Shown here: piece by piece, positions 1 to 36,210 of the stretch
How the letters are laid out: each line of letters begins with the position of its first letter
How positions within the stretch are numbered: position 1 is the first letter of the stretch
NCBI GenBank assembly: GCA_030680175.1
Contig: JAUXWO010000093.1
Coordinates: 1 to 36,210 of the forward strand
Direction of reading: 5' to 3'
DNA: 36,210 nucleotides
Source: Vicinamibacterales bacterium
GTDB taxonomy: Bacteria; Acidobacteriota; Vicinamibacteria; Vicinamibacterales; UBA2999
The notes under the pieces: model-generated
The model's input: the letters and a program-made list of their open reading frames with translations, nothing else
What the model was told of the DNA's origin: nothing
Databases searched by the model: none
Made by a program: the position numbers and the translations under genes

Positions 1-683
1 GCCGCCGCCACCGCCGCCGCGCACGACCCCGTGCCCGACGACTTCGTCGGCCCCACGCCACGCTCCCAGATCAAAATGTGCACGCGGTCCGGTGGCTCCA
101 CCACCGCGAACTCCACGTTGGTGCCCTCCGGGAAGAACGGATGCGTCGCAAGCGCCGGGCCCAGCCGCTGGAACGCCGCCTCGTCGGGGAGCGCCTCGAC
201 CAGCTGCACGCACTGCGGATTCCCCATCCCGAGCACGACAACGTCCATCGGGGTGCCGAGGACCTCGAGCCGCGCCTGCCTGACGTTGGTGGGCGCCCCC
301 ATCGCCGCGCGAAACGTGTACCGCGTCCCGCTCCGGCCCGTCAGCGACAGCTCCTTCGGCCCGGCATCGGTGCGTGCGTGGACCACCGTGGACACCGGCC
401 CGCCGCCCTCCTGTTCGCGCTGGCGGGTCACCAGCGCGGCGAGGCACCGCAGACCGTTGCCCGAGAGCTCCGAGGGACTGCCGTCGGCATTGATCAGGCG
501 CATGGTGACCGCGCCCTCCTCCGTGCCGTAGAGGATCAACCCATCGGCGCCGAGCCCCTCGTGCCGCGCGCACATCGCACGTGCCAGCGCGGGCAGGTCT
601 TCGCCAGCGACCTGATCGCGCGGGACGAAGAGGAAGTCGTTTCCGAACGCGTGGGCCTTGGCGACGTGCAGCATGGGCGTCAT
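1..683 (-). CDS. dapF: Diaminopimelate epimerase family protein, 3' end cut by window
   Basis: Family: DapF interconverts LL- and meso-diaminopimelate in the cytoplasm for lysine and peptidoglycan synthesis. The reading frame continues past base 1; about 227 residues are visible of a usual ~275. The fold signatures are clear: HAFGNDF (11-17), INADGS (64-69), GMGNPQ, and WERGVG (205-210). The ATG overlaps the upstream stop codon as ATGA, which fixes the start; a second Met lies at codon 4. Odd: the two catalytic cysteines of DapF (Cys73 and Cys217 in Haemophilus influenzae) align with Ser74 (ELSGNGLRC) and Ser216 (KSSGTGSC), and the usual GNPH histidine is Gln. Other ligand-binding positions (the Asn of NADG, the Glu-Arg of ERG, the Asn of TNVEF) are kept. 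It is the last visible gene of a five-gene operon. The fold is certain, but true epimerase activity is not. Confidence 0.9.
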   Translation of the reverse strand, partial: MTPMLHVAKAHAFGNDFLFVPRDQVAGEDLPALARAMCARHEGLGADGLILYGTEEGAVTMRLINADGSPSELSGNGLRCLAALVTRQREQEGGGPVSTVVHARTDAGPKELSLTGRSGTRYTFRAAMGAPTNVRQARLEVLGTPMDVVVLGMGNPQCVQLVEALPDEAAFQRLGPALATHPFFPEGTNVEFAVVEPPDRVHILIWERGVGPTKSSGTGSCAAAVAA

Positions 684-1543
684 GGCAGGCTGAAGGCGTT
701 GAACACCCAGGTGAATCCGGTCGTGAAGCCGATCTGCGGATCGCGGGACGTCATCCCGAGAATCACGCCGACGTCGAGGCGCACCGTACCGCGCGTGTAG
801 CGGCCCCCGAACCGCATGACGCCGCTGTTCTCGGAGCCGACCGCCGCATCGCTCGCACCGAGGTAGACGCGCCCGTTGAACTCGCCCACGACCTCGGTGG
901 ACGAGGTCACCGCGCGCGCGATCGACAGGCCCGCGCTCAGCAGGTCATCCTGCCGCGCGCCCTCGGCCGGATCGCTGATCACCGCCACTCCGGCGTTGCC
1001 CACCACGCGGAATGACTCGACGGTCTTCGCCACGAGCAGCGACGCGAAGAAGTCCGTCGTGTCGTAGCCGAGGCCCGTCTCGTTGCTCACGTTCGGCAGC
1101 TTCGTCGCGAAGCGGAACCCGAGCGCCGGGCGGCCGGGGCCTTCGCCCATCAGCCGGATCTTCGTACCGATCGTCACGTCCTCGTAGGTGGCGGTCTCGT
1201 CGCCCTCGAACGTGAGCGTCGGTGTCAGCGGCGCCATGGTGCGCTCGGTGATGCGCAGACGCTGGTAGAAGCCGCCGTCAATCTGCAGCTCGGCGATCTT
1301 GCCGATGCCGACGCTGATGCCCATCCGCGGCCCGGCGAACAGGTCGCCCCGCAGGCCGCTCACCGGGAAGCTCGTGTCCCTCAGCCAGTCCGCCCCCATC
1401 TCGATCAGGATGCGCCCTTCGCCGATCGTCTCCGGATCTTCCGTCACCAGGGGCCGCTGCTGCGCGAGGGCTGCCGCCGCGGGCACTGCCGCCACGATCG
1501 CCATCGCCACCACCCATCGCCGCACCACACCCAGTTGCATCAC
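680..1543 (-). CDS. Outer-membrane beta-barrel protein, function unknown
   Basis: A 287-residue exported protein. Residues 1-28 form a Sec signal peptide (two Arg, a hydrophobic Val/Ala core, AxA-type end before QQRPL). The rest is short amphipathic strands with alternating aromatic and polar residues, ending in an aromatic-rich FTWVFNAFSLP segment, as in outer-membrane barrels of the 'transporter/MetA-pathway' type. I cannot assign a substrate. The start is GTG at 1543 followed directly by ATG at 1540. A GGAGGGG Shine-Dalgarno sits about 10 bases upstream, inside the end of the CPBP gene. The stop overlaps the dapF start (ATGA), so it is translationally coupled within the ttcA-dtd-CPBP-barrel-dapF operon. 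A barrel protein in a run of tRNA-modification and cell-wall genes is unexpected, and its role there is unclear. Confidence 0.8.
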   Translation of the reverse strand: MMQLGVVRRWVVAMAIVAAVPAAAALAQQRPLVTEDPETIGEGRILIEMGADWLRDTSFPVSGLRGDLFAGPRMGISVGIGKIAELQIDGGFYQRLRITERTMAPLTPTLTFEGDETATYEDVTIGTKIRLMGEGPGRPALGFRFATKLPNVSNETGLGYDTTDFFASLLVAKTVESFRVVGNAGVAVISDPAEGARQDDLLSAGLSIARAVTSSTEVVGEFNGRVYLGASDAAVGSENSGVMRFGGRYTRGTVRLDVGVILGMTSRDPQIGFTTGFTWVFNAFSLP

Positions 1544-1547
1544 GTCG

Positions 1548-2117
1548 TCACGTCCCCTCCGACGCCGGTGCCGGCGGCACCGTCGTCCGTCGAATGTAGG
1601 TCAGCGCCAGGACATCGTAGACCCCGTGCGCCACCACGGGCGCCAGCAGCCCCCCCGTCACCATCGCCAGGCCGCCGAGCAGCGCCCCCATCAGCGCGGC
1701 CCAGACGCCAAAGCCCGCCATCTCCCGGCCGGCCACATGCGCGAGGCCAAACACCACGCTCGCCGCCGGCAGCCCGATGAGCGGCTGCAGCAGCCCGCGA
1801 AAGAACAGCTCCTCCCCCACCCCCGCCGCCAGGCCGATGATGACCACCGCCCACGGCCCCAGCCGCGCGAAGAGCGGGGCGAGCAGCTCCGCATAGATCT
1901 TCCTGACGCCCGACACCACCGGATTGGCCGGAGCCCGGCGCAACAGCCACCAGTTGACGGCCGCCAGCGCGACCGCCGCACCGAGGCCGACGAGCACATC
2001 CCGTGGCTGCCCCCACCGCGGGGTCAGCGCGAAGTACCGCATCCCCGCGATCGCCGCGACGATGAGCACGGCCTGCGTGGCGAGCGTCAGCGCCACGAGC
2101 CGCCGCGGGGAGAGCAT
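1548..2117 (-). CDS. CPBP family intramembrane glutamic endopeptidase
   Basis: A 189-residue membrane protein of the CPBP (CAAX protease and bacteriocin-processing, Abi) family. The family motif EExxxR is present as GEELFFRG (E102, E103, R107), followed by FxxxH (FGLAH, H127) and a last motif HGVYD (H164) where HxxxN/D is expected. Hydrophobic segments lie at about 8-30, 41-60, 88-105, 115-128 and 140-175. The frame is open far upstream, but the real start is the ATG at 2117, which overlaps the dtd stop codon (ATGA); the upstream part is only the antisense-like second frame of dtd. Bacterial family members cleave unknown membrane substrates, and some give immunity to self-made peptides. No bacteriocin gene is seen nearby, so its substrate is open. 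Confidence 0.9.
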   Translation of the reverse strand: MLSPRRLVALTLATQAVLIVAAIAGMRYFALTPRWGQPRDVLVGLGAAVALAAVNWWLLRRAPANPVVSGVRKIYAELLAPLFARLGPWAVVIIGLAAGVGEELFFRGLLQPLIGLPAASVVFGLAHVAGREMAGFGVWAALMGALLGGLAMVTGGLLAPVVAHGVYDVLALTYIRRTTVPPAPASEGT

Positions 2118-2581
2118 CAGAACCCCCGCCGGCTGTCGACGAGGATCGTCACGGGCCCGTCGTTGACGAGGGCCACCTGCATCATCGCCTGAAACTCGCC
2201 GGTGGCGACCTGGAGGCCGGCGTCCCGCAACCGGCCGACCAGCGCCTCGTACTGCCCGCGGGCGAGTGCCGGCGCCGCGGCGCGGTCGAACGACGGCCGG
2301 CGGCCCTTGCGCACGTCCCCGGCCAGCGTGAACTGCGAGACGACCAGCACGGCACCGCCCACATCGGCCACCGAGCGGTTCATGCGCCGGCGCCCGTCCG
2401 CATCGCCCTCGTCCTCGAAAATCCGGACGTCCCGGATCTTCCCGGCGACGTAGGCCAGATCGGTCTCCGTGTCGCCGTCCTCCACGCCGACGAAGACCAG
2501 CAGGCCCGTCCCGATCTCGCCCGTCACGCGGTCCCCCACCGTCACACGCGCCGAGCACACCCGCTGGATGACCGCGCGCAT
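2117..2581 (-). CDS. dtd: D-aminoacyl-tRNA deacylase
   Basis: Dtd hydrolyses D-aminoacyl-tRNAs (and Gly-tRNA-Ala) in the cytoplasm, keeping D-amino acids out of proteins. The 154-residue length is typical. It begins MRAVIQRV, as family members do, and carries the two signature loops: SQFTLAGD (82-89) and the Gly-cisPro motif in NDGPVT (140-145), which forms the chiral-proofreading pocket. It starts at ATG 2581, four bases after the ttcA stop, and its stop overlaps the next start. It is therefore the second gene of the operon and co-transcribed with ttcA, a tRNA-thiolation gene, so both early operon genes act on tRNA. Nothing is missing or unusual in the sequence. Confidence 0.97.
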
Positions 2582-2585
2582 CGGC

Positions 2586-3431
2586 TCAGCGTGACGTCTG
2601 GATCTGCAGGAGCGAGCCGAACGGCACGGGCTCGTCGGCCTCGAGACGCGCCGCGACGGCCGGCGTCAGATCGGCCACCGGGTTGAGGCGGCGATCGAGC
2701 AGATGGCGGGGCATCACATTCCCCATGGCCTTCAGCATCGACGCCTTGATGTGGGGGTGTTCGCGCTCGAGGTCCATGATCAGCCGCTTGATCCGCTGCC
2801 GCTGCAGGCTCAGATCGCCGCACGCGGGACAACAGCAGCCGATCACCGGCAGCTCCGCCTCCTTGCAGTACGCGCGCGCCTCGGCTTCCGTCACGTAGAC
2901 GAACGGCCGGATCACCACATGCGCGCCATCGTCGGACACCAGGCGCGCGGGCATGGCCTTGAGCGCGCCGGCAAAGAAGATGTTGAGGAGCAGCGTCTCG
3001 GCGAAGTCGTCGAGGTGATGGCCCAGGGCGATCTTGGTGGCGCCGACCTCTTTGGCGAGCCGGTACAGCACCCCGCGCCGGAGCCGCGCGCAGAGCGCGC
3101 ACGGCGTGTCGCCCGCATCGAGGATGTCGTCCATGACCTCGCCGATGGTCGTGTGCTCGATGCGCAACTCCCAGCCACGCGCGCGGCACGTCTCGGCGAT
3201 GACGTCGTGCTTGTAGTCCTTGTAGCCGGAATCGACGTTGACGGAGACGATCGTGAAATCGATGGGCGCGCGCTGCCGCAGGACGTCGAGCGTCTGGAGC
3301 AGCGCCCAGCTGTCCTTGCCGCCGGACAGGCCCACCATGATGCGATCCCCGTCCTCGATCATGCCGAAGTCGGTGATGGCCTTGGTGGTCTTCTTGGCGA
3401 GACGCGCTTCAAGCGGCGTGCGATAGGACAT
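2586..3431 (-). CDS. ttcA: tRNA 2-thiocytidine synthetase TtcA-type PP-loop protein
   Basis: TtcA adds sulfur to cytidine 32 of some tRNAs, using ATP and a 4Fe-4S cluster. This 281-residue protein has the PP-loop SGGKDS (36-41), which binds ATP pyrophosphate, and the paired cysteines CALC (111-114). A later cysteine group, GCCCPACG (199-204), replaces the usual single CxxC and may carry the remaining cluster ligand. [12 protein letters not shown] (137-148) is typical of the N-type ATP pyrophosphatase family. It starts at ATG 3431, first in the operon, just downstream of a candidate promoter at 3443-3470. The extra cysteines suggest a TtcA subtype; another PP-loop tRNA thiolase is the main alternative. 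Confidence 0.93.
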
Positions 3432-3442
3432 GGGACCCTGTC

Positions 3443-3470
3443 AGTCTAGAACGGAACGGGCGACGGACAA
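3443..3470 (-). promoter_or_regulatory. Candidate sigma70 promoter for the ttcA operon
   Basis: Reading the minus strand, TTGTCC (3470-3465) and TAGACT (3448-3443) are separated by 16 bases, matching 4 of 6 consensus bases in each box. Transcription would start about five bases before the ttcA ATG at 3431, giving an almost leaderless message. The -35 box lies inside the right part of the CACGAAGG repeat arm, so the repeat may donate promoter sequence. Confidence 0.45.
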
Positions 3471-3629
3471 ACACGAAGGTCACAAAGTAACGAAGGACGC
3501 ACGAAGCACGGGGAATTCAACACGAAGGCCACGAGGGAAATAGACCACGCCAGCTGTGGGCCGGCGTACGTGAGTTGTCTGATTTCGTGCGTCTCTTCGT
3601 GGCCTTCGTGTCCTTCGTGTTTATCCGTG
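3463..3629. repeat. CACGAAGG-armed inverted repeat, copy A
   Basis: The left arm (3463-3506) is built of CACGAAGG-like units running into ACGGACAAACACGAAGG. The right arm (about 3582-3629) is its imperfect reverse complement, ending CACGAAGG/CTTCGTG units and TTTATCCGT. The centre of about 75 bases differs from that of copies B (29708-29834) and C (33712-33849). It fills the gap between ttcA and the glycosyltransferase and ends six bases before that gene's stop codon. No coding frame of note is present. It may work as a terminator or a REP-like structure. Confidence 0.85.
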
Positions 3630-3634
3630 ATCTC

Positions 3635-4675
3635 CTACAACAACAGCCGGTTGACCGTCTCGGGCCAGGTGAGACGGGCGGCGTCCAGACAGCCCGCGGC
3701 CCCGCGCCGCTCCGCCTCATGCGGATCGTCAATGGCCTCGCGCATCGCGTGCGCGAGGGCGACGGGCGTCGGGGCCGTCACCCAGCCGTTCTCGCCGTGT
3801 CGCACAAGCTCGGCCGGGCCGCCGCTGTCGTGGCACGTCAGCACGGGCTTGCCAGCGGAGAACGCTTCGACGGTGACGAAGCCGTAGTCCTCGTCGAACG
3901 GCGGAAACACCACGGCCCGGCACCGCGCGAGGTGGTCGAGCAGCGCCGCGTCGTCGATGCGGCCAGCGAACGCCACGCGTCCTTCGAGGCCCAGCCGCCG
4001 GCGCAACTGCTCGAGCGCGGCGCGGTCAGGCCCCTCACCGGCAATCACGCAGCGCACCCCGGCGGCCTCCGGTTGCGCGAGCGCCTGCAGCACGAGGTCG
4101 AGCCGCTTGAGCGGCGTCAGCCGTGAATACGCGAAGAGGTAGTCGCCATAGCCATCACAGCGATAGGCGCGCGCCGGGGCCGGCGGGTAGATCACCGTCG
4201 ACGGAATGCCGCCCCACCGCGCGAGCCGGCCCTCGATCGTGCGCGACTGCACGAACAGCCGGTTCACATGGTGCGTCAGCAGGTACCGATCGGCGGCGTG
4301 CACGGCGCGGCGGCGAAGGCGTTCCTTGACCCGTGCCCGCCACGACAGCAGGCCGCTGAAGCGGTCCCACTGATCGTAGTACTCGCGCATGCGGTGGTTG
4401 AGCCAGCAGACGTGCCGCGGGTGCCGCACCGCGTAGGAGGGATAGCGCAGCGTGATCACCTGATCGATCCGCCCATCGTCGGCCGTGCGCGTGACGTCGG
4501 TGAGCCACGTGGCGAGGTAGGCCCCCGCCTGCCGTCCGAAGGCATTCTGCGGCGTCAGGCAGAGCTCGGCCTCGTGTCCGGCCTCGCGCGCGGCGCGCAC
4601 GAGTTCCCGCGCGACGACGAGATGTCCGCCTTCGACGAAGTGCGGGCTCGAGGTGATGACGAGCAGGCGTGCCAC
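3635..4675 (-). CDS. Glycosyltransferase, GT4 family
   Basis: A 346-residue GT-B fold enzyme that should transfer a sugar from a nucleotide-sugar donor to a growing glycan at the cytoplasmic face. The N-terminal acceptor domain begins MARLLVITSSPHFVEGGH. The C-terminal donor domain contains FAYSRLTPLKRLDLVLQAL, the GEGPDR turn and the EX7E-type stretch DEDYGFVTVEAFSAGKPVL (about 259-277). The start is GTG at 4675, 12 bases after the stop of the GT-C-like gene. It is the last gene of a five-gene minus-strand glycan operon running 10089 to 3635, and its stop codon TAG lies right beside repeat copy A. Donor and acceptor cannot be read from the sequence. Confidence 0.92.
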   Translation of the reverse strand: MARLLVITSSPHFVEGGHLVVARELVRAAREAGHEAELCLTPQNAFGRQAGAYLATWLTDVTRTADDGRIDQVITLRYPSYAVRHPRHVCWLNHRMREYYDQWDRFSGLLSWRARVKERLRRRAVHAADRYLLTHHVNRLFVQSRTIEGRLARWGGIPSTVIYPPAPARAYRCDGYGDYLFAYSRLTPLKRLDLVLQALAQPEAAGVRCVIAGEGPDRAALEQLRRRLGLEGRVAFAGRIDDAALLDHLARCRAVVFPPFDEDYGFVTVEAFSAGKPVLTCHDSGGPAELVRHGENGWVTAPTPVALAHAMREAIDDPHEAERRGAAGCLDAARLTWPETVNRLLL

Positions 4676-4687
4676 GGCCGCTCCGGG

Positions 4688-6628
4688 TTACTCGTAAATG
4701 GGGACGAGCCGGACGAACACGCCCAGCACGCGGGGGTCACCGGCGCCGGGCTGATCGAAGAGCGGAATGAACGACGAGGCGCTCGCAATCGAGACGCTGT
4801 AGAGGTAGTTCGTCGGGTTCTCCGGTATCGGCTTGTACGGCAGCCCCGCAGGCATGCGCACGAGCACGCTCCGTTCCTCGCCCGGCCCGAGCGAGACGGT
4901 CTCGCTCCCGGCGCCCGTGCGTATCGTCACGGTGTTGGCGACGGGCCCGGCGGCGAGATCCACCTGCAGCTGACGCAGGCGGCGCGACCGCCACACCTCC
5001 GCCTCGCCCTGGCGCTCCGGCTGCGCCGGGGCGCGCACGATCAGATCGGCCCGCGCCTCCCCCCGCACCCAGAAGCGATCGCCCTCGAGGTCGTAGGCGT
5101 TGTCGTCGAGGAAGTACCCCGAGATCGGCGGCGTGCCGGCCAGCGGCCGGCGGACGCGATTCATGCGGATGTTCACCGGCAAGTCGTTGGCGAGCGACAG
5201 CTCGACCGGCAGCATCCGGTACGGCCCGCGCTTCGGGTGCTCGTCGGGGTTCACCGACACGTAGAACGGATTCAGCACGAGCTGCGCGGTGAAGATGGCG
5301 CTGACGCCAATCGCCGTCAGCGCCGGCGCGATGCTGGCAAGTGGCGGCGTCAGGAATAGGAACAACGGATAGACGGCGAGGAAGTACCGGTTGCCCACGG
5401 GCCCGCCCCCGCCCGAGTAGGTGTAGGGCATGTACAGCAGCAGCGCCAGCGCGGAGCCGACGCCGGCCGCCAGCGTCGCCCATTGCCACACCGGCCGCGT
5501 CCGCCACCCCCAGAGGAAGAGCGCCAGGGCCACGATCGCCGGGAAGAAGTAGATCGCAAACCCGGTGTGCCGGCCGACGAGGAAGTACCCCAGGTTGCTG
5601 CGGAACACGCTGGCCACCGCATCCCGGCTCGACAACACCTCGACGGGCACGCGATTCGTGGTCCGGTCCATGCCCGTCCGGTCGAACGACGCGCCCTCGT
5701 ACTGGAACGGGAAGCCGCGCTCACCCGAGTAGAACGTCCGCCGGTCGCCTCCCTGGTAGTTCCACTCCCCCGTGATCGCCACGTTCAGGGCGAAGAGGCC
5801 GATGATGACGGCGGAGAACACCGTGCCGGTCACGAACGCGTGCCGCCACTGCCGCCGCCACGCCATCACCCCGAGCAGGGGCAACGCCAGCAGCACGTGC
5901 GTGGGCTTCGAGAACGTGGCCACGCCGAGCAGCACCATCGCAAGCACGTCGGAGCGCCAGCCGGTCAGCCACGAGGGCAGCTCGCCCGGCGTCCCGGCGC
6001 GCGCCTCCTTGTACGCCCAGCAGAAGAAGGCGCACATGACCAGCGAGAGGTTGAAGACCTCCGGCATGATCCAGACGATGTAGACGGGGGCGGCCGAGAC
6101 GAAGACGAAGCCGAAGGCGAAGAGGAGCGAGGGCAGCGGCGCGCCGCGCGCCACGAGGAACGCGTAGGCACACGCGAACACCAGCGTCAGCAGCAACGCA
6201 TGCAGCACCATGAACCCATTGGTGCCGAAGAGCGCGACGAAGGGCGCCGCGACCAGCGGGTAGATGTACGACTTGCCGAAGTAGAGCCGCTCGCCGTCCG
6301 GGTCGTCGCGACTCGTCCACGTCACAAAGGGAAACGCCCCCTGGACGCCGAGGTCCACCGTCCGCCCGCGCTTCAGGAAGATCCCCTCCGGGCCGCTCGG
6401 GAACTCGTGCCACACACGCACGAGGTCTTCGCGCCGGTACTCGAAGTCCAGATCCTTCGCGAGGCTGTGACCGAGGCTGTAGTAGGTCGCCGCATCGCTG
6501 AAGAAGCCGCGCGATGAACGCGGCACGTCGACCGTGAGCGCCCAGGCCACCAGCACGAGACCCACGGCCGCCGTCGAGGCGACGCCAAGGCGCCGGGCGT
6601 TCAGGCCGTTCTGAGGCGCGTCGGTCAT
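4688..6628 (-). CDS. Polytopic membrane protein, GT-C glycosyltransferase-like
   Basis: A 646-residue protein with one transmembrane segment at about 15-33, a soluble loop with FFSDAATYYSLGHSLAKD (42-59), then a block of about nine or ten further segments between 121 and 455, and a C-terminal periplasmic domain of about 190 residues rich in beta-type sequence. The early aspartate after the first membrane segment and this layout are typical of GT-C enzymes (PMT/ArnT, GT39/GT83 type), which use polyprenyl-phosphate sugars on the outer face. No closer family is recognised. It lies between two GT4 genes with gaps of 12 and 7 bases, so it belongs to the same transcript. A non-enzymatic glycan-associated membrane protein is possible. 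Confidence 0.8.
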   Translation of the reverse strand: MTDAPQNGLNARRLGVASTAAVGLVLVAWALTVDVPRSSRGFFSDAATYYSLGHSLAKDLDFEYRREDLVRVWHEFPSGPEGIFLKRGRTVDLGVQGAFPFVTWTSRDDPDGERLYFGKSYIYPLVAAPFVALFGTNGFMVLHALLLTLVFACAYAFLVARGAPLPSLLFAFGFVFVSAAPVYIVWIMPEVFNLSLVMCAFFCWAYKEARAGTPGELPSWLTGWRSDVLAMVLLGVATFSKPTHVLLALPLLGVMAWRRQWRHAFVTGTVFSAVIIGLFALNVAITGEWNYQGGDRRTFYSGERGFPFQYEGASFDRTGMDRTTNRVPVEVLSSRDAVASVFRSNLGYFLVGRHTGFAIYFFPAIVALALFLWGWRTRPVWQWATLAAGVGSALALLLYMPYTYSGGGGPVGNRYFLAVYPLFLFLTPPLASIAPALTAIGVSAIFTAQLVLNPFYVSVNPDEHPKRGPYRMLPVELSLANDLPVNIRMNRVRRPLAGTPPISGYFLDDNAYDLEGDRFWVRGEARADLIVRAPAQPERQGEAEVWRSRRLRQLQVDLAAGPVANTVTIRTGAGSETVSLGPGEERSVLVRMPAGLPYKPIPENPTNYLYSVSIASASSFIPLFDQPGAGDPRVLGVFVRLVPIYE

Positions 6629-6635
6629 GAGGCGA

Positions 6636-7856
6636 TCACGCGGGAGGCCCGCCGGGCGCGGCGCCCGACGACAGGAATTCGAGGTCCGCGCTCAGCACGC
6701 TCGTGCGCCCGCTCGCCCGCGAGGTCTCGTGGAGGAGGACGTAGAGCTGCTCCATCTTCCGGACGAACGCCGCGATGTCGTACCGCGCCCCGGTCCGTGA
6801 CGCCTCGGCGCCGAGCGCCGCCGCCAGCGCGGGATCCTCGATGAGCGTGCTGATCCCGCCGGCCAGGCGCGCGGCGTCCCGCTTCGGCACGATCAGCGCG
6901 TCGTGACGGTCGGTCAGGATGTCGAGCAACCCGTCGGCATCGGTGGCAACGATGGGCTTGCCCATGGCCAGGGCCTCGAAGGCCGTGAGCGGCGTGCCCT
7001 CCACCAGCGAGGGGAACACCACGAGATCGAAGGCCGACAGCACCGCGGCCACGTCCCGCTGGAACCCGACGAAGCGCACGGCGTCGCCGAGGCCGAGCGT
7101 GCGCACCTGCGCCTCGAGCTCCGGCTGCAGCTCCCCTTCACCGGCGATGTAGAACCGCGCGTGCGGATGCCGCGCGATGACGTGCGGCACCGCCTCGATC
7201 AGGTACTGGTTGCCCTTCGCCGGCATCAGCCGCGTGACGGTGCCGACGGCGAACGTCCCGTCGGGGATGCCGAGCGCGTGACGCGCCGCCGCCACCTCGT
7301 CGCGCGACCGCACGCGGGCGAACTCGTCGAGCGGCGCACCGAGGTACACCACCTTCGTCCGCTCCGCCGGCATCAGCCGCGCGCGCGTCGTGAACTCCGC
7401 CGTCGATTCCGAGACCGCAATCGCCAGGTCCGTGTGCGGCGCCAGCAGGCGATCGGCCGCCTTCTGGAACCAGGGCGTGTCCGTGTGGTTGGCGTGCTCG
7501 TGCAGGATCGACGGGATCCCCATTCGCCACGCGCACAGCCGGCCGAAGGTCGTCGCGCCGTAGCCGTGCATGTGCACGACGTCGGCCTCCTTCTCGCGGA
7601 GCAGCTTCAGCAGCGCCGGAAAGGTCGCGGGGTCGAACTTGTGGCGCGCGAGGTAGCTGACGTCGATGCCGAGCTGCTCGAGCGTGTCCTGCGAGAGATC
7701 CTTCCGGCGCAGGCTGACGAGCGACACGCGGAAGCGCGTCCGGTCGAACCGCGGGATCATCCACGCAAACAGGCGCTTCACGCCGTGCATGCGTGAGCCT
7801 TCCCACCCGAGGTGGTCGCAGACGTGGACGATGTTCAGTGGTCGCATGGCGGTCAC
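6636..7856 (-). CDS. Glycosyltransferase, GT4 family
   Basis: A 406-residue GT-B enzyme. The N-terminal domain contains VHVCDHLGWEGSRMHGVKR with the usual glycine-rich acceptor loop, then DVVHMHGYGATTFGRL. The donor domain has GTVTRLMPAKGNQYLIEAV, the IAGEGELQPELE turn, and FPSLVEGTPLTAFEALAMGKPIVAT with the EX7E pair. The annotated start is GTG 7856, which overlaps the epimerase stop (GTGA) like the other joints of this operon. ATG 7847 (MRPLNIVHV) is an equally likely start and resembles the family N-terminus better. It sits between the epimerase and the GT-C-like gene. It probably adds a sugar to a lipid-linked or surface glycan; the specificity is unknown. Confidence 0.92.
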   Translation of the reverse strand: MTAMRPLNIVHVCDHLGWEGSRMHGVKRLFAWMIPRFDRTRFRVSLVSLRRKDLSQDTLEQLGIDVSYLARHKFDPATFPALLKLLREKEADVVHMHGYGATTFGRLCAWRMGIPSILHEHANHTDTPWFQKAADRLLAPHTDLAIAVSESTAEFTTRARLMPAERTKVVYLGAPLDEFARVRSRDEVAAARHALGIPDGTFAVGTVTRLMPAKGNQYLIEAVPHVIARHPHARFYIAGEGELQPELEAQVRTLGLGDAVRFVGFQRDVAAVLSAFDLVVFPSLVEGTPLTAFEALAMGKPIVATDADGLLDILTDRHDALIVPKRDAARLAGGISTLIEDPALAAALGAEASRTGARYDIAAFVRKMEQLYVLLHETSRASGRTSVLSADLEFLSSGAAPGGPPA

Positions 7857-8845
7857 AGCAGCCCCTGCTCACGGTACCACGCCGCGGTGCGGCGGATCCC
7901 CTCCGCCAGCTCGACGCGGGGGGCGTAGCCAAGCTCCTGCCGGGCACGGGCCGTGTCGAAGGCCCGGCTCTTCGTGTAGAAGTCCACGCGGCGCCGGTAC
8001 AGCGGCGGCTCGATGCGGAGCGGGACGCAGACCAGCTCGCACAGCAGGCCCGCCGTCCAGAACGGCCACACCGGCAGGTGCCACCGTGGCGGCGCCACGC
8101 CGAGTTCCCGGGCCATCGTCGCCGCCAGTTCGTTGAGCGTCGTGTAGGTGGGGCCGGCCAGCAAGTACGTGCGCCCCGCCGCCGCCGGGACCTCGCCGCA
8201 GAGCCGGAAGCCCTCGACGAGGTCGTCGATGAACGTCAGGTGATAGAACACCTCGCACGATCCCAGCATGGGGAACCGGCCGCGCGCGATGCCGCGGAAC
8301 ATCTTCAGGAACCGCATGTCCCCCGGTCCGTAGATGCCGATGGGCCGCGCGACGACGACGTCGAGTCCGCGCGTGCGGCCGAACTCGCGCGCGAGCTGCT
8401 CGGCCTCGAGCTTGGTCACCTGGTAGATGTCGCCGGGGCTGAACGGCGCGTCCTCGTTGGCGGGCGGCTGCGCCACGTGCCCGTGCACGCCGCCCGTGCT
8501 GCAGTGCACCACACGGCGCGCCCCGGCCGCGAGCGCGGCCTCGAGCACGTGGCGCGTGCCCTCGACATTGACCGCGCGGTACGCCTCGTCCGGCTGGCCG
8601 GCTTCGCGGTAGGTCGCCGCGATGTGGTACACGACCTCGACGCCGTCCACGGCCTCGCGTACGGCGTCCGAATCGGAGAGATCGCCCGGGAGCGCCGCGA
8701 CCCCGGCCGCCGCCGCGTCGGAGGTCGCGAAGCGCGCGAGGCTCTTCGGCCGCACGAGCGCACGCACCTCGTCGCCGCGCGCCGCGAGCGTCCTCGCCAG
8801 GTGCCCGCCCGTGAACCCGGTTGCGCCGGTGACGAGGACCTTCAT
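7853..8845 (-). CDS. NAD(P)-dependent epimerase/dehydratase (extended SDR)
   Basis: A 330-residue extended short-chain dehydrogenase/reductase. The nucleotide-binding motif is GATGFTGG (7-14); the catalytic Tyr-Lys pair is YQVTK (141-145), with Ser116 in HCSTGG upstream. PIGIYGPGD and the C-terminal FDTARARQELGYAPR match NDP-sugar epimerases and dihydroflavonol-reductase/3-beta-HSD-like members. It overlaps both neighbours by four bases, which ties it to the glycosyltransferase operon. The likely role is making or altering a nucleotide-sugar or polyprenyl-sugar precursor for the adjacent glycosyltransferases. Action on a lipid ketone or alcohol is the main alternative, because the middle of the protein is closer to the 3-beta-HSD branch. 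Confidence 0.88.
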   Translation of the reverse strand: MKVLVTGATGFTGGHLARTLAARGDEVRALVRPKSLARFATSDAAAAGVAALPGDLSDSDAVREAVDGVEVVYHIAATYREAGQPDEAYRAVNVEGTRHVLEAALAAGARRVVHCSTGGVHGHVAQPPANEDAPFSPGDIYQVTKLEAEQLAREFGRTRGLDVVVARPIGIYGPGDMRFLKMFRGIARGRFPMLGSCEVFYHLTFIDDLVEGFRLCGEVPAAAGRTYLLAGPTYTTLNELAATMARELGVAPPRWHLPVWPFWTAGLLCELVCVPLRIEPPLYRRRVDFYTKSRAFDTARARQELGYAPRVELAEGIRRTAAWYREQGLL

Positions 8846-10089
8846 CGCTCAACCGCGGCCGCGGGCGTCACGCCCGCACCGGCCGTCCCCGCTCCGCGCC
8901 CGCGCATCAACCGCGCGCAGGCCTCCTCCGTTCGCGCAAGATAGACCGCGCGGCTGTACTTCGCCTCGGCGAGCGCGCGCGCCGCCGCGCTGAGCGTCGC
9001 GCGGGCGCCCGGATCGTCGATCAGTCCCGCGACCGCCGCCGCAAACGGCTCGGCCTCCGGCGGCACGAGGCGCGCCACTTCTGACGACAGCACCTGCGTG
9101 TGCGTCAGCAGATCGGTGGCGACGATGGGCTTGCCGGAGCGCAGGTAGGAGTAGATCTTGAGCGGCGTGTTGGTGCCGCGGATGCGCGGCGAGACGAGCA
9201 CGTCGCACGCCGCGACGAACGCCGGGATCTCGCGCGCGGGCTGCTGCCCCGTGAAGATCATCGTGGCCCCGGCGCCGGCCGCCTGCGCCCGGGCGCGTGC
9301 GGCCTCCACCTGCGCGGGCTCGCCGCCGACGACCAGCACGCGCAGCGCGGGATGCGTCACCGCCAGCCGGGCCGCCGCCGCCGTGAGCATCTCGAGGCCC
9401 TGGTACGCCTCGAACGTGCCGGTGTACAGCGCCATCGGCGCGTCGGCGGGAATCGCCCAGCGGGCGCGGACGTCGGCGACCGCGTCGGAGGGCGCCTCAT
9501 CGACGTCGCCGCCCATCACGTTCTCGATGAGCAGGGCCCGCTCGCCCATGCCCATGTCGACGACCGTGTCCTGCAGCTCCTGGCAGATCGTGATGACCAC
9601 CGTCGACCCGGCGACCATCTGGTGCTCGGCCCAGTGGAAGAGGCCGCGGAGCAGGCGTGAGCGGCTGTACTTGAAGTTGCTCAGCTGCTGCGGCAGGCTC
9701 GAGTGCATGTCGTAGAGATGCGGTATCCCGAGGGCCCGCGCGAGCCACACCCCGACGAGTCCCATCTCCTCATGGGAGTGGATGGCGTCATAGCGATCGC
9801 TCCAGGCGCGGCGCGCGATGGTCAGCAGCATCAGCGCGTCGAGGGCGATCTTCGTCAGCGACGGCCCGATGCGCACCTTGCGGACGAACGGCGGGCGCAG
9901 CGACCGGAAGATGCGCAGGCCGGGCAGGGCCACGTCGCGCCCGATCGGATAGGTGACCAGGTCCACGCGGTGGCCGAGTTCCCCGAGCGCCTTGATGCGG
10001 TGATATTCGCTGAAGGGCGTGCCACGGGGCTCGAAGAACGGCTCCGGGGCCAGCATCAGGATGCGGAGGGGGCGGGTTCGATCAGTCAC
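8842..10089 (-). CDS. Glycosyltransferase, GT4 family
   Basis: A 415-residue GT-B enzyme and first gene of the minus-strand glycan operon. The N-terminal domain starts MTDRTRPLRILMLAPEPFFE, followed by PRGTPFSEYHRIKALGELGH, as in WcaI-like and EPS GT4 enzymes. The C-terminal domain has ALYTGTFEAYQGLEML and SPRIRGTNTPLKIYSYLRSGKPIVATD in place of the classic EX7E spacing, a variant common in this branch. The last ~20 residues (RGRGAGTAGAGVTPAAAVER) are low-complexity. The start is GTG 10089, 27 bases after a TATAAT -10 box. It overlaps the epimerase gene by four bases. It probably acts early in assembly of the glycan, but donor and acceptor are unknown. Confidence 0.92.
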   Translation of the reverse strand: MTDRTRPLRILMLAPEPFFEPRGTPFSEYHRIKALGELGHRVDLVTYPIGRDVALPGLRIFRSLRPPFVRKVRIGPSLTKIALDALMLLTIARRAWSDRYDAIHSHEEMGLVGVWLARALGIPHLYDMHSSLPQQLSNFKYSRSRLLRGLFHWAEHQMVAGSTVVITICQELQDTVVDMGMGERALLIENVMGGDVDEAPSDAVADVRARWAIPADAPMALYTGTFEAYQGLEMLTAAAARLAVTHPALRVLVVGGEPAQVEAARARAQAAGAGATMIFTGQQPAREIPAFVAACDVLVSPRIRGTNTPLKIYSYLRSGKPIVATDLLTHTQVLSSEVARLVPPEAEPFAAAVAGLIDDPGARATLSAAARALAEAKYSRAVYLARTEEACARLMRGRGAGTAGAGVTPAAAVER

Positions 10090-10116
10090 GGCGGCAGCGG
10101 CCCAGAGAAAACGCGC

Positions 10117-10160
10117 ATTATACCATCCCCGCTTCTTGCTGACAGCAAGACACTTATGCT
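10117..10160. promoter_or_regulatory. Divergent promoter region with inverted repeat
   Basis: The 119 bases between the divergent genes hold a minus-strand extended -10 (TGG then TATAAT, 10122-10117), a perfect 7+1+7 inverted repeat CTTGCTG-A-CAGCAAG (10135-10149) over its -35 zone, and a plus-strand -10-like TATGCT (10155-10160). The repeat is placed where a regulator could control the leftward glycosyltransferase operon and the rightward flippase-like gene together. Confidence 0.55.
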
Positions 10161-10208
10161 AGCTTTGAGCGTTTGGCGCGCCGTCTGGTGACCGCGCCGT
10201 GAGTCCTG

Positions 10209-11180
10209 ATGCCCGCCGCCCCATCCCGTAACCTCAGCCGGCCGCTCCTGATGGCGGCCAAGCTGGCCGTCAGCGTCGGCCTGCTGTGGTGGGTCCTCCA
10301 GGATGTCGACCTCGGCGCCCTCGGCCGCATGATCCTCGGCGCCGCACCGGCGTGGATCGCGCTCGCCGTCGGCGCCTACCTCGTCATGCTGGGGCTGAGC
10401 GTGTGGCGCTGGCAGGTGCTGCTTCGGGCGCAGCACATCGACGTCCGGGCGCGCACGCTCTTGCAGTCGTGGCTGGTGGCCATCTTCTTCAATAACTTCC
10501 TGCCGAGCAACATCGGCGGCGACGTCTGGCGCGTGGCCGACACGGCGCCGGCGGCCGGCTCGAAGACGCTCGCGACCACCATCGTGCTGGTCGACCGCGC
10601 GCTCGGCCTGGTGGCGCTGTTCATCGTCGCCGCGGTCGGGGCGGCGGCGGCGCGCCTACTGGGCATCACGGTTCCCGGCGTGCAGTGGCTGTGGCTGGGG
10701 GTCGGCGCGGGGCTGCTGGCGGGCATTCCGTTCCTGGTAGCGCCGCGGCTGCTGACGCTGCTCCTCGCACCGGCGCGCGCAACTGGCCACGCCTGGATCC
10801 TCGAGCGGGCCACGCGCTTCGAGGACTCCTTCACACGGTTCCGGGCGAAGCCGGCGTCGCTGGCGGGCGCGTTTGCCGGGGCGATCGGCGTTCAGCTGAT
10901 CATCGTGCTCTTCTACGCGTTTACGGCCTATGGCCTTGGGATCCCGCTTCCCCTCGCGGCGGCCGGGGTGCTCGTACCGGTGAGCCTGGTCGTGCAGATG
11001 GTGCCGGTCTCGATCAACGGGTTCGGGGTAAGGGAAGCGGTGTTCGTGTATTTCTTTGCCCGATTCGGCCTGGCCTCGGAATCGGCCATTGCCCTGTCGC
11101 TTCTCGCGACCGCGCTGGTCATGCTGCTGTCGCTCGTAGGCGGCGGCGTGTTCCTGACGCGCCCTGGGGTCAGATCTTGA
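10209..11180 (+). CDS. Lysylphosphatidylglycerol synthase TM-region (YbhN/AglD) family protein
   Basis: A 323-residue polytopic inner-membrane protein of the LPG_synthase_TM family. About eight hydrophobic segments are visible (near 13-33, 38-60, 80-100, 118-145, 155-180, 215-240, 250-275, 285-317). Family motifs are NNFLPSNIGGDVWR, VDRALGL and INGFGVREAVFVYFF. Members are linked to lipid or polyprenyl handling and often sit in glycan clusters; this one lacks the soluble aminoacyl-transferase domain of MprF. It starts with ATG 10209. Its last seven residues, TRPGVRS, and its TGA stop are encoded inside a perfect palindrome (11156-11220), so the original C-terminus may have been replaced by the repeat. 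A second paralog lies at 16240-17205. Confidence 0.9.
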   Translation: MPAAPSRNLSRPLLMAAKLAVSVGLLWWVLQDVDLGALGRMILGAAPAWIALAVGAYLVMLGLSVWRWQVLLRAQHIDVRARTLLQSWLVAIFFNNFLPSNIGGDVWRVADTAPAAGSKTLATTIVLVDRALGLVALFIVAAVGAAAARLLGITVPGVQWLWLGVGAGLLAGIPFLVAPRLLTLLLAPARATGHAWILERATRFEDSFTRFRAKPASLAGAFAGAIGVQLIIVLFYAFTAYGLGIPLPLAAAGVLVPVSLVVQMVPVSINGFGVREAVFVYFFARFGLASESAIALSLLATALVMLLSLVGGGVFLTRPGVRS

Positions 11181-11220
11181 ACCTGGCGCTCAGATTCAAG
11201 ATCTGACCCCAGGGCGCGTC
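11156..11220. repeat. Perfect 26-bp inverted repeat, copy 1
   Basis: The arms 11156-11181 (GACGCGCCCTGGGG then TCAGATCTTGAA) and 11195-11220 are exact reverse complements, with a 13-base loop. The element supplies the TGA stops of both converging genes: the LPG-synthase-TM gene (11178-11180) and the zinc-finger gene (11196-11198). Both proteins therefore end in the same TRPGVRS tail. It probably acts as a bidirectional terminator. A near copy lies at 11603-11659. Confidence 0.95.
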
Positions 11221-11561
11221 CCCGGCCCCTTGTCGGCGCACGCCAGGCAGAGGAACGCTTCCGGCTTGGCGCGGAGGCGCGCCGGGGCGATGTCGTCGCC
11301 GCACCGCGCGCAGGTCCCGTAGTCGCCGGACTCGACCGCCTCCAGCGCGCGCTCGACAAGCCGGAGTTCAGCGGTGTGTCCGCGGTGCAGTTCGGCCTGC
11401 ATCGACGCCTGCTGCATCGCGTCCATCCGCGTCAGCCGCCCGATGGCGTTGTCGGGCGAGACGGGGGCCGACGCGTCAGCCATCGTCGCCATCGACTGCC
11501 GCAGTTCAAGGGCCCGCGCGGCCAGCCGCGCCCTGAGTTCCGCCAGTAGATCCCGGTCCAT
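11196..11561 (-). CDS. DksA/TraR-family C4 zinc finger protein
   Basis: A 121-residue small DksA/TraR-type protein. The zinc site is complete: C84-x2-C87-x17-C105-x2-C108. The N-terminal half is a predicted helical coiled coil with the tip region PVSPDNAIGRLTRMDAMQ (33-50), typical of the short TraR-like branch. DksA relatives bind the RNA polymerase secondary channel and change initiation with or without ppGpp; this short form could do so or have another role. It starts with ATG 11561, with only a weak AAGG upstream. The last residues TRPGVRS come from palindrome copy 1, and copy 2 lies 42 bases before the start, so the gene is bracketed by the two repeats. It is transcribed against both neighbours. 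Confidence 0.92.
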   Translation of the reverse strand: MDRDLLAELRARLAARALELRQSMATMADASAPVSPDNAIGRLTRMDAMQQASMQAELHRGHTAELRLVERALEAVESGDYGTCARCGDDIAPARLRAKPEAFLCLACADKGPGTRPGVRS

Positions 11562-11602
11562 CGCCTTACGCTATCACCCGGGGATGCTGGGGGCTGGTGG
11601 GT

Positions 11603-11659
11603 TGCCCTGGGGTCAGATCTTGATCCTTGCGCTCAGATTCAAGATCTGACCCCAGGGCA
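11603..11659. repeat. 21-bp inverted repeat, copy 2
   Basis: Arms 11603-11623 and 11639-11659 are exact reverse complements (TGCCCTGGGG then TCAGATCTTGA). The loop shares GCGCTCAGATTC with copy 1. It lies between the divergent starts of the zinc-finger gene and the FN3 lipoprotein gene, so here it does not follow a stop codon. It may carry promoter or operator sites, or be a remnant of the event that placed the zinc-finger gene here. Confidence 0.93.
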
Positions 11660-11798
11660 GCGGCCGAACTGTAAAGTCCCGCGCACTCGATCCGATACGA
11701 GAAGGGAAGGAGCCGGTGGTCCCGGCGCTGCCTCCCCCCAAGAGGTCCTGACCCCGGCCCTGGCCCGGACGACGCCAGGGGAGAGTGCAATTTTCACC

Positions 11799-13004
11799 AT
11801 GACCGACCGCCGGCTCACCACCGCCCTGCTCGTGGCTGCCTGCGCCTTCGGGATCGCCGGCTGCGAGCGCGTCAAGAGCGCGAATCCGCTCTCTCCGGCC
11901 ATTGCCGGCCCCATTCCCGGGGTGGCCATCACCGCCCCCAAGCCCCTGCTCCCGGAGCAGAACACGCAGATTGTCGCGACCGAGCAGCCCCTCGACCTGC
12001 TGATCGAGAACGCCGGCTCCTCAGGCGTCCGGCCGCTCTGGCTCGATCTCGAACTTGCCGTGGACCTCGAGTTCCAGAGCAAGGTCCACACCGCCGAGCG
12101 GCTGAGCCCGGGCGAGAATGGCCGCACGACCTACCGGATGCCCGCGCTCCTGCCGGCTGAAACGACCTACTTCTGGCGTGTCCGCGCCGCGGACGGCGCC
12201 AACACCGGCCCCTACTCGGCCGTGGCCAGCTTCCGGGTGCTCGAGCCGGTCATCCTCGGCGCGCCAACGCCCCTCTCCCCGATCGGCCAGATCACGGGGA
12301 TTCAGCCCGAGTTCCGGGTGCAGAACGGGTCGGTGAGCGGTCCGGCCGGCGCCCTCAGCTATCGCTTCGAGATCGCCACGGCGCCAGGCGCGTCCGGCAC
12401 GGTGCTCACGGCGACCCCTGGCGGCAACGGCATCACGGTCGCGTCGGCAGGCCCCCTGCAGGCCAACACCACCTACTTCTGGCGCGTGCGGCAGTCCGAC
12501 GGCCAGTACGCCAGCCCCTACTCCCCCATCGTCGAGTTCCGAACGGGGGCGCCCGCGCCGCCTCCTCCGACGGGTGGTGGCGACGGCGGTGGTGTCGGCC
12601 CCGGCGGGCGCACCGCCAACCCCGGCCCCGGCGGCAAGCTGCCGCTGCCGAACATGTATGCGGTCGTCGTGCAGATCGCGGCGGAGTACCCCGCCGCACT
12701 GGCCAACTCCTGCCAGGAACACGGCGGCACGTGGGAGTTCATGGACCGGCTCGTCGACCGCCTGCGCACCTACGACACACGCTGGGGCTACAACTGGAAG
12801 CGCGGCGTGGTCGGTGATCCGTCGCTCGACGTCGTGGACTACAACTGGGGCAACAACCCAGATGAAGGGACCACCGAGGTCTACATCGTCGATGTGCTGG
12901 CGGGCCATTGCGGCTCGAACCCGCAGCCCGCGTGGTTCGACGTCACGGGCGCGACCGCGGCTGGCGGCGCGATCGGCCGGTGGACCGGGCGGGGGCGATT
13001 CTAG
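11799..13004 (+). CDS. FN3-repeat lipoprotein with uncharacterised C-terminal domain
   Basis: A 401-residue lipoprotein. The lipobox is IAGC with Cys22, so it should be anchored in the inner or outer membrane. Two fibronectin type III-like domains follow (about 45-148 and 155-248), each with the strand TTYFWRVR and a closing Y/S..V.FR. A Gly/Pro linker (250-283) leads to a C-terminal domain of about 115 residues with RWGYNWKRG, DVVDYNWG and EVYIVDVLAGHCG. The same plan occurs in the gene at 14536-15432. I do not recognise the C-terminal domain. A GGGGAGAG stretch precedes ATG 11799. The stop codon TAG is part of the CTAGTGGA start of the tandem repeat block. It is probably a surface-binding protein. 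Confidence 0.82.
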   Translation: MTDRRLTTALLVAACAFGIAGCERVKSANPLSPAIAGPIPGVAITAPKPLLPEQNTQIVATEQPLDLLIENAGSSGVRPLWLDLELAVDLEFQSKVHTAERLSPGENGRTTYRMPALLPAETTYFWRVRAADGANTGPYSAVASFRVLEPVILGAPTPLSPIGQITGIQPEFRVQNGSVSGPAGALSYRFEIATAPGASGTVLTATPGGNGITVASAGPLQANTTYFWRVRQSDGQYASPYSPIVEFRTGAPAPPPPTGGGDGGGVGPGGRTANPGPGGKLPLPNMYAVVVQIAAEYPAALANSCQEHGGTWEFMDRLVDRLRTYDTRWGYNWKRGVVGDPSLDVVDYNWGNNPDEGTTEVYIVDVLAGHCGSNPQPAWFDVTGATAAGGAIGRWTGRGRF

Positions 13005-13341
13005 TGGACTGTATCGACCATTTGTTCCCAGTCCGAACTGCCGATCGGACAGGGATTCCGGGCCGTTCCTACGGAACGGCCCCTTTCGATATCGACCATC
13101 CACGCCACTAGTGGAGTGTCGTTGACAAAGAACTACCGGGCCGCCCGTTGGGCGGCCCGCAAAATCGCGGTTGAGCAGAGGCGCTGGTAGTACCTCTTCA
13201 GTCGATACACCCCACTAGTGGAGTGTCGTTGACGATACTGCTACCGGGCCGCCCGTTGGGCGGCCCGCAGCCTCGCGACTGAGCAGAGGCGCCGGTCGCC
13301 CCCCGTCAGTCGATACACGCCATCAGTGGGCGTCGCTGACG
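13001..13341. repeat. Tandem ~107-bp units with conserved hairpins
   Basis: Units begin near 13001 (CTAGTGGACTGT), 13105 and 13212 (both CCACTAGTGGAGTGTCGTTG) and a truncated one near 13320, giving periods of about 104, 107 and 108. Units 2 and 3 share a perfect 9-bp hairpin, GGGCCGCCC-GTT-GGGCGGCCC (13138-13158 in unit 2), and outer arms GTGTCGTTGAC with GTCGATACAC. Unit 1 has different but similarly placed hairpins (GTCCGA..TCGGAC, GGGCCGTTCC..GGAACGGCCC). Together with the terminator after it, this accounts for the 471-base gap. No protein frame is supported. Confidence 0.85.
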
Positions 13342-13383
13342 GTGCGCGACCACCCCACGGCGCTCGCCTCCCCCGAGAACGAG

Positions 13384-13420
13384 AAACGCCCCGGCAGTCT
13401 GATGACCGCCGGGGCGTTTT
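13384..13420. terminator. Strong Rho-independent terminator
   Basis: Stem AAACGCCCCGGC (13384-13395) pairs with GCCGGGGCGTTT (13408-13419) around a 12-base loop. T-rich sequence (TTTTCTGTTTTC) follows on the plus strand and a shorter T stretch on the minus strand. It lies between the lipoprotein gene and the converging beta-barrel gene and can stop both. Confidence 0.9.
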
Positions 13421-13475
13421 CTGTTTTCGTGCCGGTTCCGCGAGCGGCGAAGCCGCGAGCGCCCCGAAGCCGGGG

Positions 13476-14234
13476 CTAGAATCCGACGCGCAGGTTCACG
13501 CCGTACTGGAACCCGCCCGGGCTCGACTTCACTTCGTTGTCGAGGATCTGCAGGTCGGCCGACGCGCCCGCGTAGCGCAGGAACGCGCCCGCACCGAGGC
13601 TGAACCGGTCGTGATCATAGAAGCGGTAGGACCCGTCCACGCCGATATGCCCGCCCACGACGTTCTTCGAGCGCGTGCCGATGTTGTAGGTCGCGTTCAC
13701 GCTGGTGTACGGCGGGCCCACTTCGCTGAAGCTCGCCTCGGTGACCGTTGCCTGCTTCACGCGGAAGAACGAGGGACCGCCCACGACATGCACCTGGATC
13801 TTCTCGGTGGCATCCCAGAGGTAGCCGACCTGCAGGTGCGTGGCATGCTCGTCGCGCTTGAGGCCCTCAACGGTCTTGGAATCGGAGCGCTGACGGTCGA
13901 AGAACAGCGGATGCGGCACCCCGACCACCACCAGACCGGAGCCCGTCTTCGACCCCTTGTGGAAGGCCAGGCCCAGCGTCCAGTTCCCGGTGATGCGCCG
14001 GCCGGCCGCGATGTCGAAGAACGACAACGCCCCGACGCTGCCACTGGCGATGAGACGGCCCTGCTCGTCGTACTCGGTGAAGACCCGTTGATCCTCAAAG
14101 GTCGTCGACCCGGACTGTCCGCCCCCGCCGACCGTGACGTAGTAGTCGCGACCGGAGGCGGACTGCGCCTCCGCCTCGCCCCCGAGGGTCACCAGCAGGC
14201 ACCCCACCACCAACATTGCCGTCGTTCTGCGCAT
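13476..14234 (-). CDS. Outer-membrane beta-barrel protein
   Basis: A 252-residue exported protein. MRRTTAMLVVGCLLVTLGGEAEAQ is a signal peptide with an AEAQ cleavage region. The mature part is alternating strands with YYVTVGGGGQSG, RYAGASADLQ and a C-terminal GVNLRVGF ending in Phe, the usual BamA recognition signal of small barrels. The frame is open further upstream, but ATG 14234 is preferred because it begins the signal peptide and has AGGAAA seven bases before it. A CCGCGG-AGAAT-CCGCGG hairpin (14287-14303) lies in the leader. Transcription ends at the bidirectional terminator 13384-13420. The barrel is flanked by the two FN3 lipoprotein genes on the opposite strand. Its function is unknown. 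Confidence 0.82.
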   Translation of the reverse strand: MRRTTAMLVVGCLLVTLGGEAEAQSASGRDYYVTVGGGGQSGSTTFEDQRVFTEYDEQGRLIASGSVGALSFFDIAAGRRITGNWTLGLAFHKGSKTGSGLVVVGVPHPLFFDRQRSDSKTVEGLKRDEHATHLQVGYLWDATEKIQVHVVGGPSFFRVKQATVTEASFSEVGPPYTSVNATYNIGTRSKNVVGGHIGVDGSYRFYDHDRFSLGAGAFLRYAGASADLQILDNEVKSSPGGFQYGVNLRVGF

Positions 14235-14535
14235 CGTGTTTCCTAACGCTCCAACGTGAATCTTCGGGGGAACGGGCCAAGGCGGCCCGCGGAGAATCCG
14301 CGGCGGCACCACCCCGTACGCAGTGCCAAGAAAAGCGGACGGAGGGATGGTAGCACGACTAACCGGCCATTTCACTAGTGGAGTTCCCCTAAGTTGAGCC
14401 GATAGTAGAGTTAGGAAGCGAACGAGGGGTTGCATCCGCCGTGCTGTGCGCTACAATGGCCGCCGGACCCCACTTGCGCCACCGCCGCGCCGTACCACGG
14501 GGTCCGCGTGCCACCGTTCGAGGAGACAGAGCTAG
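14235..14535. other. 301-bp divergent intergenic region with a solo repeat end
   Basis: It holds the leader hairpin of the barrel gene (14287-14303), a solo TTCACTAGTGGAG (14371-14383) matching the boundary of the tandem units at 13105 and 13212, and the promoter and AGGAG site of the lipoprotein gene to the right. No gene is visible. Confidence 0.6.
14430..14457 (+). promoter_or_regulatory. Candidate sigma70 promoter for the lipoprotein gene
   Basis: TTGCAT (14430-14435) and TACAAT (14452-14457) are spaced by 16 bases. This gives a ~70-base leader ending in an AGGAG ribosome binding site (14521-14525) before ATG 14536. Confidence 0.6.
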
Positions 14536-15432
14536 ATGGTCGATAGAAACACACTTGGACGCCTGCCCGTCCTGGCGCTGGCCCTAGCCACCGCCGCTGC
14601 CTGTTCGCAGGCTCCCCAGTCCCCCCTTGCCCCGAGTGCGACGACGGGCGCGGTGCTGAGCGACACGTCGAGTGGCGCCACGTTGAAGGTCAATCCCCCG
14701 GTGCCGCTGTCGCCCATCGGCGGGCAGGTGCTGGACACGCGCAAGCCGACGTTCCTCTTCGGCAACTCCGCCGGCCGGTTCGTCGTGCCGGGCCAGGGCA
14801 CCTACCGCATCGAGCTCTATCGCGGTGACGCCCGGGTCAACGAGATCGGGGTCGATGCCGACCCGTCTGGCGGCACCGGGTTCGCGTACCCGACGGACCT
14901 CGACTGGGAGACGCAGTACACGTGGCGCGTGCGCCTCGAGGTCGAGGGCGCAGCCGGTCCGTGGTCCGAGGCCGTGGCCTTTTCGACGCCCGTTGAACCC
15001 AAGGCGACGCTCCCCTTCGCCGTGCCGGCCTCGTGCGGTGCGCAGAGCCCCCCGAACGGCAACCGCATTGCCTGCGCCGCGGAGGTGTCGCTGGTCTCGC
15101 CGGAGTGGCCGGGGTGCCGCAGCGGCTCAGGCGTACGCTGCCACCGCTACACGCGCCACCTGGCGGCGGCGCTGGCGACGACCGACCAGCGCTGGGGCCT
15201 GATCACCAAGAACGCCAACGAGCAGCAGTGCACGTGGGACTCCTGCGGACAGTCCGTCCGCGGGGGCTACGGCGAGGACGTGGTCGCGTTCCGTCACGGC
15301 CCGGCCGACTCCAACTGGGAAGGCTGGGACACGGTGGTCGGCGCGGGAGCGCCCGGCGCGAATGCCAACTGGACGCGCCTCTCGTCCCGCCGCGCGGGGA
15401 ACGACTGGGCGCCGGTGCCGCCGTTCCCGTAA
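14536..15432 (+). CDS. FN3-domain lipoprotein related to the gene at 11799
   Basis: A 298-residue lipoprotein; the signal sequence ends in TAAAC with Cys23. One FN3-like domain (about 50-150) contains YTWRVRLEVEGAAGPWSEAVAF, the counterpart of TTYFWRVR in the 401-residue paralog. The C-terminal ~135 residues have several cysteines (C167, C180, C193, C200) and QRWGLITKN, GEDVVAFRHG and WDTVVGAGAPGANANW. These line up with RWGYNWKRG, DVVDYNWG and VDVLAGHCGSNPQPAW in the other protein. A good AGGAG site lies ten bases before ATG 14536, and a hairpin terminator follows the stop. Export and anchoring are well supported; the function is unknown. It may bind a surface polymer or partner protein through the FN3 domain. 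Confidence 0.82.
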   Translation: MVDRNTLGRLPVLALALATAAACSQAPQSPLAPSATTGAVLSDTSSGATLKVNPPVPLSPIGGQVLDTRKPTFLFGNSAGRFVVPGQGTYRIELYRGDARVNEIGVDADPSGGTGFAYPTDLDWETQYTWRVRLEVEGAAGPWSEAVAFSTPVEPKATLPFAVPASCGAQSPPNGNRIACAAEVSLVSPEWPGCRSGSGVRCHRYTRHLAAALATTDQRWGLITKNANEQQCTWDSCGQSVRGGYGEDVVAFRHGPADSNWEGWDTVVGAGAPGANANWTRLSSRRAGNDWAPVPPFP

Positions 15433-15450
15433 ACGGCTGACGCCCGCAGA

Positions 15451-15497
15451 CACGACCGGGGACGACTTCCGCACCGCGGGGTCGTCCCCGTTTCGTG
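15451..15497 (+). terminator. Hairpin terminator after the lipoprotein gene
   Basis: CGGGGACGAC (15457-15466) pairs with GTCGTCCCCG (15481-15490), extended by CACGA/TCGTG. Only a short TTT follows, so termination may be partial, and the methyltransferase gene starts 14 bases later. Confidence 0.7.
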
Positions 15498-15510
15498 TAC
15501 ACTCGGGCTG

Positions 15511-16233
15511 GTGGCTGAACCATCGACGTTCTACAAGTCCTTCTCGGAAAAGCGTCTCACCAGCTTCGGCAGCGCGCGTCGTGGCAAGATCGAGCGTCAC
15601 CGCCTCTCGCTCCTCCACCGCTTCCGCCCCGCGCCGGGCGACATGGTCGAGATCGGCCCGGGGCATGGCTCGCTCGGTGAACAAGCCGTGGCCGACGGTT
15701 GGCGCTACACGGCGATTGAGGCCAGCCCGATCCTGATCGAGGTCCTGCGCGCGAAAGGCCTCACCGTTGTCGAGGGCTTCACGCCGCCGACGCCGATGCC
15801 GGACGCGTGCGCCGACGTCGTGTATGCCGACCAGGTGCTCGAGCACATGAGCGGCATCGACGCGGCGCGCTACTTCACGGCGGAAGCGCTCCGCGTGCTG
15901 CGGCCCGGCGGGATCTTCTTCGTCGTGGTCCCCGACTACCTGAAAGAGCGCACGTTCTTCTGGGACGTGGACTACACGCACAACTTCGTCACCACGGAGC
16001 GGCGCGTGCGCCAGCTGTTCAACGACGGCGGCTTCGAGACGCTGCACGTCGAGCGCGGCATCGGGACCGCGACCGGACTCGCCCGCGACGCGCTCGCCGC
16101 CGGCGCGCTCCTGGTCAACGTGCCCGGCATCGACGCGCTGTCGCGCTACACGGGCACGACGGAGCTGCTCTTCAAGGTCCGCAAGAATCTGTTCGAGACC
16201 CTGACATTCGTGGCACGCAAGCCCGCGGGATAG
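15511..16233 (+). CDS. SAM-dependent methyltransferase, class I
   Basis: A 240-residue enzyme with the Rossmann SAM-binding motif VEIGPGHGSLG (46-56), an acidic residue after strand 2 (AIEASP), YADQVLEHM (motif II region, ~109-117) and VLRPGGIFFVVVPD (~129-142). It resembles the methyltransferase_11/12 group found in polysaccharide and lipid clusters. The start is GTG 15511; the only nearby -10-like sequence is TACACT (15498-15503), so the message would be almost leaderless. The stop is six bases before the next GTG start, so it probably shares an operon with the LPG-synthase-TM gene and the CmcI-type gene. The methyl acceptor is probably a sugar or lipid intermediate; this is inference. Confidence 0.88.
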   Translation: MAEPSTFYKSFSEKRLTSFGSARRGKIERHRLSLLHRFRPAPGDMVEIGPGHGSLGEQAVADGWRYTAIEASPILIEVLRAKGLTVVEGFTPPTPMPDACADVVYADQVLEHMSGIDAARYFTAEALRVLRPGGIFFVVVPDYLKERTFFWDVDYTHNFVTTERRVRQLFNDGGFETLHVERGIGTATGLARDALAAGALLVNVPGIDALSRYTGTTELLFKVRKNLFETLTFVARKPAG

Positions 16234-16239
16234 TGTGAC

Positions 16240-17205
16240 GTGACGAGCTGGTGGTTCCGGCTGGCGATCACGCTGGCCGTGTTGACGTATCTCATCTTCG
16301 ACATCGACGAGGTCCGCACCCTCGAGGCGATCGCCACGCTCAGCATGAGCGTGATCGTGACCCTGGCCCTCCTGACCGCCCTCGACCGTGCGCTCGCCGC
16401 CTGGCGCTGGATCCTGCTGGTGCGCGCCGCTGAGGTGCCGCTCACGTACAAGTCCGGCGTCTGGATCTTCCTGGTCACGTCCTACCTCGGCAGCTTCGCC
16501 CCGTCCGGCGTCGGCGGTGACATCGCCCGTGCCTGGGAGGTGAACCGGCGCACGTCGCGGAGCGGCGAAGCCGTCGCGTCCGTCGCGGTGGACCGCTGGC
16601 TGGGGATGGCATCGGTCGCGCTCGTGGGCGTGTTCGGCCTCGCGATGTGGACGGATGACATCGACCGGCGGCTCGCCGTCTTCTTGTATGTGCTCACCGC
16701 CGTGATGCTTGCGGGCGCGGTCGCCGGTGTGTGGGCCGATCGCATCGTCGCCGCCCTGCTCCCCGGTTCCTGGCGCACCCGCGCCCCCTGGACCTTCGTG
16801 GTCCGCCTGGCCACCGCGATGCAGCACTATCGCCGCGAGTGGCCCACGCTGCTGCTCGTCTCGCTGTTGTCGCTCGTGATGCAGGTCCTGCGGGTGGTGC
16901 TGATGTGGGTCACCGGGCGAGGGCTCGGCGTGACGCTCGAATTCGAGTACTACCTGGTCTTCGTGCCGCTCACCATCATCGTGATCCTCCTGCCGATCTC
17001 GCTGAGCGGCCTCGGCCCCGGCCAGGGCGCCACCGTCTGGATGCTGGAACCCATGGGCGTACCCGAGCACATTGCCTTCGCCATGGGCACCATCTTCATC
17101 CTGCTGGGCATTGTCTCGAACCTGCCGGGCGGACTGCTCTACCTGGTGCGGCGCCGCGCCCCGTCCCCCCCGTCCCCCCCGTCACCGAAAGGAGCGTTGC
17201 CATGA
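16240..17205 (+). CDS. Lysylphosphatidylglycerol synthase TM-region family protein, second copy
   Basis: A 321-residue polytopic membrane protein. Family features are SYLGSFAPSGVGGDIARAWEV (~86-106), VAVDRWLGM and the LSGLGPGQGATVWML segment that stands where INGFGVRE occurs in the paralog at 10209. About eight membrane segments are seen, the first at 5-22. The tail (RRRAPSPPSPPSPKGALP) is Pro-rich and probably disordered. The start is GTG 16240, close behind the methyltransferase stop. Two members in one glycan region suggest transport or handling of two lipid-linked intermediates, or divergence of an old duplicate; they are only distantly alike. Flippase activity is not proven for this family. 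Confidence 0.88.
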   Translation: MTSWWFRLAITLAVLTYLIFDIDEVRTLEAIATLSMSVIVTLALLTALDRALAAWRWILLVRAAEVPLTYKSGVWIFLVTSYLGSFAPSGVGGDIARAWEVNRRTSRSGEAVASVAVDRWLGMASVALVGVFGLAMWTDDIDRRLAVFLYVLTAVMLAGAVAGVWADRIVAALLPGSWRTRAPWTFVVRLATAMQHYRREWPTLLLVSLLSLVMQVLRVVLMWVTGRGLGVTLEFEYYLVFVPLTIIVILLPISLSGLGPGQGATVWMLEPMGVPEHIAFAMGTIFILLGIVSNLPGGLLYLVRRRAPSPPSPPSPKGALP

Positions 17206-17218
17206 AGGAAGGACCACA

Positions 17219-17944
17219 GTGAGCCCTGTGCAGACCCTGACCCGTGCGTTGAAGCACGAACTCCGTACGCTGCGCGGTGCGCTGTACCGGCGACTCGCCA
17301 TCAGCGAGAAGACGGAACGGAGCATCGTCGACAAGTTTCACCGGCTATATTTCGATTCGTCGGCCTTCAACATGACGTGGCGGAATACCCAGTGGATGGG
17401 GCACCGCATCCTCAAGTGCCCGCTCGATCTCTGGCTGTACCAGGAGGTCCTGCACACACTCCGGCCCGCCGTGGTCATCGAGACCGGAACGGCGTTCGGC
17501 GGGAGCGCGCACTTCATGGCGTCGATGATGGACATCCTGGGCCACGGCCAGATCATCACGATGGACATCGAGCATCACGAGGGCCGTCCCCAGCATCCCC
17601 GGATCACCTATCTGACGGGGTCGTCTGTCGAGCCTGATATGGTGGCGCACGTGCGCAGCCTCGTGGGCAGCGCCGGCCCCGTGATGGTGCTGCTGGACTC
17701 GGATCACGCGCGCGACCACGTGCTGGCGGAGCTCGAGGCCTATGCCCCGTTCGTCACACCGGGCAGCTATCTGGTGGTCGAGGACACGAATCTGAACGGC
17801 CACCCGGTCTTCGACGACTACGGGCCGGGGCCGATGGAGGCGCTCGAGGCGTTTCTCGGCCGGCATCCGGAGTTTGTCCACGATCCGGCCATGGACAAGT
17901 TCCTCCTGACGTTCAATCCGAAGGGTTTTCTCAAGCGGGCGTAA
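17219..17944 (+). CDS. CmcI/cephalosporin hydroxylase-type family protein
   Basis: A 241-residue member of the CmcI family (PF04989 type), a SAM-binding Rossmann fold found in rhamnosyl O-methyltransferases and in cephamycin biosynthesis. Visible signatures are VIETGTAFGGSAHFMASMMD (86-105), MDIEHH (115-120), LLDSDHARDHVLAEL (158-172) and SYLVVEDTNLNGHPVF (183-198). The frame is open further upstream inside the previous gene, but GTG 17219 is chosen because AAGGAAGGA sits six bases before it and the family-like sequence begins there. It lies 13 bases after the LPG-synthase-TM gene. It probably O-methylates a glycan sugar; hydroxylation is the historical family name, not evidence. Confidence 0.88.
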   Translation: MSPVQTLTRALKHELRTLRGALYRRLAISEKTERSIVDKFHRLYFDSSAFNMTWRNTQWMGHRILKCPLDLWLYQEVLHTLRPAVVIETGTAFGGSAHFMASMMDILGHGQIITMDIEHHEGRPQHPRITYLTGSSVEPDMVAHVRSLVGSAGPVMVLLDSDHARDHVLAELEAYAPFVTPGSYLVVEDTNLNGHPVFDDYGPGPMEALEAFLGRHPEFVHDPAMDKFLLTFNPKGFLKRA

Positions 17945-17973
17945 GCCACCACGCCCCCAGGGGATCGCTCCAG

Positions 17974-18002
17974 TTGCCCGGATCCAAGAAATCCTGTAGA
18001 AT
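17974..18002 (+). promoter_or_regulatory. Sigma70-type promoter for the radical SAM gene
   Basis: TTGCCC (17974-17979) and TAGAAT (17997-18002) are spaced by exactly 17 bases. Transcription would begin around 18009, about five bases before ATG 18014, so the message is probably leaderless. Confidence 0.65.
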
Positions 18003-18013
18003 CTAGGACTTAG

Positions 18014-19189
18014 ATGGCACAGGTCTACGCGGCAAAGTATCTCGCCAAGGCGGCGCTCAGTGCGCCGCGCGACATGGTCAACTCGGTGGTCGCCAAGTAC
18101 AAGGCGCTCCACCCGACCGTCTTCATCTTCCATTGCACGTTCGTCTGTGACGCCCGCTGCGAGATGTGCAGCAACTGGACGCGCGGCAACCGCAAGGAGG
18201 ACATGACGCTCGACCAGATCCGCGCGGCGTTCGCCTCGCCCCTCTGGAAGAACATCGAGAACGCCTCGCTCTCGGGCGGTGAACCGACCACGCGCAACGA
18301 CATGGTCGAGATCTGCGAGGCGATGATCGACAGCTTCCCGAAGCTGCGCAAGCTGACGATCAACACCACGGGTCTGACCCCCCATCGCGCGATCCCGATG
18401 CTCACGAAGGTGGTCGAGCTCTGCAACGCCCGCAACGTGATCTTCTCGATGCGCGTCTCGATCGACGGCGTGGGCGAGATGCACGGCGAGGTCCGCAACG
18501 TCCGCAAGGCGTTCGAGAAGGCCGGCAAGACCATCACCGCGATGCAGGAACTGCAGAAGCAGTACCGCTTCAACTTCGGGATCTCCTCCACGATCTTCTC
18601 GCAGAACCTCGAGGATGCCGAGAACATCCTGGCGTGGTCGAAGAAGGAGAAGCTCGACATCGTGTTCAACATGGTGCGGTTCACCGACGCCATGCTGGGC
18701 AACGCCGAGCTCGAGGGCAAGCTGCGCCCGATGGGCAAGGAAGAGCAGCGCATGCGGCAGTTCTTCCTCGACCGGGTCCGCCAGGATCCGATCCTCGACG
18801 GGCAGAACTACATCTACATGCACTACGCCGACATGATCACGAACGGGTACCACCGCACGGCGCCGTGCCCGTTCCAGACGCAGGGCGTGATGCTGAACCC
18901 GAACGGCGATCTGTTCTTCTGCGAGAACAGCGACGTGATGGGCAACGTGACGACCGAGGACGCCGAGTCGATCTACTTCCGGGACGACTCGCTGGCCCAC
19001 CGCCGCGAGATCCGCGATCACAAGTGCCCGACGTGCCTCAGCCCGTGCCAGATGAACGTCGCGGCCATCAAGCAGGTCGTGCCCTACGCGAGGTTCCTGG
19101 TGCGCGCCTCGATCGAGCGGCACCGCGCCGAGCCGACCCCGCCGCCCGTGCCGCCTGCGACCCCGCCGAGCGTGGCCGGCCCGATCTAG
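18014..19189 (+). CDS. Radical SAM enzyme with SPASM-like C-terminal domain
   Basis: A 391-residue iron-sulfur enzyme. The radical SAM cluster motif CxxxCxxC is C45-DAR-C49-EM-C52, with a nearby C41. SGGEP (87-91) is the SAM-binding loop. The C-terminal cysteines C285, C303, C338, C341 and C345 (CPF, FCENS, CPTCLSPC) resemble a SPASM/twitch auxiliary-cluster domain, the type used in peptide maturases and some sugar or lipid modifiers. No small precursor-peptide gene is visible next to it. The following genes (GT2, nucleotidyltransferase, epimerase) point to glycan chemistry instead. The C-terminus (TPPPVPPATPPSV) is Pro-rich. It has its own promoter and a ~110-base gap before the GT2 gene. 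The reaction is unknown. Confidence 0.9.
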   Translation: MAQVYAAKYLAKAALSAPRDMVNSVVAKYKALHPTVFIFHCTFVCDARCEMCSNWTRGNRKEDMTLDQIRAAFASPLWKNIENASLSGGEPTTRNDMVEICEAMIDSFPKLRKLTINTTGLTPHRAIPMLTKVVELCNARNVIFSMRVSIDGVGEMHGEVRNVRKAFEKAGKTITAMQELQKQYRFNFGISSTIFSQNLEDAENILAWSKKEKLDIVFNMVRFTDAMLGNAELEGKLRPMGKEEQRMRQFFLDRVRQDPILDGQNYIYMHYADMITNGYHRTAPCPFQTQGVMLNPNGDLFFCENSDVMGNVTTEDAESIYFRDDSLAHRREIRDHKCPTCLSPCQMNVAAIKQVVPYARFLVRASIERHRAEPTPPPVPPATPPSVAGPI

Positions 19190-19268
19190 GGCGGCCTCGC
19201 GCGGCGTCCGCCGCCGCATCCTCCTCTGCGGTCACCAGCTCGTCCGTGCCTCGTCCCCCACCTGCCCC

Positions 19269-19285
19269 GGGGGTATACTCCCCCC
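19269..19285 (+). promoter_or_regulatory. TATACT -10 box inside a G5/C6 inverted repeat
   Basis: GGGGG (19269-19273), TATACT (19274-19279) and CCCCCC (19280-19285) form a symmetric block 13 bases before the GT2 start. No convincing -35 is seen. The same TATACT-in-repeat arrangement precedes the other GT2 gene (33659-33686). Confidence 0.4.
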
Positions 19286-19298
19286 GAACGCCTCCTCC

Positions 19299-20006
19299 AT
19301 GCCGATGCCACCACTCCTGAGTGTTCTCGTCCCCATCTACAACGAGCGGGCCACGATCGAGCCGCTCCTCCGTGCCGTGGCCGCGGTGGATGCCGGCGTG
19401 CGCCTCGAGATTCTCGCCTGCGACGACGGGTCGACCGACGGCACGCGCGACATCCTGCGCGGCCTCGATCTGCCCGGCCTCCAGGTCATCTTCATGGACG
19501 AGAACGTCGGGCGTGGCGGCGTCCTGAAACACCTCTGGACGCTGGCGACGGGCGACATCATCGTGCACCAGGACGCGGATCTGGAGTACGACCCGAACGA
19601 CTATGGGGCCCTGCTCGCGCCGATCCTCTCGGGTCAGGCCGATGTCGTCTACGGCAGCCGCTTCAAGGGCTCGATCGAAGGCATGCGCTGGCTCAACCGG
19701 ATGGGCAATCTGACGATGACGGCCGCCTGCCGCGCGCTCTACGGGGTGGCACTCTCGGATCTGATGACCTGCTACAAGATGTACCGGCGGTCGCTCATCG
19801 ACGGCCTCCATATCCAGGCCAATGGCTTCGACTTCGAGGCCGAGTTCACCGCGCGGCTCGCCCAGCGCGGCGCGCGCTTCGCGGAAGTGCCCGTCAGCTT
19901 CTCGGGACGCACCTTCGAGGAGGGCAAGAAGATCCGCGCCTTCGACGCGGTGCGGGTGATGCGCGAGCTCATCCGCTGCCGCCTGACACGAGAGGGTCAT
20001 GCCTGA
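19299..20006 (+). CDS. Glycosyltransferase, GT2 family
   Basis: A 235-residue single-domain GT-A enzyme like dolichol-/polyprenyl-phosphate sugar synthases. It has LSVLVPIYNERATI (7-20), CDDGSTDGT (41-49) for nucleotide binding, the QDADLEYDP metal-binding DxD region (91-99), VVYGSRF and the acceptor-side NGFDFEAEF. No membrane anchor is present. The start is ATG 19299 (a second ATG at 19305 also fits). It overlaps the nucleotidyltransferase gene by eight bases, indicating coupling. With that gene and the epimerase it forms a set for making and loading a sugar onto a polyprenyl carrier, which the GT-C-like proteins in the window could then use. Confidence 0.92.
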   Translation: MPMPPLLSVLVPIYNERATIEPLLRAVAAVDAGVRLEILACDDGSTDGTRDILRGLDLPGLQVIFMDENVGRGGVLKHLWTLATGDIIVHQDADLEYDPNDYGALLAPILSGQADVVYGSRFKGSIEGMRWLNRMGNLTMTAACRALYGVALSDLMTCYKMYRRSLIDGLHIQANGFDFEAEFTARLAQRGARFAEVPVSFSGRTFEEGKKIRAFDAVRVMRELIRCRLTREGHA

Positions 20007-20973
20007 ATCGAAGTCCGGCGTCTCCGGCGTCATTCTCGCGGCGGGCAAGGGTGCGCGCATGTACCCGTTCTCGGACAAGACGCCCAAGCCCATCCTGCCC
20101 ATCCTGAACCGCCCGCTGCTCGTCCACCAGATCGAGACGATGCGTGACAGCGGCATCACCAGCCTCCACATCGTCGTCGGCCACCTCGGCTATCAGGTCG
20201 CCAGCGTCCTCGGCGACGGCGAACGCTTCGGGGTCCGCATCACGTTCCACGAGCAGGAGAGCACCCTCGGGCTGGCCCACGCCGTCGGCGCGCTGGAGCC
20301 GCACCTCCCGGGGCCGTTCCTGCTGATGCTCGGCGACATCTTCTTTCAGCTCAGCTCGCCGCTCCAGCCGATCATCGACGACGTCGTGTCGCGCCGCGCC
20401 AACGCCAGCCTCGTCAGTATGTACGAGCCGGACCCGGCCATGGTGCGCCGCAACTTCGTCATCCAGGCGGATGACGACAGGGTCGTGCACCGGGTGATCG
20501 AGAAGCCCCGGTATGTCGACAGCCAGCTCAAGGGCTGCGGCCTGTACGTCTTCGACCCGCATATCTTCGACGCCATCCGCCGTACGCCCCGCACCGCCAT
20601 GCGCGACGAGTACGAGATCACCGACAGCATCCAGATCCTGATCGACGACGGGTACCGGGTGCGCCACTGGCCCATCGTGGAACGCGATCTGAACCTGACG
20701 AAGGCCGAAGACCTGCTCGCCATCAACCTGCTGGAGTTGTCGCGCCAGGGCCTCGACCATCTGATCGGTGACGACGTGGAGATGCCGCCCGGGACCGTGA
20801 TCGAGCGGAGCGTGATCGGAGCGGGCGTCGTCATCCAGCATCCGATCCGCATCACGAACGCCGTCATCCTTCCCGGCGTCGTCGTGGAGTCCGCGGCCGA
20901 CCTCGATTCGGTGGTCCTGAACGGCGAGCATCTGGTCTACTGCCCCGGCGTCGCCGCCGGGCCGGCCTCATGA
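19999..20973 (+). CDS. Sugar-1-phosphate nucleotidyltransferase
   Basis: A 324-residue NTP-transferase like RmlA/GlmU/ManC-type enzymes, which make NDP-sugars from sugar-1-phosphate and NTP. The signature is VILAAGKGARMYPFSDKTPK then PILPILNRPLLVH (11-43). A LGDIFF acidic region (~112-117) and IEKPRYVDSQLKGCGLYVF follow. The C-terminal ~65 residues (MPPGTVIERSVIGAGVVI..) form short hexapeptide turns, as in the left-handed helix tail of this family. The nucleotide and sugar are not predictable from these motifs. It overlaps both neighbours (8 and 4 bases), so it is translated with the GT2 and epimerase genes. Confidence 0.92.
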   Translation: MPESKSGVSGVILAAGKGARMYPFSDKTPKPILPILNRPLLVHQIETMRDSGITSLHIVVGHLGYQVASVLGDGERFGVRITFHEQESTLGLAHAVGALEPHLPGPFLLMLGDIFFQLSSPLQPIIDDVVSRRANASLVSMYEPDPAMVRRNFVIQADDDRVVHRVIEKPRYVDSQLKGCGLYVFDPHIFDAIRRTPRTAMRDEYEITDSIQILIDDGYRVRHWPIVERDLNLTKAEDLLAINLLELSRQGLDHLIGDDVEMPPGTVIERSVIGAGVVIQHPIRITNAVILPGVVVESAADLDSVVLNGEHLVYCPGVAAGPAS

Positions 20974-21926
20974 CGCCCACCCACGTCCTCGTCACCGGGG
21001 GCGCCGGCTTCATCGGGTCGCATGTGAGCCGGGCGCTCCTGGCACGCGGGGCCGCCGTTACCGTCCTGGACAACCTCTCCGTGGGCACCGCCGCGGCGGT
21101 CGCGCCCGGCGCGCGCCTCGTCACGGGGGACGTCCGCGACCGAGCGGCCGTGGCCGAGGCCCTGCACGATGTGGACGCGGTCGTGCACCTCGCCGCTCAG
21201 GTCACCATTCGCGGCAGCTTCGAGCGCTTCTACGACGACCTCGACACGACCCGGATGGGCACGGCCAACCTCGTCCGGACGCTTGACCCGGCGCGCGTGC
21301 GCTGGTTCACGCTGGCCTCGTCGATGGCCGTGTACGCCGATGCGCCGTCGGCCGCGCCCATCACGGAAGCGCACGCGACGCAGCCCCTCTCCCCCTACGG
21401 GGTCGGCAAGCTGGCGGCCGAGCAGGTGTGCGGCCAGATGCTCGCGCATCTTGGCGTCCCACTCACCGTGCTCCGGTTCTTCAACACGTTTGGCCCCGGA
21501 CAGACCTACACGCCCTATGTGGGTGTGATCACCATCTTCCTCACGAAGTTGCTCCGAGGCGAGTCGCCCGTGATCTTCGGTGACGGGGAGCAGGCCCGCG
21601 ACTTCGTCCACGTCGACGACATCACGGCGGGTGTCCTGGGTTCGCTCGGGCGCGCCGAGGGCACGTTCAACCTCGGGAGCGGGCGCGGCACGTCGCTCAA
21701 CGCGCTGGCGGGCCTGCTGACGGATCAGGTGGCGCCCGCGGCCACCGTCCTTCGAGAGGCGGAGCGGCCGGGCGAGCTGCGCTTCTCCGTGGCCGACATC
21801 CGGGCCGCGCGCGAGGCCTTCGGCTACCGTCCGACGCGCACCCTCGAACGCGATCTGGGTGGCGTTGTCGACGACATCCGCGCCCGTCTCAGCGCACCAC
21901 CTGAAACACCGCCACATCCTCGTTGA
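20970..21926 (+). CDS. NAD-dependent NDP-sugar epimerase/dehydratase
   Basis: A 318-residue extended SDR of the GalE/WbpP/RmlB type. The NAD motif is GGAGFIG (10-16); the catalytic set is Ser117/Ser118 (LASSMAVY) and YGVGK (143-147). RFFNTFGPGQ and ARDFVHVDDI are typical of UDP-hexose 4-epimerases and uronic-acid members. ATG 20970 overlaps the previous stop (ATGA). Its 3' end overlaps the converging GT-C-like gene by 38 bases, so there is no room for a separate terminator. It should supply an epimerised or dehydrated nucleotide sugar to the glycosyltransferases of the region; the exact sugar is unknown. Confidence 0.92.
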   Translation: MTPTHVLVTGGAGFIGSHVSRALLARGAAVTVLDNLSVGTAAAVAPGARLVTGDVRDRAAVAEALHDVDAVVHLAAQVTIRGSFERFYDDLDTTRMGTANLVRTLDPARVRWFTLASSMAVYADAPSAAPITEAHATQPLSPYGVGKLAAEQVCGQMLAHLGVPLTVLRFFNTFGPGQTYTPYVGVITIFLTKLLRGESPVIFGDGEQARDFVHVDDITAGVLGSLGRAEGTFNLGSGRGTSLNALAGLLTDQVAPAATVLREAERPGELRFSVADIRAAREAFGYRPTRTLERDLGGVVDDIRARLSAPPETPPHPR

Positions 21927-23946
21927 GGAAGGCCAGCCGGAACGACGCGGGCGCCGAGAGCAGGCGCCCGACGAGGCCGGGATGCGTCTGGCGCTCCAGC
22001 GGTCCGGCGTAGATGTAGTCGATCCCGAGGCGCCGGGCGAGCTGTGCGATCGCGGCGGGGTGCTCCTGCACGAAGATCCCGTCGTGGACGAGACGCGTGG
22101 CGCGCTCGTAGGGCTCCAGGGGAATCATGGCAATCGGGAGCCCCGCGGCCATCCGCCGCTCCCCGAACCCGGTGATGTAGCCCCAGGACGCGTTGGCCCG
22201 CGTGAGCGAATCCGGCTGCACCACGGCCGCCGGTGGGGTGTGACGGCGGACCCATTCGAGCGCGGCCGCTTCGCCGGGGCTGAGCCTCAAGACCCACGGG
22301 AATCCCGGTCCCGGCCGCGTGTTCGTCAAATCCTGCGCGTTGTGAATATCGAGGCCCACCGTCGGCAACGCGGCCGCGACGAGCAGCGCGGCCGCGCCCC
22401 AGACCACGCGACCGAACGCCGCCGGCCGGGACGCCACCCAGGTGAACAGCACCGCGATCAGCCCGGCCGCGGCCATGAACAACAGATGCCCGCTCCGCCA
22501 CCCGACCCACACCCCGCCCATGTTGGGGACGTCGGCATAGAAGTAGAACGCCAACGCCGACAGCACGAGCATCCCCAGGGGCAACGCCTCGCGCCGCCAC
22601 CACGCCGCCACCAGCAGCCCGGCCATCCCGAGCCACAGCGGCGGGCCGAAGCTGAGAAAGAGGCTGAACGGCGCGTTGCGGAACGCCACCCTGTTCGGGC
22701 CGAACTGCAGCAGCCCCCCGGCCTTCGGGTCGACGTACCCAAGCGCCGCGCTTGCGGCCACGGCCAGCCCGACCGGCACCGCGCCCAGCACGCCGCAGAG
22801 CAGGATGGTCGGGAGGTGCCGTCGCGGCAGCAGGCGCGCCGCGTAGACGCCGGACACGGCCACGCCGATGATGATCGCGGTGAAGCTGCTGTAGAGCACG
22901 GACAGGGCCAGGAGTCCCCCGGCCGCCAGCGCGACTGGCGCGCGCCCGACATCGCGGACCCGCCCGACCAGCAGCAGCGCCAGCAGGCCCAGCGCATAGC
23001 CGGTGAGGTGATGCGGCTGATACAGCAGCATCCGGTGCAGTCCGTCGATCGGCATCGCGTTGTGGAACCACCGCGTCACGGCATCCACGTTGATGTCCGT
23101 GAGCCGGAGCCACAGTTCATTGAGGTGACGCCAGGCGAGGATCCGCTCCACCGCCTCGAAGCTGCTCGCGAGGAAGACGATGCCAATCGCGGCGCCGGTC
23201 GCGGCCGGTCCGCCGCCCCACGCGCGGGCGAATCCGTACAGGAAGAGCAGAAACGCGACGCCGTAGCCGACCGAGTGCGCCAGGATGATCGGCTCGATCG
23301 GCAGGCCCCACGGCGCCGCCACACGGTAGCTCGCCGCCGACAGGAAGTGGGCCAGCCAGTAGTAGCGCAGGGCGTCGCCGCCGAGAAACGGATTCGCCGG
23401 CGGCAGGTCGCCCTTGCTGACCTCGGCCACCGCCGTCATCGCCCAGACGAAGTCGGCCGTGAAGTACGCGCGGTAGGCCACCCCGCCGTCAGCCATCGGC
23501 GCGGCCACATGGGCATACGGCAGCCCGACGACGACGGGAACGATGAGCAGCACCGCGAGGACGGCGACGAGGTCCAGCCGCCCCACGCGCGGCAGGGTCC
23601 AATCGGGCGCGATGCGGTCAAGCGGCAGCCGCCACAGGACCCAGACCGGCCAGGGCGCCAGGACGAACATCCAGGCACTCCGCGCGCCCAGCAGCCAGAG
23701 GGCCAGCAGGCCCACCGTACACAGGGCGAGGCCCACGACGGGCGCGAAGAGGGCGCGAGCCCCGGCATCGCTCCCGGGCACCACGCGGCTCACCACCAGG
23801 TACCCATGCCAGGCGAACCAGGCCTGGACGGCCACCAGGCAGGCGGCCGCCCACCATGGCAGCAACGCCAGCACCGTGAGCACCAGAGCCCCCAGCGACA
23901 CGGCACCAAGGGCGACGAGCGGCAGACGGCGCGGAGGGGATTCCAC
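21889..23946 (-). CDS. Large polytopic membrane protein, GT-C/DUF2298-like
   Basis: A 685-residue protein with about 12-14 membrane segments across residues 10-530 and a soluble C-terminal ~130 residues. LPPANPFLGGDALRYYWLAHFL recalls the YYY-type (DUF2298) membrane proteins, and the overall plan fits GT-C glycosyltransferases. The frame runs much further upstream, but that part lies over the methyltransferase gene in another frame. GTG 23946 is preferred because it follows the methyltransferase stop by five bases and has GGAAG upstream. It is the second gene of a two-gene minus operon and ends inside the epimerase gene (38-base convergent overlap). The acceptor is unknown. Confidence 0.82.
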   Translation of the reverse strand: MESPPRRLPLVALGAVSLGALVLTVLALLPWWAAACLVAVQAWFAWHGYLVVSRVVPGSDAGARALFAPVVGLALCTVGLLALWLLGARSAWMFVLAPWPVWVLWRLPLDRIAPDWTLPRVGRLDLVAVLAVLLIVPVVVGLPYAHVAAPMADGGVAYRAYFTADFVWAMTAVAEVSKGDLPPANPFLGGDALRYYWLAHFLSAASYRVAAPWGLPIEPIILAHSVGYGVAFLLFLYGFARAWGGGPAATGAAIGIVFLASSFEAVERILAWRHLNELWLRLTDINVDAVTRWFHNAMPIDGLHRMLLYQPHHLTGYALGLLALLLVGRVRDVGRAPVALAAGGLLALSVLYSSFTAIIIGVAVSGVYAARLLPRRHLPTILLCGVLGAVPVGLAVAASAALGYVDPKAGGLLQFGPNRVAFRNAPFSLFLSFGPPLWLGMAGLLVAAWWRREALPLGMLVLSALAFYFYADVPNMGGVWVGWRSGHLLFMAAAGLIAVLFTWVASRPAAFGRVVWGAAALLVAAALPTVGLDIHNAQDLTNTRPGPGFPWVLRLSPGEAAALEWVRRHTPPAAVVQPDSLTRANASWGYITGFGERRMAAGLPIAMIPLEPYERATRLVHDGIFVQEHPAAIAQLARRLGIDYIYAGPLERQTHPGLVGRLLSAPASFRLAFLNEDVAVFQVVR

Positions 23947-23951
23947 CGGCG

Positions 23952-24713
23952 CTACTTCCGGCAAAACGCCATCAGGTGCCACCCGAGCGGGCGCACCCAG
24001 GCGCGGGGCAGCGCGTTGAACGCGCCCACGAAGCAGGTGTTGAAGAGCACGCCCTTCCAGCCGCCGTGCAGGCGCGACTTCACGGGGAACCGCTCCGGCA
24101 CGAGGCGCACGTCGCCAAAGGGCGCGAGCAGCGCCCGGAACTCGGGGATCGAGTACTTCTTCAGCACGGGCGCGTCCTCGTGCTCGAGCTTCACCTTCGT
24201 CACCTGCGACATCGCATTCAGCCACGACACGCGGTTGTAGACCATGAAGATGGCCTCGCCGCCGGGCTTGAGCACCCGGTAGGCCTCGGCGACGACCCGC
24301 GGCGCGTCGGCGGCGTACTGCAGCACCCCATGGCCGTAGACGACGTCGAAGCTGGCGTCGGGGAACGGGAGGGCCTCGGCATCGGCCACGCGCAGGTCGG
24401 CGCCTTCGGCCACGCCGTGCCACTCGAAGTTCCGTCGCGCCAGGTCGATGGCCGTCTGCGCGAGGTCCACGCCGGTGACGCGCGCGCCCCCCTGCGCAAA
24501 GCGCACCAGGTCGGTGCCGATCCCGCAGCCCACCTCCAGCACCGTCCGGTCACGATAGGCGTCGAAGTCCACCAGGCGCGGCAGGTAGTGCAGCTTGTCG
24601 TACCGGTAGTCGTGGAGGTCGTCGAAGAACTCCCGGGACCCCACCGGATGGGTGGTCATCTCCAGGTCGTGGATGCGGTGGTTCCAGTAGTCGCGAATCG
24701 CCTCGGTCGTCAC
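23952..24713 (-). CDS. SAM-dependent methyltransferase, class I
   Basis: A 253-residue enzyme from GTG 24713. It starts with a tryptophan-rich RDYWNHRIHDLE region. The SAM motif is VLEVGCGIGTDL (~58-69), with GVDLAQTAI, ADAEALPFPDASFDVVYGHGVL and VLKPGGEAIFMVYN after it. An ATG at 24809 would add 32 low-complexity residues, but it leaves only 23 bases to the divergent transporter gene and lies on that gene's likely -10 box, so the GTG is preferred. The long C-terminal part (YSIPEFRALLAPFG.., WVRPLGWHLMAFCRK) is typical of the branch acting on glycan or lipid intermediates. It is transcribed with the GT-C-like gene. The methyl acceptor is unknown. Confidence 0.88.
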   Translation of the reverse strand: MTTEAIRDYWNHRIHDLEMTTHPVGSREFFDDLHDYRYDKLHYLPRLVDFDAYRDRTVLEVGCGIGTDLVRFAQGGARVTGVDLAQTAIDLARRNFEWHGVAEGADLRVADAEALPFPDASFDVVYGHGVLQYAADAPRVVAEAYRVLKPGGEAIFMVYNRVSWLNAMSQVTKVKLEHEDAPVLKKYSIPEFRALLAPFGDVRLVPERFPVKSRLHGGWKGVLFNTCFVGAFNALPRAWVRPLGWHLMAFCRK

Positions 24714-24784
24714 CGGGCCATGGTACTCCGACCGCCGTCCTTCGGGCGAGACCGGCGCGGCGGCCCTCCGACCGCCCGGACCGC

Positions 24785-24814
24785 TTCCCACGACGCCGAC
24801 GATCGTCATATAGT
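24785..24814 (+). promoter_or_regulatory. Candidate promoter for the TAXI transporter operon
   Basis: TTCCCA (24785-24790) and TATAGT (24809-24814) are spaced by 18 bases. A GGGAG ribosome site (24820-24824) precedes ATG 24833 by eight bases. The box overlaps an alternative upstream start of the divergent methyltransferase. Confidence 0.5.
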
Positions 24815-24832
24815 GCCGCGGGAGATCATTTG

Positions 24833-25810
24833 ATGACGCGGACCCTGATCACGCGGCGGCTGACGACGATCGCCGGCGCACTGGCGCTGGTCGTGGCGGC
24901 CGGCTGCGGCGCGCCCGCCGAGCGCACGTTCCTGACCATCGCCACGGCCGGCACCGGCGGGGTCTACTACCCGCTCGGCGGCGCACTCGCCCAGATCTAC
25001 AGCGCCGCCCTCCCCGGCGTAAACGCCTCGGCGCAGTCGACGGTCGGCTCGGTCTTCAACGTCCAGGCGGTCCAGCAGGGCCGTGCCGACGTCGCGTTCA
25101 CGATGGGCGACATCGCCTGGTTCGCCTACGAGCAGGGCACGGACTCCGACCCCACGCCCCACCGCAAGCTGCGCACGCTCGCGGTCCTGTATCAGAACAC
25201 GGTGCAGATCGTGGCGCGGCGCGACGGCCCGCTCCACACCATTGCCGACCTGCGCGGCCAGCGCGTCGGCGTCGGCGCGCCCGGCAGCGGCACCGAGGTC
25301 TCGGCGCGCGTCGTGATCGAGGCGCACGGCCTGAGCTATGCCGACGTCAGGCCCGACTACCTCTCGTTTGCCGAGGTGGCGGCCCAGATGCAGGACCGCA
25401 CCCTTGACGCCGGCGTCGTCACCGCCAGCTTCCCCGTCTCGGCGATCACCGACGCCAGCATGACCGTCGGCGTGCGCCTGCTGCCGGTGAGCGACGAGGC
25501 GCTGGCGCGCATCCGCGCGCAGTATCCCTTCTTCACGCGCGTGACGATCCCGGCCGGCACCTATCGCGGCCAGGACGAGGACGTGCCGACCGTCGCCGTC
25601 GAGAACCTGCTGGTCGTCAGCGAGGACCTCGACGAGCAGCTCGCCTACGACCTGACGCGCCTCCTCTTCGAGTCGCTCGAGGAGCTCGGACGGACGCACG
25701 TCGCGGCGAAGGAGATCGACGTAGCCGATGCGGCGACCGCGCCCATCCCGCTGCACCCCGGCGCCGAGCGGTACTACCGGGAGCGCGGCGTCCTGCCCGC
25801 CGTGCCATGA
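24833..25810 (+). CDS. TAXI-family TRAP transporter solute-binding lipoprotein
   Basis: A 325-residue periplasmic binding protein of the TAXI branch of tripartite ATP-independent transporters. Cys25 (VVAAGC) suggests a lipid anchor. The family signature IATAGTGGVYYPLGGALAQI (37-56) and QQGRADVAFTMGDIAW (~82-97) are present, as is the hinge GQRVGVGAPGSGTEV. TRAP systems use ion gradients to take up organic acids or amino acids; the ligand cannot be predicted here. ATG 24833 is chosen over a TTG three bases earlier because of its Shine-Dalgarno spacing. The stop overlaps the permease start (ATGA), so the two are made together. Confidence 0.93.
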   Translation: MTRTLITRRLTTIAGALALVVAAGCGAPAERTFLTIATAGTGGVYYPLGGALAQIYSAALPGVNASAQSTVGSVFNVQAVQQGRADVAFTMGDIAWFAYEQGTDSDPTPHRKLRTLAVLYQNTVQIVARRDGPLHTIADLRGQRVGVGAPGSGTEVSARVVIEAHGLSYADVRPDYLSFAEVAAQMQDRTLDAGVVTASFPVSAITDASMTVGVRLLPVSDEALARIRAQYPFFTRVTIPAGTYRGQDEDVPTVAVENLLVVSEDLDEQLAYDLTRLLFESLEELGRTHVAAKEIDVADAATAPIPLHPGAERYYRERGVLPAVP

Positions 25811-27747
25811 TCGCCACGCTGCCGCGACTCGCGACCCTCCTCGCGATCCTGCTCGGCGTCTACCACCTGTACACCGCGGTCCTCGGCGCGCCGGTGGCGC
25901 TTGTGCACCGGGCGATCCATCTGGGCGGCATGACAATGCTGGCCTACTTGATGATCGCGGCCTCGGAGCGCACCTCCAGAGCCGGGCGCGTGGCCGCCCT
26001 CGCCACGGGGATCCTCGGCACCGCCGCCGCGCTCTACCTCATCGTGTCGTTCCGCGACCTCATGACGCGCGTGGGGGCGCTCTCCCCGCTCGACCTGGTA
26101 ATGGCGACCCTGGCCGTCCTCGTCGTGATGGACCTCGCGCGGCAGATGCACGGCTGGGCGCTCACGATCACGACCAGCGCCTTCGTCGTCTACGGCGTCG
26201 CGGGGCCGTGGATTCCCGGCTTCATGGGCCATCGCGGCTACGCGCTGCCCGAGATCCTCGAGTTCCTCTACACGACGACCGAGGGGCTGTTCGGCGTGCC
26301 GCTCCAGGTCTCGGCCACCTACATCGCCGTCTTCATCCTCTTCGCCGCCTTCCTGGAGCGCTCCGGCATCATCGGCCTGTTCCACGACCTGGCGTTCGCC
26401 CTCGCGGGGCGGTCGGCCGGCGGCGTGGCCAAGGTGGCGGTCGTCTCGAGCGCGCTCATGGGCACGGTGAACGGCAGCGGCCTGGCCAACGTGACCACGA
26501 CGGGCGCGGTGACGATCCCGCTCATGAAGCAGAGCGGCTTCGCGCCGCACTACGCAGCGGCCGTCGAGGCCACGGCCTCGATGGGCGGCCAGATCATGCC
26601 GCCCGTGATGGGCGTCGCGGCCTTCCTGATGGCCGAACGCCTGGGCGTGCCGTACACCCGCATTGCTCTTGCGGCCATCGTGCCCGCCCTGCTCTACTTC
26701 TTCGCGACCGGCGTGCAGATCCACCTCCACGCGAAGCGGCATGGCCTGGTGCCGCCGCCCGACTCGAAGGCGCGCCGGCTGGGCGACGTCCTGCGCCGCG
26801 ACGGCTACCTGCTGCTGCCCGTGCTCGCGCTCTTCGTCGTGATGCTGCAGGGCTACTCCCCGGTGTATGCCGCGGTGGGCAGCATCGCGGCCAGCCTCCT
26901 GCTCTCATGGGCCGCCTCGCTCGTGGTCGCGCTCGGCACGCCGGGGGATGGCGCGACGCGACTGGCCGCGTTCCGCGCGGCCGCCGACGCACGAGGCGCC
27001 TCGCTCACCGGCATCCTGGGCTCGCTCGACGCCGGCATGCGGCGCACCGTCAGCGTCGCCGCCGCCTGCGCGGTGGTCGGGATCATCATCGGGATCGTGA
27101 CGCTGACGGGCGCCGGCCTGAAGCTCTCGAGCGCGATCATCATGGCGGCCGGCGAGCGGCTCCCCGCCACGCTGGTGCTGACGATGTTCGCGTGCTTCCT
27201 GCTGGGGATGGGGCTGCCGACGATTCCGACCTACATCATCACGTCGACGATGGCCGCGCCGGCGCTCCTCAAGCTGGGCGTCGACCCGCTGGCCGCGGAT
27301 TTCTTCGTGATGTACTTCGGCGTGCTGGCCAATCTGACACCGCCCGTGGCGCTGGCCGCCTACGCCGCGGCCGGCATCGCCGGCGCGAGTCCGCTGCGCA
27401 CGTCGATCCAGGGCATCCAGCTTTCGGTGGCGGGCTTCCTCGTGCCGTACATCTTCGTCTACTCCCCGATCATGCTCGGCGTCGGCTTCGAGCCGTGGGA
27501 GATGCTCGGTGTGACGGTGACGGCCACGGCGGGGGTGTTCGCGCTCGGCGCGGCCATGGAAGGGTACCTCTTCCGCGTGACGACCTGGTACGAGCGCGTG
27601 CTGCTCCTGGCGGCCGCGCTGGTCCTGATCGTGCCCGGGGTGTTCACCGACGCCATCGGCGCGGTGCTCTTCGCGGTAATCGTTGTGTCCCAACGACGAC
27701 GGCCCGTCCTGCCGGCGACCGTCAGCACGCAGGCCGAGTCTGCCTGA
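25807..27747 (+). CDS. TAXI-type TRAP transporter fused permease (DctQ-DctM like)
   Basis: A 646-residue permease fusing the small DctQ-like membrane subunit to the large DctM-like one, usual for TAXI systems. Around 16 or more hydrophobic segments are seen. The DctM core has SALMGTVNGSGLANVTTTGA, EATASMGGQIMPPVMGVAAF and GMGLPTIPTYIITSTMAAPA, and NLTPPVALAAYAAAGIAGA in the second half of the internal repeat. It pairs with the binding protein through a four-base overlap. Transcription probably ends within the large nested palindrome that starts 11 bases after the stop. Nothing in the sequence is broken; the substrate is unknown. Confidence 0.94.
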   Translation: MIATLPRLATLLAILLGVYHLYTAVLGAPVALVHRAIHLGGMTMLAYLMIAASERTSRAGRVAALATGILGTAAALYLIVSFRDLMTRVGALSPLDLVMATLAVLVVMDLARQMHGWALTITTSAFVVYGVAGPWIPGFMGHRGYALPEILEFLYTTTEGLFGVPLQVSATYIAVFILFAAFLERSGIIGLFHDLAFALAGRSAGGVAKVAVVSSALMGTVNGSGLANVTTTGAVTIPLMKQSGFAPHYAAAVEATASMGGQIMPPVMGVAAFLMAERLGVPYTRIALAAIVPALLYFFATGVQIHLHAKRHGLVPPPDSKARRLGDVLRRDGYLLLPVLALFVVMLQGYSPVYAAVGSIAASLLLSWAASLVVALGTPGDGATRLAAFRAAADARGASLTGILGSLDAGMRRTVSVAAACAVVGIIIGIVTLTGAGLKLSSAIIMAAGERLPATLVLTMFACFLLGMGLPTIPTYIITSTMAAPALLKLGVDPLAADFFVMYFGVLANLTPPVALAAYAAAGIAGASPLRTSIQGIQLSVAGFLVPYIFVYSPIMLGVGFEPWEMLGVTVTATAGVFALGAAMEGYLFRVTTWYERVLLLAAALVLIVPGVFTDAIGAVLFAVIVVSQRRRPVLPATVSTQAESA

Positions 27748-27757
27748 GAGATCGGTC

Positions 27758-28003
27758 CACGGATTACGCAGATGACGCAGATTGGCTTGCCGCCGACGCG
27801 TCCCGCGGTTGCCGGTCAACGACCGGCAACGAGGGCGTGACCAGCACCGGCGGAGCGAGAGCCTCGTCCGTTCACCCCGTCGGCTCTCGCTCCACCGGCG
27901 CTGGTCACGCCTTGGCGGCCTCCGGCCGCCACCGCGGGACGCGGCTCCACCAGCCTCACCCCACCGAGCTAATTGACATCTGCGTTATCCGCGTAATCTG
28001 CGG
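27758..28003. repeat. Nested palindrome folding as a four-way junction
   Basis: Outer arms 27758-27785 and 27971-28003 (GGATTACGCAGATGACGCAG and its imperfect complement) enclose P2 (27795-27808 with 27932-27945, 13 of 14 paired). Inside P2 are three hairpins placed almost end to end: Pa 27809-27829 (TTGCCGGTC-AAC-GACCGGCAA, perfect), P3 27834-27863 with 27882-27911 (28 of 30 paired, 18-base loop) and Pb 27913-27931 (TGGCGGCC-TCC-GGCCGCCA, perfect). Only 0-4 bases separate the helices. It fills the 287-base gap between the TRAP permease and the GlpD-like gene. No coding frame is supported. Confidence 0.92.
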
Positions 28004-28020
28004 ATGATCTAGCGCGCGGC

Positions 28021-28026
28021 TACAAT
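28021..28026 (+). promoter_or_regulatory. TACAAT -10 box before the GlpD-like gene
   Basis: TACAAT ends eight bases before ATG 28035, so transcription would start next to the ATG and give a leaderless message. No good -35 is at the right distance; a perfect TTGACA at 27973-27978 is too far upstream and lies in the palindrome arm. Confidence 0.45.
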
Positions 28027-28034
28027 AGCGAGGC

Positions 28035-29681
28035 ATGGTTCGCGACCTCCGCCTGCTGGCGGACACCACGTTCGACGTGCTCGTCGTCGGCGCCGGGATC
28101 TACGGCGCGGCGGCCGCCTGGGACGCCGCGCAGCGCGGCCTGTCGGTGGCCGTCATCGATCGCGGCGACTTCGGCAGCGGCACCTCCTTCAACAACCTGA
28201 AGACCGTCCACGGCGGCCTGCGGTCGCTGCAGTCGCTGAACTTCAGGCAGATGCGGCTGTTTATCCGCGAGCGGCGCGCGCTGGCGCGGCTCGTGCCCCA
28301 CCTCGTCCGCCCGCTCCCCTTCATCGTCCCGACCTACCGCGACCCCCGGCGCAGCAGCCTCCTGATGCGGCTGGCGCTGGCGATCAACGATGCCGTCTCG
28401 CGCGACCGGCACGAAGGCATCGCGGACCCCAGCCGTCACCTCCCGCCCGGGGCGATCGTCTCGCGCGAGGAATGCCTGCAACTGAGTCCGGCCGTCGATC
28501 CCGGCGGCGTCACCGGCGGCGCCGTCTGGTACGACTACCAGATGCACAACACCGACCGGGTGACGCTCGCGTTCCTGCTCTCGGCGACCGATGCCGGCGC
28601 GGTGGGGGCCAACTACCTGGAGGCGACGGGCTTCCTGACGGACGCCGGGCGCGTGACCGGGGTCGCGGCCGTGGACCGCCTGGGCGGCGGGACGCTCGAC
28701 ATCCGCGCCCGCGTGGTCCTCAATGCCGCCGGCCCCTGGGCCGGGGCGCTGCTGGCCTCGCTGCCCGATGGTGGGCCGCCCACGCCCGCCCCCCGGCTGT
28801 CGCTGGCCATGAACCTCGTCACGCGTCCCGTGGCGCGGACGCACGCCTGCGGCGGGATCGCCGACGGCCGCTTCCTCTTCCTCGTGCCCTGGCGCGACGT
28901 GTCGATCCTCGGAACGAGCCACGAGGCCCACGACGGCGGCCCTGATGCCCTGGAGGTCACCCGCTGGGATCTCGAGGCCCTGCTGGCCGACGCCCGCAAG
29001 GCCTTCCCCCATGCCAACCTGACGGCCGCCGATGTCCGCCTGATCCACCGGGGCCTCCTGCCCATGGTGTCCGGGCACGAGCACCACGTGCGCCTGCTTC
29101 GCGAGAGCGCCGTCATCGATCACCGCCGCACGAAGCTCGCCGGGCTGGTCTCGATGTTCGGCGTGCGCTACACCACGGCCCGGAAGACGGCGGCCGATGC
29201 GGTCGACGCCGTCTTCGCGCAGCTCGGCGCGGCGACGCCGCCGCCCTGCCGCACCGCTGAACTGCCGCTGGTCGGCGGGGCCATCGGCCACTACGGAAAC
29301 TTCGAGCGCGCCGTCCTGCTGCGCGCCGTCCCCGGGATGCCGGCCGAGGCCCTGGGGCGGCTCGCAGGCAGCTACGGCACGGCCTATGACGCCGTGCTGC
29401 AGATCGTGCGCGACCGCCCCGAGTTGGCTGCGCCCCTCGGGCGCCGCTGCCAGGTCACGGGCGCCGAGATCCTGCATGCCGCACGCGGCGAGATGGCCAT
29501 GAAGCTCGGCGATGCGGTGCTACGCCGCACGGAGGCGGGATCGGCCGGCCACCCCGGCACCGACGCCCTCGAGGCCGCCGCGGCGATCATGGCCCCCGAG
29601 CGCGGGTGGGACGAATGGCAGGCGCGCAACGAAGTCGCCGAAGTCGAGGGCTGGTACCAGCGCATGGCCAGCCCGCAGTAG
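28035..29681 (+). CDS. glpD: FAD-dependent glycerol-3-phosphate dehydrogenase (GlpD family)
   Basis: A 548-residue flavoprotein. GlpD enzymes oxidise glycerol-3-phosphate to dihydroxyacetone phosphate at the inner membrane and pass electrons to quinone. The FAD motif is VVGAGIYGAAAA (17-28), followed by DRGDFGSGTSFNNLKTVHGG (47-66) in place of the usual SGTSSRSSKLIHGG. The DAO_C domain is recognisable at the C-terminus by AEILHAARGEMAMKLGDAVL and RRTEAG. The changed FAD-proximal stretch (FNN for SRS) may mean a different alcohol or amine substrate. It stands alone, between the four-way palindrome and repeat copy B, convergent with asnB. Glycerol phosphate could serve the lipid or glycan pathways nearby, but no direct link is visible. 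Confidence 0.85.
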   Translation: MVRDLRLLADTTFDVLVVGAGIYGAAAAWDAAQRGLSVAVIDRGDFGSGTSFNNLKTVHGGLRSLQSLNFRQMRLFIRERRALARLVPHLVRPLPFIVPTYRDPRRSSLLMRLALAINDAVSRDRHEGIADPSRHLPPGAIVSREECLQLSPAVDPGGVTGGAVWYDYQMHNTDRVTLAFLLSATDAGAVGANYLEATGFLTDAGRVTGVAAVDRLGGGTLDIRARVVLNAAGPWAGALLASLPDGGPPTPAPRLSLAMNLVTRPVARTHACGGIADGRFLFLVPWRDVSILGTSHEAHDGGPDALEVTRWDLEALLADARKAFPHANLTAADVRLIHRGLLPMVSGHEHHVRLLRESAVIDHRRTKLAGLVSMFGVRYTTARKTAADAVDAVFAQLGAATPPPCRTAELPLVGGAIGHYGNFERAVLLRAVPGMPAEALGRLAGSYGTAYDAVLQIVRDRPELAAPLGRRCQVTGAEILHAARGEMAMKLGDAVLRRTEAGSAGHPGTDALEAAAAIMAPERGWDEWQARNEVAEVEGWYQRMASPQ

Positions 29682-29707
29682 CCGCATTCGAACGCGACCC
29701 ACTGAGA

Positions 29708-29834
29708 CGTACAAACACGAAGGACACGAAGGCCACGAAGGACGCGCACACTCTCGGGATCCGGTTGCGCAACGGGATACCCTGAATGACTTTCGTCCGT
29801 CTTCGTGGCCTTCGTGTCCTTCGTGTTTGTACGT
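29708..29834. repeat. CACGAAGG-armed inverted repeat, copy B
   Basis: The left arm 29708-29745 (ACGTACAAACACGAAGG followed by further ACACGAAGG units) and right arm 29795-29834 are near-perfect reverse complements. The centre contains GGGATCCGGTTGCGC, sharing GGATCCGGTT with copy C. It lies between the converging GlpD-like and asnB genes, 21 bases from the asnB stop, and could end transcription of both. Confidence 0.9.
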
Positions 29835-29855
29835 GATCCGTGATCCGTTGTTCGG

Positions 29856-31742
29856 TCAGCGCGGCAGGTGAGCGTCGGCCCAGCGTTCGAAGACCATCAG
29901 GGGGAACAGCGTATGGGCATGGTTCTGGCTGCCCGCGACGTGCTCGTCCATCAGGCGCGCGACCTCCCCCGGCTCGAACAGGCCGCGGGCGCGGATCCGT
30001 TCCGGGGCCAGCAGCGACCGCATCAGCGGCTGGAGGTCGGTCCGAAGCCACGCCCTCACCGGGATGCTGAAGCCTTCCTTGCGGCGCGTGAGAATCCCCG
30101 CCGGCAGCACGCCGCGCATCGCCTCCTTCAGCACCCACTTCCGTTCGCCACCGCGGATCTTCAGCGAGCCCGGCATCGAGAAGGCCAGCTCCATCACCTC
30201 GGTGTCGAGAAAGGGCGCCCGCGTCTCGAGCGACGTGGCCATGCTCATCCGGTCGACCTTCACCAGGATGTCGTCGGCGAGCCAGATCACCAGATCCGCG
30301 TAGAGCTGTCGATTGAGCGCATCGTCGCCACCGTAGCGTGCCAGCACGTCGCGGACGGGCTGATACACATCTGATCGCACGAGCGCGTCGCGGAGCCCTC
30401 CCGCGTACAACCGGCGCTTCGCGCGAGCGCCGAGGTAGGTCATCCAGCGGTAGTGTCCGATCGAGGCGGGCGCCTCCGCGGCGCCCTGGACGAGCCGCTT
30501 GAGCCCGTTGACGAGCCCCTTCTTCTGCGCGGCCGGCGGGATGAGCGCGGCCACGGCGGCCAGCGCCGGCATGGCCGCCGCCCCGAGACGGCCCCAGCTC
30601 GTGACGGCGCGCTGCGCGACGTAGGCGTCGTACCCGCCGAAGAGCTCGTCGCCGCCGTCGCCGGAGAGCGCCACGGTGACGTGCTGGCGCGCCAGGCGCG
30701 ACACGACATAGGTCGGAAAGATCGACGTGTCGGCCAGCGGCTCGTCGAGGTGCACCACGAGCTGATCGAACAGCTCGCCAAGGGCCGGAGACACCACCTG
30801 CTCGCGATGGTGGGTGCCGAATGCGGCCGCCACCTCGCGTGCATACGGCAGCTCGTTGTAGCTGCCGTCATCGAACCCGATGCTGAACGTCTGGACCGGC
30901 TGGCTGGAGGCCTCGCACATGAAGGCGACGAGGGTGCTCGAGTCCACGCCGCCCGACAGAAACGCCCCGAGCGGGACGTCCGCCATCATCTGGCTGGTGA
31001 CGGCGCGACGCAGGCTGTCGCGCAGGGCCTCCACCGCCTCCCCCGTGTCCCACTGGCGCACGGGGATGGCCGCGGGGTCCCAGTAGCGATGAACCGTGAC
31101 CTCGCCCTCCCGGTACCGGAGCCACGACCCGGCCGGGAGCTTGTGGATCCCCTTGAGAATGGTCCGGGGCGTGATCACGAACTCGTAGGTGAGGAACTGA
31201 TCCAGGCTCTCGGGATCGAGCTCCCGTGCCACCTCGGGCCGCACGAGCAGGGCCTTCATCTCGGACGCGAGGAACAGCCCCCGCGGCGTCAGCGTCCAGT
31301 AGAGCGGCTTCTCGCCCGCCCGGTCGCGCGCCGCGATCAGCGTCCGCGTCCGCGCGTCCCAGAGGGCGAGCGCGAACATGCCGCGCACGCGCGTCAGGAA
31401 ATCCTCGCCCCACTCCTCGTAGGCGTGGACGAGCACCTCGATGTCGGAGACGCTGCGAAAGCGGTGTCCCCGCCCGGCCAGCTCGGTGCGCAGGGCCGGG
31501 AAATTGTAGATCTCCCCGTTGGCCACGAGGTGGATGTCGCCGGTTTCGTTGGTGAAGGGCTGCTGCCCGCCGGCGAGATCGACGATCGAGAGCCGCCGCA
31601 TGCCGAGGCCGACGCCGGGCAGCGTCACGCTCCCCTCATCATCTGGACCGCGATGCACGAGCGCCCGCACCATCACGCCCAGTTCCCCGGGCGTGACCGG
31701 CCGGCTCAGATCACGGTCGACGATGCCAACGATGCCGCACAT
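29856..31742 (-). CDS. asnB: Asparagine synthetase (glutamine-hydrolysing)
   Basis: A 628-residue two-domain enzyme that makes asparagine, or amidates a carboxylate, using glutamine and ATP. The class II glutaminase begins MCGIVGI with catalytic Cys2 and has RGPDDEG and NGEIYNF (75-81). The synthetase domain carries the PP-loop SGGVDSS (263-269) and SGDGGDELFGGYD. Its length fits the AsnB group that is common in exopolysaccharide and lipopolysaccharide clusters (such as WbpS-type amidation of sugar uronates). It is the last gene of the minus block containing an acyltransferase and a GT2, which supports a glycan role. ATG 31742 has no Shine-Dalgarno; instead, heptamer repeats (31743-31829) run up to the start codon. 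Confidence 0.95.
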   Translation of the reverse strand: MCGIVGIVDRDLSRPVTPGELGVMVRALVHRGPDDEGSVTLPGVGLGMRRLSIVDLAGGQQPFTNETGDIHLVANGEIYNFPALRTELAGRGHRFRSVSDIEVLVHAYEEWGEDFLTRVRGMFALALWDARTRTLIAARDRAGEKPLYWTLTPRGLFLASEMKALLVRPEVARELDPESLDQFLTYEFVITPRTILKGIHKLPAGSWLRYREGEVTVHRYWDPAAIPVRQWDTGEAVEALRDSLRRAVTSQMMADVPLGAFLSGGVDSSTLVAFMCEASSQPVQTFSIGFDDGSYNELPYAREVAAAFGTHHREQVVSPALGELFDQLVVHLDEPLADTSIFPTYVVSRLARQHVTVALSGDGGDELFGGYDAYVAQRAVTSWGRLGAAAMPALAAVAALIPPAAQKKGLVNGLKRLVQGAAEAPASIGHYRWMTYLGARAKRRLYAGGLRDALVRSDVYQPVRDVLARYGGDDALNRQLYADLVIWLADDILVKVDRMSMATSLETRAPFLDTEVMELAFSMPGSLKIRGGERKWVLKEAMRGVLPAGILTRRKEGFSIPVRAWLRTDLQPLMRSLLAPERIRARGLFEPGEVARLMDEHVAGSQNHAHTLFPLMVFERWADAHLPR

Positions 31743-31829
31743 ATTCGCTGTTCGCTATTCGCTATTCGCGATCTATTGATCTACTGATCTGTTGATCTGC
31801 GATCTGCGATCTGCAATCTGCAATCTTTG
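31743..31829. repeat. Heptamer/octamer microsatellite abutting the asnB start
   Basis: On the asnB strand it reads two GATTGCA, two GATCGCA, then octamers GATCAACA, GATCAGTA, GATCAATA, then AGCGAAT-type heptamers directly joined to the ATG. The AT-rich block replaces a ribosome binding site. The repeat number could change promoter spacing or leader length. Confidence 0.88.
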
Positions 31830-31855
31830 AGCCCCCGGTGCGACGACCGTGCGCG

Positions 31856-32653
31856 TCACTCCGTGACCGCACCGGCGCCGCCCGAGACCGGGCCGCCGTC
31901 GCGCCTGTCGCGCCGCACCTTCGCGGGGATGCCGGTGGCGATGGCGAACTCGGGGATCTCGCCGACGACCACCGCCCCGGCGCCGATGATCGCATCGCGC
32001 CCGATGCGGGCGCCGTCGGTGACGACGACGTGCGCGCCGAGCCAGACGTGGTCGTCCACATCGATGCCCTGGGCGGTGCGGCCCTGGTCGAGCACCGGGA
32101 TGTCGGTCCGGTCGTACAGGTGATCGCCCCCGACCAGATACGTGTAGGCGGCCATCAGGATGCGCTTGCCGATGCGCACGCGCGAGCCCGAGAAGATCTC
32201 GCAGTTGAAGCCGAGGTTCGCGTGGTCCTCGATGATGATGTCGCCGTTCTTGCAGCTCAGGATGGTGTTGCGTCCGATGAACACGCCGCTCCCGATCTCG
32301 ATGCCGCGGTTGTCCGTGCCCTTCGCGTCCAGGCAGCACCCGTCATCGATCACGACGTTGTCGCCGATGACGATCTTGTGCGGGTGGCGCAGGGTGACGT
32401 TGGCGCCGAACACCACGTTGCGCCCGACGCGGCCGAGGATGAGGGGAAACAGCTTCGACCGCAGGAACAGGCCCAGCGCGCCGGGTACCCACGACGCGGT
32501 GAGCATCACCAGCTCGTACGCCACCAGCGGGCCGAGGCCCGGCCGGCCGATCACCAGGTCGCGGTACTTGTCGACCTTCGACCGGCGTTCGTCGAACAGT
32601 TCCTGCTGGATGACCGTGATGCGCGGATCGTGATCGCGCGGGGCCCGGGCCAT
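31856..32653 (-). CDS. Left-handed beta-helix acyltransferase (LbH, maltose/WcaF-like)
   Basis: A 265-residue enzyme with hexapeptide-repeat sequence from about 75 to 240 (GRNVVFGANVTL, IVIGDNVVIDDG, IEIGSGVFIGRN, VRIGKRILMAAY, ARIGRDAIIGAGAVVVGEIP). The late part VWLGAHVVVTDGARIGRD then IPAKVRRD is the classic acetyl-CoA-dependent O-acetyltransferase end, with an aspartate/histidine pair (GGDHLYD) near 188. An N-terminal ~70-residue region with a hydrophobic stretch (PLVAYELVMLTASWVPGALG) may place it at the membrane. ATG 32653 overlaps the GT2 stop (TGATG). The frame extends further upstream only as a shadow of the GT2 gene. It probably acetylates a sugar in the glycan made here. Confidence 0.9.
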   Translation of the reverse strand: MARAPRDHDPRITVIQQELFDERRSKVDKYRDLVIGRPGLGPLVAYELVMLTASWVPGALGLFLRSKLFPLILGRVGRNVVFGANVTLRHPHKIVIGDNVVIDDGCCLDAKGTDNRGIEIGSGVFIGRNTILSCKNGDIIIEDHANLGFNCEIFSGSRVRIGKRILMAAYTYLVGGDHLYDRTDIPVLDQGRTAQGIDVDDHVWLGAHVVVTDGARIGRDAIIGAGAVVVGEIPEFAIATGIPAKVRRDRRDGGPVSGGAGAVTE

Positions 32654-33627
32654 CAACGCTCCACCGGCTCGAGGAGCGCCGTCTGCCGGATCTCGCGAAT
32701 GACGTAGGTCGGCTTGTTCTGCGACTCGTAGTAGGTGCGGGCCATGACTTCGGCGAGCAGCCCGAACGTCATGAGCTGCACGCCGATGAAGAGCAGCAGA
32801 ATCCCGAGGAGCAGCAACGGCCGATCCCCGATGGCCTGGGCCTGGAAGAGCCGGATGTAGCCGAGCCACGCCGTGATGAGCAGTCCGAGCCCTCCGCTGA
32901 TGAGCCCGATGAGCCCGAAGATCTGCAGCGGGCGCGTGGAGTAGCTGAGCAGGAACTTCACCGTCACGAGGTCCAGCACCACGCGCACCGTGCGTGACAG
33001 GCCGTACTTCGTCGTGCCCGCGCGGCGCGCCCGATGATTGACGACCACCTCGGCAATGCGCACGCCAATCTCGCTCGCGATGGCGGGCAGAAAGCGGTGC
33101 ATCTCGCCGTAGAGCCGCATCGCCTTCACGACCTCGGAACGGAAGACCTTCAGCGAGCAGCCGTAGTCGTGCAGCGAGACCCCGGTGGCCAGCGAGATCA
33201 GCTTGTTCGCCACGACCGACGGCAGGCGCCGGGTGATGAAGGTGTCCTTGCGATCCTGGCGCCAGCCGCACACCACGTCGTAGCCCTCCTCGTCGATGAG
33301 GCGGACCATGGCGGGGATGTCGCGCGGATCGTTCTGGAGGTCGCCATCGGCGGTGACCACGAGCCGTCCGCGCGCGTGCGCGAACCCCGCGGCGAAGGCG
33401 GCGGTCTGGCCGAAGTTGCGGCGGAACTGGATCACGCGCAGCCGCGGGTCCCGCGCCTGCAACGCCGACAACTGCACGAACGTATCGTCCGTGCTGCCAT
33501 CGTCCACGATCAGGATCTCGTACGAACGCCCATAGGCGCCCAGCACCTCGGTGAGCTCCTGATAGAGCGGCGCGATGTTGGGCGACTCGTTCCGAACGGG
33601 AATGACGATGGAGAGTTCGGGCGTCAT
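32653..33627 (-). CDS. Membrane glycosyltransferase, GT2 (DPM1/GtrB/ArnC-like)
   Basis: A 324-residue GT-A enzyme with two C-terminal transmembrane segments (~238-260 and ~270-296). LSIVIPVRNESPNI (5-18), VDDGSTDDTF (41-50) and the metal-binding DGDLQNDP (94-101) define the family; NFGQTAAFAAGF (71-82) is typical of polyprenyl-phosphate sugar synthases. It should move a sugar from UDP or GDP donors to undecaprenyl phosphate for use by GT-C enzymes. The longer open frame upstream is not used; ATG 33627 begins the conserved sequence. The -10 box TATACT lies in an inverted repeat 42 bases upstream. The gene is coupled to the acyltransferase. Confidence 0.93.
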   Translation of the reverse strand: MTPELSIVIPVRNESPNIAPLYQELTEVLGAYGRSYEILIVDDGSTDDTFVQLSALQARDPRLRVIQFRRNFGQTAAFAAGFAHARGRLVVTADGDLQNDPRDIPAMVRLIDEEGYDVVCGWRQDRKDTFITRRLPSVVANKLISLATGVSLHDYGCSLKVFRSEVVKAMRLYGEMHRFLPAIASEIGVRIAEVVVNHRARRAGTTKYGLSRTVRVVLDLVTVKFLLSYSTRPLQIFGLIGLISGGLGLLITAWLGYIRLFQAQAIGDRPLLLLGILLLFIGVQLMTFGLLAEVMARTYYESQNKPTYVIREIRQTALLEPVER

Positions 33628-33658
33628 CAGCAGGAGGGCCGGCCGGGCAGGCGCCTGA

Positions 33659-33686
33659 CGGGCCTGCCCAGTATAGCGCAGGCCCG
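33659..33686 (-). promoter_or_regulatory. TATACT -10 in the loop of a 9-bp inverted repeat
   Basis: CGGGCCTGC (33659-33667) and GCAGGCCCG (33678-33686) are exact reverse complements. Their 10-base spacer contains TATACT on the minus strand (33675-33670). It is a likely promoter/operator for the GT2-acyltransferase-asnB run; no -35 is clear. Confidence 0.45.
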
Positions 33687-33711
33687 CCCCCGGCAGGGCG
33701 ACGCCGCCACG

Positions 33712-33849
33712 ACGGACAAACGCGAAGGCCACGAAGAGACGAAGGACGCACGAAGCGACGTCTTTTCAAGGATCCGGTTCCGGACCGGATCGTCAAGAGA
33801 ACGTGCTCGTGCGTTCCTTCGTTTCTTCGTGACCGTCGTGTTTGTCCGT
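33712..33849. repeat. CACGAAGG-armed inverted repeat, copy C
   Basis: The left arm starts ACGGACAAACGCGAAGG and continues in CACGAAG units to about 33756. The right arm (33808-33849) is its imperfect complement, ending TTTGTCCGT one base before the stop of the beta-barrel gene. The centre GGATCCGGTTCCGGACCGGA is itself palindromic and shares GGATCCGGTT with copy B. Confidence 0.9.
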
Positions 33850-33850
33850 A

Positions 33851-34546
33851 TCAGAAGCGGATCTGGAGCGTCGCTAGGTAGTGGTAGCCGCCCAGATCCA
33901 GCTTCGGCCCGAGGAAGTCCTCGCCGAGGTCGGCCTCACCGGCCTGGTAGCGGAACTCGCCGCCGAGCGCGAGGTGATCGCCCAGGCGGAACCGCGCCCC
34001 CATCACCGCGACGGGCCCCACCTCGCTGCCGTTGGCCGTGTAGCGCGCGCGGAAGACGCTGAAGTCCCGGAAGTCGATGAACTCCCCCACCTCGCTGTAG
34101 CGCCAGTGGAGCCAGCCCACGCCGCCGCCAACGTACGGCTCAAAGGCATGACGGCGTCCGAGCGGCAGGATGCGCACCGTCGCCGTGAGGGGCACGATCC
34201 GCAGCCGCAGGTCCTGCTCGATCTCGCTGCCGTCACGATCGACGTACGCGTCGTAGATGGTCGGCACCGTGCGGCGCGAGAAGCCGGCGCCGACACCCGC
34301 CTCGAGGTACTGGCCCACGGGCACGAGCCACTCCGCCCCGATCGAGCCGGTGCTGAAGTCGCTGAAGTCGAAAAGCAGGAACGTGCGGTTCTCGAGCAGC
34401 ACGTCACCGTCGACTCGCGCGTCCTCCCCCTTCGGGACGAACCCGCCGAGCGACAGGTTGAGCGACTGTTGCGCGGCCACCGGCGTGGCCGACGCCATCA
34501 ACGCCGCGAGTGCGGCGGCGAGCCCCCACGAATGCGATCTCATCAT
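33851..34546 (-). CDS. Outer-membrane beta-barrel protein (OmpW/OmpA-like size)
   Basis: A 231-residue exported protein. Its signal peptide (MMRSHSWGLAAALAALMASATPVAAQQ) ends in an AxA-Q site. The mature part has about eight candidate strands with GAEWLVPVGQYLEAGVGAGF, FEPYVGGGVGWLHWRY and HLALGGEFRYQ, and ends in YLATLQIRF with a terminal Phe, the barrel-assembly signal. It resembles small eight-stranded barrels; no ligand can be named. ATG 34546 is followed by a second ATG. The ribosome site GGGAGAGAGA sits four bases before it but is paired in a long hairpin (34549-34598), so translation may be controlled. Repeat copy C begins one base after the stop. Confidence 0.82.
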   Translation of the reverse strand: MMRSHSWGLAAALAALMASATPVAAQQSLNLSLGGFVPKGEDARVDGDVLLENRTFLLFDFSDFSTGSIGAEWLVPVGQYLEAGVGAGFSRRTVPTIYDAYVDRDGSEIEQDLRLRIVPLTATVRILPLGRRHAFEPYVGGGVGWLHWRYSEVGEFIDFRDFSVFRARYTANGSEVGPVAVMGARFRLGDHLALGGEFRYQAGEADLGEDFLGPKLDLGGYHYLATLQIRF

Positions 34547-34599
34547 GTCTCTCTCCCGGCAATGGAGAGGCCATCGCTGGCCTCTGCCGGAGAGAGAGC
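34547..34599 (-). promoter_or_regulatory. Leader hairpin that sequesters the ribosome binding site
   Basis: On the minus strand CTCTCTC-T-CCGGCA (34598-34585) pairs with TGCCGGGAGAGAG (34561-34549), 13 pairs with one bulged base. An inner stem GAGGCCA/TGGCCTC (34584-34578 with 34573-34567) is capped by a GCGA tetraloop (GNRA type), and a 5-base bulge lies on the 3' side. The 3' arm contains the Shine-Dalgarno of the barrel gene, two bases before the ATG. It could be a thermometer, protein or ligand switch. Confidence 0.7.
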
Positions 34600-34682
34600 A
34601 TTTCTGATGCCAGCGCGCCGCAAGGCGCTTTCGCTAGGGAAACAGGCCGAATGGGCGGCACCGACGGTGTCGCCCGCGGAGT

Positions 34683-35507
34683 TCAGATCGTCCGCTTTGG
34701 TGAACGCGCGCGAGCGGCCGCGAGCGTCTCGAGCATGCGGTCATGCAGCAGGCCGTTCGAGGCGACGATCGTCGGCGAGGCCGGCGCCCACGGCGCGCCG
34801 TCGAACGCGGTGACGCGTCCGCCCGCCTCCGTGACGAGCAGCGCCGCCGCCGCCGCGTCCCAGGGTTTGAGGCCGGCTTCCCAGAAGCCGTCCATGCGTC
34901 CGGCCGCGAGCCAGCACAGATCGATCGCCGCCGATCCGAGGCGGCGGATCGCCCGCGCCTGTCCGACGAAGTCGCGGAAGAGCGCGACGACCTCATCGAG
35001 TTCCTCGTGCACGTTGTAGGGGAACCCCGTGACCAGCAGCCCCTCGATCATCGACGCCGACGGCGAGACCCGCAGGGGGGCGCCGTTCAGCCACGCCCCG
35101 ACGCCCCGCTCCGCCGTGAAGAGCTCGCGGCGGTTCGGGTCGTAGACGGCGCCCACCTCCACCTGCCCGTCGATCTCGAGGGCCAGCGAGGCGCAGAAGA
35201 TCGGCACGCCGTGCGCGAAGTTCGTGGTGCCGTCAATCGGATCGAAGATCCAGCGGTGCGTGGCGTCGGGCCGCGTGCCCGCGCCCAGCTCCTCGGCCAG
35301 CACGTCGTGATCCGGGAAGCGCGCGTCGATGAGCGCCCGGAACATGTGCTCGATCGCCACGTCCACTTCGGTGACGATGTCGATCGCGCTCTTGCGGTCG
35401 ACGCGCATGGCGGTGCCGAAGCGCGCCATCTGCATGTCGCCGGCGCGCACGACGGCGTCAATCGCAGTGGCGAGGAAGGCAGGACTCACGGACACGGGGG
35501 GCGTCAC
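34683..35507 (-). CDS. Inositol-monophosphatase family protein (SuhB/CysQ type)
   Basis: A 274-residue magnesium-dependent, lithium-sensitive phosphatase family member. Metal-binding residues are in AEELG (E72, E73), WIFDPIDGTTNF (86-97) and KPWDAAAAALLV (214-225), all intact. TEVDVAIEHMFRALI (46-60) matches the family's first motif. Substrates in the family include inositol phosphates, histidinol phosphate, sugar phosphates and PAP; none can be preferred here. The start is GTG 35507, which overlaps the HATPase stop codon (GTGA), so the two genes are translated together. It is probably cytoplasmic. A role in sugar-phosphate supply for the glycan genes is possible. Confidence 0.93.
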   Translation of the reverse strand: MTPPVSVSPAFLATAIDAVVRAGDMQMARFGTAMRVDRKSAIDIVTEVDVAIEHMFRALIDARFPDHDVLAEELGAGTRPDATHRWIFDPIDGTTNFAHGVPIFCASLALEIDGQVEVGAVYDPNRRELFTAERGVGAWLNGAPLRVSPSASMIEGLLVTGFPYNVHEELDEVVALFRDFVGQARAIRRLGSAAIDLCWLAAGRMDGFWEAGLKPWDAAAAALLVTEAGGRVTAFDGAPWAPASPTIVASNGLLHDRMLETLAAARARSPKRTI

Positions 35508-35950
35508 TCGGCGGACGGGCGGATGACCTTCTTGACCATCCGGATCTCCATGCCGCCGTCGGGGACGCGCTGGAGCAGTACTTCGTCCATGAAGTTGCGG
35601 ATGAGGAAGATGCCGCGGCCGCTCGACTTCAGCATGTTCTCGGGTGCGAGGGGATCGGCGACCTCGTCGGGGTCAAAGCCAGGCCCCTGATCGGCCACCC
35701 GGATGACGAGTTCCTCGGGCGCGTGCGACGGGACCGGGCTGAACTCGACGATCACGCGCTTCGACTCGTCGTGCTCGTTCCCGTGCTTGATCGCATTGAT
35801 GACCGACTCGCGGACCGCGACGCTGACCCAGTGCAATTGATCATCGTCGAGGCCGGCCAGGCGACAGACGTAGTCGCTGACGACCTGGACGAAGTCCAGC
35901 ATGTCGAATGCGCTGCCGAACTCGAGGCGAACGAGGTGACTGTGCGTCAT
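35504..35950 (-). CDS. RsbW/SpoIIAB-like HATPase (anti-sigma or serine kinase)
   Basis: A 148-residue GHKL ATPase without a sensor domain. The N-box is RESVINAIKHGN (47-58), with the metal-binding Asn52 and the typical HGN. The G1 box is DQGPGFDP (87-94) and the G2 region is SGRGIFLIRNFMDEV (110-124). Family members are anti-sigma factors that phosphorylate a STAS-domain antagonist. No sigma factor or STAS gene is visible here; the partner may lie elsewhere. The frame stays open upstream only through low-complexity repeat sequence, so ATG 35950 (MTHSHLVRLEF) is taken as the start; ATG 36019 is less likely. Its stop overlaps the phosphatase start, an unusual pairing. Confidence 0.9.
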   Translation of the reverse strand: MTHSHLVRLEFGSAFDMLDFVQVVSDYVCRLAGLDDDQLHWVSVAVRESVINAIKHGNEHDESKRVIVEFSPVPSHAPEELVIRVADQGPGFDPDEVADPLAPENMLKSSGRGIFLIRNFMDEVLLQRVPDGGMEIRMVKKVIRPSAE

Positions 35951-36029
35951 CGAGCCCCGAAACGGGCGTCTGCGGAACGCCGAAGCATGTGGCGCTTTAA
36001 GTACCACAAAACTCGCCATTGACACAAAC

Positions 36030-36210
36030 GGGTCGTGGGTAGTGGGTAGTGGGTAGTGGGTAGTGGGTAGTGGGTGTGGGTCGTGGGGGTGGGTGGTGGG
36101 TCGTGGGTCGTGGGGGTGGGTCGTGGGTCGTGGGTCGTGGGTCGTGGGTCGTGAAGTGTGCCTTCCGCATTCCCCACCACCCATTCCCCACCACCCACTA
36201 CCCACCACCC
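36030..36210. repeat. GGGTAGT/GGGTCGT heptamer array with C-rich opposing arm
   Basis: From 36030 to about 36154 the plus strand repeats GGGTAGT and then GGGTCGT with a 7-base period, broken by a few GGGGGT and GGGT variants. After a short spacer (GAAGTGTGCCTTCCGCATT, 36153-36171) a C-rich stretch (CCCCACCACCCATT...) runs to the window edge as a rough complement. GGG runs spaced by four bases fit a G-quadruplex motif. Open frames here encode only PTTHDPR-like repeats and are not genes. It lies upstream of the HATPase gene. Confidence 0.9.

Follow-up and report, generated by a model that had tools for sequence, protein, structure and literature searches.

The palindrome between two genes in the analysed window (the whole stretch of 36,210 nucleotides of a Vicinamibacterales contig) is probably the stripped-down form of a poorly understood kind of mobile element; we infer its mobility. 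Our results make it likely, with good confidence, that this copy is a non-autonomous relative of elements associated with GxxExxY genes. The whole account, namely a non-autonomous copy of a dispersed mobile-type element with a DNA-level core and GxxExxY action, is given a probability of about 0.6. The sequence-only reading had offered a structured RNA, a cruciform and a non-autonomous mobile element as possible natures of this palindrome. The last is best supported, by many copies, common arms and fuller relatives with a GxxExxY nuclease gene; a cruciform is compatible and is our preferred working state, and the structured RNA found no support from wobble pairs.

The element (251 bp) is located between the stop of the DctM gene (25807-27747) and the start of a GlpD-like gene (28035), both on the plus strand, and is composed of the following features:

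27755-28005, no strand assigned: whole element in its long form, without GxxExxY gene, delimited by arms and fold.
27755-27783, plus strand: outer 5′ arm, made of 9-bp units of the ATTACGCAG / ATGACGCAG type, with 24 further mapped inverted pairs in the genome.
27797-27807, no strand assigned: 5′ strand of helix P2 (CGCGTCCCGCG).
27808-27830, no strand assigned: Pa, the alpha hairpin (GTTGCCGGTC-AAC-GACCGGCAAC; CCGGTC..GACCGG), with alpha found in 18 of 18 parsed copies.
27832-27913, no strand assigned: P3, the long copy-specific hairpin, with an apical motif of the CGAGAGCC / CGTGAG type seen in other copies.
27914-27930, no strand assigned: Pb, the beta hairpin (GGCGGCC-TCC-GGCCGCC).
27933-27943, no strand assigned: 3′ strand of helix P2 (CGCGGGACGCG).
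27977-28005, minus strand: outer 3′ arm, an inverted copy of the 9-bp-unit arm.

Within the window cloverleaf, 0, 1, 0 and 2 bases remain unpaired at the junction, around which P2 forms 11 pairs (27797-27807 with 27933-27943), Pa 10 of 10, P3 29 of 32 (Watson-Crick) and Pb 7 of 7; the outer arms are paired at 15 of 17 positions (27758-27774 with 27977-27993), or at 23 of 29 in a longer register. The minimum free energy of positions 27740-28020 is -184.8 kcal/mol versus a shuffled mean of -116.6 (sd 4.7; z -14.55), and none of 200 shuffles matches it. The near-perfect four-way junction of four helices inside repeat arms, first proposed from the letters alone, is thus confirmed by the fold (z -14.6); its anatomy stands, and the exact pair counts had to be corrected by 1-2 pairs per helix. 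The size and the four-helix plan exclude a terminator, in agreement with the earlier claim that the structure goes beyond one. In addition, no tRNA was found in the window, and a phage origin was rejected, with no blastn match among 50,697 phage records. As a side observation on the upstream neighbourhood, an NMT1-like binding protein and DctM (24830-27747) form a TRAP transporter pair of the TAXI type.

Twenty distinct long cloverleaf copies, over 16 contigs, are present in this genome, which settles the earlier question of a second copy and explains at least 20 intergenic-type palindromes of a single genome. From regions retrieved by blastn with the element and by an arm-pattern search, 25 inverted arm pairs were mapped, window included, further arms at contig ends being left out of this count. 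A parser seeking a junction with a long middle helix in the folded copies identified one in 18 of these 25 arm-bounded copies, i.e., in 17 of 17 pre-listed as long and in one of eight pre-listed as short (C107, which turned out to be long); two extra long copies (C71:200086 and C137:13577) were provided by the covariance model. Parsed elements measure 224-334 bp (three exceed 300 bp), with 0-4 unpaired bases in each junction gap and a P3 span of 74-91 nt in 18 of 18. Each of the 18 parsed copies has the alpha hairpin to one side of P3 only, as GGTC..GACC or, in a single case, CCAGTC..GACTGG, and opposite to it a different hairpin, for the most part built around GGCC (by reading). The alpha/beta order varies between copies, and such flips are expected if the element lies in either orientation. 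As for the seven arm pairs without junction, five contain a single alpha or beta hairpin and no P3, and two contain neither clearly. Note that reading was the basis for recognising single-hairpin copies, for the alpha/beta order and for the arm motifs of other genomes. In one copy (L077, G000:C107:28511-28830), the P2 box is expanded, with nine repeats of CACGTCCCG.

The pairing of the cloverleaf is kept via double-sided Watson-Crick changes, orthologous copies included. P3 letters are copy-specific and yet paired: the arms are 37% identical between copies and show 46% pairing across copies, versus 89% within copies on a rigid register, a mean lowered by two copies with a one-base shift; a gapped comparison of the 18 copies of this genome gives Watson-Crick pairs at 548 of 582 positions. 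In alignment A1, built from 16 parsed long copies out of 18 after exclusion of C12 and C130, whose stems are longer, 25 of 38 pairs vary on both sides, with 89 double-sided versus 8 one-sided cells. None of 500 shuffles attains any of the five covariation measures, and all six register slides are far lower; since the paralogues are related, the shuffles alone do not provide a probability, but the slides point the same way. The check for compensatory changes suggested from sequence alone has therefore revealed strong covariation in P3.

A search of 148 other genomes from the order with covariance model R1, likewise anticipated, detected the cloverleaf in five (6 of 149 with this one), to which G033 adds a cloverleaf among the fetched loci. 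R1 counts are lower bounds, as the model misses the cores of loci L142 and L331; the genome count moreover used stricter filters and missed known copies. By reading, a genome from a different family (G105) carries the cloverleaf within other arms, of the CATGAAGG kind, and a GAGAGC / TGAGTC kind of motif at the apex of P3 is repeated across genomes. One copy, at C30 of G024, is located upstream of a gene, and the orthologous site was compared within the genus (7 of 9 genomes). The full core is found in G024, G029 and G116, inverted relative to the flanking genes in G116 as compared with G024 and G029 (L257 vs L256, L258), whereas P3 is lost in G117 and G113, a lone arm occurs in G033, and the G001 contig stops in the gene. 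The cloverleaf can thus also decay, by P3 loss. The P3 of G024 and of G029 have 22 identical positions per arm (33- and 32-column alignments) and both copies are still paired; the structure thus outlasted a change of its letters at a single site. Such orthologous copies let one ask how the arms of a palindrome change together. The proposed comparison of flanks for empty sites gave no clean one: at the orthologous position, which belongs to another genus than the window copy, partial losses and the lone arm were found, and among 58 relatives, which comprise no genome of the same genus, DctM was matched at E 1e-150 only in G040, with a different neighbour.

The question of whether the cloverleaf works as RNA or as DNA is addressed by the kind of pairs that change. 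An RNA under selection should accept G.U on its own strand more readily than A.C. Over 40 copies, P3 contains 1195 Watson-Crick pairs, 24 G.U, 25 A.C, 11 transversions and 11 gaps, with G.U versus A.C at 10 vs 15 in this genome (18 copies, strand normalised) and 14 vs 10 elsewhere (22 copies, strand arbitrary, which could hide a bias). Single loci can be lopsided; as an example, the two cores of G033:C9 display G.U 0/A.C 3 and G.U 4/A.C 0, respectively. The large excess of double-sided changes over wobble pairs, together with equal numbers of G.U and A.C, favours a structure kept in DNA over RNA; with the strand normalised only for 18 copies, the G.U/A.C balance is an argument against RNA rather than a proof. 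A structured RNA, for which the cloverleaf would be the non-coding RNA of the element, working with or against GxxExxY (as a guide, a retro-intermediate or an antidote), would fit the very stable fold, the strong covariation, the apical P3 motif recurrent across genomes (by reading) and the frequent location of the cloverleaf directly beside a GxxExxY gene. However, the rarity of wobble changes (8 one-sided vs 89 double-sided cells), the equality of G.U and A.C in P3, the core inverted relative to its flanking genes in G116 and the lack of an Rfam match at gathering score make this explanation unlikely in our view. Indeed, Rfam 15 yielded no match at that score for the window and seven relative loci, the sub-threshold matches being mostly microRNA-type hairpins, together with M23 and D12-methyl. 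These data suggest that it is in DNA, whether extruded as a cruciform or folded from a single strand, that the pairing is of importance or undergoes correction, and a DNA-level function of the cloverleaf core is slightly favoured.

The fuller relatives, which come from the same order, consist of inverted arms of 9-bp units, one or two cloverleaf cores by the arms, and a GxxExxY gene between them. The order arm-core-gene-core-arm is directly readable in L120, L344 and L351; a GxxExxY gene and a cloverleaf are found in one element in L120, L244, L247, L344 and L351, and the arm type of the window occurs with a GxxExxY gene in L132, L120, L244, L344 and L351. Cores lie on both sides of the gene in L344 (G024:C13), L351 (G116:C22), L120 (G033:C9), L141 (G040:C32) and L153 (G110:C332), and on one side in other loci.

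This association was observed from both directions. Among 17 distinct cloverleaf places in other genomes, three are located 34, 39 and 166 bp from GxxExxY genes, against an expectation of 0.04 such neighbours within roughly 1 kb (P about 1e-5). Conversely, among 33 GxxExxY loci (the sample and two loci from outside it), R1 (E <0.01) detected a core at L136, L141 (both sides) and L165, and none at the control loci (PIN 0/30, IVP 0/35). A model-free scan found long hairpins within 450 bp at 5 of 31 GxxExxY loci, 0 of 35 IVP loci and 0 of 30 PIN loci (Fisher P 0.003), and all five fold as the cloverleaf junction (by reading); a sixth locus, L165, comes from R1, leading to a total of 6 of 31. Most of the sampled GxxExxY loci thus lack the cloverleaf, namely 25 of 31 in the order, a set of best-scoring rather than random loci, which speaks against the proposed link. 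When every listed GxxExxY gene of two genomes was checked, the cloverleaf was observed at 3 of 7 (G024) and 2 of 8 (G116). Note that most GxxExxY and IVP loci represent the top match of their genome, from up to 30 of 146 genomes searched, that the PIN controls were drawn from 60 genomes, and that for the hairpin scan and the arm score used below, gene ends were approximated for some loci cut by a contig end. Across phyla, R1 matched none of 80 GxxExxY loci and the hairpin scan 6 of 80; one of these, L331, is a cloverleaf, from Acidobacteria bacterium 13_1_40CM_65_14, with DNA identical to L142 over 3348 bases, which suggests that the order of the window lies within the Acidobacteriota, and the hairpins beside GxxExxY in L279, L281, L282, L305 and L332 (other phyla) consist of arm repeats, with no cloverleaf.

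In this genome, the window element has no GxxExxY gene inside, and the sole GxxExxY match (L109, G000:C22:45504-45851) sits on another contig, between CACGAAGG arms, with no significant cloverleaf (R1, 18 bits, E 0.3). Since this gene belongs to another arm family, the present copies may have no helper here or may be old, and trans-mobilisation by GxxExxY in this genome is no more than a possibility.

The two cores of one element usually have a common P3. Indeed, the P3 identity of paired cores reaches 0.91-0.98 in four of five two-core loci (L344, L351, L141 and L153; 0.54 in L120), compared to a mean of 0.55 and a maximum of 0.67 between loci (40 pairs); P3 is thus element-specific but common to both ends. 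By reading, the two cores are in direct orientation in L344, L141 and L153 and inverted in L351. These observations suggest that P3 marks the two ends of an element as partners, and the matched P3 may be needed for the pairing of ends or may be a mere record of core duplication.

Compensatory change could also arise by arm-to-arm copying free of selection. A passive palindromic repeat, dispersed on a single occasion by a transposase of some sort, with arms kept perfect solely by template switching and no present function, would explain near-perfect Watson-Crick palindromes with copy-specific letters, which fit arm-to-arm correction, as well as the observed decay through P3 loss. It nevertheless leaves unexplained an architecture that does not vary, the recurrence of the apical and alpha motifs, the P3 span kept at 74-91 nt in all 18 parsed copies and the cloverleaf flanking GxxExxY genes on both sides, and we consider it improbable.

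The gene inside the fuller relatives encodes a member of the GxxExxY family (TIGR04256 / PF13366; Pfam PDDEXK_3), a protein family of unknown function that matches both models and that the papers listed, in the portions available, do not connect with arms or with a structured core. GxxExxY genes occur in many bacterial phyla and some archaea (80 loci). In alignment A4 (62 sequences, from 55 of the 80 across-phyla loci and 7 of the order), E39, Y42, D78, E88, K90, Q102 and Y106 are invariant, including a D..ExK..QxxxY core, and the protein model based on these sequences has a pLDDT of 93.9; an earlier model (pLDDT 61) and its fold matches were set aside. Foldseek matches are weak (best E 0.0019), and the fold matches include Cas4, lambda exonuclease, Hjc and restriction enzymes. 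With VIA-align, the best match is Cas4 SSO0001 (Z 9.9 over 100 residues, rmsd 4.2) and the remainder have Z of 7.6 or less, the archaeal Holliday resolvase Hjc having a middling score (Z 7.0). The D..ExK core and the matching fold, both present in the predicted GxxExxY protein of the fuller relatives, support its prediction as a PD-(D/E)XK nuclease; such similarity is no demonstration of function or of a specific substrate.

Regarding the mechanism, our view is that DNA is the form in which the element is moved or maintained. The arms would bound the unit, the cloverleaf would extrude as branched DNA, and a Cas4/Hjc-fold nuclease supplied by fuller members, in cis or in trans, might recognise or cut this branched DNA, which is the least certain step; the segment between the arms would then be moved, copied into another arm, or corrected. 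Analogies are provided by parvovirus ITRs, the folded attC sites of integrons and four-way-junction cutting in R2 retrotransposition. That GxxExxY acts on the junction is put forward as a hypothesis, and a doubtful one at present. If true, this would be a mobile element that works through a Cas4/Hjc-like nuclease and a four-way junction in folded DNA, and the conserved branched DNA at gene ends offers a concrete candidate substrate for GxxExxY. It is conceivable, at rather less than even odds, that these elements form a new mobile-element class without known transposase, with inverted arms of short tandem repeats, terminal cloverleaves whose matched P3, specific to each element, would make them the recognised ends, the small nuclease GxxExxY as mover and many stripped-down copies, the window copy among them.

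Among known systems, MITEs are the closest in general plan, being short, non-coding and dispersed, with terminal inverted repeats and gene-bearing fuller relatives. The window element is non-coding, has terminal inverted repeats and, with 251 bp, falls within the MITE size range of 70-300 bp given in the available part of PMC3733652; its 20 long copies are dispersed over 16 contigs at unrelated sites. It differs from MITEs by its arms, which are tandem 9-bp units, by its four-helix core with a copy-specific P3, and by a partner gene that encodes a predicted PD-(D/E)XK nuclease rather than a known transposase. Of the two traits by which we define the GxxExxY-associated element, the window element displays the cloverleaf inside arms of 9-bp units and lacks the GxxExxY gene. 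REP/BIME sequences and the TIR repeats of Y1 transposases are also palindromic intergenic repeats, and a REP is defined as a palindrome of 20-40 bp with a GTAG or CGTC tag at one end (PMC3733652, available part). In contrast, the present element is much larger (251 bp), has a cloverleaf core, and carries CGTC in the P2 of many copies but within a symmetric helix. An origin as a REP/BIME-type element moved by a Y1 transposase (RAYT or TIRYT) would be in line with the three Y1_Tnp genes of this genome and with the TIR-flanked Y1 transposases reported in Acidobacteria (PMC3733652, same part). However, none of the three Y1 loci has a cloverleaf or paired arms of these types, so that no Y1 gene is associated with the element in this genome, and parsed elements of 224-334 bp are far above REP size; this origin was rejected as very improbable. 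The inverted GGGAATC heptamer arrays of Xanthomonas resemble our arms as intergenic short-period tandem repeats, often in convergent inverted pairs, but are 7-bp G-rich units read as G-quadruplexes; the available part of PMC4692102 reports no general link of these arrays to mobile elements and contains no mention of a cloverleaf core or of a GxxExxY gene. Among the matches listed from the open-licence PubMed Central literature, judged by title and abstract start, neither the element nor any association of such arms with GxxExxY or IVP genes is described.

The arms have a wider distribution than the core. An automatic score for inverted arms with a 6-12 bp period identified them at 14 of 31 GxxExxY loci, 27 of 35 IVP (PF05635) loci and 1 of 30 PIN loci (Fisher P versus PIN of 1e-4 and 4e-10 for GxxExxY and IVP, respectively), with rates in mismatched flanks of 12%, 9.5% and 1.4%. 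Arms are thus found at both GxxExxY and IVP genes and the cloverleaf only at GxxExxY, so that only the cloverleaf is specific to GxxExxY. IVP was rejected as a cloverleaf partner, with no cloverleaf at any of 35 loci and arms of its own instead. Across phyla, arms were scored at 23 of 80 GxxExxY loci versus 8.3% in mismatched flanks, many with CACAGAGA-like units; the arms therefore seem wide and the cloverleaf narrow in distribution. The two arm families are linked by L247, where a cloverleaf and GxxExxY lie inside CACGAAG-type arms, and this locus, together with L109, supports the earlier suggestion of a design common to the window arms and the CACGAAGG family. Arms with units of 7-8 bp may also define a sister class, which would carry a protein of the IVP family.

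Several minor observations concern these other repeats. IVP genes (four-helix-bundle 23S rRNA family; L101-L105, L166-L195) are often located between inverted arms whose short tandem units vary by locus. The window itself contains second-family elements at 29709-29838 and about 3464-3632, with inverted TACAAACACGAAGG / CACGAAGG arms around a small core, and 15 more second-family places display another common core (L082-L096). Finally, L125/L129 (G001:C10 near 127971) contains a long array of larger units, each composed of CGCAGATGA-type arm repeats, followed by inverted ones.
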